From IMG/VR virus record IMGVR_UViG_3300015202_000004, positions 1 to 64,000 of that record: DNA of 64,000 bases. The stretch is one strand, 5' to 3'. A program made the position numbers and the translations under genes. The stretch's first letter is position 1, and every line of letters starts with the position of its first letter. This stretch comes from a virus. Under the pieces are notes generated by a model, which was given only the letters and a program-made list of their open reading frames with translations, was not told where the DNA came from and made no database searches. Positions 1 to 64,000 of the stretch are shown here, in pieces.

Positions 1-34
1 TATGCTAATGAAATATTTGTGTTCTAATGTATGA
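1..34 (+). CDS. C-terminal end of an upstream gene (partial)
   Basis: One forward frame is open from the left edge to a TGA at 32-34, and that stop overlaps the first ATG of the next gene. Overlapping stop and start codons are common in this window, so this may be the tail of a gene off the left edge. Only about ten residues are visible and no function can be given. Confidence 0.3.
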   Translation, partial: MLMKYLCSNV

Positions 35-446
35 AGTGATATCAATGGTTAATTTTGTGGAAGTTGTTCGTATTGATTTTCAAAAATGGAATACGACATA
101 TGGGCAATGTCCACCTCCACCTACACAAGTTTACATTTATCAAATTGGTGCCCCGTTGCCGCCTGTTCTTGTTTCTAATGTTTTAGGTTTACGTGCTGGA
201 ATTTATTATAGAATGAGCATTAGTGCTACTACTACCGCAGATAATCAACCTGTGCCAAAGTATAATGCACAATTAGTTAAGCCTTATTTTGGCGTTGTAT
301 ACCCAGCAGGTGACGTTCACGCTGGCAAGATGATTGTCAAAGTGACAGAAGCTTTAAATACAATTCCATATGATGTTGAAACTTTAGACCAAACTGAAGT
401 CCAAGCAGAATTAAAACGTATATTAAATTCAGAAATTGCTCTATAA
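27..446 (+). CDS. hypothetical protein, probable virion-associated
   Basis: 139 residues if the ATG at 27 is used, 133 from the ATG at 45. Neither start has a good ribosome site, so the start is uncertain. The N-terminal half has a proline run after the only cysteine and alternating hydrophobic residues that suggest beta strands; the C-terminus ends in a short charged helix. There is no signal peptide or membrane segment. It lies at the head of a co-directional run that leads into neck and tail genes, so a structural or assembly role is likely by position only. I do not recognise the family. Confidence 0.5.
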   Translation: MYEVISMVNFVEVVRIDFQKWNTTYGQCPPPPTQVYIYQIGAPLPPVLVSNVLGLRAGIYYRMSISATTTADNQPVPKYNAQLVKPYFGVVYPAGDVHAGKMIVKVTEALNTIPYDVETLDQTEVQAELKRILNSEIAL

Positions 447-473
447 TTAAGAGAGCTAGTAAGAGGAGAAATA

Positions 474-638
474 ATGGAAAAAACAGAATTAGGTAAAGAA
501 ATAACTGAATTATTTGATGGCATAATTGAATTATGTAATGCTAAATCATTCCCTGCGGTTAAAGCAGCTTTGCTTTTGGCTCGGGACCATGTTGTACGCA
601 CCGAGGCTTCATCTTCGGGAGAATTAACAAAGGAATAA
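474..638 (+). CDS. small hypothetical protein, 54 aa
   Basis: A 54-codon gene with a clear ribosome site (AAGAGGAGA, 461-469) a few bases before its ATG and a stop 4 bases before the next gene. The product is mostly helical: an acidic N-terminal helix, an Ala/Leu-rich middle (about residues 28-38) and a polar tail. The tight spacing on both sides and the strong ribosome site support a real gene. Function unknown; it may be a small assembly factor of the neighbouring virion genes. Confidence 0.6.
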   Translation: MEKTELGKEITELFDGIIELCNAKSFPAVKAALLLARDHVVRTEASSSGELTKE

Positions 639-642
639 AACA

Positions 643-1497
643 ATGGCTAATCTTCCGATTGCAAAAATATGTGCTTTACCACCAGGTTTTGGGAATTTAT
701 TACTCATTAATGATGGCAAAGGCGCGTTTGCTAATCAATTTGCCAATATTTATTTTATATCTTATGGTTCAATTCACCATCCAGATGACAACATTGGCAA
801 TTTTTCGCCTGATGGTAAAACTTGGACTCCTACAGCCAATAATACCGACCCTCCCTCTCATTTTGTATTGACTGTAAAAGACTTCCCTGGGGATTGTAAT
901 TTTTTCCCTGTTTTCGATTTGTATGACAGCATGTTTGCAATAGCTTGGTTGGAATCAAATCCAGTTGGGCGTTTAAACTTAAAATATTCAGATATACCAG
1001 TTAGCATTTTCCCGCCGACGAATCCTAGCAACACACTTGCAACACCCGTTCCGATAAATGAAGAAACCATTTATATCTACCCAAATACTCAAAATGCTGC
1101 TCAAGAGCAAACCGAAAACGTACCTTTAAGCGATTTAGAAATTGTCGACGTTAATGGCAATAGATTTAATTTGGATGCTCATATGGCACGTCCAAATAGT
1201 CGTGGTTATGAATTAACCATGCCTAATCTCATTAAGGCAGTAAGATTTGGGCAGACGTTTCATGAAGAAAAGAACCTTCAAACTTTCCTCGGAACTGCTA
1301 TTCAAGAGGAAAACAGAATTTCTTTACCTCTGAGCAATATTGGCGTCACAATTTATTACGGAAAAACAAATCAGATTTACAAGCGTCTTACTACAGATAG
1401 CAAAGGTAAATTTGAGATTGTAATGAAACCTGGCAGTTATACGTTTGAGCTTGGTGTGAATACTTTATCAATTAATTATTCACAAAGATTCGTATAA
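643..1497 (+). CDS. hypothetical virion protein with a C-terminal beta-sandwich-like module
   Basis: 284 residues, preceded by an AAAGGA ribosome site. The first 150 residues are rich in Pro, Asn and aromatic residues with no obvious family. The last 60 or so (a strand motif, then TTDSKGKFEIVMKPGSYTFE) look like the carboxypeptidase-regulatory or SpaA-type beta sandwich found in many surface and phage decoration proteins. It has no signal peptide, as expected for a virion part. Position before the neck genes suggests a head decoration or connector-associated role. That is inference; the domain call rests on motif resemblance only. Confidence 0.5.
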   Translation: MANLPIAKICALPPGFGNLLLINDGKGAFANQFANIYFISYGSIHHPDDNIGNFSPDGKTWTPTANNTDPPSHFVLTVKDFPGDCNFFPVFDLYDSMFAIAWLESNPVGRLNLKYSDIPVSIFPPTNPSNTLATPVPINEETIYIYPNTQNAAQEQTENVPLSDLEIVDVNGNRFNLDAHMARPNSRGYELTMPNLIKAVRFGQTFHEEKNLQTFLGTAIQEENRISLPLSNIGVTIYYGKTNQIYKRLTTDSKGKFEIVMKPGSYTFELGVNTLSINYSQRFV

Positions 1498-1499
1498 GC

Positions 1500-1512
1500 T
1501 ACGAACTTCGTA
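1500..1512. repeat. short perfect inverted repeat TACGAA-C-TTCGTA
   Basis: A 6-bp perfect inverted repeat with a one-base centre directly after the stop of the preceding gene. With a one-base loop it is unlikely to be a strong RNA hairpin, and there is no T-run, so it is not called a terminator. It might be a protein binding site or chance. Confidence 0.2.
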
Positions 1513-1545
1513 TATCTGAGTATTCTATTTAGCAGGAGGCAATGT

Positions 1546-2325
1546 ATGGCACAAAATCAATATACCCAGGGAAGCTTGGTTACAGTAACTGTAAACACTC
1601 TTGACCAATTCGGCCATCCAACGCCGCCAGATAACAATGTTACGCCATTGGTTTCTTTGGATTACCAAACTCCAAATGGTCCTATAAACATTTTTACGAA
1701 TCGTCTTTGTAATTCAATTACTTCGACTTTTTATTATGCAAGTATCGACAGTACATTGTTAAGCGTTGGCTCTTATACTGCGACCTTAACATGGGTAGTA
1801 GCTGGACAGGACATGTCGGCAGTAGTTCGTTTTGACGTTTTGCTATTTGACGGTTCCGTGTTATTGCCAATTGACCCAATTAGTCGTTTAAGATTACGAA
1901 TGAAAGACCACGACCCAGACCCAACACGTTGGATTTGGTCAGACCAAGAGCTTTCTGAATACCTAAATGATGCTTTAGAGAACTTAAATGCTGCTCCACC
2001 ACGTTCTTCTTTTTTCTGGTTTAACGTACCTTTACAATATATGAATGCAATTCTCTTGTATGCAGAGTATCTTGCCTTGAAAGCGCAATCTTTTAAAATT
2101 GCTTCTCAAGGTGTTAGCTTCAATGATAGAAATATTAGCGTCAATAAACCTGCACAAGCAGCTTTATACAATAGCTTGGCAGAAGCAGTTTTTGGTAAGG
2201 CCGACGCCGAACGTTTAAGAATTAAGAGACAATTCGCATATGGCACAGGCTATATTACAACTCCAAACACGCCTTATATGAGTACACCACCACTTAGAGC
2301 TTTTGGGCGCTTCTGGAATTTATAA
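1546..2325 (+). CDS. putative neck/head-tail adaptor protein with N-terminal Ig-like domain
   Basis: 259 residues; start chosen at 1546 because AGGAGG (1534-1539) is correctly spaced, whereas the out-of-frame ATG at 1542 is too close. Residues about 1-100 form an Ig-like beta domain ending in a typical SYTATLTW strand motif. Residues about 110-160 (ISRLRLRMKDHD, then W..DQELSEYLNDALENLN) match the helical pattern of head-tail connector proteins of the HK97 gp6/SPP1 gp15 type: an LRxRI-D segment followed by 'S/W-D-xEL-xxxL-xxAL'. That fold joins portal to neck. The Ig-like N-terminal fusion is unusual for the family. The call is by motif, not by search. Confidence 0.55.
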   Translation: MAQNQYTQGSLVTVTVNTLDQFGHPTPPDNNVTPLVSLDYQTPNGPINIFTNRLCNSITSTFYYASIDSTLLSVGSYTATLTWVVAGQDMSAVVRFDVLLFDGSVLLPIDPISRLRLRMKDHDPDPTRWIWSDQELSEYLNDALENLNAAPPRSSFFWFNVPLQYMNAILLYAEYLALKAQSFKIASQGVSFNDRNISVNKPAQAALYNSLAEAVFGKADAERLRIKRQFAYGTGYITTPNTPYMSTPPLRAFGRFWNL

Positions 2326-2337
2326 AGGAAAACAACA

Positions 2338-3171
2338 ATGCCTTCAAATGATATTCATGCAAAAGAACAAACTATGGCTCCAATTTTGAAGCCATTGGTT
2401 ACTAATGATGACCTTCCTGCACAGGAAAAAGAAATGGTTCATCAGGCTTTTAACTATATTCAACAGCATCGTCCACAACTCGACCGTGAAAACGGAGCGA
2501 CGACTAATCCTGTGCTAAAGGAACATGAAAATCATAACAAAGGCCATGTTGTTGACCCAGAAAATGACAAGCGTCTATCTGAAAACAAAAACAAGGATGA
2601 TGATGCTCGTGATGAACAAGAAGAAGCTGACGAGCGTCAACGTGCAGAAGATTCAAAGCGTAATCAGAAAAAGCTTATGGAATTGAAGCAACTCCAAGAC
2701 CGCTCGCATACTCCTCCTGGATTATCTCGTGCAGCCGCTATCCCAGGTGTTTCACCTTTATCTTCAGCAAGACCAGGCACTGGTGTTGCAACGATGGACC
2801 CTAGCAATGAATTAAAAGGCCCTGGTAACTTCGGTATGCCTCCAGGTGCCAAAGTCCCTAAACCAGTTGCCGCTCCTCCTAAAATGAAGCCACCTGTTGC
2901 ACAGCGTCCAGCGGCATCACCAAATGGAACAACGCCATTTAGCCCTGAAGAGACGGCATTGCGAAACCATCCAGTACATGGCCCAGTAGTTAATAAATTG
3001 CTTGGGACAAAACCAGGTACGCCTGAAATGCTTCAGCATGTTCGTGAGAATTTGAACAACAGACAGCAATGGGCAAGCTCTGTAGAAGAGCGTAATGACA
3101 TTCACCAAGCGTTGTCTTATGTTGCTTCTTTATTGATTAAAGCTGGCGCATTATCCGACAACAATGGTTAG
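2338..3171 (+). CDS. hydrophilic low-complexity protein in the neck gene region
   Basis: 277 residues. Residues about 50-115 are dominated by Asp, Glu, Lys, Arg and Gln and probably form a long charged helix. Residues about 125-200 are rich in Pro, Gly and Ala and look disordered. A C-terminal segment of about 70 residues appears helical and ordered. Such composition is common in scaffolding, assembly or linker proteins, but no motif identifies one. It sits 12 bases after the putative adaptor gene and is probably cotranscribed with it. Confidence 0.5.
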   Translation: MPSNDIHAKEQTMAPILKPLVTNDDLPAQEKEMVHQAFNYIQQHRPQLDRENGATTNPVLKEHENHNKGHVVDPENDKRLSENKNKDDDARDEQEEADERQRAEDSKRNQKKLMELKQLQDRSHTPPGLSRAAAIPGVSPLSSARPGTGVATMDPSNELKGPGNFGMPPGAKVPKPVAAPPKMKPPVAQRPAASPNGTTPFSPEETALRNHPVHGPVVNKLLGTKPGTPEMLQHVRENLNNRQQWASSVEERNDIHQALSYVASLLIKAGALSDNNG

Positions 3172-3390
3172 ATTCATTTATTTAAACATTAGAAATCCAA
3201 TTGTTAAATCTTTTCAACATAAAACCTTCGTTTTTGTGCAAGGTGCTTACCGTATTGATATTTTAAAAATGCTAATAAAAAAAGTTATTTAAAATGAAGA
3301 ATTACGGTATTTATTTGTATAAACTTCGTAAAGAAATACATAATAATTCGCATTGACAAAACTCTTTCAATAAATATAAAGAAGAAAATA
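3172..3390. other. AT-rich intergenic region with only very short frames
   Basis: 219 bases separate two neck genes. A 42-codon frame (3164-3292, overlapping the previous stop) and a 20-codon frame (3294-3356) are present, but neither has a convincing ribosome site or a recognisable product. The segment is more AT-rich than its neighbours, like the homing endonuclease genes elsewhere in the window, so it could be the scar of a lost insertion. A promoter candidate lies at its right end. Confidence 0.4.
3353..3380 (+). promoter_or_regulatory. sigma70-like promoter candidate TTGACA-N16-TATAAA
   Basis: An exact -35 hexamer at 3353-3358 and a 5/6 -10 hexamer at 3375-3380 are separated by 16 bases. 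The predicted transcript start (about 3387) is only a few bases before the ATG at 3391, so the message would be nearly leaderless. Confidence 0.4.
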
Positions 3391-4137
3391 ATGGGATATC
3401 CTTCAAATAGTGACGATAGTGGCGGTTTTTACGTACCGGATGCCTTAAGGTACCCGGCGCGTCCTAATTACCAAGAATGGGTCAATTCTACAGAAGGCAA
3501 GCTCTCAGTACAAGACAAGGATGCTATTCGTAATCTTATTACTCAACTTCCAATTTTGTTTGCTGAAGGTTTAGAATTAGCAGGCGAGCAAGCTATCTGG
3601 CTTCGCCGTCTTACGACAGGCAAACGCTGTAAGTTCTTTAGCGAAAACGATGACCAATGCACTGTTTCAAAATGTACTTCTTGCTTTAACACAGGATATG
3701 AAGGTGGTTACGAAGCAGCGATTCAATTAAAAATAAGCTTTACGCCTGGTCGCAACGACATTATGATTGAGCAGGCTGGATTAACCGTATCTCAACGTCC
3801 AACGGCTTGGACAATCATAACTCAGCCGATTATGGATGAAAAAGATATTATTGTTACGTTCTCAAATGAACGTTACGAAATTCATTCTACAGAAGCAATC
3901 GAACACCAAGGTCGCAAGCATCATCAGACCTTAACACTTTCACGTATTGACCGTAACGACGTTAAGTACTATATTCCGATTCCTGGTCAAAACGGCCAAG
4001 AATTTACCGATTTTCCTTGTACTTTGGTCATTACGCCACCTATTGGTGTTGGTGGAACAATGCCAGGACAAAATTTCCCTGCTTCTATCATCATTCGAAA
4101 TTTTTACTTTAACACTCATGATGGATTAACACAATAA
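3391..4137 (+). CDS. putative neck/head-closure protein with a four-cysteine cluster
   Basis: 248 residues. The notable part is a cluster of four cysteines (C80, C90, C95, C98) followed by the motif FNTGYEGGYE. This resembles the 'Cys-x2-Cys-[YF]-x-TG-[YF]-x-GGY' zinc-binding segment of a group of phage neck or head-closure proteins. The remaining 150 residues read as a beta-rich domain. It overlaps the next gene by one base and is followed by two more proteins with head-to-tail joining features, which supports a role in capping the connector. Zinc binding is inferred from the cysteine pattern. Confidence 0.5.
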   Translation: MGYPSNSDDSGGFYVPDALRYPARPNYQEWVNSTEGKLSVQDKDAIRNLITQLPILFAEGLELAGEQAIWLRRLTTGKRCKFFSENDDQCTVSKCTSCFNTGYEGGYEAAIQLKISFTPGRNDIMIEQAGLTVSQRPTAWTIITQPIMDEKDIIVTFSNERYEIHSTEAIEHQGRKHHQTLTLSRIDRNDVKYYIPIPGQNGQEFTDFPCTLVITPPIGVGGTMPGQNFPASIIIRNFYFNTHDGLTQ

Positions 4138-5009
4138 TGCCAGACATGGATGAAAGGCTTAGTCAACTTTCTTTAACGATTGATTCTTTGACTGACGAGC
4201 AGAAAAAAATGCTGGCTAAACGTGTTCGAGTATCAGAAATCGAAATGGTATTTTCTGATATGAGAGAAGTAATCGCACAGGAAGCTAAGAATAGAGTTCA
4301 ATCAAAAATTGCGTTAAGATTTAACCACGGATACGGAACTGGTGAACTATTTAATTCTATTTATTATAAAATAGAAGGAGATTCTATTACAATTAGTTCT
4401 ACCAAGAACTATTTTGCAATCTTAAATCATGGAATTCGTTCTTTTGATATGAAAGAAGCGTTCCTAAATGGTTCCGGCAGAGTCAAAATGCGTCTTCCGG
4501 GTGGCGCGGTTATCTTCCGCAGTGTTGGTAACCCAGAACAAAAGGATGTAAGAAAGAAAAAGAAATCGCCTCTTTCAAAAGCCGCATGGATTTATCCAGG
4601 TGTTTCTGGCGCTCATATTTATGAAGCTGTAAACGAAGAAATGCAAATCTGGATGGCAGACTATGTAAACACTCAGATTAGGTCATTGTTAAAACGTGCT
4701 GAAGGTCGTGAGCAAGACGTTTACGGAATGTCCCAAATTGGAAAGCAATATTATAACATTCGACAAAATGGTCGTTTTGCTAGTAGCAATGGTGCAAATA
4801 CTAGCTTTAGCAAATTACTTCGTCAAGATTTGTTGAAATTTCAGTATCGCCAAGGTCCTACAGGGGCTTCATCGCCAATTCTTTCTAGAACAGGCAAATA
4901 CGTAGGTCCTGGTGAAGATAGTTATAATGTAAAGGCTGTTCCAGGGAAAAATTATTCAGCAGGTAGTGCAATCGAAAGAATGCACAATCAAAATTTAGGT
5001 AGGGAATAA
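4137..5009 (+). CDS. putative neck / tail-completion protein
   Basis: 290 residues, starting at an ATG that shares one base with the previous stop. The N-terminal 130 residues include a charged helix followed by 'LFNSIYYKIEGDSITISSTKNYFAIL', split here as LFNSIYYKI and TISSTKNYFAILNHG. This is the pattern of HK97 gp10-like tail-joining proteins, which have 'GxLrxSI' followed by strands ending near 'YAxxvEfGT'. The C-terminal 120 residues are basic and Gly/Ser/Asn-rich. Position between a neck protein and a terminator-like protein supports the call. Confidence 0.5.
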   Translation: MPDMDERLSQLSLTIDSLTDEQKKMLAKRVRVSEIEMVFSDMREVIAQEAKNRVQSKIALRFNHGYGTGELFNSIYYKIEGDSITISSTKNYFAILNHGIRSFDMKEAFLNGSGRVKMRLPGGAVIFRSVGNPEQKDVRKKKKSPLSKAAWIYPGVSGAHIYEAVNEEMQIWMADYVNTQIRSLLKRAEGREQDVYGMSQIGKQYYNIRQNGRFASSNGANTSFSKLLRQDLLKFQYRQGPTGASSPILSRTGKYVGPGEDSYNVKAVPGKNYSAGSAIERMHNQNLGRE

Positions 5010-5695
5010 TGAGTACACCAATTTTCTTGGAAAGTCTAGGGCAAAAAACAAAAGAGGTTATCATTGAAGAATTGCGTTACTATTTCCAAGTAGTATCTAA
5101 ATTTGGTACGCCTAGTTCGACTGTTAAAATGCCTATGATTAGAGAAGCATACGGTACTGACCTTCGTAACTATCCCGCAGTATTTATCAAGATTTTAAGC
5201 TCAAGAACACAAAGTATGGGTATTAACCAGGGATTTGTTCAAGATGTTTGGTCCGACGACCAAGAAATCTATCAAGTCTATCTTCCTGGCACAGAATCTG
5301 ATTCGACTCCCAAATCATATCGTCGCCGTGTAATCGCCGAACGCTATGGTTACATGTCGGACATATCTTTTCAATTACAAATCTGGGGTGACAATACTCC
5401 TGTGCGTAATCGTATGGTTGACGAAGTTACCTCGGCATTTTTACGTTATCAAAAAGAACGATTACTAGAAAAGGGAATTGTAATTATCTCTCTAGACGAG
5501 GGCGAAGAGTCCGATTTTCCTTTAAATGATACAACTCATATCTTTGTAGCAAATATAACTTTAGTAGTAAATGCTGAATTATACTTTGATTACCCAGTTG
5601 CAAGCGTCACTGATGTATCCGTTGTTTCGCAACTTACGCCTAATCCTAACCCCGACCAACCATCGTATATTTTAGAAGACCAGTATGACACTTAA
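5009..5695 (+). CDS. putative tail terminator protein
   Basis: 228 residues, start overlapping the previous stop by one base. The order (neck protein, this gene, sheath, tube) is the usual place of the myophage tail terminator (T4 gp15 position). The sequence has an N-terminal helix, then alternating strands and a central 'DISFQLQIWG-D-x5-RN-x-MVDEVTSAFLRYQKERL' arrangement: a strand followed by a long helix, as in the alpha/beta fold of terminators. The C-terminus is Pro/Asp-rich and probably flexible. The assignment relies on position and secondary-structure pattern. Confidence 0.5.
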   Translation: MSTPIFLESLGQKTKEVIIEELRYYFQVVSKFGTPSSTVKMPMIREAYGTDLRNYPAVFIKILSSRTQSMGINQGFVQDVWSDDQEIYQVYLPGTESDSTPKSYRRRVIAERYGYMSDISFQLQIWGDNTPVRNRMVDEVTSAFLRYQKERLLEKGIVIISLDEGEESDFPLNDTTHIFVANITLVVNAELYFDYPVASVTDVSVVSQLTPNPNPDQPSYILEDQYDT

Positions 5696-5875
5696 AGCAT
5701 CTAGTTGGTGAAAATATTAGACAAAAGTAAACTGCTTGCATACGTATTAGTAAGAAGTATTGTTTTATCTTGACTTTTATGAAAATCAAGAAAAGATTCA
5801 AAAACATATTTGTAAAATATTTCAAATTAGAAGCGGAATTTAAGTCGCGCATCCCTTCTTAGAGTGAGGACCGAA
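5696..5875. other. leader region of the sheath gene with an imperfect hairpin
   Basis: 180 non-coding bases. An inverted repeat with one bulged C (CTTGACTTTT 5769-5778, loop ATG, AAAATCAAG 5782-5790) has no T-run after it, so it is not an obvious terminator. A 27-codon frame at 5779-5862 has no ribosome site. A sheath promoter is expected here but I could not pick one with confidence. Confidence 0.4.
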
Positions 5876-7747
5876 ATGGCATTAACAATTGACAATTACC
5901 TACAGCCTGGCGCATATTCGACAATCATTCCGAATCCGACAGTAGCTACTTCTTCAGGTGTACCTGTAGTTGCTATTGTTGGTCAGGCTTTGCGCGGACC
6001 ATACACTCCGCAACTATTTTTTAATTCTGATTCTGCACAGGCTTACTACGGCGTTGCAACAAAGAGCAATCCACTTGGCTTGGCTATTCAGATTGCTTTT
6101 GAAAACGGCGCTCCACGAGTTCTCGGCTTGAATGTTGAACCTGATAACTCATTACCGGCATCACAAAACGTTTTACTTACTTCATTGCCTTCTTCGGCAT
6201 ACTCGCCTGCTCCTCCATCGGCTATTGATGCCGTAACTCAGCAAGCAATTGATACCAATGGTGCGATTGCGGGTTCGTTCTATGTTCAGGATTTCAACCC
6301 TGTCGTAGCTGACCCAGTATTGAATTCAAGCACTTCTGCAACACAGCAAGCATTTGCCTATGCCGGAAACACAAGCATGCTTCAGTACGTTAAGTTATTG
6401 GGCGCAACAAAAGTTCCTTTACAGACAACTTCACAACAGCAAATTGTAGTTTACGCAGTTGAAACTTCGACTCCACCTGTTTCTTCAATTACACAGTCAC
6501 AATGGAATCAGTTTAACAACGCCTTGGCATTGATGAATGCATTCAATGGTGCTTTCCAAAGCCCAGTTGCTGCTCAAATGCTTATCCCTGACTCTTCACA
6601 AACTGGATACAATCCAATTCCTGGTTATCGCGACCTTTACGGTTCAGTTGGTAGCACAATAAATCTTGGTGGTTCAAGCCCGGTTGTAATCAACAGCTTG
6701 ACCGACGCTTATGTTTATGCACTAACTCATGGCGGTATTCTTCGTATCTATGCTCTTGAACCAGGCACACAGCATCAAATTGTCTACGGTTTATTTGATT
6801 CGAATACTGCTTCAACTTCATCGACTGAAGGACAATCATTCGGTTTACCAGTTCAAAATGGTAGCATCGGAAATCCATTCGGCGCACTTCCAAGCGGTTC
6901 AGATGGTGTTGTTACCAACACATCGTACATCAATGCAATTGCAAAACTTGGCGGTCAACGCGCAGACGTAATCGTGGTGCTAAATACTGACCCTGGTATT
7001 CAAAGCATATTGAAAGCCCACGTTACAACCCAGTCAAGCCATGATTATCGTAACGAACGTGTTGCTCTTGTTTCAGGTCCAATTTCGGAACTTTACACAA
7101 CAACAATTCAGAACGTTACAAATCTTCAGGGTGGACCTGGCGCACAGAGAATGATGTATATCTATCCAACTGCCGCTTTCAGATTCGACCCAATCTTGAG
7201 AACAACAATTACTCTTGATGGTACTTATCTAGCTGCTGCATGTGCGGGTATCTTGACTTCACATGATGCTGCTGAACCACTTACTCATAAAGTCATCAGT
7301 GGTTTCCGCGATATTGCAGTTAAATTGGATAATCCAACTGCTAACAGTATTGCACAATATGGCGTATGTATTATTGAAAATAATCCAAACTTCGGATTGC
7401 GTGTACGCGACCAATTGACATGCGACCCAAGCACTCCAGAAACTCAGGAAATTTCAGTTGTTCGTCAATTGGACTTCACCTCACAGGTTCTACGAGACGT
7501 AATGGACGCAAATATTATTGCAACCAAGATTAATCGCGGTACACTTGGTGTAGTAACAACTCTTGCTAAGAGCGCCCTACAAGGCATTGAAGATGCCGGA
7601 ATCATCTTTGGTTATAAAGACCTAGTAGCACGTATTAATCCAAATGACTCACGTCGTATTGATTTACGTGTAAGCGTTCGTCCAGCATATCCATGTAAGT
7701 ATGTCGAAATTACAATCTCGGTAACATCAAGTCTAGATGGGTTCTAA
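5876..7747 (+). CDS. tail sheath protein
   Basis: 623 residues from the ATG at 5876; an in-frame GTG at 5864 also exists, but GAGGA (5866-5870) is the ribosome site for 5876. This is the contractile sheath that surrounds the tail tube. The N-terminus (PGAYSTIIPNPT... VVAIVGQALRGP) carries the usual 'PGVY' handshake-arm start and the 'GxvG.a.rGp' strand. The C-terminal 150 residues carry the typical conserved block: VRDQLTCDP, then a long helix with VLRDVMDANIIATKINRGTLG, then a strand-rich end with DLRVSVRPAYPCKYVEI. Length is normal for large myophages. It is followed by a homing endonuclease gene and then the tube gene. Confidence 0.9.
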   Translation: MALTIDNYLQPGAYSTIIPNPTVATSSGVPVVAIVGQALRGPYTPQLFFNSDSAQAYYGVATKSNPLGLAIQIAFENGAPRVLGLNVEPDNSLPASQNVLLTSLPSSAYSPAPPSAIDAVTQQAIDTNGAIAGSFYVQDFNPVVADPVLNSSTSATQQAFAYAGNTSMLQYVKLLGATKVPLQTTSQQQIVVYAVETSTPPVSSITQSQWNQFNNALALMNAFNGAFQSPVAAQMLIPDSSQTGYNPIPGYRDLYGSVGSTINLGGSSPVVINSLTDAYVYALTHGGILRIYALEPGTQHQIVYGLFDSNTASTSSTEGQSFGLPVQNGSIGNPFGALPSGSDGVVTNTSYINAIAKLGGQRADVIVVLNTDPGIQSILKAHVTTQSSHDYRNERVALVSGPISELYTTTIQNVTNLQGGPGAQRMMYIYPTAAFRFDPILRTTITLDGTYLAAACAGILTSHDAAEPLTHKVISGFRDIAVKLDNPTANSIAQYGVCIIENNPNFGLRVRDQLTCDPSTPETQEISVVRQLDFTSQVLRDVMDANIIATKINRGTLGVVTTLAKSALQGIEDAGIIFGYKDLVARINPNDSRRIDLRVSVRPAYPCKYVEITISVTSSLDGF

Positions 7748-7754
7748 TTGTTAA

Positions 7755-8354
7755 ATGAAATCTACAATTTATAAAATACAAAATATTGTAAACAATAAAT
7801 TGTATATTGGTCAAGCCCAAAAATTTGGACCAAGAAAAAGACAACATTTTTCTAATCTAAGAAACAATAGGCATGATAATAAACATTTACAACAATCATT
7901 TAATAAACATGGTGAAGTAAATTTTACTATAATAAAAATGTATAATGTTATTGGAACACAAGAAGATATTGACAATGCAGAAATAAATGAAATTCAAAAT
8001 ATACCAGTGAATTTAAAATATAACGTTTCTTCTGGTGGTGGCGCTTTTATGAAAGGCAAAAACCACTCGGAAGAAACTAAAAAACAAATGTCATTATCGA
8101 GGATGGGTAAAAAACATTCTGAAGCATCTAAAACGTTAATGTCAAAAATAAAAATAGGTATGTCTGCTGGCGAAAAACATGGCCGTGCTAAACTAACCGA
8201 ATCACAAGCTTATGAAATTAAATTCAAACATTTGCCAGAGAAATCATTAACTCAAAAGCAAATAGGTGAATTATATGGTGTTTCAAGAAATGCCGTAGTT
8301 AGCATAAAAAATGGTGATAACTGGAAACATCTAAAATCCTTGGAGGTAATATAA
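7755..8354 (+). CDS. GIY-YIG homing endonuclease with NUMOD3 and HTH regions
   Basis: 199 residues. The N-terminal GIY-YIG nuclease shows IYKI (residues 5-8), LYIGQ (16-20) and a basic KR segment near 27-29. Residues about 95-135 hold NUMOD3-type repeats (GKNHSEETKKQMS, then GKKHSEASKTLMS), which bind DNA in homing enzymes. The last 50 residues form a helix-turn-helix (TQKQIGELYGVSRNAVVSIKNG). The gene is visibly more AT-rich and Lys/Asn-rich than its neighbours and splits the sheath-tube gene pair, so it is an inserted free-standing mobile gene. Its likely target is the allele of a sheath or tube gene without the insertion. Confidence 0.9.
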   Translation: MKSTIYKIQNIVNNKLYIGQAQKFGPRKRQHFSNLRNNRHDNKHLQQSFNKHGEVNFTIIKMYNVIGTQEDIDNAEINEIQNIPVNLKYNVSSGGGAFMKGKNHSEETKKQMSLSRMGKKHSEASKTLMSKIKIGMSAGEKHGRAKLTESQAYEIKFKHLPEKSLTQKQIGELYGVSRNAVVSIKNGDNWKHLKSLEVI

Positions 8355-8355
8355 C

Positions 8356-9042
8356 ATGCCTTTCGATAGTAACTATAAATATGGAACGGGTACGCAAGAA
8401 GTAACTCACTTGTCAGTGCCTCCAAAAGGCCGTAAAGTTGTATCAGCCGATTTCGTGGCTATGTACATCAACGGTATCGCTGTTGGTTTAGTTCAGAGAT
8501 TCGCCCCTCGCGAAGCTCGTGAAGTTATGCCGCAGTATGAAATTGGAAACATCTATCCAGTTGAATTCGTACCTTCAACTTGGACAGGTCAAATTGAAGT
8601 GGCTCGTCTCGAAATTTTCCGCGACAGCTTATTTGACGCATTCCAATTCAATTCATCATTAACAAAAAACACCTACGACTTAGCACAATATTGGCCTTCA
8701 AACAAAAAAGGTCCAATTCAGGGCTCGGGTCCAAACGGTGCAGGTTCCGGTACAACTGGTAATATCGTAACAACGCTTGCAGATATCCAATGGCCTATCA
8801 ATATCCAGGTTCACACCACCAACCCAGCACCAGAAGTTAATAAAATCACCATTAAAACTTTTGAAGAATGCTGGATTACCGGATATGGTACTTCATTCGA
8901 TGCAGGCGCTAAGACGGTCATGGAAAGCGTAACGTTCACGTTCCGTAACACCACTATCACTGTTGCCGATATCGCTAACACTGGTAATAATCCCAACCAA
9001 AACTTAGGTGATTTTAGTACACTAGTAACTAATCCTGTATAA
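8356..9042 (+). CDS. tail tube protein
   Basis: 228 residues. The tube forms the inner channel of the tail. The product is beta-rich, with strands such as ADFVAMYINGIAVGLVQRF near the start and TIKTFEECWITGYGTSFD and VMESVTFTFRN near the end, matching the 'f.dcwi.sy.....a....i.e.vt..fe' ending of myophage tube proteins. A Gly/Ser/Asn loop lies near residues 120-138. Position right after the sheath (apart from the inserted homing gene) and before the tail chaperones fits the usual order. Ribosome site GGAGG at 8341-8345. Confidence 0.85.
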   Translation: MPFDSNYKYGTGTQEVTHLSVPPKGRKVVSADFVAMYINGIAVGLVQRFAPREAREVMPQYEIGNIYPVEFVPSTWTGQIEVARLEIFRDSLFDAFQFNSSLTKNTYDLAQYWPSNKKGPIQGSGPNGAGSGTTGNIVTTLADIQWPINIQVHTTNPAPEVNKITIKTFEECWITGYGTSFDAGAKTVMESVTFTFRNTTITVADIANTGNNPNQNLGDFSTLVTNPV

Positions 9043-9087
9043 TTTGTTCTATAATCAGAGAGTAATTCTACTCCCTGGGAGAATAAA

Positions 9088-9477
9088 ATGACAAGTTTAG
9101 AACAGTTGTTTCAAATTGGTTTTGTAAATGACACGGTTGACATTTTGGGCGTCCAGTTTGGTCTTACGGTACTAGATACCAAGAGACTTACTGACGCCCT
9201 TAATGCAGCCGTCGAATCAGATTCGCAAGCACAATTATTGAGCTATAAAGCTGAAATTCTAGCGCGAGCAATCACATCAATCAACGGTAAATCAAATTTT
9301 GAGGACAATAACAATCCTACAAAAGATGAAATACAAAAGGTTCTAAACACGGTAATTGCAAAGCTTCACTATACAGTTGTAAATGCGCTATATGAAAAGT
9401 ATGATGCACTTGACAAGGGTGTTGCCAAAGAGGTCGAAGACGACGTAAAAAAATCTTCGAGCAACCGTGGAGCATAG
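9088..9477 (+). CDS. tail assembly chaperone, short (unshifted) form
   Basis: 129 residues, helical and charged, ending KKSSSNRGA. It lies between the tube and tape measure genes, where most tailed phages encode two chaperones (lambda G and GT) that coat the tape measure during tube assembly. The short product comes from normal termination at 9475-9477. An in-frame heptamer A AAA AAA at 9447-9453 followed by a stem-loop allows a -1 shift into the longer product listed separately. The ribosome site is CTGGGAGAA just before the ATG. Confidence 0.75.
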   Translation: MTSLEQLFQIGFVNDTVDILGVQFGLTVLDTKRLTDALNAAVESDSQAQLLSYKAEILARAITSINGKSNFEDNNNPTKDEIQKVLNTVIAKLHYTVVNALYEKYDALDKGVAKEVEDDVKKSSSNRGA

Positions 9478-9908
9478 TTTTAGACACGGTTTGCAAGGAC
9501 CTGCATAAAACTTATGATGAAGTAATAAAATTAAATCCCGCTTTTATTACTTGGCACTTTCTACACGCGCAACGTAGAAAAGAACTTGAATTTGAACAAA
9601 AAAATGATTTCATGAAGCTCTTGGTATTCTTGGTTCGTCCAGATGTGTACGAAGCAATGGAGAACGACAAGGGTCCTGCTGAAATCGAAATGATTGGCCT
9701 TGTTGAAGTCGAAAATCAAGATGGTCGCGCTCACTTTGATATCGACCAGGATGATTTTAAAAGACTTGTTGCCGAAAAAACTGGAAAGCTTACTAATCTT
9801 CAACTGGTATCTAGAACCGTTGAAGGCGAAACGCAAGCTGTTGCAGAAAGTCTAATGAACGAACAAGTTTATGATGATAATCCAATTTTTATTGAGAGAT
9901 TAACATAA
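9088..9908 (+). CDS. tail assembly chaperone, long form made by -1 frameshift
   Basis: If ribosomes slip back one base at 9447-9453, residues 1-122 of the short protein continue for 151 residues in the -1 frame (ATC at 9453 to the TAA at 9906-9908), giving 273 residues. The -1 frame has no stop between the slip site and 9906. Codons before the first ATG in that frame (9612) encode plausible protein (IFEQPWSIVLDTVCKDLHKTYDEV, given in two parts: IFEQPWSIVLD and TVCKDLHKTYDEV), so the 98-codon frame at 9612 is not a separate gene. The long form overlaps the tape measure start directly, as in lambda GT. Confidence 0.85.
9447..9494 (+). promoter_or_regulatory. programmed -1 ribosomal frameshift signal
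   Basis: The zero-frame codons GTA AAA AAA contain the slippery heptamer A AAA AAA (9447-9453). A 7-base spacer (9454-9460) leads to a stem-loop: GCAACCGTG (9461-9469) pairs with CACGGTTTGC (9485-9494) with one bulged T, closing a 15-base loop. Heptamer, spacer length and stem all fit the standard -1 frameshift design. Confidence 0.85.
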
Positions 9909-11948
9909 ATGGCAAAAGATAATGATGCAGGACAAATGAACTTGGACCTTGACCCGATTGAACAAATCAAGGGTAAAATGTTGCAGGTTCATGCCGATGG
10001 TTCTGGGTCTAATTTAGAAGCACCGCAGGACTCCGATGAGGGGTCCTCTTTGCATTCTAGTGCTGCGCCAGATGAACAAAAAAAAATTGCCAGAAATGAA
10101 CGCGCTCGTATTCGTCGTGCTGCAAAGAAACAAGGGGTTGCTCCTCCTCCAATATCTAGAAGCAAAAGTTCAATAACTTCGAATGGCTCACCAAACATCG
10201 GTACTCCTGGAATTATCCAAAGAGTTTCTGGCATACCTTCTGTAACACCGTCTGACCAGATGGATACGGAAATGAATGCCGTTGTCACCGCACCTCAACA
10301 AGGTGTTGGTGCTATTGGTCAGGCTTCAAGCGGATTAGGTGTTTTAAATAAGATTGCTGGTTCTCACCGTGACTACAATAATGCATCCGGTGGTCCATTC
10401 GTTCAAGATGCCTCAAAAGCCGCCGAGAGTGTAGCTAAACAGAATAAAGAAGCGGCTAAAACTACGCCAGGCTCTATTACCGCACTAAATCCTACCGGGA
10501 TGAATTCTGGTGCTGCTGGGGCTGGTTCAACTACGGGCGCAGGTGGAACCCGTCCCTGGTGGATGAAAATGCAAGATACGTTGGAAGATATCAATTCTGA
10601 TATCAAGCGTATTTTGGATATCGTTGGTCATTCTAAAGGCGCACATGAAGGTGCGATTGCTAAAAATGGTTCAGCAAAAGATGAAAAGGGCGGCGACTTA
10701 CTTTCTGCTTTAGCTCCTTTAATGATAGCTCTTGGAGCTATGCTTGCTGAAAAGTTTGGCGGCATGGCAGCACAACTTCTTAATGCTTCTGCTAAAGCTG
10801 CTGAATCCGCTGTCAAAGCAATTGAATCAAAGTTAAGTGGATTAGGTAATAGTACCAAGAATTTAGCAACATCAACAATAGACAACGCTAAAAATGCTGG
10901 TAAATCTATTGCAGACAATATTCATGGTGTAACAGAAGCTGTTATTGAAGATGCTGGTAAAGGAGCATCAAAAGCATCAGAAATTGGCAAATCCATTCTT
11001 GGAGCGGCTGGTGGATTAGGTAAAAAATTAGCTAGTGTTGCAAATACTAAAGCTGGCGGTTTAGTTGCTGGTTCTTTGAAGAATGCATACAGAGGAGCTT
11101 TAATTGTTGGTGGCATCGAAACTGTTGACCACATTAATAAATCTGTAAAAAAATTCAAAGCAGGCGACAAAATTGGCGGTTCAGTAGAAGTTTTAAGAAG
11201 TGCTGCAACAATTATGGAATATGGCGGTCCAAAAGACGCAATTGGCGCTATTCCTTTTGTTGGCAAAGGTTTGAGTAAGGGAATTCCCGAAGTAATAAAA
11301 CCTTTAGCTCAAAACATTGCTCGTAGCGGATTTAAATTAGCAAAAAGAGCAGCAGTTAGCTTTGGCATAGGTGCGGCACAAGCTGGTGCTGAAGGATTTG
11401 TTAATCCTCTTGCTGATATTGCCGGAATAGGTATTGGAATCGCGGGAACTTTGGCTGGCGCTAAGGGCCTTAATTATGCTGCCGACCGTATGGAAGAAAA
11501 AGGTGGTCGCGACTTCTTACATAAAGCAGGTGGTGCTTTAAATATTGCTGGCAGCATCATGACAACTGGTGGAGTTGCCGCTGCTATGGGTAATAAGGAC
11601 TCTGCCAATATATTACAGGCAATTGCGAATAAATTTGGCGCAAAATCCTCCGAACCAAAAACTGAAAGCGTTGCAAGAACTGCGCCACGAGCCGCCGCTG
11701 CTGCTGGCGTTGGAAAACCAAGTATGAATCAAAATATCAATAATAATCACACAACCAATATTAATATTGGTAAAGTTGATGCTTCAACTCCTGATGCTGC
11801 GAAAAAGAACTTAGCAGAAGCTCTTAAGGCTAAAGCAATCCAAGACGCGGCTGTTAAGAAATCTCAAGAACAATATAGCAACAATGGTATGAACAGCTTC
11901 TTCAATAGCATGGGGGCTGGCCTAGCTTCTATTGCCGCTATTCTTTAA
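9909..11948 (+). CDS. tape measure protein
   Basis: 679 residues. The tape measure sets tail length and is ejected before DNA. The start codon follows the chaperone stop with no gap. The N-terminal 200 residues are polar and low in complexity. There is a hydrophobic Ala/Leu/Gly segment near residues 265-290 and a long Ala/Gly-rich region with membrane-like stretches between about 340 and 570, typical of the membrane-active middle of tape measures. A Gln/Asn-rich patch and a charged C-terminal helix follow. No lytic motif is seen in it; those activities are on the hub protein instead. Length is short for a large myophage. Confidence 0.75.
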   Translation: MAKDNDAGQMNLDLDPIEQIKGKMLQVHADGSGSNLEAPQDSDEGSSLHSSAAPDEQKKIARNERARIRRAAKKQGVAPPPISRSKSSITSNGSPNIGTPGIIQRVSGIPSVTPSDQMDTEMNAVVTAPQQGVGAIGQASSGLGVLNKIAGSHRDYNNASGGPFVQDASKAAESVAKQNKEAAKTTPGSITALNPTGMNSGAAGAGSTTGAGGTRPWWMKMQDTLEDINSDIKRILDIVGHSKGAHEGAIAKNGSAKDEKGGDLLSALAPLMIALGAMLAEKFGGMAAQLLNASAKAAESAVKAIESKLSGLGNSTKNLATSTIDNAKNAGKSIADNIHGVTEAVIEDAGKGASKASEIGKSILGAAGGLGKKLASVANTKAGGLVAGSLKNAYRGALIVGGIETVDHINKSVKKFKAGDKIGGSVEVLRSAATIMEYGGPKDAIGAIPFVGKGLSKGIPEVIKPLAQNIARSGFKLAKRAAVSFGIGAAQAGAEGFVNPLADIAGIGIGIAGTLAGAKGLNYAADRMEEKGGRDFLHKAGGALNIAGSIMTTGGVAAAMGNKDSANILQAIANKFGAKSSEPKTESVARTAPRAAAAAGVGKPSMNQNINNNHTTNINIGKVDASTPDAAKKNLAEALKAKAIQDAAVKKSQEQYSNNGMNSFFNSMGAGLASIAAIL

Positions 11949-11956
11949 GGTGAATC

Positions 11957-12805
11957 ATGGCTAATAAACCAAAAGTAAATAAATCAAGCCCTGGTGTACC
12001 TGCTGGTTCTAAACCAAAAGCGGGCAATCGTAGCTATGATATTTTTTCACCAAAAAATGAGTACAAAAATTATGATTTTCCGAATATGTTTGTCGAACAA
12101 ACGGCGAAAGTCAATAATGCACAACTGCGTTTTTCTTTAGAGTGTAACAAGACTAAGTTTCAAGCTCACCTTGACCCTACTCATTTGACAGACGACCAAG
12201 GTAAACGTATTGTTCAATTGGATACTCTAACTGGCATTGTACTTCAGGATTATGGATACACAGCACAGAATATTGAGTTGCGCGGTTCTACTGGTGCCAA
12301 GTACTATCAAAAGATTTTGGAAATGGATAATGTTTTTAATAATCAAAGTACGAGTGGAAATCCAACGATATGTACTTTAATCATAGAAGGGCGTACATAT
12401 TCTGGAGTTTGGAAAGCTTTTACGTTCGATAGAATTGCACAAGAAAATACATATAAGTATGTCATTGGATTTACTGTTATGAAGCAAGGCAAGTTCTATG
12501 ATAATATTGCTAATAATTTCAATTCAACGCAAATCAGTTCTGGAACTTTAAAAAATGCAATTGAGTCGAAAGATGGCAAGTCAAATGTTAAATATGTACC
12601 TGACGTAGGACAGACGGCTACAAAATATGTCACTGGTGAAAAAACTATTTCTGCTTCAAAAAGAAAGCAAGCTTTAGCTTATATCGCCACCCACTGGAAA
12701 GATTTTAAAGGCAATAAGGCTAGACAATATCCGGGCGATAATGCTGCAATCAAAAAAGGCGAAGCATTAGTTGTACCTATTGATTGGAGTAAAGTACTAA
12801 AATAA
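11957..12805 (+). CDS. tail/baseplate protein with LysM-like C-terminus
   Basis: 282 residues. The middle is beta-rich (about residues 50-190). The C-terminal 45 residues (a helix, then AIKKGEALVVPIDW) resemble the end of a LysM module, whose last strand usually reads 'IkpGtxLvIP'. A LysM-type protein right after the tape measure and before the hub is a common arrangement in contractile tails (XkdP or T4 gp53 position), where it ties hub to tube or wedge. The LysM call is moderate; the N-terminal 40 residues are Pro/Lys/Ser-rich and probably flexible. Confidence 0.55.
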   Translation: MANKPKVNKSSPGVPAGSKPKAGNRSYDIFSPKNEYKNYDFPNMFVEQTAKVNNAQLRFSLECNKTKFQAHLDPTHLTDDQGKRIVQLDTLTGIVLQDYGYTAQNIELRGSTGAKYYQKILEMDNVFNNQSTSGNPTICTLIIEGRTYSGVWKAFTFDRIAQENTYKYVIGFTVMKQGKFYDNIANNFNSTQISSGTLKNAIESKDGKSNVKYVPDVGQTATKYVTGEKTISASKRKQALAYIATHWKDFKGNKARQYPGDNAAIKKGEALVVPIDWSKVLK

Positions 12806-12806
12806 A

Positions 12807-15800
12807 ATGCCAGATAATTTTAACATAAACCAATTACAGGCTTACATACAGTCTAAGAAAGAAGAATACATAACTCTAACCAAACCTGGTTACGAGGTGT
12901 TTTTCTATTCTAGATTTAATCGTACAGCCTCTATTATTGAATATGTTGCAAATAATCGCCAACAAACTGGCTATAATGATATCAAAACTTTTGAAAGCAA
13001 AGATATTAAAGCTAATGCTTACTTGACTTCAAACGTTGACCGAAATTCAGATGTTGCATCTGTTTTAAGTGTAACTGTTCACAATAGTGTTATTAGTTCA
13101 GATGGCAGCACTTGTACTTTAGAAATTGTTAATCCTGACGGTATTGAATATTTTTTGCCAACAATTGGTAGCTATGGTAAAAATGCAAAAGGAAAGCATA
13201 CTACAGATTCTACAACGGATTATGATTTTTCCGAGCAGTTAGATACTGATAAACAGCGTATTGGCGGCATGGATACCGTACTTATAAGATTAAAAAACAC
13301 AAAAACATCACGCGCTCAAGACCCAAAAGAAGAGAGCGAAACTGTTTTTCGTGGCGTTGTTCGAAGTATACATAGAAGTTCTTCGCCAACTGGTGGCTCA
13401 AAACTTGTCATTAGATTAGCAGATTTTTCTGAATATCTAAGAATGGCTACAGCTTTACCTTTGGGTATTTTTTCAACTATTTCTTTTTCAATTACTGGCC
13501 GTGGATTAGTTGATAATCTTTTAAAATATACTAACCGTTTGTATACAGGTGACTGGCGTTTCCTGGGACAAGACATTGCGGCTCAGTTTGAAAGTGCCGC
13601 GCAAAATTTCTTAACTGGCGTTCCTGGCTTGCCTGAAAATGCCAATAGTGATGCGCTAGCTGCCCAAAGCGCTCAAAATCATTCTATGGCAGTTCCACCT
13701 TTTTTGTTTTTGGAAGGTTCAGATTTAAATAAAGATGTATCCGCCGAAAATTTAGCAAATGGTAATATTCAAGCTCCTGCTAGTAATACAAATAACAATA
13801 GTAATGATACTACCCAAAACCCACCTTCATCCGGTGATGACCAAACGGGCATTGTTGGAAGTGTAATTTCTGCTATAAATACAAATGTTTCTAATTTTCT
13901 TGCAAGCAATACATTTAAACAAACTCCTGAAGACCAAGAAACCATTAGATATTACCAAGTTGCATTGCAAAAAAATGCTGATAACAATACGTTAAATCGT
14001 TATAGTAAAGCGCAAGACGCGGGATTAAACCGTATTGAAGGTGGAGAAAAATACGCTTGGATTTTATCCGATTTATATTTGGATAAAGGCTTGATTACTT
14101 TTGAACATCAAAAAGTTTGGAGTACCATGGAAAATGCCGCACGTCGTTCGATGCGTGAGGTTTATTTTGATTTTGCTCCAAAGTTAACAAAAACTCGTAA
14201 GGGTGGCCCAAAAAATCCTTACGATACCGCTTTAGTTTCAGAAGTTAAAAGTGACCCAGAACTTCCTGACCTTCATCCAAACTTGGGTATTTTAAAATAT
14301 CGTCTTTCCCCATGTCTTAGGGCATATCAAGAAGGTCAGGACCAGACGGAAATTTTCCAATGGAGCGTTTCAGACGACGAAGTATTAAACTACGATACTT
14401 CCGAGTCGGAACAGGAAGTTTATACTGCTGTTTTTGGCTTTGGAACAGCACTTGACCCCGTTTCACAAGCGCAAACTTTAAAAGAAGTTGTCGCAGGGCA
14501 AAGTAAGGGCGTCTTAGCTTTTGCACATTCAATCGACCCCCAAATTGAACGTCGCTTAGGTTATCGTTTTATGTCAGAGCATGACATGAAAATTAAGATT
14601 CCAATCTTGATGTATTTGACTTCATATGTTCTTTTAATGCAATCTGAAATGAATATGTTTACTGCCCATGCAACTTTGTTAGGTAATCCAAAATATAAGC
14701 CGGGTTCAATTATTCGTTTAGAAGGTCGCAACGCTGATTATTATTGTACTGACGTTTTACACAAATGGTCAATTTCAGAAGGCTACACCACTGAATTAAT
14801 TTTATCATATGGTCATACGTCTGGGATTTTACCTGCTGCTTTAACAGGTGGATATGCACAAGATAACGTGGCTCTTAGCCAAGTTTGTTTAACTCGTTCT
14901 GCTGCCCTAGAGCCATATATTTCAAAGAAAACAATTATTGGTGGAGTGAACGCACATTGTCTAGTTTCGGCAATGTGGGAATTTATGACTTGTGGTGCTT
15001 CTACTGATGAAGCTATGAAGCAAGCCACGCCAGAATATGAAAAATCTAAACCAAAAACTGCGACTTATTCTGAATGGATTTTGCCGTATAATTGGAATGA
15101 TTTAACTTTGGACAAGCGTCATAATACGGATTCACATTCGATTGTTCAAGGTTATTCGCCAATTAACATTAATAAATATGATTCTCAAATAAATGCCGCT
15201 CTTATAGCTTCTGGATTAAATAAATATAACGTAACAGTCAATGCAATTAAAAATTTAATTGCGCTTGAATCTGGCGGTTGGTTTCAAGATGCATTTAACG
15301 CGAAAAGTTTCAATGACGGAGACGGTGGCACTGGCTGGTTCCAATTAACCGCCTATCCTCATGGTCATGATATTCCAGCGTTCAAAAGACAATTTTCGAT
15401 TGACATTTTAACAGCAACAACAAATTTCACTGCTGCTTTGGAATCTGCCTTGAGAGTGGTATTATTGCCTTCTTTTCAAAATGCTTTTAAAAATAGTCTT
15501 CCATCAAATTCAACTGGCAAAGCTTATCTTGGTGGATTTGTAGGATATAATGCAGGCCCACAATATGGAAATGCCAGCGACTGGAATAAATTTGCTCCAG
15601 GTACAAGTACTCCTTATGTATATTTAGTTTTTGGAGAGCAACAAGCAAATGCAATCGCAAATAATTCAAGATTACCAAGTGGTGCTAAACTAACTTCAAT
15701 CTTATCAGGCTTGACATGTCAAAAACCAGCATCTGATTTGCAGCAATGGCCTTATTCTGTGTATGGCCCTATTGGGATGCGTCTAGATGCATATAAGGCT

Positions 15801-16700
15801 AGACATGGAAATGCGACTGATGCAGACACGAAAAAAGTTTTAACAATTTTTAGTTCTGGTATGAAAGAAGCGGCGTCTTACATTACTTCATTATTAAATA
15901 AATACAATGGAAAAGATAAAATTCTTCCTGGTGCTGGTGCAAAAATGACAGAAGCATATCAGGTAAATGGTGATGATTTAATGGAGAAAGTCATTGCAGC
16001 TTGGTTTTCAAATGAAAATCTTGAAAGTTTACGACCTGGCGAAGGTAGTAAATTAAAGATGGCTTTAGATGCAATTACCAAACTATATGGAGATTGTCAA
16101 AATTGTAATGCCTTAAATAAGGCTGCTGTTCAAGAAGATTTGACCAAAAGTTTAGCAGCGGAACAAATCTCATGGCGTATTCCTGTGGATAATCCAATTC
16201 TTACCTCGGGCAAGAAATTTCGTTTCTCACCAACAGCAGGAAAATCACGCCCGCACGACGGTTGTGATTGGCAAAACACTGCGTTTTATAATGCGCCTGT
16301 TCCTGTTTTTGCTGCGGCAGATGGATATGTTTTAGCGACATATCCAGATTCTGGTGGAGACGGTGCTATTTGTGTAATTTTACATAGCAAACCAGAACAC
16401 GGAATCATTAGTAGATATATTGATTTAGCGCAAGCAAGTTATTTAATTAAACCAGGACAAAATGTAAAAAAAGGGCAACAAATTGCCACAACTGCTATTG
16501 CAGGCAAACATGCAGGCAAAAATAACGAAGCTTTTAATGCTGATGGAGCCCATTGCCATCATGAAATAAGAACTGGTGCTAAAATTCAAGTAAACGGCAA
16601 TAAATATTCCATAATAGATGTTGGAACGGCAGTAGACCCTCTTATTTATTTGGGTAAATTACCACATGTAACTGCTCCTGGTGCATTAACACCAAGCTAA
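12807..16700 (+). CDS. baseplate hub protein with lytic transglycosylase and M23 peptidase domains
   Basis: 1297 residues. Residues 1 to about 740 are the hub part, with beta domains and a conserved-looking PGSIIRLEGRNADYYCTDV strand near 635, the pattern of gp27/gpD-like hubs ('pG..i.l.g....y.v..v.H'). Around residues 815-850 is a soluble lytic transglycosylase signature: LIALESGG with Glu821 as likely catalytic acid, then GGTGWFQLT. The C-terminus (about 1120-1290) is an M23 metallopeptidase: HDGCD gives His1150 and Asp1154, and HCHHE gives His1249 and His1251 as zinc and catalytic residues. The protein should cut both glycan and peptide bonds of the cell wall during infection. Confidence 0.85.
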   Translation: MPDNFNINQLQAYIQSKKEEYITLTKPGYEVFFYSRFNRTASIIEYVANNRQQTGYNDIKTFESKDIKANAYLTSNVDRNSDVASVLSVTVHNSVISSDGSTCTLEIVNPDGIEYFLPTIGSYGKNAKGKHTTDSTTDYDFSEQLDTDKQRIGGMDTVLIRLKNTKTSRAQDPKEESETVFRGVVRSIHRSSSPTGGSKLVIRLADFSEYLRMATALPLGIFSTISFSITGRGLVDNLLKYTNRLYTGDWRFLGQDIAAQFESAAQNFLTGVPGLPENANSDALAAQSAQNHSMAVPPFLFLEGSDLNKDVSAENLANGNIQAPASNTNNNSNDTTQNPPSSGDDQTGIVGSVISAINTNVSNFLASNTFKQTPEDQETIRYYQVALQKNADNNTLNRYSKAQDAGLNRIEGGEKYAWILSDLYLDKGLITFEHQKVWSTMENAARRSMREVYFDFAPKLTKTRKGGPKNPYDTALVSEVKSDPELPDLHPNLGILKYRLSPCLRAYQEGQDQTEIFQWSVSDDEVLNYDTSESEQEVYTAVFGFGTALDPVSQAQTLKEVVAGQSKGVLAFAHSIDPQIERRLGYRFMSEHDMKIKIPILMYLTSYVLLMQSEMNMFTAHATLLGNPKYKPGSIIRLEGRNADYYCTDVLHKWSISEGYTTELILSYGHTSGILPAALTGGYAQDNVALSQVCLTRSAALEPYISKKTIIGGVNAHCLVSAMWEFMTCGASTDEAMKQATPEYEKSKPKTATYSEWILPYNWNDLTLDKRHNTDSHSIVQGYSPININKYDSQINAALIASGLNKYNVTVNAIKNLIALESGGWFQDAFNAKSFNDGDGGTGWFQLTAYPHGHDIPAFKRQFSIDILTATTNFTAALESALRVVLLPSFQNAFKNSLPSNSTGKAYLGGFVGYNAGPQYGNASDWNKFAPGTSTPYVYLVFGEQQANAIANNSRLPSGAKLTSILSGLTCQKPASDLQQWPYSVYGPIGMRLDAYKARHGNATDADTKKVLTIFSSGMKEAASYITSLLNKYNGKDKILPGAGAKMTEAYQVNGDDLMEKVIAAWFSNENLESLRPGEGSKLKMALDAITKLYGDCQNCNALNKAAVQEDLTKSLAAEQISWRIPVDNPILTSGKKFRFSPTAGKSRPHDGCDWQNTAFYNAPVPVFAAADGYVLATYPDSGGDGAICVILHSKPEHGIISRYIDLAQASYLIKPGQNVKKGQQIATTAIAGKHAGKNNEAFNADGAHCHHEIRTGAKIQVNGNKYSIIDVGTAVDPLIYLGKLPHVTAPGALTPS

Positions 16701-16710
16701 AGGAAACCCA

Positions 16711-17991
16711 ATGGCCGGAATTAAGAAAGCCAATGACTTTAAAGATAAAACAAAGATTGGCGTTATTACCGCAGTAGACCCTCAAAAGAAGACGGTTGAT
16801 ATTAAGTATGTTTCGCAGGGCGGAAATTACAAAACCATTAACCTTCCTTATAACATTGTTGGTTTAACTTGGGGCTTCGTTTTTATGCCAGTCAAAGGCG
16901 ACAAAGTAGTAATAGGGAATGGTGAAGGTGATAGACCTATTATCGTTTCAATGCACCCAAACAACATTGATTATTTGCCTTATTTAGACCCCGGCGAAAT
17001 TGCCATGGTATGTGAAAATGGCAGTTATGTTTTTGGTAGAAATAAAAGAAAAAGAATTAAGTCCACTGGCGAACTTATAGATTATGATGCTCAAAAAGGT
17101 CCAAAGGGAGAAACTGACTTAGAGTACGAACCAGGTGGTCTAATTTTAAGAGCAAGAAGTAAGAAAAATCGTGACGGCGTTACACCTAGATGGGATAATC
17201 ATTCGTATCTTTCATTATTTGATAATGGCGACGTTAGTCTTCAGTCAATGTATGCTGGTATAACTAAAGCATTGTTATTCATGGACGGTGGTTCAGGCTT
17301 TACATTCTGGAGCGCAGGTGATGGTAAGGTTCAAGAATATATTGAAATGAATCCATTGAAAAAAGAAATGGTATTCTTTACAGATGGAGAAGAACATACA
17401 CATGTTCAAACAGATTCTAAAGCTTCTGTTTATGGCAATGTTGTAAAACAACTTGGTGGTGGCATTCAAATCAATTTAGGTCTTGATGTTTCAACTATTC
17501 CAGCAGATTTTGACAAAATTCTCGCAGACCAAATTGGGCCTGGGGATATTTATATCGACAATCATACAACTCAAGGTAATGGAAAGGCAACTTTGCACCT
17601 TAAAGGTGATTTTGATATTACTCTTGACCAAGGTGATGTTAATTTAACAACGACCAAAGGCAAGATAGTGGTAATTTCCAAAGGGGATGTTGATATTACT
17701 ACTGAAGGAGATACAAACGTTACAACAAAGGGCAATACCGTTGTTAATGCCACGGGTGATGTTGACGTAACATCAAAAGCGTCTATTAATATTAAGTCAA
17801 AAGCCGACCAAATTTACTTGAATGGCGGTGTATCTGACACTGATAGAATAGCTACGGTGGGAGACATAAGAAGTCACGTTCACGTTGGTGTTCAAAATGG
17901 TCAAGGAACTACTAGTGGTGGCGATGCATTTGGCTCTACTGTTCTTACTCCAATTCCATATGTCGGTAAGGCAAAAGGATTTTTAGGTTAA
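16711..17991 (+). CDS. baseplate central spike protein (gp5/gpV-like)
   Basis: 426 residues. The first 95 residues form an OB-fold-like barrel (GVITAVDPQKKTVDIKY ... PVKGDKVVIGNGEGD), the hallmark of gp5/gpV spikes. Residues about 290-370 are short repeated strands (GDVDITTEGD, NTVVNATGDV, ASINIKSKAD) of a triple beta-helix needle. Near the tip, His389-Val-His391 matches the HxH metal site that holds iron at the apex of P2-type spikes. There is no lysozyme insertion; the lytic domains are on the adjacent hub protein. Confidence 0.85.
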   Translation: MAGIKKANDFKDKTKIGVITAVDPQKKTVDIKYVSQGGNYKTINLPYNIVGLTWGFVFMPVKGDKVVIGNGEGDRPIIVSMHPNNIDYLPYLDPGEIAMVCENGSYVFGRNKRKRIKSTGELIDYDAQKGPKGETDLEYEPGGLILRARSKKNRDGVTPRWDNHSYLSLFDNGDVSLQSMYAGITKALLFMDGGSGFTFWSAGDGKVQEYIEMNPLKKEMVFFTDGEEHTHVQTDSKASVYGNVVKQLGGGIQINLGLDVSTIPADFDKILADQIGPGDIYIDNHTTQGNGKATLHLKGDFDITLDQGDVNLTTTKGKIVVISKGDVDITTEGDTNVTTKGNTVVNATGDVDVTSKASINIKSKADQIYLNGGVSDTDRIATVGDIRSHVHVGVQNGQGTTSGGDAFGSTVLTPIPYVGKAKGFLG

Positions 17992-17992
17992 T

Positions 17993-19495
17993 ATGTATAC
18001 ATGGAATGGTTATGGATTTGACAATGCGGATTTTGTTCCGACTCAGTTTTTCTCAACTACATTGGTTGGGTTTAGTTTCAACATAACCTATTTATATGAA
18101 CAGAATTACAATGGTTTCTTCCCAGTAAACGTAGATGCTTCAAATAATGTGACTTTGGTAAACCCGAACGTTTCGGAGCCAATTTCGCTCGTTCAAAACA
18201 CCGTTTTAGTTCCTTTATTTTTAGATGACCAAATAATTGGAATTGATACTCAAATTTTAAACAATCGTTTGTTGATGTTTAAAAATAATGCAACTGATAT
18301 TGTTTCAACTTATACACAGGACCCTAGCTCTTTTGTTCAAAACACTATTAGCGTAGCATTAAGTGGTAGTGGAATCGGAATGGCCGTTGAAACTTATGCT
18401 CCATTTCTTATTAGTCCAGAATTGAATTTTGGTTTAAATGATGCATTAAAAAATTGGGTTAACGGGCCTGATTTAATCAAAAAATTAAACTCATTGTTTC
18501 AAAGCCATCAGGCAGAGATTTTGAAAGTTGAACAGGGCGCAAAAAGAATTTCTGATTTCAAAAAGAAGCTAGTGAAGCAACAGGTAGCTCTAGCTGATAG
18601 AATCAGAAATATTCAAGGAACTACGGAATCTTTTCTGGCCTCTTCGACATTTACAAGTTTAGCTAGTGCTTATCCTGGGACATTTGGCAAATTAGAGGGA
18701 TTATTACACAATTCAAACTCTTTGTTAAGCGGAAAATTGGCTTCAATTATGCCAACTGCTGGATTAGATGCAGGAAGCTCTATTGAAGGAATTATTAATA
18801 AATTTATTGGTAATATTAAGCCAACTATAGTCAACCCTATAGACAAGTTATTCGTTGATATAGCTAAGTTAGATAACGCTGCAACAGGCATCCTAGATGG
18901 TCTTCCTGGCAATGGTTTTGAGTCTTTTGCCCACCAGAAGGATTTTACTAATCAGGTTGTTAATCTTTTAAACAATATCGTTGCTAAAATACCTATCACT
19001 CCGACTTTTACTGCTCCAAATCCTTTGACAAGTCCTGTACTAATAAATAATGAAATTACGGCGCACAAAAACAGCATTCTAAATATAAATTCTTCAGCAG
19101 CAACTACTACAAGTCAAAAAGCAGTAATGGACCTTTTAAAATTAATGAGTATTAATGGACCAACTTTAAAATCTGTAGTATCAAATATTGTACAAAATGA
19201 CTCATTTCATGGTGGAACATTCAAAAATCTTTCTATAATAAAATCAGTACTCGGTACTGAGGTAGACCAAAGTATCACGCCTCCGAATGTTTCGCAATCT
19301 CCAGACCCAATTGTGGCCCAAAGTCAGAATGATAGAAGTGTAGCACAGACAAAAGCGGATGCCCCAGGGGTCAGTCGTAACTTTACTCGTGGTTCTGGCA
19401 TAAATATACTTGACGAGGTTCCATTACGTCCGCGTAATATACCTTTGGATGGTTCCGATGGCGATTATCAAGTTATCTCAGGAATACCAATTTAA
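17993..19495 (+). CDS. hypothetical baseplate-region protein, 500 aa
   Basis: 500 residues; the start codon follows the spike stop after one base. The N-terminal 110 residues are beta-rich and aromatic, residues about 150-210 are helical and probably coiled coil (KVEQGAKRISDFKKKLVKQQ), and the middle is helical with Gly/Asn breaks. The last 90 residues are Pro/Ser/Asp-rich and look flexible. It lies between the spike and the gp25-like gene, so a hub or wedge accessory role is likely. I do not recognise the family. Confidence 0.6.
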   Translation: MYTWNGYGFDNADFVPTQFFSTTLVGFSFNITYLYEQNYNGFFPVNVDASNNVTLVNPNVSEPISLVQNTVLVPLFLDDQIIGIDTQILNNRLLMFKNNATDIVSTYTQDPSSFVQNTISVALSGSGIGMAVETYAPFLISPELNFGLNDALKNWVNGPDLIKKLNSLFQSHQAEILKVEQGAKRISDFKKKLVKQQVALADRIRNIQGTTESFLASSTFTSLASAYPGTFGKLEGLLHNSNSLLSGKLASIMPTAGLDAGSSIEGIINKFIGNIKPTIVNPIDKLFVDIAKLDNAATGILDGLPGNGFESFAHQKDFTNQVVNLLNNIVAKIPITPTFTAPNPLTSPVLINNEITAHKNSILNINSSAATTTSQKAVMDLLKLMSINGPTLKSVVSNIVQNDSFHGGTFKNLSIIKSVLGTEVDQSITPPNVSQSPDPIVAQSQNDRSVAQTKADAPGVSRNFTRGSGINILDEVPLRPRNIPLDGSDGDYQVISGIPI

Positions 19496-19963
19496 ATGAG
19501 CTTTGACATTCAGATTACAAATAAAGAAGGTCAGTTCGCCCTCGGCAAGCACGACATTGTGCTTGATTCGATTGGGCGTACTGTTCTTTTGTCTGGAAGA
19601 GACAAACTTATTCAAGACGTGCAAAAGATTTTGTTTACAAATGTCAATAAATTCTACAATGATTATGGCACTAAGTTAGACGAAATTATTGGAACAAATT
19701 TAGGTAAAGACCAGACAATAAATGTTCTTGCTCAAAAAATCACTGATTCTTTAATTTATCTTCAATTTTTGCAAGAGCAGCAATCAAAATATCAGCAAGT
19801 CCAATCATCTGAAATAATCAAACAGATTGTTGAAATAAATGTAAATTTCGTTTACGAACTTACTGGCAATGATAACGATGCCAGAACGTTTGCTATAAAC
19901 ATCGTTTTGCTAACCGAAGATAACCAGGTGATTAGCGTTAATCGCGATATCGAAATAGTGTAA
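19496..19963 (+). CDS. baseplate wedge protein, gp25/gpW-like
   Basis: 155 residues, slightly longer than the usual 110-140. The central part (VQKILFTNVNKFYNDYGTKL) matches the gp25-like pattern in which a helix leads into 'p..GsxL'. A helix and two C-terminal strands (FAINIVLLTED, VISVNRDIEIV) follow. gp25-like proteins join sheath to wedge and are nearly always followed by the gpJ/gp6-like gene, as here. Confidence 0.8.
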   Translation: MSFDIQITNKEGQFALGKHDIVLDSIGRTVLLSGRDKLIQDVQKILFTNVNKFYNDYGTKLDEIIGTNLGKDQTINVLAQKITDSLIYLQFLQEQQSKYQQVQSSEIIKQIVEINVNFVYELTGNDNDARTFAINIVLLTEDNQVISVNRDIEIV

Positions 19964-19973
19964 GGTAGAAATT

Positions 19974-21992
19974 ATGGCATCAAAAAGTTTCGATTCAATT
20001 ATCAGCGACATTATTGATAATATTTTAATTGTGGACCCGACCATCGACGTTAAGGTGGGCGCTGTTGTTCGTGATATTTTTATTGATGTACAAGCTTCGC
20101 AAATTGAAACTCTTTATAGTATTGCTAATAATACTGCACAAGCTCAGTCTGTTACTACGGCTTTAAACACACAATTAGATAGATTAGCATTCAATTACGG
20201 CATTCTCCGCGACTCCGCTCGTCGCGCTGGCACCAATGTCGTTGTTAGCATTAAAGCGGGCGTTCAAGCTCCGACGCCTTTGAATATTGGCGACCAATTT
20301 TATACAAAGGCTGACCAAAATAACGATATCAAAGTATTTATCAATACTCAATTTCAGTTATTACAGCCTGGTCAAACTCAAACAACGATTCCGGTAACCG
20401 CTTTAAATCCTGGTGCTGATGGTAACGTAGCAGCTTATACGATAACTGAAAACTCTTATGACTTTGCTGATGCAGTATATAACCCTGAACCCTCTTCAGG
20501 TGGACAAGATAGAGAATCTGATGCAGCTTTCGCTCTTCGCATTCCATATCAATTAACTGGTCAATATATAAATACGTCCCGTGGTATTATTAATACAGTT
20601 CTTAACATTAGTGATATCAATGGTGCGCCTTATTTTGTAACGCCAGATAATCCTCAAAGCCGAGGCCCCTACACTGTTGACGTTTATTTGAAGCGTTCCG
20701 CCGCATATTTTGGTACAGTAGTTAGTGAAATTGCTCCAGCCAATCAACAAGACTATGTATTTTTAAAACAGCCGTTATACAGCTTAGAACCAATCAATCA
20801 GGTAAGCACTTACAATCCTATTACTGGTTTAACGAGCATTGTAGACCCAGCACAGTACACAATCACTAACGACCCCGCTGATGTTCTTCAATCTTATGTA
20901 GGTAGCACTAAGGCTAATCAAAGACTTCATTGGGTAAATCAACCTCCTGCAAATCCTTACACCATATCATACAATTATGACCATACAATTGTGGATGCAC
21001 AGGACGCATACGACATTCATGATGAAATCACTGCTGATACACTTTTCAAACAAGCTAAGGCTTTGCCTATTTATATTTCGGCAAATATTTCTGTGAATAG
21101 CGGTTCTAATTTATCAACGATATATCAAAATGCATTGCAAAATTTTATAAATTTGTTTAACAATTTAAGTATTACACAGAGCCTAACAGACAAAGCAGTT
21201 GAATTCGCTTTGTTATCGGACAGAAATGTTCAAAATGTTGACTTGACAAACTTAGATACTACTTTTCAACTTGTTTTAAGAGCAAGTGAAGGTACTTATT
21301 CTGCTTTTGCCGGTCCGAATGTTCAAAGCCAAATTACGCCTCTTGGTTTTTACTATGAAGTTGACCCTTCCACTTCGGTTATGTCTTATCCAATTGCTGC
21401 ACGTTTGTGGATTGGTAAGCCTGATATTATTACTCCAGGAAATCAGAACCCTACAACAGGCTTTAATTTTAAATCAAGTTCATATTTAGGTATCGTAAAT
21501 CAAAGCAATATAAGAAACATCATTCCTAGTTGGCAAACGGATGTTTACACTTTCTTTGACCAAAAAAATTCAACATTGATTTTAAATTTCACTGCTGAAC
21601 CACCAGTGGGCGGCACACTTACTTTAACTTTTGTACAATCTAATATTGACACAAGTTCTGGTCTAGGGTATTTAACTTTGGCACCTTCAATTGTAAGTCC
21701 GGTCGAACCGTATGCTTCAAATGTTCAAACTTCTAATCCTCAGTATGCAACAAGATTGCCAAATGGTATCGCCGATATCGCTCAGGCAAGATTATATAAA
21801 AACGGTGTTGAACTATTCCAAACATCTACACAAGTCGTCGCCGATTATACTATAATTAGTGGTCCAGACCCAATTACTGGAATCATAAACATTCAATTTA
21901 CCGTGACTCCTGCTTCTACAGATATTTTTCAGTTCGGAATTTTAAATCCTAATTTAAATATTTCTTATTCATCTTCTCAGTTTTCCAGATAA
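19974..21992 (+). CDS. baseplate wedge protein, gpJ/gp6-like (BaseplateJ family)
   Basis: 672 residues. The N-terminal 80 residues (helix with DPTIDVKVGAVVRDIFID, then LNTQLDRLAFNYGI) and the following strand block with ITVPVTALNPGADGNVAAYTI-type sequence (residues about 128-150, here TTIPVTALNPGADGN) are characteristic: BaseplateJ proteins have 'v.A...G..GN...G.i'. GGQDRESDAAFALRI matches the family's 'GG.d.EsDeayR.R' motif. This protein forms the inner baseplate ring. The C-terminal 200 residues are a beta-rich extension. Confidence 0.85.
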   Translation: MASKSFDSIISDIIDNILIVDPTIDVKVGAVVRDIFIDVQASQIETLYSIANNTAQAQSVTTALNTQLDRLAFNYGILRDSARRAGTNVVVSIKAGVQAPTPLNIGDQFYTKADQNNDIKVFINTQFQLLQPGQTQTTIPVTALNPGADGNVAAYTITENSYDFADAVYNPEPSSGGQDRESDAAFALRIPYQLTGQYINTSRGIINTVLNISDINGAPYFVTPDNPQSRGPYTVDVYLKRSAAYFGTVVSEIAPANQQDYVFLKQPLYSLEPINQVSTYNPITGLTSIVDPAQYTITNDPADVLQSYVGSTKANQRLHWVNQPPANPYTISYNYDHTIVDAQDAYDIHDEITADTLFKQAKALPIYISANISVNSGSNLSTIYQNALQNFINLFNNLSITQSLTDKAVEFALLSDRNVQNVDLTNLDTTFQLVLRASEGTYSAFAGPNVQSQITPLGFYYEVDPSTSVMSYPIAARLWIGKPDIITPGNQNPTTGFNFKSSSYLGIVNQSNIRNIIPSWQTDVYTFFDQKNSTLILNFTAEPPVGGTLTLTFVQSNIDTSSGLGYLTLAPSIVSPVEPYASNVQTSNPQYATRLPNGIADIAQARLYKNGVELFQTSTQVVADYTIISGPDPITGIINIQFTVTPASTDIFQFGILNPNLNISYSSSQFSR

Positions 21993-22001
21993 TAGGCGTT
22001 C

Positions 22002-25000
22002 ATGAGCAATTCTAGCGCATCATCGGATTTTAAAGCAGTACTTGCAATTACGAATCCGAGTCCATTAACTAAGCAAATGTTAGACAATTTACCTGATGAT
22101 TATGATAAATCACAATCAACGGGTAACTTTGCTGCGGTTTATGCAACGGGTTATGAATTTGAAAGATTAAAGCAAACTTTACAACAGACAGAAGCAAATA
22201 ACTACCTTTACAGTCCCGACACACAAGAAGATAGTTTTAAAGTCACTGGCGCTGGCAAGTACTTAATTGAATTTAACATTCCTTTCGTTACTCCTCCTTT
22301 GAATGTTAGCATCGTCGGTTCGGATTTCACTGACGCATTTATTGAGTATTCTTCCCGCTTTGGAATGATTGTAAATGTATTAACTAATGGTCAAGATACT
22401 TTACAATATAGAGCTTCAGGCTTTGTAGGCGCAGCTTCTGATGAGCATTTGGGCGACGGTTTATTTAATAATTTCGGGGCTTTATATCAATTTCCACGAG
22501 TTGGGGATAGCGTAATTAACGAATCATATGTTAAATTTTACGAAAAAACTAATCAATTTATTAATGTACATTCTATTATTCCTGTTCAAACATTAAGTGG
22601 TCCTGTTATTAGGGATTCGAATGGAATCGCTATTGCTCCATATCCTGCCATTATATCTTCAACGCCTCCCATTTCTCAGTCGTATGTTAAGGGTCTTATA
22701 CGTCCCACCAACGTAGTAACTTCGCCTCAATCAACGCATGAGTTAGTTGACATTTCTGGCAATCTAATAGCTTTGTTAGACGCTTCTAATACTTCTCAAA
22801 ATGTAATCTCATTCTTTCAAAATTCTGGCGATAATTTTTTCAAATCAGACCCACAAGTTTACATTACTGGTGCCTTTTCAACTTTTGAATTCAATCGTTG
22901 GAGACAACCAAATTATACTCAAGAAGTTTTCCGCGCCGATAACAAATATCGTCGCATTTTATCTGGCATCAATAAATCGTTGGCTCTTGGGCCAACGGTT
23001 GCTGGTGTTTCAAACATGGTTGAGGCTTTGATTGCACAACCGTTTATTCCTCATAGCGTTTGGGATGACAGCGATTTTAGAATATTCAAAAACACAAAGG
23101 GATTAAATAGCCCAAAATACAATATTGGTAAAGCCAATAGTCAGTATGAAGGTTATCCAACTGCGGTTCCAAAAGTTGAAGTGCGTCGAGTTTTACAACC
23201 TTGGACTCCAGATAATATCACTTATAATACAAAACCCAAAAGCACTTCATTTGAAAACCCAGTTATTCAAAGCGTAGGTGTTTTGAATAATGCTACTCGT
23301 TTTGATATTACAAACGAATTGACTCGCTCTCTTCGACTTGGTATCGACGTGCCCCAGGGTGGCATCATTAATTGGAACTATCAAAATACTAGCGTGACAA
23401 TTCCTGCAAGCGGTTCACCATTGTATGAACTTTACAACTACGTATTTTTAAATAATCCAGGCGATTCTATCGCAAACATAAATATTTTCTGGTATGCACA
23501 GCAAACTAATGCCAATGGTCCTACCGATTACAAGTCTTTTGGTCCTTTACAATATGGTCGTGATTATTTTGTAATTCCAACAGCTAAATTCTTGTTGCCA
23601 AACGGTAAATACCAGTTGCCAAGCGAGCTTTTACAGGGTTATAATTGTAACTCTTCAATTCCTTATGCATCCGGTATTGCCGATTCGTTCGGTAACCTTA
23701 ACTGGATGGGAACTGATTTGGTAAATGCGAACAAATTGCCAAGTAATACTCCTGCTTTGCCACAATTTGTCGTGCAATTAGACCTTCGTAATCTTTCTGT
23801 TTATAACAATGGCATTTCAACAAAAATGCCGACAAACCTTTATGATTTCATCTTGTACTCATATGGTCAAATCACCACGACCCAAGCTCGTGCATCAGGT
23901 TCTTACCCTGACAGGGTAGCAGCTAATGGAACATACAAGATTGCATCTTACTACGATGCAGACACTAGCAGTGCTTTGCAGCCAAGCGACAGTCCATTTT
24001 CTACTGCACAAGGAAAGTTGCCCCCAACCGCATTGGCACAGAGTTCTTTTGCCAAATTAGTGAGCAACACTAATTACGAATATATAACTACCATGATTGG
24101 TGGTCAATTAACATTTAACAAAACAGTTTACATTGATAGTATTAAGCGTCAAACATCAGTCAATGGAACGAATTTAACACCTCCAAGCGTTTTAGTTATT
24201 CAAGCTCTAAAAATTGCAACTGTTACGCCACCTGCTTCCGCTATTGGGCAAGTGGGCACGAACCAATACACATTGACCGGAAAAGTTGATAGAGCTATAT
24301 CCACAACTACTGGAAATCGTTATTTTGAGTTTGACTTTGGCGACTATGTATTGTTGGATGCCCATGGAAATCCAATCGCTATTTTTGATAATAGTAGTCC
24401 AATTCAATTTGGGCAAATTGTTGGTCAAACTATCACAGTTACAGGCGTTGTATTCTATACTATTTGGGACACTCGTATTCCAGTTTCTTACTATCGTACA
24501 GGGTCACCTGTTTTCCAGGCCGCAGCTAACTTCCCTTCAACTGTTGAAGTATTTACACCCGATATAATTGCTAGTGGATACAATAATGAGAACTACCTTG
24601 TGCGTATTGATGGCTTGCCAAAAGGCAATCAGCAAACGATTACGGCAAGTTGGACATTTAACATTTTGCCTACATCCGGTACTTTTAACCAGGATTCAAG
24701 TGCGCTAGCGTTTTCGGACACAATAAAGCATAACCAATCTGGCGCAGATGTACATCAGTTTGGTGTCATGAGCCAATTTACTGGGTTGGTTTTAAGCCAA
24801 ACTGGTGTAGACCCAGATAATGCTTCTTATGAACAAGATTACGAATCGCCATCGTTCTCTGGTTATTTCTTGAATTACAACGACTACATTAATGCAGTTG
24901 GTAGTAAATTGTCAACCTTTGGCGATAGCAATGCTACTAATACTTTGACAAATCCAATCCTTAATAAACCATTACCTTCTGAAGCAAGATTGAATACTAT

Positions 25001-26564
25001 TCTTAACTTCTTTAGTCCAAAATATGGCTTTGTTTCTTTGTCGATTCTTCCAAACATGGAATTTTATATGACAGGTTCAGGTGCGCCTGTTTCCATTGTG
25101 CGGCCAAACAATAATGGAATCGCTTTACAAATGTCAGGTGATTCTTACGCAGGTTTGGTATTCTACGGTAAAAATAGCGACAAAATTGTTGATAAACCAA
25201 CTCGTTTAATTGTTGATTTTACGTATTCAACTGCTGACCAGCAAGCCCGTAAGAAAATTGTTGAAGTTGAAGACGGTGGATTTGCTAATTGGGTAGATGG
25301 AAAAAATCCTGATACCGTACAAGATAGTTCTGTATTCTTTGTTACAGGCAATGAATTTAAGTACTCGCACGAGAGTTATGACCAGCCTGTAAATCAGTAT
25401 GCCGACAATGGCCCTGAAACGGTTCAAAATGCTGGTCAATATTATGACAGATTCCCTACTGATGGTAGCGAACCTATTTTCCATACTGACCCAAGTCAAA
25501 ATGCTTTGACAACCAGTTCTGATAGATTAGGCGAGCCAGGTCCACCAGCGCGTTACCGTCGTCCAAATTTAAACAATAATACTTCAGGCGTATATCAAAC
25601 ACCTGGCTCTTTAGCTGTTGCCAAGGGTTATTTAAATATAACGCCTGAAAAGATTGCTTACATTCAATTTGATTTGACTGGATTTCCAGTTGATGCTATT
25701 ATTAATAATGGAATATTAGAAGTTTATTTCGCATCAGGCTTTACAATTAAGCAAGGTAAAGACGTAAACTTTGAATTGAATCACAACATTGCTTGGCAGA
25801 AATCACGTCTAAGCGGCAATGGCAAAACGTTCGTTAAGAAATTAACAAACCCAGATGGAACTGATTATACCGTTCTTCAGCCATTAGGGAATGTTCATTG
25901 GCGCAAGAATTTCTTTGAAATCGTGATTCCTTATGCTTTTAACTCTGAACCAGCAGATTTGAATTATGGTATCAGAAAGCTATTCTCAAATAATAGTGCA
26001 AATTCATTGCCAGCCCCACAAAACCCGCAGCCTAATTTAGAGTACTTGGGTTTCTTAAATATTGATGAAATTAACACGGCAAGTTTGACGGCCACAACTT
26101 TTATTGAAGATACTGTTGGATTGGCTAACATTATTTTATCAACAAGTTCTATAATCTATAAGGTTGATGGAATTTTAAGTTTTGGTGTTGATTCAAATGC
26201 GAATACAACTTTGTTAAATCCCTTTGACCAAGTAAATGGGAAAATATCATCGTTAGATTCGTCAAAATTTATTGGTCAATTTATTAATCAAACTGATGTG
26301 TTACCTAACATGAAGGTTCTTATATATCCATTTGGTCTAGGTCAAAACATTTTCTTCTATGGTTATGTAAAATCTTTATTACCAGCTAATTTAGTTGGTT
26401 TCACCGATAACGATATCGCAGTATATCAAAAAGCTTTGAATTATGTTCAACCGTTGTACTCGGAATATGTAGTTAAATTGCTAGAATCGGACACTTATTT
26501 CCCTTATCGTGTTTTTGGTAAAGAAACCACGGTCGAAGATACGTCGAACGATATCGCTTATTAA
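22002..26564 (+). CDS. large baseplate protein with gpI-like N-terminus
   Basis: 1520 residues. The first 75 residues (TKQMLDNLPDDYDKS ... YEFERLKQTLQQTEANNYLY) look like the start of tail protein I / gp7-type wedge proteins, which follow gpJ and begin with 'lLp..y' and a helix pairing with gpJ. Most of the rest is a long series of beta domains. Around residues 1190-1320 is a segment (ITPEKIAYIQFDLTGFPVDA ... ILEVYFA) resembling DNRLRE-type surface beta domains, in which 'yi.Fdls.lP....i..A.L.ly' recurs. It may therefore link baseplate and fibres. Domain calls are by motif. Confidence 0.6.
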   Translation: MSNSSASSDFKAVLAITNPSPLTKQMLDNLPDDYDKSQSTGNFAAVYATGYEFERLKQTLQQTEANNYLYSPDTQEDSFKVTGAGKYLIEFNIPFVTPPLNVSIVGSDFTDAFIEYSSRFGMIVNVLTNGQDTLQYRASGFVGAASDEHLGDGLFNNFGALYQFPRVGDSVINESYVKFYEKTNQFINVHSIIPVQTLSGPVIRDSNGIAIAPYPAIISSTPPISQSYVKGLIRPTNVVTSPQSTHELVDISGNLIALLDASNTSQNVISFFQNSGDNFFKSDPQVYITGAFSTFEFNRWRQPNYTQEVFRADNKYRRILSGINKSLALGPTVAGVSNMVEALIAQPFIPHSVWDDSDFRIFKNTKGLNSPKYNIGKANSQYEGYPTAVPKVEVRRVLQPWTPDNITYNTKPKSTSFENPVIQSVGVLNNATRFDITNELTRSLRLGIDVPQGGIINWNYQNTSVTIPASGSPLYELYNYVFLNNPGDSIANINIFWYAQQTNANGPTDYKSFGPLQYGRDYFVIPTAKFLLPNGKYQLPSELLQGYNCNSSIPYASGIADSFGNLNWMGTDLVNANKLPSNTPALPQFVVQLDLRNLSVYNNGISTKMPTNLYDFILYSYGQITTTQARASGSYPDRVAANGTYKIASYYDADTSSALQPSDSPFSTAQGKLPPTALAQSSFAKLVSNTNYEYITTMIGGQLTFNKTVYIDSIKRQTSVNGTNLTPPSVLVIQALKIATVTPPASAIGQVGTNQYTLTGKVDRAISTTTGNRYFEFDFGDYVLLDAHGNPIAIFDNSSPIQFGQIVGQTITVTGVVFYTIWDTRIPVSYYRTGSPVFQAAANFPSTVEVFTPDIIASGYNNENYLVRIDGLPKGNQQTITASWTFNILPTSGTFNQDSSALAFSDTIKHNQSGADVHQFGVMSQFTGLVLSQTGVDPDNASYEQDYESPSFSGYFLNYNDYINAVGSKLSTFGDSNATNTLTNPILNKPLPSEARLNTILNFFSPKYGFVSLSILPNMEFYMTGSGAPVSIVRPNNNGIALQMSGDSYAGLVFYGKNSDKIVDKPTRLIVDFTYSTADQQARKKIVEVEDGGFANWVDGKNPDTVQDSSVFFVTGNEFKYSHESYDQPVNQYADNGPETVQNAGQYYDRFPTDGSEPIFHTDPSQNALTTSSDRLGEPGPPARYRRPNLNNNTSGVYQTPGSLAVAKGYLNITPEKIAYIQFDLTGFPVDAIINNGILEVYFASGFTIKQGKDVNFELNHNIAWQKSRLSGNGKTFVKKLTNPDGTDYTVLQPLGNVHWRKNFFEIVIPYAFNSEPADLNYGIRKLFSNNSANSLPAPQNPQPNLEYLGFLNIDEINTASLTATTFIEDTVGLANIILSTSSIIYKVDGILSFGVDSNANTTLLNPFDQVNGKISSLDSSKFIGQFINQTDVLPNMKVLIYPFGLGQNIFFYGYVKSLLPANLVGFTDNDIAVYQKALNYVQPLYSEYVVKLLESDTYFPYRVFGKETTVEDTSNDIAY

Positions 26565-26572
26565 GGTTTAAA

Positions 26573-29500
26573 ATGGCAGTTGTTGTACCAGTAAACTTAA
26601 CTCGTGTAGCATCGCAGGTTTTGCGTGTAATTTCGCTTTTCCCGCCAGTTCCTACTTTTCAACCTGATTTTAATCGTAACGGTTATCCTGAATTTCCTTT
26701 ACCACAAGATTATGCTCGCGATACGAGTATAGTCTCTTTTGGTTTTCCTCACTCCGTTGACGTTTCAATTATGGTTCCGGTTGATGCACCTGGTGTTTAT
26801 TCACTGCCGCAAAATGCCTTTTCTTTTGTGTCGCCATCATTTATTTCTGGTGTCCCTCCTACGGGTAACGATACGTATTCCGTCCTTTTAATTGACGTAG
26901 ATGCTACGCCAATTGAACCTGGCTTCTCTCGTCTTCGTGTAGACTATTTAGATGTAAATTTACAACCTGTTGTCGATTACCTTGACATGCCACAGCATCC
27001 AAAATGGGACCACCACCCACGCGAAACTGAAGAGTTAGCATCTTTTGCAAAAAATTCGGTTAACTTTCTTCAAAGAGAAATTCAGCAAAATAATGCAGAT
27101 ATTGCACAAGTTCTTAACAGAATGCAGCTTCGTGGCTTAAGCGCATCTGGCACTTTATATGCTACTCAAGCTTCTGCGGGCCTACAACCTTCATTGGCCG
27201 CTCACTCTTTGCCAGTTTTTGAAGCAGTAGCAGAACTTGACCAAAAATTCTTACAGCTTAAAGAAAAAGAAGTAATACTTCCAAAAACTTTAACGCCTGG
27301 ATTTGTTATTTCCTCATTACCGCCTACGGTTCTTGGAGGCGATACTTTTACCGTCACTGTAACTGGTGGCAATTTAATTCAAGATGATGATTTATACATC
27401 AGTGGTTATCCTCTTGGCGCAACACAAACCGGACTAAATTCTTTCTCGGTGACTCTGCCACCTTCATTTAATTTTACGTATAATTTTGTGCTTTACGTAG
27501 GGAACAAAGGCATCGTAAGAACTCGACCTGCTACTTTAACTGTAATAGGATTACCTTCTGTAAAACGAGTGCTAACTCCAACCGCAGGAAAATATGCTTC
27601 AGTTGGTGATTATGTAGTTGTGCTAGGTAATAATTTTGGTATTATTCCGGGCACAGTGACTTTTAATAATGGAGTCAGTGCCTTTATTGAAAGTTGGAAT
27701 TTCTCAGATATTAATTTTCAAGTTCCTAGCGGCGTCACAAGCGGTTATGTTGAAATTAAAACGGTAAATGACAAAACTGCATCTTTCATATTGAATATTG
27801 TTCCAAAAAATTACAAAGATGTTTTTCAGGTAACTCCTGATGTTAATGTAATTCCTGGAAATGCAAGCCAATCCTTTAAAGCATTTTTCAATGGTTTACC
27901 AGTTTCTGCAAATTGGTCTTTAATTGATGCTAGTGGAAACGTTGGCAAAGGGACGTTGGCTCACGGAAATATTGATGCTAATGGTTTATACACCGCTCCT
28001 CCAAATGTAGCTTCGCCTTTTAATATTGCAGTAGCAGCTAATTATGTTTCTTCTACTGGCGCTTCATTCGCCAAAGCATCAGCTACAGTTATTCCATCAC
28101 TTGGAACTTTGACGATGAGCCCCAGTGCTATTATCGTTGAACCAAGTCATACCATTTTGTTTAAAGTTTACAATAGTGGAAATCAAGTAAAAAAAGTTGA
28201 TTATTATGTAAATGGAATTCAAAATGGCGATATTAATGTTGGAACAATTTCACGCGGTGGATTATATCAAGCTCCTGCTTTTGTTCCACGTAATCAAACT
28301 GTACACGTCGAAGCAATTTATTCTGGCGTAAGCGCAGTTTCATCTATTAGAATTGTTTCAGTAGGTTCAATAAGTAAAGCAAATTCTGGTGAATTGTTAC
28401 CTAAGCTTACTCGAAATGTTGCTCCAGGAACAGATACTGGAGCTACCACTGGAACTGGAACTGGAACTGGAACTGGAACTGGAACAACAGGTAGTACAAC
28501 TACTCCAACCACAAGTTGCCCCACGCCATCAAGCACGTTCACAACTGCTCTTAATACAAGTTTGACTATTACTGATTATCGTAGTTCAACCACGACTGTC
28601 ACTGCTGATTTTTATGACAATACCACTTTTGGCACAACAAATTGTGGAACTTTTGGTACTGTTTATGTTGCATCCGGCACGGACGTTGTATGGACGCCAC
28701 CACAAGGTAATACTGATTTTACTTCTTTGCTTGCAATTACATCTGATACCGGAACTCATTACGTTGAAGTAAAAGTTCTTGCAGTTTGCGATGCTATTTA
28801 CAAGTACGGAGATTGCTCAAATCAGGCTATAACCCCATTTCAACAAGCTGAACAAACCAATCCGTATATTGAGCAAAACGTTGGGCCTTATACATATTGG
28901 CCTTCAGGAAATACTTATGAAGCTAGTCAGGCAAATACTATTGCTGGAGGCCAAGCAACAAATAATTTGCAATTAACTATTCCCGGTAATCCCACTCAAG
29001 GTTTCACTTTACTTGCACATGTATTTCAATATTTTAGAAACACTAATAGTTCTCCAGCATCAACAGCTACAAGTATTGATATGTCGGTTACATCTTCTCG
29101 TGGAACTTGGACAATTAATGATACAACAGGCCAAAGTGTGCTTTATCAAGGTCCTGGGGATACAGATTACCGCACTGGAATCAAGCCTCCTGTTACCTTT
29201 TATGGTGGCGATGTTGTAACCATTTCATACATTATGAATTACGGTTCAAGTACAGATAGTTCTGTTGCTGGTGGTTTAGACGTTTTCTTATTAGGAACAA
29301 CAACTATTGCGCCACCAGCAAGCTTAACTGTGACGCCGAATATTTCTCAAGTTCCTTTGGATAATTCTCAGCAATTTACTGCTATATTAACAAAATCGGA
29401 TGGTTCTACCCAGGATGTAACTTCGCTTGTTAACTGGTTTATTCATAGTTTTCCTGGCGGAAATTCAACCTATGGAACAATTACAAGCAATGGCCTTTAT

Positions 29501-31930
29501 ACAGCACCATCGCTTTATCCTGATTTTAATCCTCTAGACGTTGCAGCAACTTATGTATATAATAATCAAAATTTATACAGCGGTGTATATGTCCAAATTA
29601 CACTACTAGATATTTTAACTGTAACACCTAATTATGCAAACGTTATAGTAAGCCAAAGTCAACAATTAACTGCTACGTTAAAAAAAGCCGATGGCACAAG
29701 TCAAGACGTAACTAGCTTAGGGCAATGGGATATTCAAGCTGTTCCTGGTGGTGATTCAATTTCTGGAACAATCACAAATGATGGATTTTATACAGCGCCT
29801 GCAACTCTTCCTCCAGTAAACCCTTCTTATTCACAATTTCATTATGCTTACAAAAACACAATTTTAGGCGCTTCATCAGGATTAAATATTGAATCGGCCA
29901 CAGTTCCCGTGAAAACAATTCCCGCTCCTAATATTTTAAGTGTAACTCAAGCATGCCCAGGTCAGGCAGTGACCGTATCAGGAACTGACTTCTCTGCTGA
30001 CGCACAAGTTAGATTTGTCAATGGCGGTCAAGTATTTACTGGTAATGGTGCGCCAAGCACGGCTGACGGTACTAATTACACTATATCTGTAATTATTCCT
30101 TCAAATCTATCGTCTAATGCAAATTCGTACCCTATTCAGGTATTTGGCTCGAACGGCACTTCAAATACAAATGTTAATTTGGTCATTCCAGCCTCATGTG
30201 CTGCTCCACCGCCACCACCTGCAACCCTGGTAATAACACCAAGCTCTTCGACTGTAAATACTGGTTCAATTGAAAAATTAACTGCAACTTTTACGGATTC
30301 ATCAGGTGCTTCTTCAGACGTATCAAGTATGGTAACTTGGTATGTTCAAAGCATACAAGGTGGTAATTCAACCTATGGAACAATTGATTCTACAGGTAAT
30401 TATTCTGCGCCTGCTGCGATTCCTAGTACTAATCCGGTTGCAGTTCAAGTCACGTATATTTCAAATGGTCAACCATTAAATGCGGCAGCTTCTGTTACAA
30501 TAACAAAACCAAATACAATTGTACCACCAGTTTATCCGCCTATTGTAACGCATCAGGGAAGCTACATGCTTCGTGTAAGCCCAGAGACAGTATCCCTCCC
30601 GGTTCCAGGTACTGGTCAACAGTTTACCGCTAATCTTTACATTGACAACACAAATGTTGGTCCTGTTCAAGCGTCAAGCTGGTCAGTAAGTGGAATCAAT
30701 GGCGGGGATTCATATCATGGAACAATTTCACCAAGTGGATATTATACTCCGCCAGCACATTATGTGCCAACGGACTACAACGTCGTTAAGATTTCCGCAA
30801 CATATACTGCGATGCCGCCTCCGCCTAACCAACCTATTCAGCTTGTTGGTTATGCGGTAGCAACACTTTATCAGACCCAAGTTCAAAGTGGACAATGTGT
30901 GGTTACCGTAGATAGTCAAATTAACATTTTCTTTGGGGATGGTCGTCATGGATTTATTCTTAAGGGTGCAAGTACCAATTTAAACCCTGGAGAATATCTT
31001 TTTGCAACGTACCAGGATAGCCTTGGGCCTACTTTAAATGCATTAAATCTTGGTGGTAGCCAATCTTTGATGTTAACGACCCATGCTGCACAAGCTGACG
31101 ATTTGCCAAGATATCTTTATAACGAAGGTACTTTGGTACAAGTAGCGGGTTCTTCGGCAATTGGTGATATTAATGATGTTTACAGAAAACCATATACTGT
31201 AGTTTTGGGAATTTGCGACCCTGTTTCTGGCTTTTTTCAAAGTATGTGGGATTTCATTAAAGTATCACAAGGAGCAGACGTTGATATTGTTGCACAGCCA
31301 ACCACCTCGGTTCAATCTCACGACATGGTTGCTGATTTTAAAGATTTTGCTAAAGAAAAACTAAGCGTGGCAAAGTCTTTGGATACTTCACCTGTTATTA
31401 ATAAAATTCAGTCGATGTGGACTGGAGTTTTGGAGTATAATGGTAAAAGTATCAAGATAACATCACCATTAAAGCTTATTCAGGTTAATTCTGAAAGCAA
31501 CAAGTTTGAAGTTGCCTTTACATCAAATAGTAAGACGGTAAAAATTGCTCCAAACAGCGTTCTCTACTATAATGGTAGTGAGATAACATCGGCCCCTCTA
31601 AATGACCTAATGGAGCTTAACTCAAATACTTTTGTATTAGGTGTTTTATTAGATAAGTTTTACTCTGCATGGCCTTTCTTGATGGCACAAAATTCCCAGT
31701 TTGATTACTCGACTCAAGAATTGTCAAATGATTACATTAAAATGGGAAGCATGCTCATTCAATGGGGTAAGATTGGTAAAAGTAAAGGCACAGTAAACTT
31801 AGTTGTACCGTTTGAAAAGTCTTACAAGATTCAAGGCGAAAAATCGTTAAATATCACGGATACCAGATTGGACTCGTTCGACTATATTTGTGATGATAAA
31901 AATATTGCTTGGGTAGCAATTGGTTCGTAA
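26573..31930 (+). CDS. giant tail fibre-like protein with IPT/TIG and Big-type Ig repeats
   Basis: 1785 residues. Residues 1-240 form an attachment module shared with the next protein. After it come IPT/TIG-like domains (about 245-410 and 1118-1207) and at least five bacterial Ig (Big) repeats (about 415-510, 917-1015, 1016-1110, 1216-1312, 1330-1435). The Big repeats share the signature 'GG-[ND]-S-x2-GTI-x3-G-x-Y-x-[AP]P'. A Gly-Thr repeat linker lies at 627-638. The C-terminal 340 residues are again shared with the next protein and include MLIQWGKI followed by VPFEKSYKI, the common fibre-tip ending. It is probably a receptor-binding or whisker-like fibre. Confidence 0.75.
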   Translation: MAVVVPVNLTRVASQVLRVISLFPPVPTFQPDFNRNGYPEFPLPQDYARDTSIVSFGFPHSVDVSIMVPVDAPGVYSLPQNAFSFVSPSFISGVPPTGNDTYSVLLIDVDATPIEPGFSRLRVDYLDVNLQPVVDYLDMPQHPKWDHHPRETEELASFAKNSVNFLQREIQQNNADIAQVLNRMQLRGLSASGTLYATQASAGLQPSLAAHSLPVFEAVAELDQKFLQLKEKEVILPKTLTPGFVISSLPPTVLGGDTFTVTVTGGNLIQDDDLYISGYPLGATQTGLNSFSVTLPPSFNFTYNFVLYVGNKGIVRTRPATLTVIGLPSVKRVLTPTAGKYASVGDYVVVLGNNFGIIPGTVTFNNGVSAFIESWNFSDINFQVPSGVTSGYVEIKTVNDKTASFILNIVPKNYKDVFQVTPDVNVIPGNASQSFKAFFNGLPVSANWSLIDASGNVGKGTLAHGNIDANGLYTAPPNVASPFNIAVAANYVSSTGASFAKASATVIPSLGTLTMSPSAIIVEPSHTILFKVYNSGNQVKKVDYYVNGIQNGDINVGTISRGGLYQAPAFVPRNQTVHVEAIYSGVSAVSSIRIVSVGSISKANSGELLPKLTRNVAPGTDTGATTGTGTGTGTGTGTTGSTTTPTTSCPTPSSTFTTALNTSLTITDYRSSTTTVTADFYDNTTFGTTNCGTFGTVYVASGTDVVWTPPQGNTDFTSLLAITSDTGTHYVEVKVLAVCDAIYKYGDCSNQAITPFQQAEQTNPYIEQNVGPYTYWPSGNTYEASQANTIAGGQATNNLQLTIPGNPTQGFTLLAHVFQYFRNTNSSPASTATSIDMSVTSSRGTWTINDTTGQSVLYQGPGDTDYRTGIKPPVTFYGGDVVTISYIMNYGSSTDSSVAGGLDVFLLGTTTIAPPASLTVTPNISQVPLDNSQQFTAILTKSDGSTQDVTSLVNWFIHSFPGGNSTYGTITSNGLYTAPSLYPDFNPLDVAATYVYNNQNLYSGVYVQITLLDILTVTPNYANVIVSQSQQLTATLKKADGTSQDVTSLGQWDIQAVPGGDSISGTITNDGFYTAPATLPPVNPSYSQFHYAYKNTILGASSGLNIESATVPVKTIPAPNILSVTQACPGQAVTVSGTDFSADAQVRFVNGGQVFTGNGAPSTADGTNYTISVIIPSNLSSNANSYPIQVFGSNGTSNTNVNLVIPASCAAPPPPPATLVITPSSSTVNTGSIEKLTATFTDSSGASSDVSSMVTWYVQSIQGGNSTYGTIDSTGNYSAPAAIPSTNPVAVQVTYISNGQPLNAAASVTITKPNTIVPPVYPPIVTHQGSYMLRVSPETVSLPVPGTGQQFTANLYIDNTNVGPVQASSWSVSGINGGDSYHGTISPSGYYTPPAHYVPTDYNVVKISATYTAMPPPPNQPIQLVGYAVATLYQTQVQSGQCVVTVDSQINIFFGDGRHGFILKGASTNLNPGEYLFATYQDSLGPTLNALNLGGSQSLMLTTHAAQADDLPRYLYNEGTLVQVAGSSAIGDINDVYRKPYTVVLGICDPVSGFFQSMWDFIKVSQGADVDIVAQPTTSVQSHDMVADFKDFAKEKLSVAKSLDTSPVINKIQSMWTGVLEYNGKSIKITSPLKLIQVNSESNKFEVAFTSNSKTVKIAPNSVLYYNGSEITSAPLNDLMELNSNTFVLGVLLDKFYSAWPFLMAQNSQFDYSTQELSNDYIKMGSMLIQWGKIGKSKGTVNLVVPFEKSYKIQGEKSLNITDTRLDSFDYICDDKNIAWVAIGS
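28451..28486 (+). repeat. in-frame hexamer repeat (GGAACT)5 GGAACA
   Basis: Six consecutive 6-bp units encode a Gly-Thr linker between domains of the 1785-residue fibre-like protein. The unit length keeps the frame, so slippage would change linker length without breaking the gene. Confidence 0.9.
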
Positions 31931-31940
31931 GGAATAAAAT

Positions 31941-34900
31941 ATGTCAACAATTTTGAATTTTAATTTATCGCATACGGCAAGTTTGATTACCGAAATCATT
32001 TGCTTGTTTGACCCAGCACCAGCTTTTCAATATCAAAGAAATGCTGATTTTAGCTATTCTATCACGACAGACGATAAGTTAATCCGCGATACCAGTGTGG
32101 CTTCGGCGGGCTTTAATGCATCTGACATTAGTGCTCCATCAACTAAGTTAAATTTACCTTCTAATGCCTACTCAATTAATTTTCCTTCAAAAGTTTATAA
32201 TACCCCTTCTAGCCAGGACACTTACAGTGTTGTTCTTGTTAACAGTGCCTTAGCTAAAGTAGAACCTGGTTTTTCAAGAGTGCGTATTACGTACAGTTAT
32301 TATGATGCTGGTTCTGGAACAGTTAGCTCTCTTGCTGAATATTTTGATTGCCCTTTTTATGAAGGATTTAACGTTACTGCTCGCGAACTGAATAACCTTA
32401 AAGATTACATCGAAGAAGCGAATTCTTTCTTACAAAAAGAAATTGATATTATAACTACAGAAGTTCAATATGCCTTATCAAGAGAGTTCTGGCGCGGTAC
32501 TTCTGTTTCGGGTAAGCTATCCGCTACTCCAATCAGTACTGGATTGCAAACAGGTCCTTTGACTCGTGGTGAATTTGCACATTCAATGAATAGTTCAAAG
32601 AGCCTAGCTGCTTTAAGTTCTGCTGCTTTCGGACCAGGAACTGGTTCGATAACAATCACAAGACCAACAGGCGGGACAGTAGAACAGTATTTCTCGGTTC
32701 CAGATGGTAATGGTTGTCAGGGTATTCAAGAGGGTTATTTTGCCGAAGGTGTGGACTCAAATGGGCAAAGAGTAATTGTACTTGTAGATTCTTCAAACAA
32801 TACGAATTCATTTTTCTCAGCAGTTACTCACGGTTTCTATTTCACCAGTGATAATGGCGTAGATAGCATTGTTGGTCCAACAACAGATAAGACTTATTTC
32901 AACCTCCATGCATATATTGATGGAACACCAGAGTCTGCTGGAATACAAAAACTTACTAATGCCAACGATAATTTAGGACAATACATCATTCTTGGTGCGC
33001 CAGGCGTTAATGGTCATACTTTAATTGGCGCAAGCACTGGCGTTGCACAATACGCATATAACAGTGCCAGTAATTATGTTTATAGCCCACCATCTACTGG
33101 CACTTTTACTACAAATTATGTTGGCTACCAGCCAGTACAAACGGCAGTTTACGATACAGTTTCATATAACGGTGCTAACATTCCTCGTGTTATCTGGTAT
33201 CCTCCAAATAATACAAATACAATTACTTTGGCCGACGTAAATTCCCTATCAACAACCCAGGGAACGGGCGGAAGCGCCTATGGTAAAAGCAATGATACTC
33301 CGCTTAATTTATCATTAAACCTAATCAGTGCGACACCACCTGCAAGTCCACCAGTAATTACTTCGGTTTCTTCGACTTCTGGTTGCGTTGGTCAAAGCGT
33401 CAGTATTTCTGGTGCTAATTTTAATGGTACCCGCGATACTGCAAATATCAATAACACACCTGCTACATTGAATGTCACAAGCACAACTACTGCAACAGTC
33501 GTCGTACCTTCAACTGCCGCAGGTCCAACAACTTTGACAATTTCTGACGGAGTAAATCCGCCAACTTCTTCGCCATTCACTGTATTAGGTCAACCTAATC
33601 TTACAAGTGTAAGCCCGACTCAGGCTCCTCCTGGCGCTCAAGTTACACTAAACGGTACTAACTTTGGAACCCAAGACGGAAATTCGGCAGTTTACATTAA
33701 CAATGTATCTGGTGTAATTGTTAGTTGGACTGATACTGCTGTAGTAATTACTGTTCCAAACACAACGGCTGGTGCCACCCAGATTCGTTTACATTCGGAT
33801 TGCGGCGATTCTTCAAGCGCTCAATTTATTGTAAGTAGTAATGATAGTTTAGCCATTAATCCGCATACCGCGACTGTAACGGCTGGCTCAACATTCCAAT
33901 TTAACGCTGTTTTCTATCAAGGCAGCAATGGAACAAACGTAAGTTCTGGTGCAAATACTGTTTGGTTTGTAAATAATGTAATCGGCGGTGAAAGTACACA
34001 TGGTACGATTACTCAAAGTGGCTTATATGCCGCTCCTGGGTCAACACCACCTTCAACTATAGTAGTAAGCGTACAGTACTTTGATTCTGCACAAAATAAG
34101 TATTTGACAGATTCTGCACAAGTCCAATTATCGCCTGCTCCACAGCTTACAATCGCACCTGCAAATACAACTTTAAATGCAGGTCAGCAACAGCAGTATG
34201 CCGTTACTTTGGTTGTGGGCGGAGCTTCTACTGATGTAACTTCATCGTCATCGTATGCCGTAAATGGTACACCTGGCGGAGATATTGCCGATGGAACCAT
34301 TACTTCTGGCGGTCTATACACTGCGCCAGGTAATTTAACATCTGCCACTGTTGAAAACATTACGGCTTCTTATTCATACATGGGTACAATCTATAATGCC
34401 ACAGCCGTAGCAACGGTAAATGCAGTTCCAAGTGACCATTCAAATATCACTGTTACAAGCCAGCTTAACGTATTCCTCGGGGATGGTCGTTTCGGATATG
34501 TTCCAGTAGGCACACAATTAATTGTATATCCTAACCAGTATGTATTCGTTCAATTTGCCGAACAGCTTGACCTTCAAAACCATCTTCCAGTTGCCTCTTA
34601 CTTGCCTGTCCAGCAATTAGGAATTCAAGTCAAAGATGCTCTTGACGGTGATATTTCCAACGTCATTTATAATTTAGCTGATAAAGTTTATAATTTAGAT
34701 GGTACGACCAATACTAAGCGTACCGTTGTATTAGGCATTCTAGACCCAAGCGACGGCCTATTCCACAGCATGTGGGACATTGCAAATCCTTCGGCACAAG
34801 GACCTGATGTAGACACGCACGGTATTGAACTTTCAAAGGCGCTATTTGCCGAAGATACGAAGGCTTTTAAAGGCAATCATTCATTCACAGGTAGTATCAC

Positions 34901-35567
34901 TGATTATGTCAATGACTTAGCTGGCGGCGGTCAAACTCAGTTGGATGCCTTGAATGCTCGTACAAACATTTTGTTAACAGGCAACTGTTCATACGATTCG
35001 AGTGCCAATACATTTAAAATTCTTGATAGCTTACATATTTTAGGTATATCAAGTGATAAGTCTTACGGAATCTTAGGATTGATTCCGAGCCAGGAAATAA
35101 AGTTGGAGCCAAATCAATATCTATTTATTGATGAAACAAAAACTTTAAAGGTTGGTAATTTTGCCGACGTATTCTTGGAAGGCAGAGACGCGAAGACCAT
35201 TGTGGTTGGAGCGGTTCTAGACAAATTCTATACCACCTGGCCTTTACTAAAAATGCTTGACGTAGATACAAGTAACGTCAAAGATTTTGGTGCTGATAGC
35301 TTTATGCAAGTTGGACCTCTACTTATCCAGTGGGGATTGTCAGAACAGTATACAATTGTTAAAAAATCTGCAACTACTAACAAGATTAAGTTCCCTGTTC
35401 CATTCAATAAGTCTTGTATCGTATTAACAGAAGCACAGAACAGTGAAGGCGGCTTCCCTAACGCTCAAACAGAAAACACCACTACCGAAGACTTTGATGC
35501 CAAGCTAATCAATTTAGGCAACATGGAAGTCACAAGTCATGTTTCCTGGATAGCACTTGGTATGTAA
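31941..35567 (+). CDS. tail fibre-like protein, paralogue of the preceding gene
   Basis: 1208 residues. The N-terminus aligns by eye with the previous protein: ASLITEIICLFDPAPAFQ against ASQVLRVISLFPPVPTFQ, LPSNAYSINFPSKVYN against LPQNAFSFVSPSFISG, and VEPGFSRVRITY against IEPGFSRLRVDY. The C-terminus does too: VTSQLNVFLGDGRFGY against VDSQINIFFGDGRHGF, and VGAVLDKFYTTWPLL against LGVLLDKFYSAWPFL. The middle has a unique beta region (about 230-460), two IPT/TIG-like domains (about 470-635) and two Big repeats (about 636-830). LLIQWGLSEQ and FPVPFNKSCIV form the tip motif. Likely a second fibre that shares the same attachment site. Confidence 0.75.
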   Translation: MSTILNFNLSHTASLITEIICLFDPAPAFQYQRNADFSYSITTDDKLIRDTSVASAGFNASDISAPSTKLNLPSNAYSINFPSKVYNTPSSQDTYSVVLVNSALAKVEPGFSRVRITYSYYDAGSGTVSSLAEYFDCPFYEGFNVTARELNNLKDYIEEANSFLQKEIDIITTEVQYALSREFWRGTSVSGKLSATPISTGLQTGPLTRGEFAHSMNSSKSLAALSSAAFGPGTGSITITRPTGGTVEQYFSVPDGNGCQGIQEGYFAEGVDSNGQRVIVLVDSSNNTNSFFSAVTHGFYFTSDNGVDSIVGPTTDKTYFNLHAYIDGTPESAGIQKLTNANDNLGQYIILGAPGVNGHTLIGASTGVAQYAYNSASNYVYSPPSTGTFTTNYVGYQPVQTAVYDTVSYNGANIPRVIWYPPNNTNTITLADVNSLSTTQGTGGSAYGKSNDTPLNLSLNLISATPPASPPVITSVSSTSGCVGQSVSISGANFNGTRDTANINNTPATLNVTSTTTATVVVPSTAAGPTTLTISDGVNPPTSSPFTVLGQPNLTSVSPTQAPPGAQVTLNGTNFGTQDGNSAVYINNVSGVIVSWTDTAVVITVPNTTAGATQIRLHSDCGDSSSAQFIVSSNDSLAINPHTATVTAGSTFQFNAVFYQGSNGTNVSSGANTVWFVNNVIGGESTHGTITQSGLYAAPGSTPPSTIVVSVQYFDSAQNKYLTDSAQVQLSPAPQLTIAPANTTLNAGQQQQYAVTLVVGGASTDVTSSSSYAVNGTPGGDIADGTITSGGLYTAPGNLTSATVENITASYSYMGTIYNATAVATVNAVPSDHSNITVTSQLNVFLGDGRFGYVPVGTQLIVYPNQYVFVQFAEQLDLQNHLPVASYLPVQQLGIQVKDALDGDISNVIYNLADKVYNLDGTTNTKRTVVLGILDPSDGLFHSMWDIANPSAQGPDVDTHGIELSKALFAEDTKAFKGNHSFTGSITDYVNDLAGGGQTQLDALNARTNILLTGNCSYDSSANTFKILDSLHILGISSDKSYGILGLIPSQEIKLEPNQYLFIDETKTLKVGNFADVFLEGRDAKTIVVGAVLDKFYTTWPLLKMLDVDTSNVKDFGADSFMQVGPLLIQWGLSEQYTIVKKSATTNKIKFPVPFNKSCIVLTEAQNSEGGFPNAQTENTTTEDFDAKLINLGNMEVTSHVSWIALGM

Positions 35568-35603
35568 TTTGCCAGAGGAGAAAATCCAAAAGGATGACCT
35601 CCG

Positions 35604-35846
35604 ATGTACAAATGTATCGTGGTTTTTCTAACGATTTCTTTTTTAGGTCTTGCACCATTACCCAAAGCCATTCCACATAATAAAATAGTGCATGATACAA
35701 AGAAATCCTCAGTATCGTCTAAAGACGGCAAATGTATTAAGTGGATTAAACAAATTGCCACAATAGCCTATGCCGTCGATGGCAAATGGTACCAGCATGA
35801 TGCTGGTATACTATGTGTGCTTTATCAAAATCAAATCACTAAATAG
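35604..35846 (+). CDS. small secreted or membrane-anchored protein with signal peptide
   Basis: 80 residues with AAGGA upstream. The N-terminus has a positive residue (K3) followed by a hydrophobic stretch (about residues 4-18) and a possible cleavage site after LPKA, so it looks like an export signal. The mature part is about 58 residues, basic, with two cysteines that could pair in the periplasm. It sits directly after the fibre genes. A role in lysis (spanin-like), exclusion of other phages or modification of the host surface is possible, but no motif decides between them. Confidence 0.55.
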   Translation: MYKCIVVFLTISFLGLAPLPKAIPHNKIVHDTKKSSVSSKDGKCIKWIKQIATIAYAVDGKWYQHDAGILCVLYQNQITK

Positions 35847-35930
35847 ACCCCGCTATTGTTAATTATTACGATAGCTTAAATATCTATTTCTAGAAGACCA
35901 TTCCACAGTCTTAATTTCAAGGAGAAAATA

Positions 35931-36299
35931 ATGGCAATTGTAACTTTCGGCGCAACAGCCCGTGCAACCGACTCAATCGCAATCAAAAACACCACAACTT
36001 CTTCACTAGTATTCGGTATTCTTCGTAGCACCGTTGTTGAAGCTGGCAAGACAAAGTTCTTGACATTGGCCGATTACGACGCACGTCTACGTGGTACGAA
36101 CATCCACCACAACAATCTTTATGCTGTTAACTCAGACGGTAAGACACCTTACCTCGATGACGTAGCAGAATTCGCAAAATTGCTTCGCAATGGTACACTT
36201 GTTCTTTCTACTGCTAGCACAGTAGCAAGCGGCGGATTCACCACTGGCGCACCATTAGCTTCGTCAGTATACGGCGACGGCTCAGTAGTATTTAGCTAA
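35931..36299 (+). CDS. small probable virion protein, likely highly expressed
   Basis: 122 residues. The ribosome site AAGGAGAA is close to ideal, the codon choice is visibly richer in C-ending codons than the neighbours, and a strong terminator follows 10 bases after the stop. These are signs of high expression. The product is Ala/Thr/Ser/Gly-rich and beta-like with no cysteines or signal peptide (TFGATARATDSIAIKNTTT ... GDGSVVFS). Such a protein could be a head or tail decoration protein. I do not recognise the family. Confidence 0.6.
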   Translation: MAIVTFGATARATDSIAIKNTTTSSLVFGILRSTVVEAGKTKFLTLADYDARLRGTNIHHNNLYAVNSDGKTPYLDDVAEFAKLLRNGTLVLSTASTVASGGFTTGAPLASSVYGDGSVVFS

Positions 36300-36309
36300 T
36301 TTCAAGAAT

Positions 36310-36339
36310 GCCGGGATGAAATACTCCCGGCTTGTTCTT
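36310..36339 (+). terminator. intrinsic terminator after the virion block
   Basis: GCCGGGA (36310-36316) and TCCCGGC (36325-36331) form a 7-bp GC-rich stem with an 8-base loop, followed by TTGTTCTT. The position 10 bases after the last forward gene fits a forward-strand terminator. Confidence 0.8.
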
Positions 36340-36413
36340 AAAACCTTTACAGGTTTATTTAACTTACCTAAAACTTCTAATGTGGCTTTGATTTCTGTGG
36401 AATAAGTCTAAAT

Positions 36414-36443
36414 AAAAGGACACCCTTTAAAAGGTGTCCTTTT
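36414..36443. terminator. bidirectional terminator between convergent blocks
   Basis: A perfect 11-bp stem (AAAAGGACACC 36414-36424 with GGTGTCCTTTT 36433-36443) and an 8-base loop. The A-run on one side and T-run on the other make it usable from both strands. It lies between the convergent forward virion block and the reverse early block. Confidence 0.85.
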
Positions 36444-36444
36444 G

Positions 36445-36654
36445 CTATTCTGGGATATTCGAGCCATCATGAAAGCCGCGTCTGTAGCCTTCACTATATG
36501 CGTCGTTTTTAACACGCATTATTTCATTGTATTTTGTGACTTTTTCTACAAGTTCTAAAATCTTCTCTTTGCCTTCGAATGTTAGCCCTAGTTCTTTTTC
36601 CAAACGAGCTAATTCTATGTTTAACAGAAGCAGATTATACCTTTTATCTTCCAT
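36445..36654 (-). CDS. small hypothetical helical protein
   Basis: 69 residues, last gene of the reverse block; its stop is next to the bidirectional terminator and its ATG is one base after the sigma factor stop. The sequence is highly charged with heptad-like Leu/Ile spacing (LLLLNIELARLEKELG ... KILELVEKVTKYNEI), so a short coiled coil is likely. Cotranscription with the sigma factor gene makes a partner of the transcription machinery possible, but this is inference from position. Confidence 0.55.
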   Translation of the reverse strand: MEDKRYNLLLLNIELARLEKELGLTFEGKEKILELVEKVTKYNEIMRVKNDAYSEGYRRGFHDGSNIPE

Positions 36655-36655
36655 A

Positions 36656-37471
36656 TTAATCCTTTAATTTTACTAAGTTTTTGCTCAAAATTCTCTTTGC
36701 TCGCTTGAATGTTTTTTCGACTTCTTCAAGAGGCATACCTAATTCTTCTGCTATGAAACTTGGCTTGGCGGTCATGCCTTCTTCGCCGTTTACTAGGCCA
36801 AGACGCATTTGAACAATTTTCCATTCTTTATTGGTTAACATACCAATGGCTCTTTGATTATCTGGCGAGAAAACATGGGTAATGCTTTGTTCAAAAGTAG
36901 GGTCTAAGTCGCCGTTTTCAGCAATCATTTTTGGGCTTCGACGTTCGTTGTCTCCGCCAGTATTATCGCCATTGAAATGCCAATCTAAAGAATCCGCTTT
37001 CATAGCTCTTTTGGCAAGTTCCTTGCGTTCTTCCGTGTTGCATCCAGGATTCTTAATATCGAACTGAATAGCTCTCAAAGTATGTGCAGGAATATGCGTT
37101 GCATTAGACCTATGTGATAGGCTTTGCATTTCTGATAAGATATAACTATGTGCATAAGTTAAAAGCGCTTGATTAGCTACAACGGCATTTGTATTAGGAT
37201 TAATAGAGGTTCTATCGAGCTTAAACTTCTTTACCGCTTTGATAAGACCAACTCTGCCTTCTTGAACTAAATCTTCATACTCGACTACTTTACCAAATTT
37301 TTGGTACTGCTCTGATGCGACTTTTTGAATATAAGCAGTATGAGCGATTAATAATTGTTCAATATATTTAGCCTCACCTGTTAATTGATATTGTCTAATA
37401 AGCTCTCGCTCAGTATTTCTATCTAGATACTTCTTAATCGGTGATTTCTTTTTCTCTAGTTTGTAATTCAT
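36656..37471 (-). CDS. sigma70-family RNA polymerase sigma factor
   Basis: 271 residues. It should direct host RNA polymerase to phage promoters, probably those of the virion genes. Region 2 is clear (about residues 42-120): helix IQKVASEQYQKFG, then YEDLVQEGRVGLIKAVKKF, which matches the core-binding 'dLiQEG.iGL..A...F' motif, then TYAHSYILSEMQS, the -10 recognition helix. Region 4 is at about 222-266: TNKEWKIVQMRLGL, then FIAEELGMPLEEVEKTFKRA, a helix-turn-helix for -35 contact. Region 1 is absent and region 3 is short, as in RpoH/RpoF-like and phage late sigma factors. Confidence 0.85.
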   Translation of the reverse strand: MNYKLEKKKSPIKKYLDRNTERELIRQYQLTGEAKYIEQLLIAHTAYIQKVASEQYQKFGKVVEYEDLVQEGRVGLIKAVKKFKLDRTSINPNTNAVVANQALLTYAHSYILSEMQSLSHRSNATHIPAHTLRAIQFDIKNPGCNTEERKELAKRAMKADSLDWHFNGDNTGGDNERRSPKMIAENGDLDPTFEQSITHVFSPDNQRAIGMLTNKEWKIVQMRLGLVNGEEGMTAKPSFIAEELGMPLEEVEKTFKRAKRILSKNLVKLKD

Positions 37472-37516
37472 AAATTCCAGTAATACTCCAAAATGTAAGG
37501 TAATCGCTTTATGTGT

Positions 37517-37545
37517 ACTATATCACGAAACACATAATTAAACAA
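37517..37545 (-). promoter_or_regulatory. extended -10 promoter before the sigma factor gene
   Basis: On the reverse strand TTGTTT (37545-37540), 17 bases, then TATAGT (37522-37517) preceded by TGA (37525-37523), an extended -10. It starts just past the stop of the downstream DnaE half, so the sigma gene can be transcribed on its own. Confidence 0.55.
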
Positions 37546-37546
37546 G

Positions 37547-40078
37547 TCAATCTTCTAAATTAATTACGTCGCCAAGTGGTTGAATTGTATCTACCAAGAA
37601 GCTTCTTTCATCTTTTTTACCTAAAGCAAAATAGGTGTCAAAAACCCTGATAGAATTTTTATATACTTTCCATACATTGGCAAAAACTAACCATTGTTCT
37701 TTGATTCCGTCAACGTTAGTTGCTGTAATTCGTGCGTATTTCTCGCCGTTCTTTTGATTCATTACTTTGATTTCTTCAATCGTACCAACGGTTTCTTGCT
37801 TTTTCTTTTGTACAGCAATTGAACGCAAAGTATGTCGGTATTTCTCGATTTTAGCTTTGTTCTTGGTTACGTAATCTTCTAGTAAAAATCCGAAGGCTTC
37901 ACGTTCGAAATCAATCTTCTCTTTGCTAGAATAATCTTCTACGTGCAATTCCTTGATAGGATTGTCGTTTTCATCAGTGCCAAGCTCGACCATTTCGAAA
38001 TCTTCAAGCTTCTTTTTCTTTTTGGCAATTTCAATTTTAGCCCATGTTAATGCACGATTCGGAGAAAATTCATCAAATGCACCTGCATGAACAAGAGCTT
38101 TTAAAACGTCAATCTTGGCAATTTGCCATCTGATTTTACGAGATAGAAAATCTTCGATTGAAGTAAATGGTCCAACTTCAGTTCTATTATCTACAATAAG
38201 TTTTGCGGCCTTTTCGCCAACGCGATTAATCAGCGTCAAGCCCGCTACAATTTCCGATTTCTCGTTAATAATAAAATTACTATCGGATAGATTTAAGCTC
38301 GGTGCTAGAACTTTATACTCCAATTTTTGGGAAGTTCTAATATATTCGATAACCTTATCTTTACCCTGTGAATTATGCACATTGTGAATCATAAGTGAAG
38401 TAAGATATTCAAGTGGAAACAAAGTGCGACAAAAGCCTGTTTGAAAACTAATTAAAGAATACGTCCAAGCATGGGCCTTGTTGAATCCATAACGACTAAA
38501 GGGTACAATAAGGTTCCATACGGCTTCAATTTCTGTTGCCGTGGCACCCTGCTCCAAAGATTGTTTTGTGAACTTATCTTCGAATGATTTTAGCTTTGCA
38601 ATTGTGTCTGGGTCGGTTTTAACTAATTCAGGCTTGACTTTTGTTAAGAATTTACGAACTTTTTCAGCCTCGGCGAATCCGCACCCGGTCATTTTCATGA
38701 CGATTCGGCTAATGTCTTCCTGGAAAACTGCAATGCCGAAATTCTTCTTAAGAACATCCTCAAGCTTAGGACTCGCGTAATACACCTTTGCTTGCCCGTT
38801 GTGACGGTCAATGAACTGGAAGGCAGCAGAAGTCGCTTTTTTATATTCAGGCAGTTCTGGGTCAATTGGCATGCCTTTATCGTCAAGTCTAGCATCCAAT
38901 GGACCAGGACGGAACAATGCAGTGATTAAAGCAAGGTCATAGAACTCTTTAGGGTTATACTTGTGCGTAAAAGCACTGATGCCTTCTGGCTCAAACTGAA
39001 ATACGCCCTGTGTTTGAAAGTTACCAATGGCTTTGTAGACCTTTGGAATATTCAAGCAAACGGCATTAAAATTGATTAATCTTTCGCCTGTGGATTCTCG
39101 AACAATGAATGGCAGCTTGTAATCGGTTCGGCAAACCTTGCCTTGCTTCTTGCATGCACAAGGACTCGGTGTATCGCCTTCCAATTGGTACCTAGACATA
39201 ATTAGTTTATTGCAAGTATCAAGCACCTTCAGGGTTTTGAGCCCAAGGATATCGACCTTAATAACTCCAACAGAACCTAATTCGTTGACGCCTTGGCCTT
39301 CAATCCATTCTGTGCAAAGATTCTTCTTGGTAAGACTTAAGGGCAGCGTTGTACGCGCCGTTTCAGGTAGAATAACTACACCTGCGGCGTGTTGACCACG
39401 ATACTTTGGAAGAGCATACAAAAGCTTGAAATGCTCAAATACTCGTGGAAATTTTCGCTGGAAGTCTTGAATGTCGGTGTTGGTGAAAATTTCTTCACGG
39501 CTCATAAGAAGTTCATCATCATTTTCGATAACGTCATCATCGGCCATGTCACCTGCGATTTGTGCATCAATCTTGAATGGAAGCTTCTTATTTAGCTCTT
39601 TGACCTCTTCAGGCGAAACAATTTGGTCACCATCTTCGTCCACGATAACGCGGCACAAGTCGTTCAAAAGACTCCTGACTTTATATCGTCCATAGGTTGG
39701 AATACCAACAACACGGTCTTCACCATATGTCTTTACAATGTATTCTTTAACCAAAGCTGGAAATGCAAAGTCCGTATCAATATCTGGCAAATCACCTGGA
39801 TTTACAGGATAGTGAAAAGAAGTATGACCAACCGGAGACGTTGTAAGCCCCAAGTCGATAGCAATTTGAGAATGACATTCATTGATTGGAACTAAAGCAG
39901 TAGAATTGCCTTCAAGTACGATATGCTGATATGCTTGAAGGAAAGCTTTAGGAATGAAATTAGGAGCCTGGGCTAATAGCTCAAGCTCTTTTTCGTGTCG
40001 AGGTGTGATTTCTAGTTTTGCTCTTACAAGCTTTTCTAAAATTTCACAATCAGTTAATGGCTGTGCGGTTTGTGACAT
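37547..40078 (-). CDS. dnaE: DNA polymerase III alpha subunit, C-terminal part (catalytic palm to OB)
   Basis: 843 residues from the ATG at 40078; an ATG two codons earlier (40084) lies only a base or two after the Shine-Dalgarno GGAG, which is better spaced for 40078. It carries the C-family catalytic aspartates in PDIDTDF (Asp99, Asp101, Asp103; two of these bind metal) and KVDILGLKTL, then the fingers (DLALITALFRPGPLD), the QEDISRIV helix, helix-hairpin-helix elements (GLTLINRVGEKAAKLI) and an OB-fold near the end (GTIEEIKVMNQKNGEKYARI). The GRGS motif and PHP domain are on the preceding gene, so this half alone should be inactive. The first 90 residues before PDIDTDF are not found in ordinary DnaE. 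Confidence 0.9.
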   Translation of the reverse strand: MSQTAQPLTDCEILEKLVRAKLEITPRHEKELELLAQAPNFIPKAFLQAYQHIVLEGNSTALVPINECHSQIAIDLGLTTSPVGHTSFHYPVNPGDLPDIDTDFAFPALVKEYIVKTYGEDRVVGIPTYGRYKVRSLLNDLCRVIVDEDGDQIVSPEEVKELNKKLPFKIDAQIAGDMADDDVIENDDELLMSREEIFTNTDIQDFQRKFPRVFEHFKLLYALPKYRGQHAAGVVILPETARTTLPLSLTKKNLCTEWIEGQGVNELGSVGVIKVDILGLKTLKVLDTCNKLIMSRYQLEGDTPSPCACKKQGKVCRTDYKLPFIVRESTGERLINFNAVCLNIPKVYKAIGNFQTQGVFQFEPEGISAFTHKYNPKEFYDLALITALFRPGPLDARLDDKGMPIDPELPEYKKATSAAFQFIDRHNGQAKVYYASPKLEDVLKKNFGIAVFQEDISRIVMKMTGCGFAEAEKVRKFLTKVKPELVKTDPDTIAKLKSFEDKFTKQSLEQGATATEIEAVWNLIVPFSRYGFNKAHAWTYSLISFQTGFCRTLFPLEYLTSLMIHNVHNSQGKDKVIEYIRTSQKLEYKVLAPSLNLSDSNFIINEKSEIVAGLTLINRVGEKAAKLIVDNRTEVGPFTSIEDFLSRKIRWQIAKIDVLKALVHAGAFDEFSPNRALTWAKIEIAKKKKKLEDFEMVELGTDENDNPIKELHVEDYSSKEKIDFEREAFGFLLEDYVTKNKAKIEKYRHTLRSIAVQKKKQETVGTIEEIKVMNQKNGEKYARITATNVDGIKEQWLVFANVWKVYKNSIRVFDTYFALGKKDERSFLVDTIQPLGDVINLED

Positions 40079-41481
40079 GCACATTCTCCAAGAATTTTGT
40101 CATAGTCGAGTTGGACATTTGCAATCTCGTTGCCAAGTCCAAAAGTTGGTGGAATTACGCCCTTTGATTTATCTAAGAAGCGTTCAAAATACAATTCAGC
40201 TTCGATAGGGTCAACGCCGCTAATATCAGTAACATAAGCAAGCAATGAACCACCGACGCTACCGCGTCCGATACCTACGGGTTGATGCTTTTTAGCTTCA
40301 CTAATAATATCGGCTACAATGTTGAAATATGAAGCGAAACCCAACGGGTTTACAGTATCTAATTCCAATTGTAGTCTTTGCACATATTCTGGCCTTTGGT
40401 CTAAACCTTTGCGCTTTAAACCTTCCCAGGCTGCTTTACTCAAAAAGTCTTCCTGGGTCAAATCGCCTGATTGAAAAATCGGGAACTTAAGCGAAGTATC
40501 AAAGGGATATTTTTCAACCATATCCCCAATCTTCCTAGTGTTTAAAATCGCTTCAGCTAATACTGAAGGGTCTTTGCCTGGCATGTACTTGCGCCATGAT
40601 TTTAGCAATAAATCTTCGTTCTTAATAAACAAATCTGTAAGCTGGTCATCGTTGTTAATTTCATCCGGCTCTTTGTCAAGCTGGCGAATCAAACCGCGAG
40701 TAGTATGCTGACCTTCGTCAATATAATGTGAATCACAAGTAATGACCATAGGAGTGTCAGTCGCTTCTGCCAAAGCAATGATTTTATGGTTGGTTTCTGT
40801 CTGTAATTTGATATCGTGAAGCTGTAATTCAAGATAAAAATTATCCGGTCCAAAAACTTGTTTGAATCTAGCGATAGTATTTACAGCACCGATAGCGTCA
40901 TTCGCTTCTAGAAGCTTGGAAATACGACCACCGAGGCAAGCAGTGGTGGCGATTAAACCACCCTTATGCTTTTCTAATACAGACCAATCTATTCTTGGCT
41001 TGTAGTAAATGCCGTCGATAACTGAATCGTTATGGATTTTTATAAGGTTTTGGCAACCTTCCCAATTTTTGGCAAGAAGGATAAGATGGTTGTACTTTTT
41101 TAGTTTATTGCGAATCTCTTGTGTTTCTTGCACATTATTTTGTGCTTTAAGAAGTTCTACTTTTTCTTTTTTAGTTGGCTTCTTTTCTTTTTTTAATTCA
41201 TCAACAACATCTTGAAGCGTAACAATCTTTTCATTAGCTCGATAGACTTCTGATACATCGTCTACAAAGTAAGCTTCTAGACCAAAAATTGGTTTGATTC
41301 CATGCTTTTTGCAGGCATCACGAAACTGAAGCCATGACGCTAACGTTCCGTGTTCCGTAATAGCTAATGCATTCATGCCTAATTCTTTGGCTTTACGGGC
41401 CATATCATCGGGTGCAGAAATTGAATCCTGCAATGAATAATAGCTATGGTTATGTAATCCTACAAAAAGCTTATCGCTCAT
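40054..41481 (-). CDS. dnaE: DNA polymerase III alpha subunit, N-terminal part (PHP and first palm motif)
   Basis: 475 residues, start directly after the deformylase stop. Residues 1-280 are the PHP domain: His10 and His12 (LHNHSYYS), ITEHG, GLEAYF and CDSHYID keep the metal-ligand pattern, so 3'-5' proofreading by PHP is plausible. Residues 405-437 (GRGSVGGSLLAYVTDISGVDP, given here as GRGSVGGS at 405 and FERFLD near 433) form the first palm motif. In normal DnaE, PDIDIDF follows within a few residues; here the protein instead runs on for about 40 unrelated residues to a stop. The next gene, overlapping by 25 bases in a different frame, supplies the rest. Confidence 0.9.
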   Translation of the reverse strand: MSDKLFVGLHNHSYYSLQDSISAPDDMARKAKELGMNALAITEHGTLASWLQFRDACKKHGIKPIFGLEAYFVDDVSEVYRANEKIVTLQDVVDELKKEKKPTKKEKVELLKAQNNVQETQEIRNKLKKYNHLILLAKNWEGCQNLIKIHNDSVIDGIYYKPRIDWSVLEKHKGGLIATTACLGGRISKLLEANDAIGAVNTIARFKQVFGPDNFYLELQLHDIKLQTETNHKIIALAEATDTPMVITCDSHYIDEGQHTTRGLIRQLDKEPDEINNDDQLTDLFIKNEDLLLKSWRKYMPGKDPSVLAEAILNTRKIGDMVEKYPFDTSLKFPIFQSGDLTQEDFLSKAAWEGLKRKGLDQRPEYVQRLQLELDTVNPLGFASYFNIVADIISEAKKHQPVGIGRGSVGGSLLAYVTDISGVDPIEAELYFERFLDKSKGVIPPTFGLGNEIANVQLDYDKILGECACHKPHSH

Positions 41482-42060
41482 TTATCCGTTTGCAATTTCT
41501 TCTAAGTCCGGGGTAGCAATTTGCGCTTCTGATTCTTGTTGTACTGCTTCTTCGAAAGCCTTTTGGAACTGGCTTGAATCAAATACTTCATCTGCACGGT
41601 CAGAACATAGAACGCCGTCAAGATGGTCCATTTCATGTTGAATAGCTTGAGCCTCGAACCCATCGAAAGTAAACTCGTATTTCATACCATTCTTATTATG
41701 TGTATTACCTTTTTCATCCTGCCAGCTAATCTTAATTTGCTTATAACGTTGAAGGCGCATAGTTTTGTCGGGAACTGAAAGGCATCCCTCCATTACTTCA
41801 TGCATTTCTTCGCTAAATCCTCTTAGAACTGGATTGAACAAAAAGACAGGTGGGTAATTTTTATTAGTTGACAAGGCAAAACCACGAAGGCTCTTACCTA
41901 GTTGTGGTGCAGCAACGCCTGCCGCTCCTGGGTTCGAAGCGATTTTACGCATTTCCTGTATGAGAATAAAAATCTCAGTTGAATTAAAATCTTTTACCTT
42001 CTTACAAGGTTTGTGTAAAATACGTTCGTGAAGCGGGTTGTCTACTGTGATAATTGGCAT
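41482..42060 (-). CDS. def: peptide deformylase
   Basis: 192 residues. It removes the formyl group from the first methionine of new proteins. All three motifs are intact: GAAGVAAPQ (residues 45-53, usual GxGxAAxQ), EGCLS (91-95, Cys93 binds metal) and HEMDH (142-146, two zinc/iron ligands and catalytic Glu143). The C-terminal 35 residues are an acidic extension not needed for the fold. It lies between a nuclease gene and the DnaE genes in one operon. Phage deformylases are known in several large phages; the benefit is probably faster maturation of proteins late in infection. Confidence 0.9.
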   Translation of the reverse strand: MPIITVDNPLHERILHKPCKKVKDFNSTEIFILIQEMRKIASNPGAAGVAAPQLGKSLRGFALSTNKNYPPVFLFNPVLRGFSEEMHEVMEGCLSVPDKTMRLQRYKQIKISWQDEKGNTHNKNGMKYEFTFDGFEAQAIQHEMDHLDGVLCSDRADEVFDSSQFQKAFEEAVQQESEAQIATPDLEEIANG

Positions 42061-42064
42061 TTAT

Positions 42065-42508
42065 TTATCCTAACCTACCAAAGAATTTTTGTTTTTTAAT
42101 TTCGGCAATGGGCACGAGCATCATTTGTGTCGCCATTCTGTCTCCGCCCATAACAATGCGGTGCGAAGTAGCATTATTAATACAGTACTCTCTTAACTTA
42201 ACTCTGTCAAGCATATAAATCTCACCTGCGGCAAAGATAATCCAAAAGTCAGATTGTGATGCCATAATACCACTTGCTTCGCCACTTTGTTTATATATTT
42301 CAATGGCTAAGTTATTAGTTTTTTCAGCCATCAAATCGTTTTTAACTTCTATTTTCTTATCAATTTCTGGTATGATAATGTCCCATCGAACTTCTTTCCC
42401 TGGGACTCGAAAAGCTTTCAGGAAGCCATTATCATGCAATATTTTTAGTACTGCATCTTCGGCTACATCACCTATTTTTTTATCAATTGCAAAATTATAA
42501 GCGCTCAT
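42065..42508 (-). CDS. putative PD-(D/E)XK nuclease
   Basis: 147 residues. The arrangement WDIIIPEIDKKIEVKND gives Asp43, then Glu54-Val-Lys56, the metal-binding and catalytic core of PD-(D/E)XK enzymes. A helix with LAIEIYKQ and a strand SDFWIIFAAGEIYML follow, as in Holliday resolvase-like and restriction-like folds. It starts within the end of the Endo VII-like gene (14-base overlap). A role in recombination or in trimming branched DNA is likely; defence or host DNA breakdown is also possible. Confidence 0.65.
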   Translation of the reverse strand: MSAYNFAIDKKIGDVAEDAVLKILHDNGFLKAFRVPGKEVRWDIIIPEIDKKIEVKNDLMAEKTNNLAIEIYKQSGEASGIMASQSDFWIIFAAGEIYMLDRVKLREYCINNATSHRIVMGGDRMATQMMLVPIAEIKKQKFFGRLG

Positions 42509-43153
42509 TTTTGTTTTCTTTCAAATAGATTATAGCATTTTCTAAAGTTGTTATATTATCTTTAGCAAATCCTAATAGATAATTACAATTTGAACATATA
42601 AGCCCGCGCATAGTTCCTGTTATATGACAATGGTCAATATGTGTTTGTGTGTTGTCAGTAAAAGTCACTAAGCATATTCTACATGACTTAGTTGTGTTTA
42701 TTATTAAAAAATATTGTTCCGAAGTTAGATTGTATTTTCTCATTCTACGCGAATGATTTGAACAAACTTTACAGCTACTACTGAGGCCATCAAAAGCTTG
42801 CTTATCACTGTAAAACTCAGATACATCTTTTTGAGTTTTACATTTATAACATTGTTTGCTACCATGAGATTTTCTTGGAATAAAATTATTTTTCTTTTTT
42901 ATTCCAATGCACGTTTTGCAATGATTATTAAAACCATCTTTATTGCGACTATTTTTATGAAATAAATTTATTAGCAAACTATTTTTACAGAATGTACAAT
43001 TTTTTATTTTCAAAGAATAATTTGGGGCAACTTTTTTTCTCAATCTTGGACTGTGATTTGCACATTTTTTACAAGTACTTTCGTAATAATTTTTTTTAAT
43101 CTAAAATCATCTAATGGCAAATCTATTAAGCAATCTTTGCATGTTTTATTCAT
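42495..43153 (-). CDS. Endonuclease VII-like HNH nuclease, reading frame interrupted at an A-run
   Basis: The C-terminal part (IDHCHITGTMRGLICSNCN) is the Endonuclease VII core: 'DHDH..G.vRGlLC..CN'. Before it are repeated zinc-ribbon units of Cys-x2-Cys ... Cys-x2-Cys (CTFC ... CKTC; CYKC ... CKVC). The ATG at 43153 has a strong ribosome site (GGAGGTG), but its frame stops at 43040. A -1 shift at A AAA AAA (43097-43091) joins it to the long frame and completes a further zinc-ribbon unit (CKDC ... YYESTCKKCANH), giving 219 residues. So the gene is either frameshifted by one lost A or read through programmed slippage. Such proteins are often free-standing homing nucleases. Confidence 0.7.
43091..43097 (-). 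promoter_or_regulatory. slippery heptamer A AAA AAA in the Endo VII-like gene
   Basis: The zero-frame codons are TTA AAA AAA ATT. A -1 slip makes the next codon AAT and restores the full-length frame. The run is eight A long, so a single-base deletion or a sequencing error explains it equally well. Confidence 0.5.
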
Positions 43154-43228
43154 TAAAACACCTCCAGACATATGTTATGCAAGGAGGTGCCGTATGTACG
43201 AAATTAACTTGTTATTTTTGCCCCGGTA

Positions 43229-43474
43229 TTAGCTTTTTTCTTTAACAATGCGTCTTGCCGCTCGTTCAACGTTTAACTGTCTTGTTTTGCTCATATTATC
43301 ATGTTGGGCATTATTTCCCAAAGCTCCAATTAATGTCATATAATTTTTGCCATAACGTTTAACAACAGCTTTACCGCCTTTGCTTCCAATTTTTGCCATG
43401 TATTTTGGACCACGAGTTGCGAACAATGTTTCTCCGCCAGCTTGACCTTGAACTACTTCTTGTGTATTTGCCAT
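43229..43474 (-). CDS. small basic KGG-motif protein
   Basis: 81 residues, preceded by the ribosome site AGAGGAGAA. The middle reads KIGSKGGKAVVKRYGKNYMT, similar to the Gly-Gly-Lys repeats of KGG/general-stress proteins ('GrKGGea...'). The C-terminus is strongly basic (RQLNVERAARRIVKEK), so nucleic-acid binding is possible. It has a separate 117-base leader containing a hairpin, which suggests its own expression control. Function unknown in phages. Confidence 0.6.
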   Translation of the reverse strand: MANTQEVVQGQAGGETLFATRGPKYMAKIGSKGGKAVVKRYGKNYMTLIGALGNNAQHDNMSKTRQLNVERAARRIVKEKS

Positions 43475-43504
43475 TTTTTTATTCTCCTCTTGTATTATGC
43501 TTTT

Positions 43505-43518
43505 GTCGCTCGCGCGAC
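43505..43518 (-). promoter_or_regulatory. hairpin with GNRA-type loop in a leader
   Basis: On the reverse strand GTCGC-GCGA-GCGAC forms a 5-bp GC-rich stem with a GCGA tetraloop about 30 bases before the start of the KGG protein gene. It has no T-run and is more likely a message-stabilising or regulatory hairpin than a terminator. Confidence 0.45.
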
Positions 43519-43591
43519 TTCATACATATATCATAGTACGGTTTCAGAAATTTATACACGTAACTGTGAAAAACTCTTGATACTGAGGTAA

Positions 43592-45361
43592 TTAATTAAA
43601 CAATTTATAAACCATTTCGTGAGTTTCTTTACTTGAAAAAGTATAATCTTCAAGCGCTTTCATTCTGTCTCTTCGAAGTTCTTCCTTATGGCTTGAGGCA
43701 TGTGAATGAATATCGTTCACAGCATTGCTAACTAATTCTGCTGTTATAGGAACGATTTTATTTGTTTTAGAAGATTCTACCGCAGCCGCATAGACGCTTT
43801 GAATTACTGCATGTTCAATTTCAGCACCAGTCATTTGTTTTTCATATGCTTGGTTAGCTAATTTCATGAGGTCTAAGAATTCTAATTTAAAATTATTTTC
43901 TTTAGTTTTAATTTCAAAAATATCTTTGCATTCTGTGATATTTGGAAGGTCCAACCAAAATTTTGCATCAAACCTACCCGCTCTTTGCAGTTCAGGAGGT
44001 AATTTAGATACATTATTTGCCGTTGCAAACATAAATACCATTTCTTCACGCTCTTGCATCCAGGTTAAAACTTTGCCAAGAATTCGCAAACCCGTTCCTG
44101 AATCGCCGCTACTTCCGGTACCGCCAAGGGCTTTTTCTAGTTCATCAATCCAAAGAATACATGGTGCATTAGCCTCGGCAATAGATAAGGCATTATTAAG
44201 ATTATCTTCTGATTCACCTAAATATTTACCAAAAACAGAATCAAAGTTCAATCTAATGACCGGAATGTTCCATTGGAAGCCAACGTAACGAGCAAGTAAT
44301 GATTTACCCGCACCAGAAACGCCTACTAGGAGGACACCTTTTGGTGCCTTTAAATTATATTGGTCCCTAATTTTCTTGTTGAGATAAAGTCCGCGACCTT
44401 CAATATATTTTTTGAATTCTTCATGCCCGCCAACTCCAATATTATTTGGCACTTCGATATACTTAAGCGCACCGCTTTTTTCAATAATTTGCTTTTTCGA
44501 GTCTTTAATTTCTGTAACGGCAGATTCTTCTAAGCCTTTGTTTTTGACACAGGTATAAGCAAGGATTTGGGAGATTTCAGTCTCTGTCAAACCACGAAGA
44601 TTTTGAACAATTTTTTCCCGCAACATATCCGAATCGGGATGACTAGAACGCACTAACTTACCCTTAGAATTAGTATAATTAATGTCTAATTTAAGGCTAT
44701 TGCCTTCAGACATATCAGAGAGTGCATTATCTAATAACTCGTTAATATCTACTTCATCTGGCCTTGGCATGTGCAAGATTTGTACGTCTTTTTCAAAGTC
44801 GGCACAAGTTCTAGCCGTAGGAGAAAGGAATATTAAAAAACCATCATTAATTCTGACATGGTAAATTAAATCTTTAATTCTTCTAACGGTTTGCGGGTAA
44901 TCAGCCTTAGAAGGGTCCAATAAATTGTGAATATCTTTTAAGATATAAACCTTCTTATTAGAATTTGACATGCCATATTCATATGTTTCTTGAAAAGAAA
45001 CTACGGGAAGCGGCTTTGCTGGCTCACCTGTAATGCCAAATTGCTTCTGCATATCTGCCGCTTTGCTTGCGCTAGCTTTTGGAGTTTGTAAAATTTTTAA
45101 AGGGTTTTTATATATCCCATTTTCAGCTATCATGCTGGGCATAAGGTCAAGTAAACCCTCAGTCACCGACCAGGATAAAACTTTAAAAGATGTATCAAGA
45201 GCGTTATCTTCGCCTCGATGCAATACAGCAATTCTTCTAAATAGACGCAAAAAGCGTTCTTCTTCCTGCGATACAACCCAAGTAGCCATTCTGGCACAAA
45301 GCATTGTATTTAATTGCCGGATAAATTGAACGCTTTTTCCCTCTTTAGGGAGGTTTGTCAT
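43592..45361 (-). CDS. ycf46: Ycf46-like AAA+ ATPase
   Basis: 589 residues. The N-terminal half has the Ycf46 pattern: YILKDIHNLLD, then a predicted inactive P-loop-like domain with IFLSPTA and ILHMPRPDEVDINELL. After the linker LTETEISQILAY ... QIIEKSGALKYIE comes the AAA+ domain: VGGHEEFKKYIE, Walker A GVSGAGKS (347-354), FGKYLGESE, Walker B CILWIDELEKAL, sensor 1 FATANN and PPELQRAGRFD with the arginine finger. These blocks match cyanobacterial and plastid Ycf46 better than FtsH or Cdc48. The start overlaps the DUF2997 stop by one base. The substrate is unknown. Confidence 0.8.
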   Translation of the reverse strand: MTNLPKEGKSVQFIRQLNTMLCARMATWVVSQEEERFLRLFRRIAVLHRGEDNALDTSFKVLSWSVTEGLLDLMPSMIAENGIYKNPLKILQTPKASASKAADMQKQFGITGEPAKPLPVVSFQETYEYGMSNSNKKVYILKDIHNLLDPSKADYPQTVRRIKDLIYHVRINDGFLIFLSPTARTCADFEKDVQILHMPRPDEVDINELLDNALSDMSEGNSLKLDINYTNSKGKLVRSSHPDSDMLREKIVQNLRGLTETEISQILAYTCVKNKGLEESAVTEIKDSKKQIIEKSGALKYIEVPNNIGVGGHEEFKKYIEGRGLYLNKKIRDQYNLKAPKGVLLVGVSGAGKSLLARYVGFQWNIPVIRLNFDSVFGKYLGESEDNLNNALSIAEANAPCILWIDELEKALGGTGSSGDSGTGLRILGKVLTWMQEREEMVFMFATANNVSKLPPELQRAGRFDAKFWLDLPNITECKDIFEIKTKENNFKLEFLDLMKLANQAYEKQMTGAEIEHAVIQSVYAAAVESSKTNKIVPITAELVSNAVNDIHSHASSHKEELRRDRMKALEDYTFSSKETHEMVYKLFN

Positions 45362-45558
45362 TATGAAATCTCTTTTTCTCTTTCGTTATTTTGAATTTGT
45401 TCTTCAGTGGTTAACATTACCATGTCAACAATACCGCCAAATTTATCGACGTAAGGTTGAGTAACATTAACGCACTCCGTCGTTCCTAGTGTAACACCTG
45501 TGATATTGTTTACTAGGACGTTTCCGCGATTGTCGAAATGAATTTGAAAAGTTTTCAT
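45361..45558 (-). CDS. DUF2997-like small protein
   Basis: 65 residues between Ycf46-like and DUF1257-like genes, overlapping each by one base. The pattern 'IxFDxxGxVxVxxxGVxxxxCxxVTxxxxxxxGxVxxxxLTxE' (GNVLVNNITGVTLGTTECVNVT, given as GVTLGTTECVNVT) fits DUF2997, a family typically found next to DUF1257 and Ycf46 genes. It has a single cysteine and no membrane segment. Function of the family is not known. Confidence 0.6.
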   Translation of the reverse strand: MKTFQIHFDNRGNVLVNNITGVTLGTTECVNVTQPYVDKFGGIVDMVMLTTEEQIQNNEREKEIS

Positions 45559-45974
45559 TATGCTTGAATCACCTGGGCGTGGATAACGCCATTTTGGTCG
45601 GGTTCGCTTAGTTGAAGTTCATCACCTTGGCTGGCAGCAATAAGCTGGGCCTTGATGATATTGGTTGCCTGGGTGAGAATGCCCGCAAATTGCTCTTGGC
45701 CGTAACCTCTGTTAGGGTACTTAGCCATGGCTTTATGTTGGGAAATCTCGCCCCAGGCATAGTTATCGCATTCCATCATGTAATTGCCATCAGCACCCTT
45801 TTTAATGCCAATGTCATACTGTGGAAGAATAATGACCAAATCAGCTTTAGTGGTTGCTTCAGCCCACATTCTGACTTTGCCATTTTCTTTATATTCAATA
45901 CCCATGAAATGAAGCGCGGCTTTAATGAGGCCGAGGTCATTTAGTTGGGTTTTAACCGTTACAACGTGAGACAT
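45558..45974 (-). CDS. ycf35: DUF1257 / Ycf35-like protein
   Basis: 138 residues. The start MSHVVTVKTQLNDLGLIKAAL matches the DUF1257 opening 'MSHfs.ikTqi.d...L..AL..lG' (written here in part as SHVVTVKTQLNDL). Other family-like features are ADLVIILPQYDIGIKKGADG and the Tyr/Trp-rich YAWGEISQ. It is the second gene of a four-gene operon (HNH, this gene, DUF2997, Ycf46-like). The family is known mainly from cyanobacteria and plastids; its function is unknown. Confidence 0.7.
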   Translation of the reverse strand: MSHVVTVKTQLNDLGLIKAALHFMGIEYKENGKVRMWAEATTKADLVIILPQYDIGIKKGADGNYMMECDNYAWGEISQHKAMAKYPNRGYGQEQFAGILTQATNIIKAQLIAASQGDELQLSEPDQNGVIHAQVIQA

Positions 45975-45990
45975 TTATACTCCTTAAGTA

Positions 45991-46485
45991 TTATCTACCG
46001 TACATGAATTCTTCCCAATCAGGTCGTTTTGAGAAACGATTCATGAAAACGAAGTGGGAAGGTCGTTTTGGATTTGAGCTTAGGGTAAGACCTGATTTTG
46101 CCAATGACAAGTCAGCCTTCCTGGTGTTGCATCGCTGGCAGCAAGCCACGGTGTTTTCCCAAGTGTTTAGTCCACCCTTTGACTGAGGAATAATATGGTC
46201 GATAGTCATTTTAGGGTCTTTAACGCCGCAGTATTGGCAAACATGCTTGTCACGCACCAGGACGTGCTTTTTGCTATATGGAACGGGCTTACGCTTGTAG
46301 TTTACGTATTGATTTAGACGTATGACGGAAGGCATAGGCATGCTCTCATAGCAGCTTGTCAGATTGCGACCTTCCATGCTTTTGATTACATCAGCGCGAT
46401 TTTTGGTGATTAGCTTTACGGCCTTCCGAAGTGCAAGCACCTGGAGAGGTTCGTAACTGTTATTAAGAACGAGTACGTCCATCAT
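45991..46485 (-). CDS. HNH endonuclease, McrA-like
   Basis: 164 residues (163 from the second ATG). The nuclease core is complete: RDKHVCQYCG, then TIDHIIPQSKGG with the catalytic His, then NTVACCQRCNTRKADL, giving the zinc Cys-x2-Cys pairs and the HNH Asn and His. The opening MDVLVLNNSYEPLQVL is typical of a widespread bacterial HNH family that is not a homing type. It is the first gene after a consensus promoter and probably belongs to the same operon as the DUF1257, DUF2997 and Ycf46-like genes (16 bases to the next start). Confidence 0.8.
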   Translation of the reverse strand: MMDVLVLNNSYEPLQVLALRKAVKLITKNRADVIKSMEGRNLTSCYESMPMPSVIRLNQYVNYKRKPVPYSKKHVLVRDKHVCQYCGVKDPKMTIDHIIPQSKGGLNTWENTVACCQRCNTRKADLSLAKSGLTLSSNPKRPSHFVFMNRFSKRPDWEEFMYGR

Positions 46486-46494
46486 AGTTCCTGT

Positions 46495-46523
46495 ATTATA
46501 TTACAACCAAGAACATTTGTCAA
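46495..46523 (-). promoter_or_regulatory. exact consensus sigma70 promoter
   Basis: On the reverse strand TTGACA (46523-46518), exactly 17 bases, TATAAT (46500-46495). It begins 3 bases after the previous gene's stop and leads the HNH-DUF1257-DUF2997-Ycf46 operon. The predicted start of RNA is within a few bases of the ATG at 46485, so the message would be nearly leaderless. Confidence 0.85.
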
Positions 46524-46526
46524 GAC

Positions 46527-46745
46527 CTAGCGTTTAAGCACTTGCTCGTCTTTGAGCCGCTGCCTAAGAATTTCTTGACTGTTCAAGGCTTTGATGCTAT
46601 AAGTAAACTCAAAAGTTCTATCGCACCTCGGACATGAGAAGCTACTTTTGTCGGAATCTGGAAATGCCATGAATTGCTCAGAGCAAACCGCACAGGTCAT
46701 TTGAACCTGTGCCTCGGCGTAATCAAAGCGTATCTTATCTGCCAT
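46527..46745 (-). CDS. small zinc-ribbon protein
   Basis: 72 residues with two Cys-x2-Cys pairs (CAVC at about 18-21 and CPRC at about 38-41) separated by 16 residues, a classic zinc ribbon. A short C-terminal basic helix follows. Such proteins bind nucleic acid or RNA polymerase. It follows the 96-residue acidic protein by 3 bases and ends just before the consensus promoter, so these two genes form a small transcription unit. Confidence 0.6.
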   Translation of the reverse strand: MADKIRFDYAEAQVQMTCAVCSEQFMAFPDSDKSSFSCPRCDRTFEFTYSIKALNSQEILRQRLKDEQVLKR

Positions 46746-46748
46746 TGA

Positions 46749-47039
46749 TTATTTGCTTTCAAGTACGCTTTGAATCGAATTATCGGCTTTAGAAACTTGG
46801 ACCTTAACAATCTTTGGGATTGTTAAGCCATCAGACCCTTCGACGGGTACGTCCTTTTGTACGGTTACGACATGGTAATCATTATCACGAGTATCCGTGT
46901 GGTCCACTCCATCTAATTGATTAACCATATGAGAGTCTAAATCCGAATTGTGGTCAGTTACTGAGAATTTTCCATCTGTCATGTGACCATATTGGTCGCT
47001 ATTCGCTAAAAAATTTTTGGCTACGTCGATAGGTGACAT
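46749..47039 (-). CDS. small acidic hypothetical protein
   Basis: 96 residues from the ATG at 47039. The ATG two codons earlier (47045) overlaps the -10 box of a near-consensus promoter and could not be in that promoter's message, which decides the start. The middle is rich in Asp and His (SDLDSHMVNQLDGVDHTDTRD), and the C-terminal half is a strand-rich segment (IPKIVKVQVSKA). No family recognised. His/Asp spacing suggests metal binding, but this is only composition. Confidence 0.5.
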   Translation of the reverse strand: MSPIDVAKNFLANSDQYGHMTDGKFSVTDHNSDLDSHMVNQLDGVDHTDTRDNDYHVVTVQKDVPVEGSDGLTIPKIVKVQVSKADNSIQSVLESK

Positions 47040-47043
47040 GTTC

Positions 47044-47072
47044 ATGATACCTTGTTTCTACTTGATTGTCAA
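47044..47072 (-). promoter_or_regulatory. near-consensus sigma70 promoter
   Basis: On the reverse strand TTGACA (47072-47067), 17 bases, TATCAT (47049-47044). The -10 box overlaps the first possible ATG (47045-47043), and the next in-frame ATG (47039) lies about where RNA should start, so the transcript would be leaderless. Confidence 0.7.
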
Positions 47073-47076
47073 GAGA

Positions 47077-47904
47077 CTAGTTTAATTCTTGAGCAGATTC
47101 ATTGGGAATTAGCTTGCGATACTGAATCCAACCTCTGAAATTTCCCATTAAATTATTTTCATTAATTTTTGCAGGTCGGGCTATATGTTCAAATGGAGAC
47201 ATATGGCCTTCTGACAAAAGTCGATTATGTAATTCTAAATCTTTATTATGGTCGCGTTTGCCATCATGGGTTAAATAAGAAACACGCGCACATCTAGCTG
47301 TAGAGATTTTTTTTAATTCTTCAATATTTTTTTCAATAATTAAATCTTCTGAATAAATATATGGTAAATGCCATTCGTCATTTTTCAAAAATTTAGGATT
47401 AGAATTTTTAAATTCCAATTTAATCATATTAGCCAATGTTTGAAATTCAGGTTGGGAAGCAGGATTGCAACGAAGTTTAAAAAAATTCTGCCAATCTGTT
47501 GCTGTGATAATTACCGTAATCCAAGAAAAAGGCTCTAATATACGATTTGCAAGTTGCTTATGAACATTTAAATTGTTAGCTAATTTACTTGCATGTTCAT
47601 AAGCTGAATCTCTTGCGGCAAGCCATTCTTTAATTGCTAAATTTTGTTCTTCTTGATTTAGAACGTTAGATGCTTGCATTCCACTTTGGTTTTGACCCCA
47701 ATAGCTTGGAACAAATGGGTCAGTTAAAACTTTTTCTAATATTTTTTTAACAGGTATTGCTCTACTAGAAGCGGCGTTTCTACTCATGACTCTATGTGTC
47801 ATTAATTCACTGTGAATTATACGAGGATATGTTGCTTCTATTGTTGTTAAACGTTGATTATTATCGTTTATAGAATCTAAAATTATTTTTACTGAATAAG
47901 ACAT
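47077..47904 (-). CDS. thyX: flavin-dependent thymidylate synthase ThyX
   Basis: 275 residues. ThyX makes dTMP from dUMP using FAD and methylene-tetrahydrofolate. The signature RHRxxSxNxxSxR appears as T36-HRVMSRNAASSR, with His37, Arg38, Ser41, Asn43, Ser46 and Arg48 present and the first Arg replaced by Thr. Other family features are FFKLRCNPASQPEFQTLA (FAD and dUMP contacts) and MSPFEHIARP near the C-terminus. Length is usual or slightly long. It lies between the HNH remnant and the small acidic gene and should boost thymidine supply for this AT-rich genome. Confidence 0.92.
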   Translation of the reverse strand: MSYSVKIILDSINDNNQRLTTIEATYPRIIHSELMTHRVMSRNAASSRAIPVKKILEKVLTDPFVPSYWGQNQSGMQASNVLNQEEQNLAIKEWLAARDSAYEHASKLANNLNVHKQLANRILEPFSWITVIITATDWQNFFKLRCNPASQPEFQTLANMIKLEFKNSNPKFLKNDEWHLPYIYSEDLIIEKNIEELKKISTARCARVSYLTHDGKRDHNKDLELHNRLLSEGHMSPFEHIARPAKINENNLMGNFRGWIQYRKLIPNESAQELN

Positions 47905-48257
47905 TTATAATTCTTTCCTAAAATTAGTAATTTTATTTAACCATTTAATAAAATCGTCATACGATAAAATATGTTTGGCTCTATTACAATGTTTACAACA
48001 AGTAACAACGTTGTCGTTAGTATAGCCTTTATCGTTATTTATTCTATCTAATCCATTATAATTCCAACAATATTTTATTTCTGAATTTATGTAAAGATTT
48101 GTAGGTTCGGAACCACAATAATGGCAAAGTGTCTCACATAGTTGTATAAAATATTTTGAGTCTAAATCAAAATTTAAATTTCTTTTTTTAGCTGAATTTT
48201 GGTAACTTTTAAAATTCCAAATTCTTGATTTATATCAATTGATGATTTTCTACCCAT
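47905..48257 (-). pseudogene. decayed HNH homing endonuclease
   Basis: The 360-base gap between ThyX and the C25-like protease genes holds an HNH nuclease frame with no start codon. The frame is open from 48234 to the TAA at 47907-47905 (109 codons). It encodes SAKKRNLNFDL, then CHYCG, then NGLDRINNDKGYTNDNVVTCC and CNRAKH, the full 'YCG ... DR-x2-N-x-GY-x3-N-[VC]-x-CC-x2-CN-x2-K' homing pattern. An ATG at 48257 opens a plausible N-terminus (MGRKSSI) in another frame, so one frameshift separates the two parts. It is probably a dead homing gene. Confidence 0.75.
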
Positions 48258-48264
48258 ATTTCCT

Positions 48265-49242
48265 TTATGGTAATATTGCTGGGTTTCCGTATAGATGGAA
48301 TTCTAGCAAGGTTTTGCGATTGGAACCGTTTAATGAACCATCGCGCTTGATAAGGTTGGTGGCGAAGTCTTGCTTGGCATGCAATAAAGCATCGCCCATA
48401 CATTCGCCTGCCTGTATTCTATTGTAAAACATTTCAGCTAAGAAGTCTGCGGCAGCGGCTGGTGGGGCACTTGGACCGTATGCTACCATCGTGGAGCAAA
48501 CGATGCCAACTGCACCAGAGTACAAAGCCATCATTGGGATGGACATTTCTTTATTTCTACCAGTAATATATCCGCCATAGCAAGCTTCAAAAAATCCTAC
48601 CGAGCCTTTAAAGTTACCTTGAACTGGTTCCATGGCTATGGGATACGTATTATTAAATTGACCATAAAAATATGGTGTTGTTTGTGCGCCATGCAGATTC
48701 ACATAGGCATGTTTTTTAATTGTTTCATTGGGCGCTAAAGTGCTTGGATTAGTTGGAGGAGCAACATTCTCGTTGTTCATTTGGAAATTGCCGTTCATAT
48801 AATCAGCAATGCCCTTCCAAACTTGAGCCACAATAGCAAACCAACCAGCATTCGTTGACTTCACAGTAGCGAAACCAGCTTGGCTTGTAAGCATTGTTTT
48901 CAAATAATCAAATGTAGGATTTAATTGTTCATCTGGAAGACGAGCAATTACCTTATTTGGCATCAAATATGTTGAGTCTATTGTACAAGCATATGGTGAA
49001 TCTGTCAATACAACATCGTCAGGGTCCGTTGCAGGGTTTGCGACACTGGCGAATGGTACAACGTCGGGTCCACCAACAATCAAAATACCATTTTCAATCT
49101 TATCACAGTGCATTTTTGTACACATATAATCGGCCATAGGCAATACATCAACGTCAGGAGATATAGCCTTAAGCATAGCCATGATTTCATCTTGATGGCC
49201 TGGGTACTTGTCAAACAACTTCTGGCTGGTTACGATAGTCAT
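48265..49242 (-). CDS. C25-like caspase-fold cysteine protease
   Basis: 325 residues from the ATG at 49242, which has AAGGA correctly spaced; a GTG at 49257 in the same frame does not. The pattern is that of gingipain/C25 peptidases: a Rossmann-like start (IENGILIVGGPDVVPFA), then YVNLHGAQ with His184, then VGFFEACYGG with Cys221 as the likely nucleophile, then SIPMMALYSGAVGIVCSTMV and the family ending FHLYGNPAI ('fxlyGDPal'). No signal peptide is seen, so it acts in the host cytoplasm or in the virion. C25 enzymes are normally secreted bacterial proteases. Substrate unknown. Confidence 0.7.
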   Translation of the reverse strand: MTIVTSQKLFDKYPGHQDEIMAMLKAISPDVDVLPMADYMCTKMHCDKIENGILIVGGPDVVPFASVANPATDPDDVVLTDSPYACTIDSTYLMPNKVIARLPDEQLNPTFDYLKTMLTSQAGFATVKSTNAGWFAIVAQVWKGIADYMNGNFQMNNENVAPPTNPSTLAPNETIKKHAYVNLHGAQTTPYFYGQFNNTYPIAMEPVQGNFKGSVGFFEACYGGYITGRNKEMSIPMMALYSGAVGIVCSTMVAYGPSAPPAAAADFLAEMFYNRIQAGECMGDALLHAKQDFATNLIKRDGSLNGSNRKTLLEFHLYGNPAILP

Positions 49243-49350
49243 TTTGCATTCCTTCACAAACTGTTATGAAAAGAAATATGCAATCTATGCTCATTAAGCA
49301 TCATTCAAGAATTTATAAATTTTTTCTAATTGAATTTGTAACAAATTTAT

Positions 49351-50250
49351 TTAAACAGTGGTTTTATAATTAAACATGTAGACCCATTGTGAAAATTCAA
49401 TGATAAAACTTTGCATTTCATACCTGGTAAAGAATTCTCGTAATCTTTCGCCGTTAACTTTAATTTTGTCTACTGGTTTTACAGGGACTTCGTTAACTTC
49501 AACATCGGTTAGAATTATAGCCAATTCTAAAGCTAGTTCTGCAATCTTTTTATTTTCATAAATAGTATAGCTCTTGTGTTCTGGATTTGCCTTTAAGTGT
49601 GCCAATAGATTCTGAAGCGTACCGTGTTCCTGAATCAAAGCTGTAGCTGTTTTAGGGCCGATACCTTTGATACCTTGAATATTATCGGTCTTTTCGCCCG
49701 TTAAAGATTTTACATGAACGAGTTGGTTCGGGTTTACACCAAATTCATTGCGAACATAGTTTTCGTCCACAAGTCCGTTGCCGAGCTTTTTAGCTACGGT
49801 AAATGACCAAACTTTGATGTTATCATTACATAATTGATAAAAATCTTTGTCGGATGAAATGATAATCGACTTCATCCCGGCATCCGAGGCTTTAGTCGCA
49901 ATCGTTCCAATCAAGTCATCGCACTCTGCTTTGGGTGGCGCTGTAATTTGCGGCACACCTAAAAGCAAAAAAGCTTCTTGAAGCATTGAAAATTGAACCT
50001 TAAGGTCATTGGACACGGGCGGTCGATGCGCTTTATAATTTGGGTCAATATCATTTCTGAAGCTCTTCTTACCAGAGTCCCAAACAACCAAACAATAATC
50101 AGGCTTTAATTCGTTTATGATGCTTCTGAAACTCTTTAGGCCACCGTAAACCGCATTCGTTGGAATGCCATCGCTAGTCGTTAAAAGTTTGACAGCAAAG
50201 AATGACCGAAAAATCATGTTGCTGCCGTCGATAATTGCAATGGTAGGCAT
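49351..50250 (-). CDS. 5'-3' exonuclease (FEN / Pol I N-terminal type)
   Basis: 299 residues, the normal size for a stand-alone flap nuclease. Acidic metal ligands are visible: Asp8 (IIDGSN), Glu109, Asp111 and Asp112 (AECDDLIG), Asp134 and Asp136 (SSDKDFYQL). The helix-hairpin-helix is SLTGEKTDNIQGIKGIGPKTA, listed here as TGEKTDN (184-190) and GIKGIGPKTA. It removes primers or flaps during phage replication, the same job as T4 RNase H. Its ATG shares one base with the MazG-like stop. Confidence 0.88.
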   Translation of the reverse strand: MPTIAIIDGSNMIFRSFFAVKLLTTSDGIPTNAVYGGLKSFRSIINELKPDYCLVVWDSGKKSFRNDIDPNYKAHRPPVSNDLKVQFSMLQEAFLLLGVPQITAPPKAECDDLIGTIATKASDAGMKSIIISSDKDFYQLCNDNIKVWSFTVAKKLGNGLVDENYVRNEFGVNPNQLVHVKSLTGEKTDNIQGIKGIGPKTATALIQEHGTLQNLLAHLKANPEHKSYTIYENKKIAELALELAIILTDVEVNEVPVKPVDKIKVNGERLREFFTRYEMQSFIIEFSQWVYMFNYKTTV

Positions 50251-50609
50251 TAGTTGTAATCCTCTAATTTGACTTGTTCACCGTTATCAAATCTTATACG
50301 CATTTTTCGAACGGCTTCTTGGTTTACTTGCTCAAAGGTCAAGTCCAAACGATATGCCATTTGCATCAAAGTAGCGAATACGTCGCCCATTTCTTCTAAT
50401 ACATGGGCAAAGGCTTCTTTGTTACTACCATCACCAGAACTTCCAAAACAATAGGCATAAGTATCAAGCGCTTCAGTAAGCTCGTCGGCTTCGTTCATGA
50501 AGTGTTCACCGCTTGGAATTTCTCCTATTCCATCGGCAGGAAACCAGCCTTTGCGGTGTCTTAAATTCTGGTGATTAATGGCTTTAACCATTTTTTCGGT
50601 ATCAATCAT
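50250..50609 (-). CDS. MazG-like nucleotide pyrophosphohydrolase
   Basis: 119 residues. The all-alpha NTP pyrophosphohydrolase motif is present: EADELTEAL (Glu40, Glu43) and LEEMGDVFATLMQMA (Glu73, Asp76), the 'ExxE ... ExxD' metal-binding set. Such enzymes hydrolyse unwanted or signalling nucleotides (dUTP, ppGpp in some cases). It sits between the unknown 213-residue gene and the exonuclease gene with overlaps on both sides. Confidence 0.75.
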   Translation of the reverse strand: MIDTEKMVKAINHQNLRHRKGWFPADGIGEIPSGEHFMNEADELTEALDTYAYCFGSSGDGSNKEAFAHVLEEMGDVFATLMQMAYRLDLTFEQVNQEAVRKMRIRFDNGEQVKLEDYN

Positions 50610-51243
50610 TTTTGCCTAATTCTTTAATGTCAGACCATAATTTGCGTGACAAAGCTAAAGAGGTAATCTTTTTAATTTCCCAATCCGGGTAAATTGATTC
50701 TAGTTCATACGTGACAAAATTATTCGCATTCAAGTCAATATAGCGGCTGCTATTTGTTATCAGTAAACTAATATTGGAAGCTTTATCATTTAATCGAGTT
50801 TTAAACCCCTTCTTCATTTTGCCAGAACAAAATTCCATAACATCTTGGTCGATGTTAGGTGGGAATTCAATTACATATTCTTTAATTTTCTTACCATAAT
50901 CAACAGTCAAATATCTGTAAACGCCGCTTTCATCAGATACAAACATGTCATTTATATTATCAGGAAGGTCCTTCCAGTAAGCATTGGTCATTAAAGGGTG
51001 TCGAACTACAACCACGTAAGGTTGTGTTTGAGACATGATAAAATATTCAAAGAAATACAACTTTTCATTTTCAGCTTCGTTCAAAAGATACACTTCGTCT
51101 TTACCGAAGCTACGAATTACTTCTTCAAATTCATCTACACTGTTAATCTCAAAGCCTTCTTGAGTTTGCCAATGACAAAGAACGACCTTTTTCTTATCCA
51201 TCATTCGTTCCTTATATATTCCAAATAGTTCAGTCAATGTCAT
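50602..51243 (-). CDS. hypothetical protein, 213 aa
   Basis: 213 residues; ATG shares one base with the SbcC-like stop, so translation is coupled. The sequence is mixed alpha/beta, rich in aromatic and charged residues (YFFEYFIMSQTQPYVVVV near 67-84), with no cysteine pairs or P-loop. It has no signal peptide. Placement between SbcC and MazG-like genes suggests a role in DNA metabolism, but no family is recognised. Confidence 0.6.
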   Translation of the reverse strand: MTLTELFGIYKERMMDKKKVVLCHWQTQEGFEINSVDEFEEVIRSFGKDEVYLLNEAENEKLYFFEYFIMSQTQPYVVVVRHPLMTNAYWKDLPDNINDMFVSDESGVYRYLTVDYGKKIKEYVIEFPPNIDQDVMEFCSGKMKKGFKTRLNDKASNISLLITNSSRYIDLNANNFVTYELESIYPDWEIKKITSLALSRKLWSDIKELGKND

Positions 51244-53393
51244 TAGAGTACTTTAGTCCCTGCTTGAGATTTGCTTAAATTTATTCTGCTATCAAATTCT
51301 TCTTGAAGTTGTGGTATATGTGACATTATTAATATTCTTGAAAAAGAATCACTTAAAGATTTTATAGTAGAACAAAAAGCTTCCCTACCTTCAGTGTCTA
51401 AAGCTGAAGCGGGTTCGTCAAGAATCAATAAATCCAGTTCAACACCCGCTCTGCGTGATAGAACCTTAGACAAAGCAAGTCGAATTGAAAGACTTACTCT
51501 GAATTGTTCACCACCAGAAAGTGACTCAAAGTTACGCCAAACATGGCCGTCGAATACTTGAACATCTAGTGTACCACGTTCTTCGCCATTTTTCAAGGTA
51601 GCAGTTGTATTGAATGTCAGTTCGAATGTGCTTTCGCTCATTTTTGCTAAATAAAAATTAGCCGTCTCTTGAATTTCAGGTAAGACAGTTTCAATAATAG
51701 ATGCCGGGATACCATTCTTGGAGAGGGCTACACAAAGAAGCTCCAAAAGTTCAAGTTCTTGCTTAAAGCGTCCAATATCTTCAGTAAGCTTTTGCTTTTT
51801 GTCTGCGTCTTTTTCCGCTTTAGCAATTGTTTGCTCGATATCGACTTGTGCGCTAATTGCTTGTTTCTGCTGGTCCCTAAGCTCTGCAAGTTTTTCTTTA
51901 ATGTCGCTTTCGTCTTTTGCTTCAAGGGTCACCTCTGGTAAGGATTTAATTTGTGTTTTAAGAAAGTCTAAATTATATCCAAGTTCGTCGCCTTTTTGGA
52001 CCAGGAATTCTTCGCGTTGCTTTGCTTGGGTATAGTCTTCTTTGGCTTTAATCTTTGCCTGATAAACGCTTTTGACAGTAGCCAAATCAGATGACCATTC
52101 GCCAATATCAGTATTTAATCCTAATCCTTCGCTATTTAAAAGTTTGATAGAATCAGAGTGACCATGTTTAACATACAACCTTTTTTCTTGTAATTTAGCT
52201 AGTTTCTTCTTATCAGCAACATTAAGAACTTCTAATCTTTCAATATCTTTCTTCATTTCAGCAAGCAATGCTTGATGCTTATTTTTGTTTAATTCTTGTA
52301 AACATGTTGGACATTCTGAAACGTCCAAAGCTTCCATTTTAGATAGTTTTGTTCGCATTTTAGGAAGTTCACTGTCACGCGACTTCATTGCTTGTTCTAA
52401 TGTTGCTATTTCAATGTCAATAGGTCGAAGTTCTTCTGCAACGATACTGTTCATTTCAGCTTTTACAGTCGCAAGGCGCTCTTTACCATTCGCAATTTTT
52501 TCTTGCAAATCCTCAAGCGCTTCAGTTGCTTGCTTCAAAACCTTGGCCGGGTCTTTAAATTTAGATATTACTGCTGTACATTCTTCGTATTCACGCTTCT
52601 GCGTTTCAATATCTTGCTGAGTTTTAGCTATCTTTCGATTTATAAGCTCATTATTTGAAGCAACTTCCTTGTACCGTTTTACTTGCTCGCTTACGCCTGC
52701 ATTCCATTCCCAAATTTCATTCAATTCAGCTTGTGCAGATTCAATTTTCTTACCATGCTTAGAAAGAATTTTAGCAATGCGAGCAAGTTGGTCTTTTAAT
52801 TCGGAAATATCTACGTCTTCAATAGTTGCCAAAACATATTGGCTTGCCTTAATTTCAGCTTTGTTTGTAGAACGTTTTTCTTTAGCAATCTTTTCTAGAC
52901 GTTCAAACTGTGAAAGATTTAAAATTTCTGCAATAATTTGCTTACGTGCATCTGGTTTTGCTTTGACAAAGAAATTAGAATCGTCTTGGCGTAGCAAAAC
53001 TGATGAACGGAACGTGTCTGAAGAAAGACCAATTAATTTATCAATTCTGGCCTGCGTTTCACTTAGTAATTCTTCAACAGCAATGTCGTTAACAGACAGC
53101 TTAAGCTTTTGGCTCTTGCCGCGTTTCTTCGAACGAGTAATTCTTACATCTTGATTATTCAAATGAAACTGGACGGTGACGCTCATTTCGTCTTCTTCAT
53201 TACGAATAGCATCATCAATTGAGGCAAGACGTGTTTCACCAAACAAAGCGTAAGTCAGGCTTTCAACCATAGCCGAAGTCTTACCAGCCCCATTAGAACC
53301 TGTTACCAGTGTTGGTGACACAACTTCTGTAAAATCAATTTCCGTATCGGCATGATTAAAGAAGTTGTGTAATTTAATATAATCTAATCTCAC
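51243..53393 (-). CDS. sbcC: SbcC/Rad50-like ATPase (T4 gp46 type)
   Basis: 716 residues. It works with the SbcD-like partner to process double-strand ends for recombination. Walker A is GSNGAGKT (residues 32-39). Long coiled-coil arms flank a zinc hook CPTC (Cys361, Cys364), almost exactly central. The ABC signature LSGGEQFRVSLS and Walker B LDLLILDEPASALD follow near the C-terminus. The length is short, between T4 gp46 (about 560) and E. coli SbcC (about 1050). It overlaps the SbcD-like gene by 4 bases (ATGA). Confidence 0.92.
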   Translation of the reverse strand: MRLDYIKLHNFFNHADTEIDFTEVVSPTLVTGSNGAGKTSAMVESLTYALFGETRLASIDDAIRNEEDEMSVTVQFHLNNQDVRITRSKKRGKSQKLKLSVNDIAVEELLSETQARIDKLIGLSSDTFRSSVLLRQDDSNFFVKAKPDARKQIIAEILNLSQFERLEKIAKEKRSTNKAEIKASQYVLATIEDVDISELKDQLARIAKILSKHGKKIESAQAELNEIWEWNAGVSEQVKRYKEVASNNELINRKIAKTQQDIETQKREYEECTAVISKFKDPAKVLKQATEALEDLQEKIANGKERLATVKAEMNSIVAEELRPIDIEIATLEQAMKSRDSELPKMRTKLSKMEALDVSECPTCLQELNKNKHQALLAEMKKDIERLEVLNVADKKKLAKLQEKRLYVKHGHSDSIKLLNSEGLGLNTDIGEWSSDLATVKSVYQAKIKAKEDYTQAKQREEFLVQKGDELGYNLDFLKTQIKSLPEVTLEAKDESDIKEKLAELRDQQKQAISAQVDIEQTIAKAEKDADKKQKLTEDIGRFKQELELLELLCVALSKNGIPASIIETVLPEIQETANFYLAKMSESTFELTFNTTATLKNGEERGTLDVQVFDGHVWRNFESLSGGEQFRVSLSIRLALSKVLSRRAGVELDLLILDEPASALDTEGREAFCSTIKSLSDSFSRILIMSHIPQLQEEFDSRINLSKSQAGTKVL

Positions 53394-54496
53394 TCTGCGG
53401 CCTTACTTTCTTCCGTCTTTCTAATTTCTTCCAATAGAGCCATAAGCTCGACCTTACGGGGCTCTTTGGCAAAATAGCTTTCTGCATATTCTTTCATGCT
53501 GCTCAAGCCATTCGCATCCATCTTTTTAAGCTCTTTTGTTTTAGCTTCTTTTGATATTCGAGATTTGAAAGCTTGTGCGAACATTGTCTTAAAGAACTTC
53601 TCGTCAATATCTTCTTTTTCTGTATTAACAATTACTCTTACGATAACGTTTACGAAATTCTCAGGTTTAGCTTTTTTCAAAGCTGCACGAATATCTTCCA
53701 TCGTGCCCTTAAGAGTTAACATCCGAAGACATTCGACAGGAATTTGCTTGGGTAATACCACGTTATTGTCATTGATTTCGGACAACCAGAAAGTTTTTGG
53801 GTCTTTTTCCTCTGCAAATGAATGTCGAGTTAGTGAACCAGCATAAAACACAAATGGTTCTTGATTTAATATTTGTGCCCGATGAATATGCCCAGCTTGA
53901 ACATACGCCCATTTATGACGAGTTAGTGCTGTCAATGGAACAAATGGTAAGTCTTCTTTGAAAGAACCTGGAAATTCAGCGAATTCTATTTGTAAGTGAA
54001 CAACTAATATAGCTGGCCTATTCCAATCAATACGAGAGGCTACTTCATCTACGGCTGCTGATATTTCATTTGGTAAATACCAGTAAGATATCGAGGCTAT
54101 TTGAACCCAACCTAAATCTAAAATATCGCCACCGCGTGTAACACAAACATTTGGTACATCTAAAGTTTTCATCAAATCAAGACCAGTTTTTCTTACTAAT
54201 CTTTGACTCGCATCATGATTTCCTAAAAGTATATAACTGTGAATTCCTGCATCTGATAACTTCTTGAGTCTTTCTGCAAATGCATTAATTACATTTTGAC
54301 TAGGTGTTTTATTATCAAAAACATCGCCCGAATGAATCAAAACTTTTACATCATTCTCAATAGCATAATTCACAACTTGGTCTAAAGCTTGAAATCCGTC
54401 TTGTGTTCTTCGATTTATTCCACTAATGGGGTCATCAACATTACCAGAGTCTGTCGAAATTCCGTAATGAGTGTCACTAATTGATATTAATTGCAT
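53390..54496 (-). CDS. sbcD: SbcD/Mre11-like nuclease (T4 gp47 type)
   Basis: 368 residues. The metallophosphatase motifs are all present: Asp8 and His10 (SISDTHYG), HSGDVFD with Asp58, GNHD (92-95), then VVHLQIE and AGHIHRAQ. The C-terminal 110 residues are the capping and SbcC-binding part, ending in acidic/basic helices. It is the first gene of the sbcDC pair. Its start region overlaps the -35 box of the divergent HNH promoter. Confidence 0.92.
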   Translation of the reverse strand: MQLISISDTHYGISTDSGNVDDPISGINRRTQDGFQALDQVVNYAIENDVKVLIHSGDVFDNKTPSQNVINAFAERLKKLSDAGIHSYILLGNHDASQRLVRKTGLDLMKTLDVPNVCVTRGGDILDLGWVQIASISYWYLPNEISAAVDEVASRIDWNRPAILVVHLQIEFAEFPGSFKEDLPFVPLTALTRHKWAYVQAGHIHRAQILNQEPFVFYAGSLTRHSFAEEKDPKTFWLSEINDNNVVLPKQIPVECLRMLTLKGTMEDIRAALKKAKPENFVNVIVRVIVNTEKEDIDEKFFKTMFAQAFKSRISKEAKTKELKKMDANGLSSMKEYAESYFAKEPRKVELMALLEEIRKTEESKAAE

Positions 54497-54510
54497 ATAT
54501 GTATTATAGT
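54481..54510 (+). promoter_or_regulatory. promoter candidate for the forward HNH gene
   Basis: TTGATA (54481-54486), 18 bases, TATAGT (54505-54510). Each hexamer matches consensus at 5 of 6. A GAGGAGGT ribosome site at about 54530-54538 precedes the ATG at 54547. Confidence 0.55.
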
Positions 54511-54546
54511 ATTTTTCGCATACTTCTCTTTGAGGAGGTATTAATT

Positions 54547-55176
54547 ATGAATTTATTTTTTAATTATATTAAAAAAGCTTTTGAGGCGGCTTGTTTTTTC
54601 TTTAATCATTTTGGAGATAGCTTGAGAAGTGATTCTTATGCTAAAGGTTTTGATGATAAGGGAATCGCACAAGATGTGCATGAAATAAGTAAGAAGATGG
54701 TCGAGGATTATTTCGTCCCTGGTCATGACCCGCGTTCGAATTCTGATGTTTACAATGCTACTCATAAAAAAATGTGTATCACTGAGGATATGCCATGCTA
54801 TATTTGTGGTGTAAAAAATTCAACATTGTCTGACCCTGCTCAAAATCTTCATGGTTCTAAACAGTTAGAAACCCATCATTTCAATCTTGAATGGTCGCTT
54901 GCCAATGCTGCCGACTGGGATGTTCTAAAAGCAATGCATCCTGATTTTACTGATTGGGCAAAAGTTGTTCCAGCAGACCCATCGACGTACAAGTATTTTG
55001 TTGATTCCGAATACAACATGATGGTTCTTTGCGATATTCATCACCGTGCCACTTATCGTGGTATTCATGCTATTGAATATCCTGTTTGGTCTGCACAAAA
55101 GTATATGAAGAAAGACTTTAAATTCATTAATGTTAATACTAAGGACTTACCCGAACTACTTGATGATATGAGCTAA
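54547..55176 (+). CDS. HNH-like endonuclease on the opposite strand of its neighbours
   Basis: 209 residues from the ATG at 54547, chosen for the strong GAGGAGGT site; the open frame runs back to 54481 without a ribosome site. The nuclease pattern is CYICG ... ETHHF ... YNMMVLCDIHHRATYRGIH: a Cys pair, the catalytic HH, and the N..L(C)..HH end of the HNH fold. It is the only forward gene between 36 and 62 kb and has its own promoter, so it looks like an independent insertion. Its stop overlaps the end of the converging RuvC-like gene by 4 bases. Confidence 0.7.
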   Translation: MNLFFNYIKKAFEAACFFFNHFGDSLRSDSYAKGFDDKGIAQDVHEISKKMVEDYFVPGHDPRSNSDVYNATHKKMCITEDMPCYICGVKNSTLSDPAQNLHGSKQLETHHFNLEWSLANAADWDVLKAMHPDFTDWAKVVPADPSTYKYFVDSEYNMMVLCDIHHRATYRGIHAIEYPVWSAQKYMKKDFKFINVNTKDLPELLDDMS

Positions 55177-55616
55177 ACTAGCTTTATTCTTAAAGCATAG
55201 AATCCAACGCTTATAGCATCAAGCTCGTCATTAGATATGTTTTTGTTAAATATTAAAATATTTTCTCTAATGATATGGTTTGTCTGCACTTTAGACATGT
55301 TTTTATCGTCATATAAAAATTCACGAACGTCGCTAACAGTGCAACCCATTGCTGGAATCAAAAATTTACTACAAGATTCTTCAAGTATTTTGCGATAGAC
55401 AGAATCTAAAAAAGCTCCTGACTTTTCAAACGCCACATAATCTGGGGCGTATAGCGTCAGGAGCTTATTTATTTCCTTCTGACAGCGGTCGTTAGCTCCG
55501 GTAATATCAAACTTTCCTGTCTCTACGACATTCAAGGTTTTAACCATATTACTAAAGCGTTCGACCACTGCATACCCAATGGCTTTTTCGCCAGGGTCAA
55601 AAGCTAGTACTTTCAT
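55173..55616 (-). CDS. ruvC: RuvC-like Holliday junction resolvase, copy 1
   Basis: 147 residues. The RNase H-fold catalytic acids line up: Asp7 (AFDPGEKAIGYAV), Glu64 (YVAFEKSG), Asp130 and Asp133 (NDELDAISVG). The size fits bacterial and phage RuvC-like resolvases. It cuts branched DNA before packaging or during recombination. Start shares one base with the stop of the Lys/Pro/Ala-rich protein gene. A second, dissimilar RuvC-like gene lies at 61143-61658. Confidence 0.82.
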   Translation of the reverse strand: MKVLAFDPGEKAIGYAVVERFSNMVKTLNVVETGKFDITGANDRCQKEINKLLTLYAPDYVAFEKSGAFLDSVYRKILEESCSKFLIPAMGCTVSDVREFLYDDKNMSKVQTNHIIRENILIFNKNISNDELDAISVGFYALRIKLV

Positions 55617-56419
55617 TAATCTTCGTCGTCGTCTTCTTCTAGTTCTTTTTTAGTCGTAGATTTTAACGCCTTGGCACCTGGGCTTGATTTTACTCTACGC
55701 TTCTTATTTTGGCATTTACATTTAAAATAAGGGAATGTTGGTTGCCAGTTTTCCCCTAATATTTTCCTTAGTTCGGAATTTCTTTCGCTTTCTTCAATCG
55801 TTATTAAATTCAGAAGGCCGCGTGTATATTCCATCTGGTCCTTAAGCTTACGTTGCAAATCTTCAGGCAACGGCATTTCACGAATGTCCATGTAAAACGG
55901 AAGCAATTCAGCTAGATGCTTTCTGTTTATGACGATGTTATCACCATACGGCCAAAGACGCAAGTATGCCCTTGTCTTATCGTCTAATTCAGGAAATGGG
56001 TCAGGTAAGTAAGTTTTAGGTTGAGCAGGCCAATTTTCTTTTCCAAACGTTTTTGTATCAGCAAAGCGTGTCGGTGGTTTATCCACTAACGGCATTCTAT
56101 ATGCCGTTACGCATTTTGATTCAATATAAACTCGCGCAACCGTATCATTTTCATTAGGTGTATAATGCGGTACGATTGGTGGAACAGATTGATTATCTAC
56201 AGTGGCTTCAGGTTCTTCAACTTTGGCTTTTTTACGAACTTTAGGTTCTTCCACTGTTGGAACTGCAACTTTAGCAGGTTTGATTACGGCTGCTTTAGTA
56301 GGTGCCTTAACAGCTTTTGGTTCTGCTTTTGGCTTCTCTGGGACAACCGCTTTAGGTACTTTCGGTACAGCTTTTTTTTCAACAATTGGTTTGGGCTTCT
56401 CCGGTTTCTTACTTGCCAT
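55616..56419 (-). CDS. Lys/Pro/Ala-rich protein with conserved-looking C-terminal domain
   Basis: 267 residues from the ATG at 56419, which overlaps the end of the HU-like gene by 11 bases; a longer frame (to 56488) lies fully inside that gene and is unlikely. Residues 1-75 are a repetitive Lys/Pro/Ala/Val tract (KAVKAPTKAAVIKPAK-like), resembling histone H1-type tails. The rest is a folded-looking domain with Trp, Tyr and Pro, including a Cys-x-Cys (CKCQ) in a basic segment, and an acidic C-terminal tail. Pairing with an HU/IHF-like gene suggests a DNA-packing or nucleoid role. Confidence 0.6.
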   Translation of the reverse strand: MASKKPEKPKPIVEKKAVPKVPKAVVPEKPKAEPKAVKAPTKAAVIKPAKVAVPTVEEPKVRKKAKVEEPEATVDNQSVPPIVPHYTPNENDTVARVYIESKCVTAYRMPLVDKPPTRFADTKTFGKENWPAQPKTYLPDPFPELDDKTRAYLRLWPYGDNIVINRKHLAELLPFYMDIREMPLPEDLQRKLKDQMEYTRGLLNLITIEESERNSELRKILGENWQPTFPYFKCKCQNKKRRVKSSPGAKALKSTTKKELEEDDDED

Positions 56420-56735
56420 CGTTTTTCTGTTCAGCCTCATATCCTGTCTGTAGGGTAGCGTCAGCTTTTCGTACAGTGGCTTTAACATATGTCGAAGGTG
56501 TATAAACTAACTTATTAGTAGGACCCATCAAGAATCTGTTACCTGTTTTAAAGTTTTGAACTTCTTTCGGGCCACGGACTTTTAGATGGAAGGTTCCCAT
56601 TCCGATACGGAGGGGTTCGCCTTGTTCAATTGCAACGCACATGTACTTAGTTAATTTACGCAAAACCTTACGAACTGCGTCATAACGTAAGTTAGTATCT
56701 TTTGAAATTAATTGAATTAGTTCTGTTTGTTTCAT
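56409..56735 (-). CDS. HU/IHF-like DNA-binding protein
   Basis: 108 residues. It starts with a helical dimer arm (KQTELIQLISKDTNLRYDAV), followed by the family core GEPLRIGMGTFHLKVRGPKE, which matches 'g..v.i.gfGtF.v..r..r'. After that come a basic arm (FKTGNRFLMGPTN) and a C-terminal extension of about 20 residues. HU/IHF-like proteins bend DNA and help replication, recombination or packaging. It overlaps the glycosyltransferase gene by 4 bases (ATGA) and precedes the Lys/Pro/Ala-rich protein. Confidence 0.82.
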   Translation of the reverse strand: MKQTELIQLISKDTNLRYDAVRKVLRKLTKYMCVAIEQGEPLRIGMGTFHLKVRGPKEVQNFKTGNRFLMGPTNKLVYTPSTYVKATVRKADATLQTGYEAEQKNDGK

Positions 56736-57847
56736 TGGCTTTTAAACCTTCTTACTAAGTTAAGATACTGTTGAGAAATCTTAGAAAATAAATAATTTTC
56801 CGCTAGTAAGCTATTCTGCTCTTGCATAATATCTTTAATTGCTGGACTATCAAGAATGATAGAACAATTATCTACGATACATTCAACAATTTCATCTTTA
56901 GTCATTCGAATTGTTTTTTTAGTTTTCTTTTGTCCTTCTTCTTCCGGCTTGATTTCGACTTCTTTAAAAGTTGGATATAAGTAAATTCCAGCTTCTTTTT
57001 TACACAAGTCATAAGCAAGTTTGGTGTCAGGGGCTACGATTGCTTTGTTTGCAACAATAGCATCAATTAAAGTTCCCGAATACATATCGTTACTCTCCTT
57101 GATGGGAATAACAACTACGTCGGCAACTTTTAGATAGTCTTTATATGGGTGCTGGGTATCTAATAAGATTCTGATGTTGCCACCAAGACCCATCATTTGT
57201 GATTTAGCATGAATGTCCGCTAAAAGACTTGCACGTTCTTTTTCTAAGAGTCCAGGATGCGACTTTAAGTACAAAGCGAATATCATGTTACGATATTTCA
57301 GTTTTAATCTCTTAGCTGCTTTCAACAAAACTTCATAATCTTTATCTGCCGTCATCATACTTGGGGACAAGATTATTGGTTGAGCCGATTCCTTTGAAGG
57401 AACTTTGTGAATCGTTTGTGGTGGTCGGAAATCCTCTGCCGAAAGATAGATTAACTTGACCTTGTTCGAATCAATTTCCAGTATTTTCAAGAAATACTTT
57501 TGGAAATATTCAGAACAAACGATGATTTTGGAAACCTTATTATTTTCAAACGTCTGCTTCATCACGCTTTTGTCTGAATTAAATTCAGTTGGAATGACAA
57601 ACAATGGGATGCTAACTTTATCTAAGAAAGCGTTCCATTTTTCTGAAGACCAAGCTTTAAATGAATGAATAACTAACAAGCCATCGTCAGCATTATCCCA
57701 TTTACGGTGAGCAGCTTCTTCGTAAGAAATTGTTTTAACAACTAGCTGCTTAGATTGAAAATTACTAAATAGCTTGTTAATATGAACGGAATAGCTAACG
57801 ACTAATTCGTTAGCGTCCGATTGGACTAGATATAAATATTTTATCAA
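56732..57847 (-). CDS. GT-B glycosyltransferase (GT4-like)
   Basis: 371 residues. The C-terminal domain shows the family pattern: ILSPSMMTADKDYEVLLKAAKRL (nucleotide-sugar fold entry), DVVVIPIKESNDMYSGTLIDAIVANKAIVAPD near the end (split here as ADVVVIPIKESNDMYSGTL and IDAIVANKAIVAPD), i.e. the sugar-nucleotide binding loop and the 'E-x7-E'-like region, with Asp in the second acid's place. There is no signal or membrane segment. Phage enzymes of this kind may glycosylate phage DNA or host surface sugars; substrate is unknown. It overlaps the HAD gene by 38 bases. Confidence 0.72.
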   Translation of the reverse strand: MIKYLYLVQSDANELVVSYSVHINKLFSNFQSKQLVVKTISYEEAAHRKWDNADDGLLVIHSFKAWSSEKWNAFLDKVSIPLFVIPTEFNSDKSVMKQTFENNKVSKIIVCSEYFQKYFLKILEIDSNKVKLIYLSAEDFRPPQTIHKVPSKESAQPIILSPSMMTADKDYEVLLKAAKRLKLKYRNMIFALYLKSHPGLLEKERASLLADIHAKSQMMGLGGNIRILLDTQHPYKDYLKVADVVVIPIKESNDMYSGTLIDAIVANKAIVAPDTKLAYDLCKKEAGIYLYPTFKEVEIKPEEEGQKKTKKTIRMTKDEIVECIVDNCSIILDSPAIKDIMQEQNSLLAENYLFSKISQQYLNLVRRFKSQ

Positions 57848-58571
57848 GATAATCCGTAATCTCCGTGAAATCTTTAATTTTGTAAAATTGATTGGCTAAT
57901 TCTGGTGAGACAGAAATGTCTCCAAGTGATTTTTCCCAATCAGAAGCTTCGTCGTCGTTAACTTGGATTCCATGAATTCCAGCTTCTAATGCAGGGATAA
58001 TGTCATTTCGCAAACTATCGCCAACCATTACTGTTTTAGATGGCTCCAAGTTGTACCTCCTAATTAAATCAAGGTACGTCTGTTTGTTTTTCAAAGCAAC
58101 AATTTCAGTATAATCAAAATGTTTGCCAAGTCCAGTGATATCAATCTTATATTGCTGAACGCTGACTTCACCTCTTGTCACGATGATAGTCTTCCATTCG
58201 TTCTTTTCTTTAATTTTTCTTAAAGTTTCTTCTACGCCATCAAAGATTTGGTAGTTCTCAATAAAATATTTGATGCCTGCCATGGCAATGGCGCTCTTGA
58301 TTTTCTCGTTTGGTTCACGTTTCAAGGTTTCACACATTGAAATGTATGTGTCAACATAAGATATGGGAAAATTATGTTTAGAAATACAACCTTGCTCTTT
58401 GATTCGTTGAACTTGCAAATCGGTCGCTTGATTGATAATGGTAGTCGGAGGTGGGCTATTGAAGCCTAAATCCCAACAAATCAATCCGGCCATTTCCAAT
58501 TGTGGTTGAAAATAAGTATGAGAATTCGCTATTAAGGTATCATCTAAATCTACTAGCAGAGTATAATTCAT
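57810..58571 (-). CDS. HAD-superfamily hydrolase
   Basis: 253 residues. Motif I is DLDDT (Asp8 nucleophile, Asp10 acid/base); motif II is IIVTRGE; motif IV is MVGDSLRNDI, with the conserved Lys candidate before it in VALKNKQTY. The cap is a helical insertion (about 20-110), as in phosphoglycolate phosphatase or nucleotidase-like members. It could act on a sugar phosphate or nucleotide and supply the neighbouring glycosyltransferase, but the substrate cannot be read from sequence. Confidence 0.8.
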   Translation of the reverse strand: MNYTLLVDLDDTLIANSHTYFQPQLEMAGLICWDLGFNSPPPTTIINQATDLQVQRIKEQGCISKHNFPISYVDTYISMCETLKREPNEKIKSAIAMAGIKYFIENYQIFDGVEETLRKIKEKNEWKTIIVTRGEVSVQQYKIDITGLGKHFDYTEIVALKNKQTYLDLIRRYNLEPSKTVMVGDSLRNDIIPALEAGIHGIQVNDDEASDWEKSLGDISVSPELANQFYKIKDFTEITDYLDKIFISSPIGR

Positions 58572-59371
58572 GCATTAATCATCCTTACAAAACTGTCTGT
58601 TTCAATTCCTACCAGTTGAATTCCATTGCAATTAATTAAAAAAGCAGGACTCTTACCTAGATGATTATAGTTTACGTCTTCAATATGAAGAGCAATTGCC
58701 GACTTTTTCAATAAAACGCTTTTAGCATCTTCTTGGGTAGGTAAGATTGGAGCCGACATAAATGTATCAATAAATTCATCTTCGTCCATGTTAAATTTAT
58801 CAAATAAATCTAAAGGAGCGATAATAATAAGTTTTATGGGCGTACCATCTTGGTCCAGGCAAACTTCCATTAGCGGTGTTTTATCAACGCTATAAGCTTC
58901 GTTTTTGATTTTATTCCAAGTTTGTAGAGTTAATCTATACTCTTGGGCATCAGTAAACTTAGCCTCTGCAAGATATTCGTTGGTCTTTACGTCGCCTTTA
59001 TGAAAACCAAAGGCTCCACTTCCAGGAGTAACTTTGCCGTTTAACTTTTTAGCCAACGTTTTCTCTTGAGTCTGGGACGCTTTTTTACGATATTTTTTAA
59101 CTACTTTTTCTTCGTGATAAAAATAAGCGACTTTCTTCAAATTATATTGCTCCAAGGCATCTGCCCCGGCATCATCAAATTTAACGTAGTCGATAATTTC
59201 ACGACAGATAAGGGGTGCAAGTGAGTCGCTTAATTGATAAATGCCGCCAACTTCCAAAAGAACATCTACGATGCCAATTGGGTCCGATGCGAAAACACAA
59301 AGCGTTTTCTTACATCCGTTAGTGCTTCTACCGTTAATACGGGCACTTGCCCCCTTTTCTAGTTCGTCCAT
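58568..59371 (-). CDS. putative PD-(D/E)XK nuclease, resolvase-like
   Basis: 267 residues. The core is GSGAFGFHKGDVKTNEYLAEAKFT, given here as SGAFGFHKGDV with Asp127 and EAKFT with Glu136 and Lys138; then a strand-helix with RLTLQTWNKIKNEA. This is the common pattern of a phage PD-(D/E)XK group ('GSGa..kKGDv......vE.K.T....y.i....w.ki..eA'). It lies directly after the recombinase gene (sharing one base), so a junction- or flap-cutting role in recombination is likely. The C-terminal 100 residues may be a substrate-binding extension. Confidence 0.7.
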   Translation of the reverse strand: MDELEKGASARINGRSTNGCKKTLCVFASDPIGIVDVLLEVGGIYQLSDSLAPLICREIIDYVKFDDAGADALEQYNLKKVAYFYHEEKVVKKYRKKASQTQEKTLAKKLNGKVTPGSGAFGFHKGDVKTNEYLAEAKFTDAQEYRLTLQTWNKIKNEAYSVDKTPLMEVCLDQDGTPIKLIIIAPLDLFDKFNMDEDEFIDTFMSAPILPTQEDAKSVLLKKSAIALHIEDVNYNHLGKSPAFLINCNGIQLVGIETDSFVRMINA

Positions 59372-60597
59372 TAGCTCTCTTCTTTGTTCGCTTCGTCGGC
59401 AATTCTTTCAAGTTCTTCATCCGAGAATAGAACGCCGTCGTCGTCTTCATTAACTGGAATTGCCAAAGCCTCTTGGATTTCTTGGGCCTTTTCATACGGG
59501 TTGTACTGATAAATTGCACTTCCCATTTTTTCGCGTAGCAATTTCTCGCATAGCGCATAGATTCCGGTCGAAGGGTCAACTAAAGCTTCAAGCATAGCTT
59601 GCTTGCCTTTATACTTAACACCATTCACTTCATAAGTGAGATTATTAGGACGCTGAATGAAACCTTCTTTAATGCCGATTTTCATTATTGAATTGTAGTT
59701 ATCAAGCATTGGTCCATAAGCAATGAACTGGTCGCTGATACCTGCTCTGCCGAGTTTATTCTTATCAAATTTAAACTCGTATTGGCTACCAACGATTTCG
59801 TCATTTTCATCACGAATTTCGTTTGTCTTACCAAGTAGTTGACGTGTTGCCAAAGTCAGGGAAGATGCGAACTTAATTGCTCGCCCGCCCGTGACGGTGT
59901 TTGGATTACCGTACATACCAGCGTTCAGGTTGTCACGAAGCTGAGTGATAACCAATAGGAGCGTTCCGGCCTTAGCCATACGTCCGAGGTTGTTGCGAAG
60001 CCACTGTGAAATTTTACGCTGGGCTACACCCATAGCTTCAGTTTCAATACCTGCCGCTTCAACGCCCTTGTCATCTGCATACATTTCTTTTCTGACCGAC
60101 AAGGTGTTTAGCGAGTCAAGAACAACAACGTCGATACCTTCGAGTACGCAGGTCGTCATTTGGTTGTAAGCTTGTTCTGCGGTTTCTGGTTCTAGAATTA
60201 AAAGTTGTTCTAAATCTACGCCATGAGCCTTGGCCCATTTCGGGTCAAACGTGCGCTCTGCGTCCACGTAAGCGGCTGTTCCGCCTAGTTTCTGAGCCTC
60301 TGCGATAGTGCGTAGGCAAATTGTTGACTTCCATGAGGATTCTGCACCAGCCAATAGGACTACACGCCCTCTTGGGAAACCGCCACGAAGACGATAATCC
60401 AAGGATAGAATGCCAGAAGGAATTAATACAATTCCCTTCTTCTTGGATGCCAATTCAACCTTGTTGCCATTTACGCCCAATTTAGAATTGAGCTTATTTG
60501 CAATTTGTGATAGAGTCTTTTTAACTGGTGCAAGCGAATCCATTTCCACTTTTTGCACGAGTTTTTCCGATGCTGTTTTCTTTTCTGCTTTAGCCAT
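59371..60597 (-). CDS. uvsX: RecA/UvsX-like strand-exchange recombinase
   Basis: 408 residues. It forms filaments on ssDNA for recombination and recombination-dependent replication. RecA-type blocks are present: GGFPRGRVVLLAG before the P-loop, YVDAERTFDPKWAKAHGVD (the catalytic Glu after the P-loop), VVVLDSLNTL (Walker B), LLVITQLRDNLNAGMYGNP (loop L1 region) and GGRAIKFASSLTLAT. Walker A reads GAESSWKS (84-91): Trp89 replaces the invariant Gly. T4 UvsX also has an aromatic residue there (SFKS). The C-terminal tail is acidic, as in RecA. Confidence 0.9.
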   Translation of the reverse strand: MAKAEKKTASEKLVQKVEMDSLAPVKKTLSQIANKLNSKLGVNGNKVELASKKKGIVLIPSGILSLDYRLRGGFPRGRVVLLAGAESSWKSTICLRTIAEAQKLGGTAAYVDAERTFDPKWAKAHGVDLEQLLILEPETAEQAYNQMTTCVLEGIDVVVLDSLNTLSVRKEMYADDKGVEAAGIETEAMGVAQRKISQWLRNNLGRMAKAGTLLLVITQLRDNLNAGMYGNPNTVTGGRAIKFASSLTLATRQLLGKTNEIRDENDEIVGSQYEFKFDKNKLGRAGISDQFIAYGPMLDNYNSIMKIGIKEGFIQRPNNLTYEVNGVKYKGKQAMLEALVDPSTGIYALCEKLLREKMGSAIYQYNPYEKAQEIQEALAIPVNEDDDGVLFSDEELERIADEANKEES

Positions 60598-61177
60598 TGT
60601 TTACATGCTTCCTTTTGCTTGCTGCAACCATTGCTGAGAATGTAGATGCTCCGTCAAAGAACGTCAAATCTAGTTCGAATGCTTTAAGCTGTCTTGATGC
60701 GATTTCTTGTGCAGTTTTTAAATTCTTCATCGTAGTTTCACAAATGTTAATAAGACCTTCTTCAAGTTCAATCATATAATTGATACCTTGCGTACAGTCG
60801 TTTGCCTTTGCGTTCCTAATGTCTGCTGAACCACCCTGCATCAAGGGTAACAACGCATTCATTAACATGTTGCGAGTTGCCTTTTGCTTGGTGATGTTGC
60901 GGAGAGCGCCTGTATAGATTTCGGTTACACGACTTAACTTGCGCTGAGTCGCAGCCAATACTACCTGAATTTGGATATGGTCAGGCGTCGATGCTAATTT
61001 TATATCGTCACTATTTGTGTATTCGTTAATAATTTCTTTTTCAAGTTCATCAATTTCTTCTTCACGGTCTGCGAATTGTTCCATTAATGAATCGTTCTCT
61101 TTGCGAGCAGCGGCGATAACCTTGCTTAATAGCTCTGGATTATCACTTGTTACTCCTGTTGCTTTTGTCGTTGCCAT
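60590..61177 (-). CDS. hypothetical helical protein before the recombinase gene
   Basis: 195 residues, nearly all helical. Residues about 25-55 are strongly acidic with heptad spacing (MEQFADREEEIDELEKEIIN) and likely coiled coil; the middle is helical with conserved-looking polar residues; the end is basic (KRKHV). It overlaps the recombinase start by 8 bases and the RuvC-like gene by 35 bases, so it is cotranscribed with both. It might be a recombination mediator or filament partner; no family is recognised. Confidence 0.6.
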   Translation of the reverse strand: MATTKATGVTSDNPELLSKVIAAARKENDSLMEQFADREEEIDELEKEIINEYTNSDDIKLASTPDHIQIQVVLAATQRKLSRVTEIYTGALRNITKQKATRNMLMNALLPLMQGGSADIRNAKANDCTQGINYMIELEEGLINICETTMKNLKTAQEIASRQLKAFELDLTFFDGASTFSAMVAASKRKHVNNG

Positions 61178-61658
61178 TTAATTTAGCTCCACATATTCCT
61201 ATTAATATTGCATCGGACTGGTCAAAGCCTTTTGTTGCTAATGGCCTACCGAATCTATCTTCTAGTATAGTACAAATCGCTGCCGACTTAGTACCACCTT
61301 TTCCCTCACCTAGAACTGTTTTACGAGCGCTTGATGATGGTATGGCGACTATTTTCTGAATACCAAAATTTAAACAAGTTACCTCACAAACTCCACGAAT
61401 TCTCGATAGAGATTTATAAGTTAATTTATTCATCGCATAGATATCTTCAATATAACACACTTCGGGCTGGAATTCAAGCATAATGGTCGTAAGTGCGTCA
61501 TATAAAGTTTTGATATACTGAAGCGGATTCGATTTCTTTTTATCTTTCGATAAGATAATTTCTCCGAATGCTAAAAGTTTTAAATTATTTACATCAGTTG
61601 AGTCTATAATAGACCAACCAGTTACCTGTGATGAAGCGTCAAGGCCAAGGATTACCAT
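61143..61658 (-). CDS. ruvC: RuvC-like Holliday junction resolvase, copy 2
   Basis: 171 residues. Asp7 (LGLDASSQVTGW), Glu71 (CYIEDIY), Asp146 and Asp149 (FDQSDAILIG) are the four catalytic acids, and the spacing is closer to bacterial RuvC than copy 1. SARKTVLGEGKGGTKS resembles the 'vKk.vtG.G.a.K.qV' stretch of RuvC. The start codon and ribosome site lie inside a long inverted repeat (61651-61696). It is the first gene after a strong terminator, so a separate promoter must exist nearby, though I did not find a clear one. Confidence 0.85.
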   Translation of the reverse strand: MVILGLDASSQVTGWSIIDSTDVNNLKLLAFGEIILSKDKKKSNPLQYIKTLYDALTTIMLEFQPEVCYIEDIYAMNKLTYKSLSRIRGVCEVTCLNFGIQKIVAIPSSSARKTVLGEGKGGTKSAAICTILEDRFGRPLATKGFDQSDAILIGICGAKLNGNDKSNRSNK

Positions 61659-61696
61659 AATAAATCTCCTTTAAAAAGGTTCAATATTATGGTAAT
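61651..61696 (-). promoter_or_regulatory. inverted repeat enclosing the ribosome site and start codon of RuvC-like copy 2
   Basis: ATTACCATAAT (reverse strand 61696-61686) is perfectly complementary to ATTATGGTAAT (61661-61651), which contains the ATG. The 24-base spacer carries AAAGGAG, itself in a small CCTTTTTAAAGG repeat. In RNA this would hide the start site. Confidence 0.6.
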
Positions 61697-61702
61697 ACAA
61701 AA

Positions 61703-61731
61703 AAAGGCGTCACCTTAGTGGTGACGCCTTT
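61703..61731 (-). terminator. strong intrinsic terminator after the ssDNA-binding protein gene
   Basis: A perfect 12-bp stem (AAAGGCGTCACC 61703-61714 with GGTGACGCCTTT 61720-61731) has a 5-base loop. On the reverse strand it is followed by a run of seven T, so it stops reverse transcription from the SSB gene. Confidence 0.9.
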
Positions 61732-61738
61732 ATGTTAT

Positions 61739-62614
61739 TTAAGCCTTATGCTTTTTCAAGGTCTTGAAGAACTCTTTGTTGTCGTCGTCTTCGTCATCAT
61801 CATCATCTTCGTCGGCAACTGCTACTGAAGCAGGTTTGGACTTAACGGTTGGAAGACTGGAAAGAATGTCTTCGTCGCTTTCAGCTTTGCTACCACCACC
61901 GAGGAATTCGTTAATGGTACTCTTTACGTCAGCTACTTCTGCATCGCCCGTTGTTGAAGTCATCGCTTGCATGCGGTTGAATTCAGCTTCGTCGTATGCT
62001 GGTTCGATATCAAGAAGATTTGGCTTGTCCATGATTAGAACCTTATCGGCCTTCGTCAGTGGGGAAGCTTCATCAGTTACTGGCTCTACAATGTAGGCAA
62101 TCTTTGATTTGCCAGCCGTCATGGTCTTGACCATCGAAATCATGTAATCGCGGTCGCCCAGGGTGCCATTTTCCTTACGGTACGCATTCAAGGTTGTCCA
62201 CAAGAATGGTGAGAACTTGAACGCTTTAAGGGTATCAGTTCCTTCAGTAGGGATTCTCTTTGTTTCTGGGTCAGGGTCTTTTGCATCGCGTTCGATTACT
62301 TGCATAATGAACTTGTTTGCGAAGTTGTTCTCTAGTACGTCGGCGTTTTTGCCAGCCTTTACCTTACAAATGATGCAAGTTGAAGGACCATCGTTCATGA
62401 AGTCTGGGCACGAGAATGCCCGGCTCCAGGTATTGTTGAACTTAACGTAGTGTTCCGAATAGCTTAAAATTGATTGTGCATCACCATCTACGGTGACAAA
62501 GCGAATCTGCTTTGCTGGTGCGTCTGCCTTAACTGAAAGGTAGTTATAGCGCGTAGTCTTCTTTTGTGAATTTTCCGCCGTTGTATCTGCAATATCAAAA
62601 CCTAATTTACCCAT
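61739..62614 (-). CDS. gp32-like single-stranded DNA-binding protein
   Basis: 291 residues from the ATG at 62614 (AAGGA upstream); a longer frame to 62701 has no ribosome site. It coats ssDNA at forks and guides recombinase loading. A zinc site matches T4 gp32 closely in order and spacing: His55, Cys69, Cys80, Cys83 (His-x13-Cys-x10-Cys-x2-Cys; T4: His64, Cys77, Cys87, Cys90). The core is OB-like. The C-terminal 80 residues are acidic (DEDDDDDEDDDNKEFF), the partner-binding tail typical of gp32. It is transcribed away from the helicase loader gene and ends at a strong terminator. Confidence 0.85.
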   Translation of the reverse strand: MGKLGFDIADTTAENSQKKTTRYNYLSVKADAPAKQIRFVTVDGDAQSILSYSEHYVKFNNTWSRAFSCPDFMNDGPSTCIICKVKAGKNADVLENNFANKFIMQVIERDAKDPDPETKRIPTEGTDTLKAFKFSPFLWTTLNAYRKENGTLGDRDYMISMVKTMTAGKSKIAYIVEPVTDEASPLTKADKVLIMDKPNLLDIEPAYDEAEFNRMQAMTSTTGDAEVADVKSTINEFLGGGSKAESDEDILSSLPTVKSKPASVAVADEDDDDDEDDDNKEFFKTLKKHKA

Positions 62615-62658
62615 TATATTTTCCTTATTTTTCATAGTTTGTAATGTTTTGTCATAAG

Positions 62659-62696
62659 CCAGTTTGTTTACTGGTCTATATACATGATAGTCTATC
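62659..62696 (-). promoter_or_regulatory. two inverted repeats in the ssDNA-binding protein leader
   Basis: CCAGT-N6-ACTGG (62659-62674) could form a hairpin in the message; GATAGTCTATC (62686-62696) is an 11-bp palindrome better suited to protein binding. Both lie between the divergent genes, 45-82 bases before the SSB start. Confidence 0.4.
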
Positions 62697-62726
62697 GTCA
62701 TCTATTTTAGAAATCGTTTTTCCCTA

Positions 62727-62755
62727 TTGTTCTTTTCCGCCGCCTCGACTATAAT
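62727..62755 (+). promoter_or_regulatory. forward promoter TTGTTC-N17-TATAAT
   Basis: Exact -10 hexamer at 62750-62755, 17 bases after a weaker -35 (TTGTTC 62727-62732). It is placed 24 bases before the next forward start codon and points away from the SSB gene. Confidence 0.65.
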
Positions 62756-62779
62756 GGTCGTTAAGGAGTTATTGAAACA

Positions 62780-63535
62780 ATGCAAGTGAACATTTCTGGT
62801 GAACAAGAACGATGGTTATCTGAAGCTGCCGCAATTAGTGGGCGCAGTGCCGAAGCACTTCTGAAAAGTATACTCGGTTCGTACATAAAAAACAACCCCC
62901 TAGAGGTAAAAGAAAAAGCTAAGGACCCTGATTGGCTTCCTAGCCAAGGGGAAATTGTTTCTGACGCAATAATCAATTACTTCAAAGAGATTTACAAGCG
63001 TAAGTTTGAAATTGATAGTGATGAGAAATTCGATAAGAAACTCGTCGCCACGGTCTTTGACAAAATCAACGCTTCAGTAGAAGACTACAAAACGGTATTA
63101 AATATTCTTCAGAAAGCCATCGTTTGGTATATTTATCAACATGATAACACAAGTAAAGAAGGAAATCAATTCCCTTACTTGCTTAGGATTCTCTTCGAGC
63201 AAGATTGGTTGCTCAAGTCATGTATTGAAGCTTCGAGGTCCACAAACCTAGAGCTTCTTCTAAAGGCACAAGAAAAGAACATGACGACCAAGGAATTGTC
63301 CAGGGCTATTCGAAGAGGCGACGTTACCGGGGCCGAAACAGGCGATAATATTCCGGCATTACTTGAAGATGCATTAATCAAGGTGGAACTGTTTGTAAAG
63401 AAATTCGACCTTGATGGGAGATTACTAAAGAAGAGTCCTAAACTGAAAGAGCTTTATACTTCAGAATTACCTTCGGCTGCGTACATTCGCAAGGCTTTAC
63501 AGTATCTGGAGAAATCAGAAAAGGACGCTGAATGA
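62780..63535 (+). CDS. hypothetical protein cotranscribed with a helicase loader
   Basis: 251 residues with AAGGAG upstream. The first 40 residues (NISGEQERWLSEAAAISGRSAEALLKSIL) look like a ribbon-helix-helix DNA-binding unit: a short strand followed by two helices. The rest is helical and charged, with a Trp/Tyr-rich patch (AIVWYIYQHD). Its stop overlaps the loader ATG (ATGA), so the two are translationally coupled. It may be a replication-origin or regulatory protein, judged by the RHH-like start and the neighbour. Confidence 0.55.
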   Translation: MQVNISGEQERWLSEAAAISGRSAEALLKSILGSYIKNNPLEVKEKAKDPDWLPSQGEIVSDAIINYFKEIYKRKFEIDSDEKFDKKLVATVFDKINASVEDYKTVLNILQKAIVWYIYQHDNTSKEGNQFPYLLRILFEQDWLLKSCIEASRSTNLELLLKAQEKNMTTKELSRAIRRGDVTGAETGDNIPALLEDALIKVELFVKKFDLDGRLLKKSPKLKELYTSELPSAAYIRKALQYLEKSEKDAE

Positions 63536-64000
63536 GTAAGATTTTTAATAATCAAATTATACTACCACCCTGCACGGATTGCACTGGAGATTCGTGGCAA
63601 AGAAACGACAAAAATCAGATAATTCAAATTGAAGGTATCGACCAAAGATGTAATTGTTATTATGCTAATAGATATTTAGACGCCAATATTGGATATGATT
63701 ACTGGTTTGTCGAACCGGATAACTTCCAGGGTGACCCAGATGATTTAATCCAGGTCCAGAAATACTTTGATAAAATTGATGATTTAAAAGTCCAAGGTCG
63801 TGGATTTTATATCTATGGACCAGACTACGGAACGGGTAAAACAACATTAGGAACGATGTTCTTAAAGCGCGTTCTAAGTACTACAAACTATACAGGGCTA
63901 TTTGTACCGTTCTCGGATTTAGTTGTTCTCAATACAAAATTGATGAATGGCTCATTCGATAAAATGGTAGACGAAAAGATTGACGTTATCAAAAATGTTG
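63532..64000 (+). CDS. DnaC/IstB-like helicase loader ATPase (partial, cut by window edge)
   Basis: 156 residues are visible. Four cysteines in the N-terminus (Cys14, Cys17, Cys40, Cys42) suggest a zinc site, as in primosomal DnaC/DnaI-like loaders. Walker A is GPDYGTGKTT (96-105, Lys103). TNYTGLFVPFSDLV after it fits the 'v.yv...elv..l' strand of IstB/DnaC ATPases. It starts inside the previous gene's stop. The likely role is loading the phage or host replicative helicase at forks. Confidence 0.8.
   Translation, partial: MSKIFNNQIILPPCTDCTGDSWQRNDKNQIIQIEGIDQRCNCYYANRYLDANIGYDYWFVEPDNFQGDPDDLIQVQKYFDKIDDLKVQGRGFYIYGPDYGTGKTTLGTMFLKRVLSTTNYTGLFVPFSDLVVLNTKLMNGSFDKMVDEKIDVIKNV

Follow-up and report, generated by a model that had tools for sequence, protein, structure and literature searches.

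In Synechocystis, the genes for DUF2997 and Ycf35 form a conserved cluster with fed7 (DUF2997-ycf35-fed7; PMC4284462), and ycf46 (slr0374) is situated in another operon (PMC7496141). Loss of Ycf46 lowers the activity of the carbonic anhydrase EcaB, according to Jiang et al. 2015 as cited in PMC7496141. In contractile injection systems, Pvc15 carries tandem AAA domains of which D2 alone is an active ATPase, and its clients are chosen by N-terminal signal peptides (PMC11495950). Papers on DUF1257 (the Ycf35 family) and DUF2997 were sparse in our literature search, and none that we found described the set as a phage or plasmid module.

We analysed a window of 64,000 nucleotides (positions 1 to 64,000) from a 194-kb virus record, IMGVR_UViG_3300015202_000004, in which an operon at window positions 43592-46523 is a distant copy of a set common to cyanobacteria, plasmids, planctomycetes and many other phages. 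The record encodes a tail sheath, baseplate, DNA polymerase III alpha, a UvsX/RecA-like recombinase and a phage sigma factor, and is therefore that of a contractile-tailed phage. As originally predicted, four minus-strand genes lay downstream of an exact TTGACA-N17-TATAAT sigma-70-type promoter (46495-46523, minus strand): an HNH endonuclease of 164 aa (45991-46485), a DUF1257 (Ycf35)-like protein of 138 aa (45558-45974), a DUF2997-like protein of 65 aa (45361-45558) and a Ycf46-type AAA+ ATPase of 589 aa (43592-45361). The single-base overlaps expected among the last three were present as TAATG at both the DUF1257/DUF2997 and DUF2997/ATPase junctions, and the 16-nt gap between HNH and DUF1257 contained AAGGAG, 5 nt upstream of the DUF1257 start. 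The trio (DUF1257, DUF2997 and ATPase) sat among replication and recombination genes. DNA polymerase III alpha (window 37547-41481) comprised two overlapping ORFs in different frames, covering consecutive parts of phrog_405, and a 330-aa protein (window 48265-49257) had a weak, below cut-off match to peptidase C25 (gingipain-type). The 194-kb record also carried 46 tRNA genes at 88-140 kb, and one gene called as tRNA-Pyl with anticodon cta (L032:5778-5853, minus strand) is a possible amber suppressor.

The window shares its three families with the cyanobacterial and plastid Ycf35-DUF2997-Ycf46 set, and the MSH start and YDIG motif of DUF1257 are common to both. However, the window ATPase is only ~34% identical to its cyanobacterial counterparts, Pfam fails on the two small proteins, and neither photosynthesis genes nor fed7 accompany them. 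The description of the three genes as cyanobacterial neighbours was correct for plasmids, where all three lie close together, but not for Synechocystis with its separately encoded Ycf46. The trio was confirmed and its families had been correctly identified; the version in the window is a divergent minimal variant of a broad, mobile module.

The promoter at 46523-46495 was the only 12/12 match within the 64-kb window. Across the 194-kb record there were 23 perfect copies where 0.25 would be expected, the majority at 89-193 kb, a region that also holds tRNA genes and the right end, and 63 strong sigma-70-type sites against 6.6 expected. The 23 copies rule out a signal unique to this operon. Together with the phage-encoded sigma factor, they also weaken the case that this promoter in particular marks immediate early expression, although the predicted exactness stands. 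At 12 of the 63 strong sites a start codon lay exactly 6 nt past the -10 box, a sharp peak which points to leaderless messages, seemingly common in this phage. The HNH ATG lies 9 nt after the end of the -10 box, so that a standard transcription start would fall 2-3 nt before it, and the AGGA preceding HNH sits at or upstream of that predicted start point. The HNH endonuclease itself was well supported, with an HNH motif and matches to PF14279 (4.6e-14) and PF01844 (5.6e-14; 52.5 bits against a cut-off of 21.4). It had been suggested as a member of the set, but a co-occurrence survey found its family at 0 of ~80 trio loci, and the gene is therefore probably a separate neighbour of the trio and not a component of the module.

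Identity of the trio proteins

At E<=1, PF06868 did not match the window DUF1257-like protein and PF11211 did not match the DUF2997-like protein; NCBIfam models likewise failed to place the two in the families predicted for them. Relatives found through phage neighbourhoods passed both models, and the phage relatives L001, L003 and L009 passed PF06868. Profiles were built from relatives at other loci, with the window sequences left out, and searched against the 3039 six-frame ORFs of the 194-kb record. With the DUF1257 profile the window protein was the only significant ORF (77.5 bits, E 2e-22), and with cyanobacterial and Firmicutes sequences included (24 sequences) it scored 80.7 bits (E 2e-23), upholding the DUF1257 call despite the Pfam result. 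A profile of six plasmid sequences annotated as DUF1257 also recovered it (E 1.3e-10). The MSH start, D70, Q102 and G117, each conserved at 97-100% (n=63 sequences), were all present; MSH was invariant in the 63 aligned DUF1257 sequences and occurred in 65 of 71 distinct matches, most of the remainder being fragments or having uncertain gene starts. An AlphaFold model (pLDDT 86.6) had an alpha-beta-beta-beta-alpha-beta order and a poorly ordered MSH start. The best viral match of DUF1257 was a 147-aa protein (E 1.5e-6). A PD-(D/E)XK nuclease active site was rejected as positions 45, 54 and 58 were not conserved across the family (at position 54, 19% of sequences have D and 60% have P; position 45 is mostly a gap).

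The DUF2997 assignment is weaker. A profile of 23 sequences ranked the window protein first of the 3039 ORFs, yet at only 13.7 bits (E 0.0075), and a profile from six plasmid sequences alone did not find it. The rest of the identification is carried by position, between DUF1257 and the ATPase, and by a G..C...T pattern (GTTECVNVT).

The ATPase matched PF00004 (4.5e-26) and scored 311 bits (E 1.7e-93) against a profile built from 11 related phage ATPases, of which the majority belong to trio loci. In agreement with the predicted Ycf46-type AAA+ ATPase, it matched cyanobacterial plasmid ATPases linked to DUF1257 and DUF2997 at E 4e-60 (Geminocystis) to 2e-58; the Ycf46-type assignment is made by comparison with these plasmid ATPases. 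In alignments the C-terminal domain retained Walker A (GVSGAGKS, residues 347-354; 44300-44323, minus strand), Walker B (ILWIDE, residues 402-407; 44141-44158, minus strand), sensor 1 and arginine residues, as in a classical AAA protein of the Ycf46 type. The best solved relatives of the AAA core were p97/Cdc48 and an archaeal VCP-like ATPase (E 1e-41), but unlike these, the first AAA domain of the window protein has no ATPase motifs. When halves of 54 ATPases were compared by hhalign, the N-terminal half aligned in register with the C-terminal sensor-1-to-lid region (E 0.0016, probability 16%). This alignment and the lack of Walker motifs in the N-terminal half suggest a degenerate, dead first AAA domain at about residues 127-275 (44537-44983, minus strand). 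Such a tandem with only the second domain active would resemble Pvc15, a comparison of working principle and not of membership: the partners differ, and no effector or injection function was seen here. The ATPase structure model was poor (pLDDT 61); both the D1 fold and assembly into a ring are therefore predictions from sequence.

Neither FtsH nor CDC48 fitted the ATPase. The FtsH model gave 76.6 bits against a cut-off of 600, with no match to a zinc metalloprotease or peptidase family, and TIGR01243 (CDC48) gave 96.1 bits against 802.65, with no match to the Cdc48 N domain; both models matched only via the common AAA core. Placement in FtsH/Cdc48, with the small proteins in unrelated families, was thus not what we found. 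IetA of IetAS was likewise rejected (73.6 bits against a cut-off of 510), and there was no subtilisin-type protease among the adjacent genes scanned. In a tree the window ATPase fell outside both main groups, beside another long branch, and its placement is unsure.

Occurrence of the trio in other genomes

All three genes were found in siphophages of five proteobacterial genera, with named examples in Rhizobium phages RHph_I4 and L338C, Agrobacterium phage JP1, Rhodobacter phage RcMenchie, Aeromonas phage HJ05 and Pseudomonas phage SM1. There they also lie close together, in the order ATPase, ~210-aa protein, DUF1257, DUF2997 and ~120-aa protein, whereas the window phage is without the 210-aa protein and h90 (a 90-120-aa protein). 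One viral scan yielded 50 contigs, several near 200 kb and one adjoining a terminase gene, and trio contigs in IMG/VR reached ~205 kb. Viral contigs scanned with the window ATPase alone returned nothing, and with the window DUF1257 alone only two loci. Among 52 viral loci (the 50-contig scan plus two more), DUF2997 was directly beside DUF1257 in 51 and the ATPase was present in 48, the exceptions being cut by contig ends apart from L086; 40 of the loci had a DUF3150-type protein and 35 had h90, most absences falling at contig ends. Since many of the contigs are closely related, the counts are not independent. Planctomycetota and the ~200-kb viral contigs have DUF1257, DUF2997 and ATPase in the same order as the window phage, but this is followed by the DUF3150-type gene and h90, both missing here, and the window ATPase lies outside their group in the tree. 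A profile search of the whole record for the accessory families (~210-aa, DUF3150-type and h90) found none.

The trio was also encoded on Nitrospirota, Bacillus, Paenibacillus and cyanobacterial plasmids and on Planctomycetota contigs; on the cyanobacterial plasmids (Geminocystis, Pseudanabaena and Nostoc) its members were within a few kb, and on one of them an Hsp70 gene adjoined the set. An actinobacterial (Paenarthrobacter) plasmid has the set too, with a weak DUF1257-like gene. The trio is a co-inherited unit across phages, plasmids and cells, as had been proposed. Some phages (Catdawg, SIO-2) carry the ATPase without its partners, and contig L086 (7950-10334) has DUF1257, DUF2997, the DUF3150-type gene and h90 with no ATPase between, indicating that the parts are not strictly bound.

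A possible protein-remodelling role

The best explanation, to which we give a probability of about 0.58, is that the trio encodes a protein-remodelling ring ATPase in which the first AAA domain is dead and the second active, and which works with DUF1257 and DUF2997 as partners. The ATPase would assemble into a ring and use ATP to pull on, unfold or dismantle its target, whether a single protein or a complex. Its dedicated partners would be DUF1257 and DUF2997, either adaptors choosing the target or the first thing gripped, with the invariant MSH start of DUF1257 as a candidate handle. Translational coupling would yield the three proteins together, with host RNA polymerase probably transcribing their genes from the consensus promoter. 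The most likely target in the phage is a replication complex or one of the host. Gene identity, active-site motifs, co-inheritance and overlaps were observed directly, and from them we infer how the ring assembles, what the partners do, what is remodelled and when. The original prediction had named host takeover, which is still a hypothesis, and a remodelling role, which fits the intact ATPase site (Walker A and B, sensor 1 and arginine residues).

In this phage the trio has replication and recombination genes around it, and in Rhizobium phages it precedes DnaB and DNA polymerase. Both settings would also suit a complex directed at DNA or RNA, with DUF1257 serving as a nuclease-like subunit, the ATPase acting in replication or repair as a motor or loader, and HNH providing a further nuclease. 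The secondary structure order of DUF1257 and its weak fold matches to AbaSI, R2 endonuclease and phage resolvases point the same way. However, we consider such a complex doubtful: no PDB match was significant (none below E 0.04), DUF1257 proteins do not preserve acidic residues where a nuclease active site would place them, proteins are the substrates of classical AAA members of this clade, and the HNH family is missing from other trio loci. Somewhat less probable again is a defence or counter-defence device that guards the phage or host element from other genetic elements. A patchy distribution over phages and plasmids and an AAA core common to the ATPase and IetA would be in keeping with this, but the IetA score was far below its cut-off, DUF1257 and DUF2997 match no PADLOC model, the trio also occurs in Planctomycetota genomes, and Ycf35 and Ycf46 are found in plastids (PMC5940233).

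In cyanobacteria, the ATPase and its partners may mature or remodel a [4Fe-4S] protein, and the same could be asked of the phage set. Fer4_12/radical SAM or 4Fe-4S genes were near the ATPase on four plasmids (L096, L097, L099 and L101; from Treponema, B. licheniformis, Paenibacillus and Paenarthrobacter), the following gene in Treponema being annotated as phage baseplate assembly protein V; the cyanobacterial cluster includes fed7 (PMC4284462) and slr0374 responds to iron deficiency (PMC7496141). Yet a Fer4_12/radical SAM protein was absent from this phage and none stood beside the trio in the phage loci that we read, making an iron-sulfur or redox helper an unlikely reading here. That small genes with no relation to one another simply happen to precede an ordinary AAA gene might be argued from the lack of Pfam DUF1257 and DUF2997 matches and the weak DUF2997 score taken alone (E 0.0075), but is very improbable given a DUF1257 match at E 2e-23 and a DUF1257-DUF2997-AAA order that recurs in L002 and L025, in the majority of 50 further viral contigs and in Planctomycetota.

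Beyond the protein-remodelling reading of this operon, we tentatively raise a broader possibility: that the trio is an undescribed remodelling machine mainly of phages and plasmids, with the DUF3150-type protein and h90 as optional parts, and that cyanobacterial and plastid Ycf35 and Ycf46 are a domesticated cellular branch of it. That culturable phages and plasmids carry the trio where the host is not photosynthetic points to a general role, and these phages and plasmids offer small genetic systems in which to study what Ycf35 and Ycf46 do in photosynthetic cells.

Variant ATPase genes

The same phage encoded a second AAA+ protein (L029:15692-17176; record 79692-81176), distantly like the trio ATPase (38.9 bits). 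In the ATPases of two viral contigs (L001:6486-8000 and L027:5142-6704) a Walker B block of ~35-40 aa was situated before Walker A and was lacking at its normal place, giving a segment-permuted AAA core. Group I introns (Rfam RF00028) interrupted the ATPase gene at L039:9538-10320, L044:9540-10322, L054:9502-10284 and L067:8508-9295; in L039 and L067 the intron lies at the Walker B codon and carries an HNH-type ORF. The ATPase genes of L068 and L070 resemble these and are candidates for the same kind of interruption.
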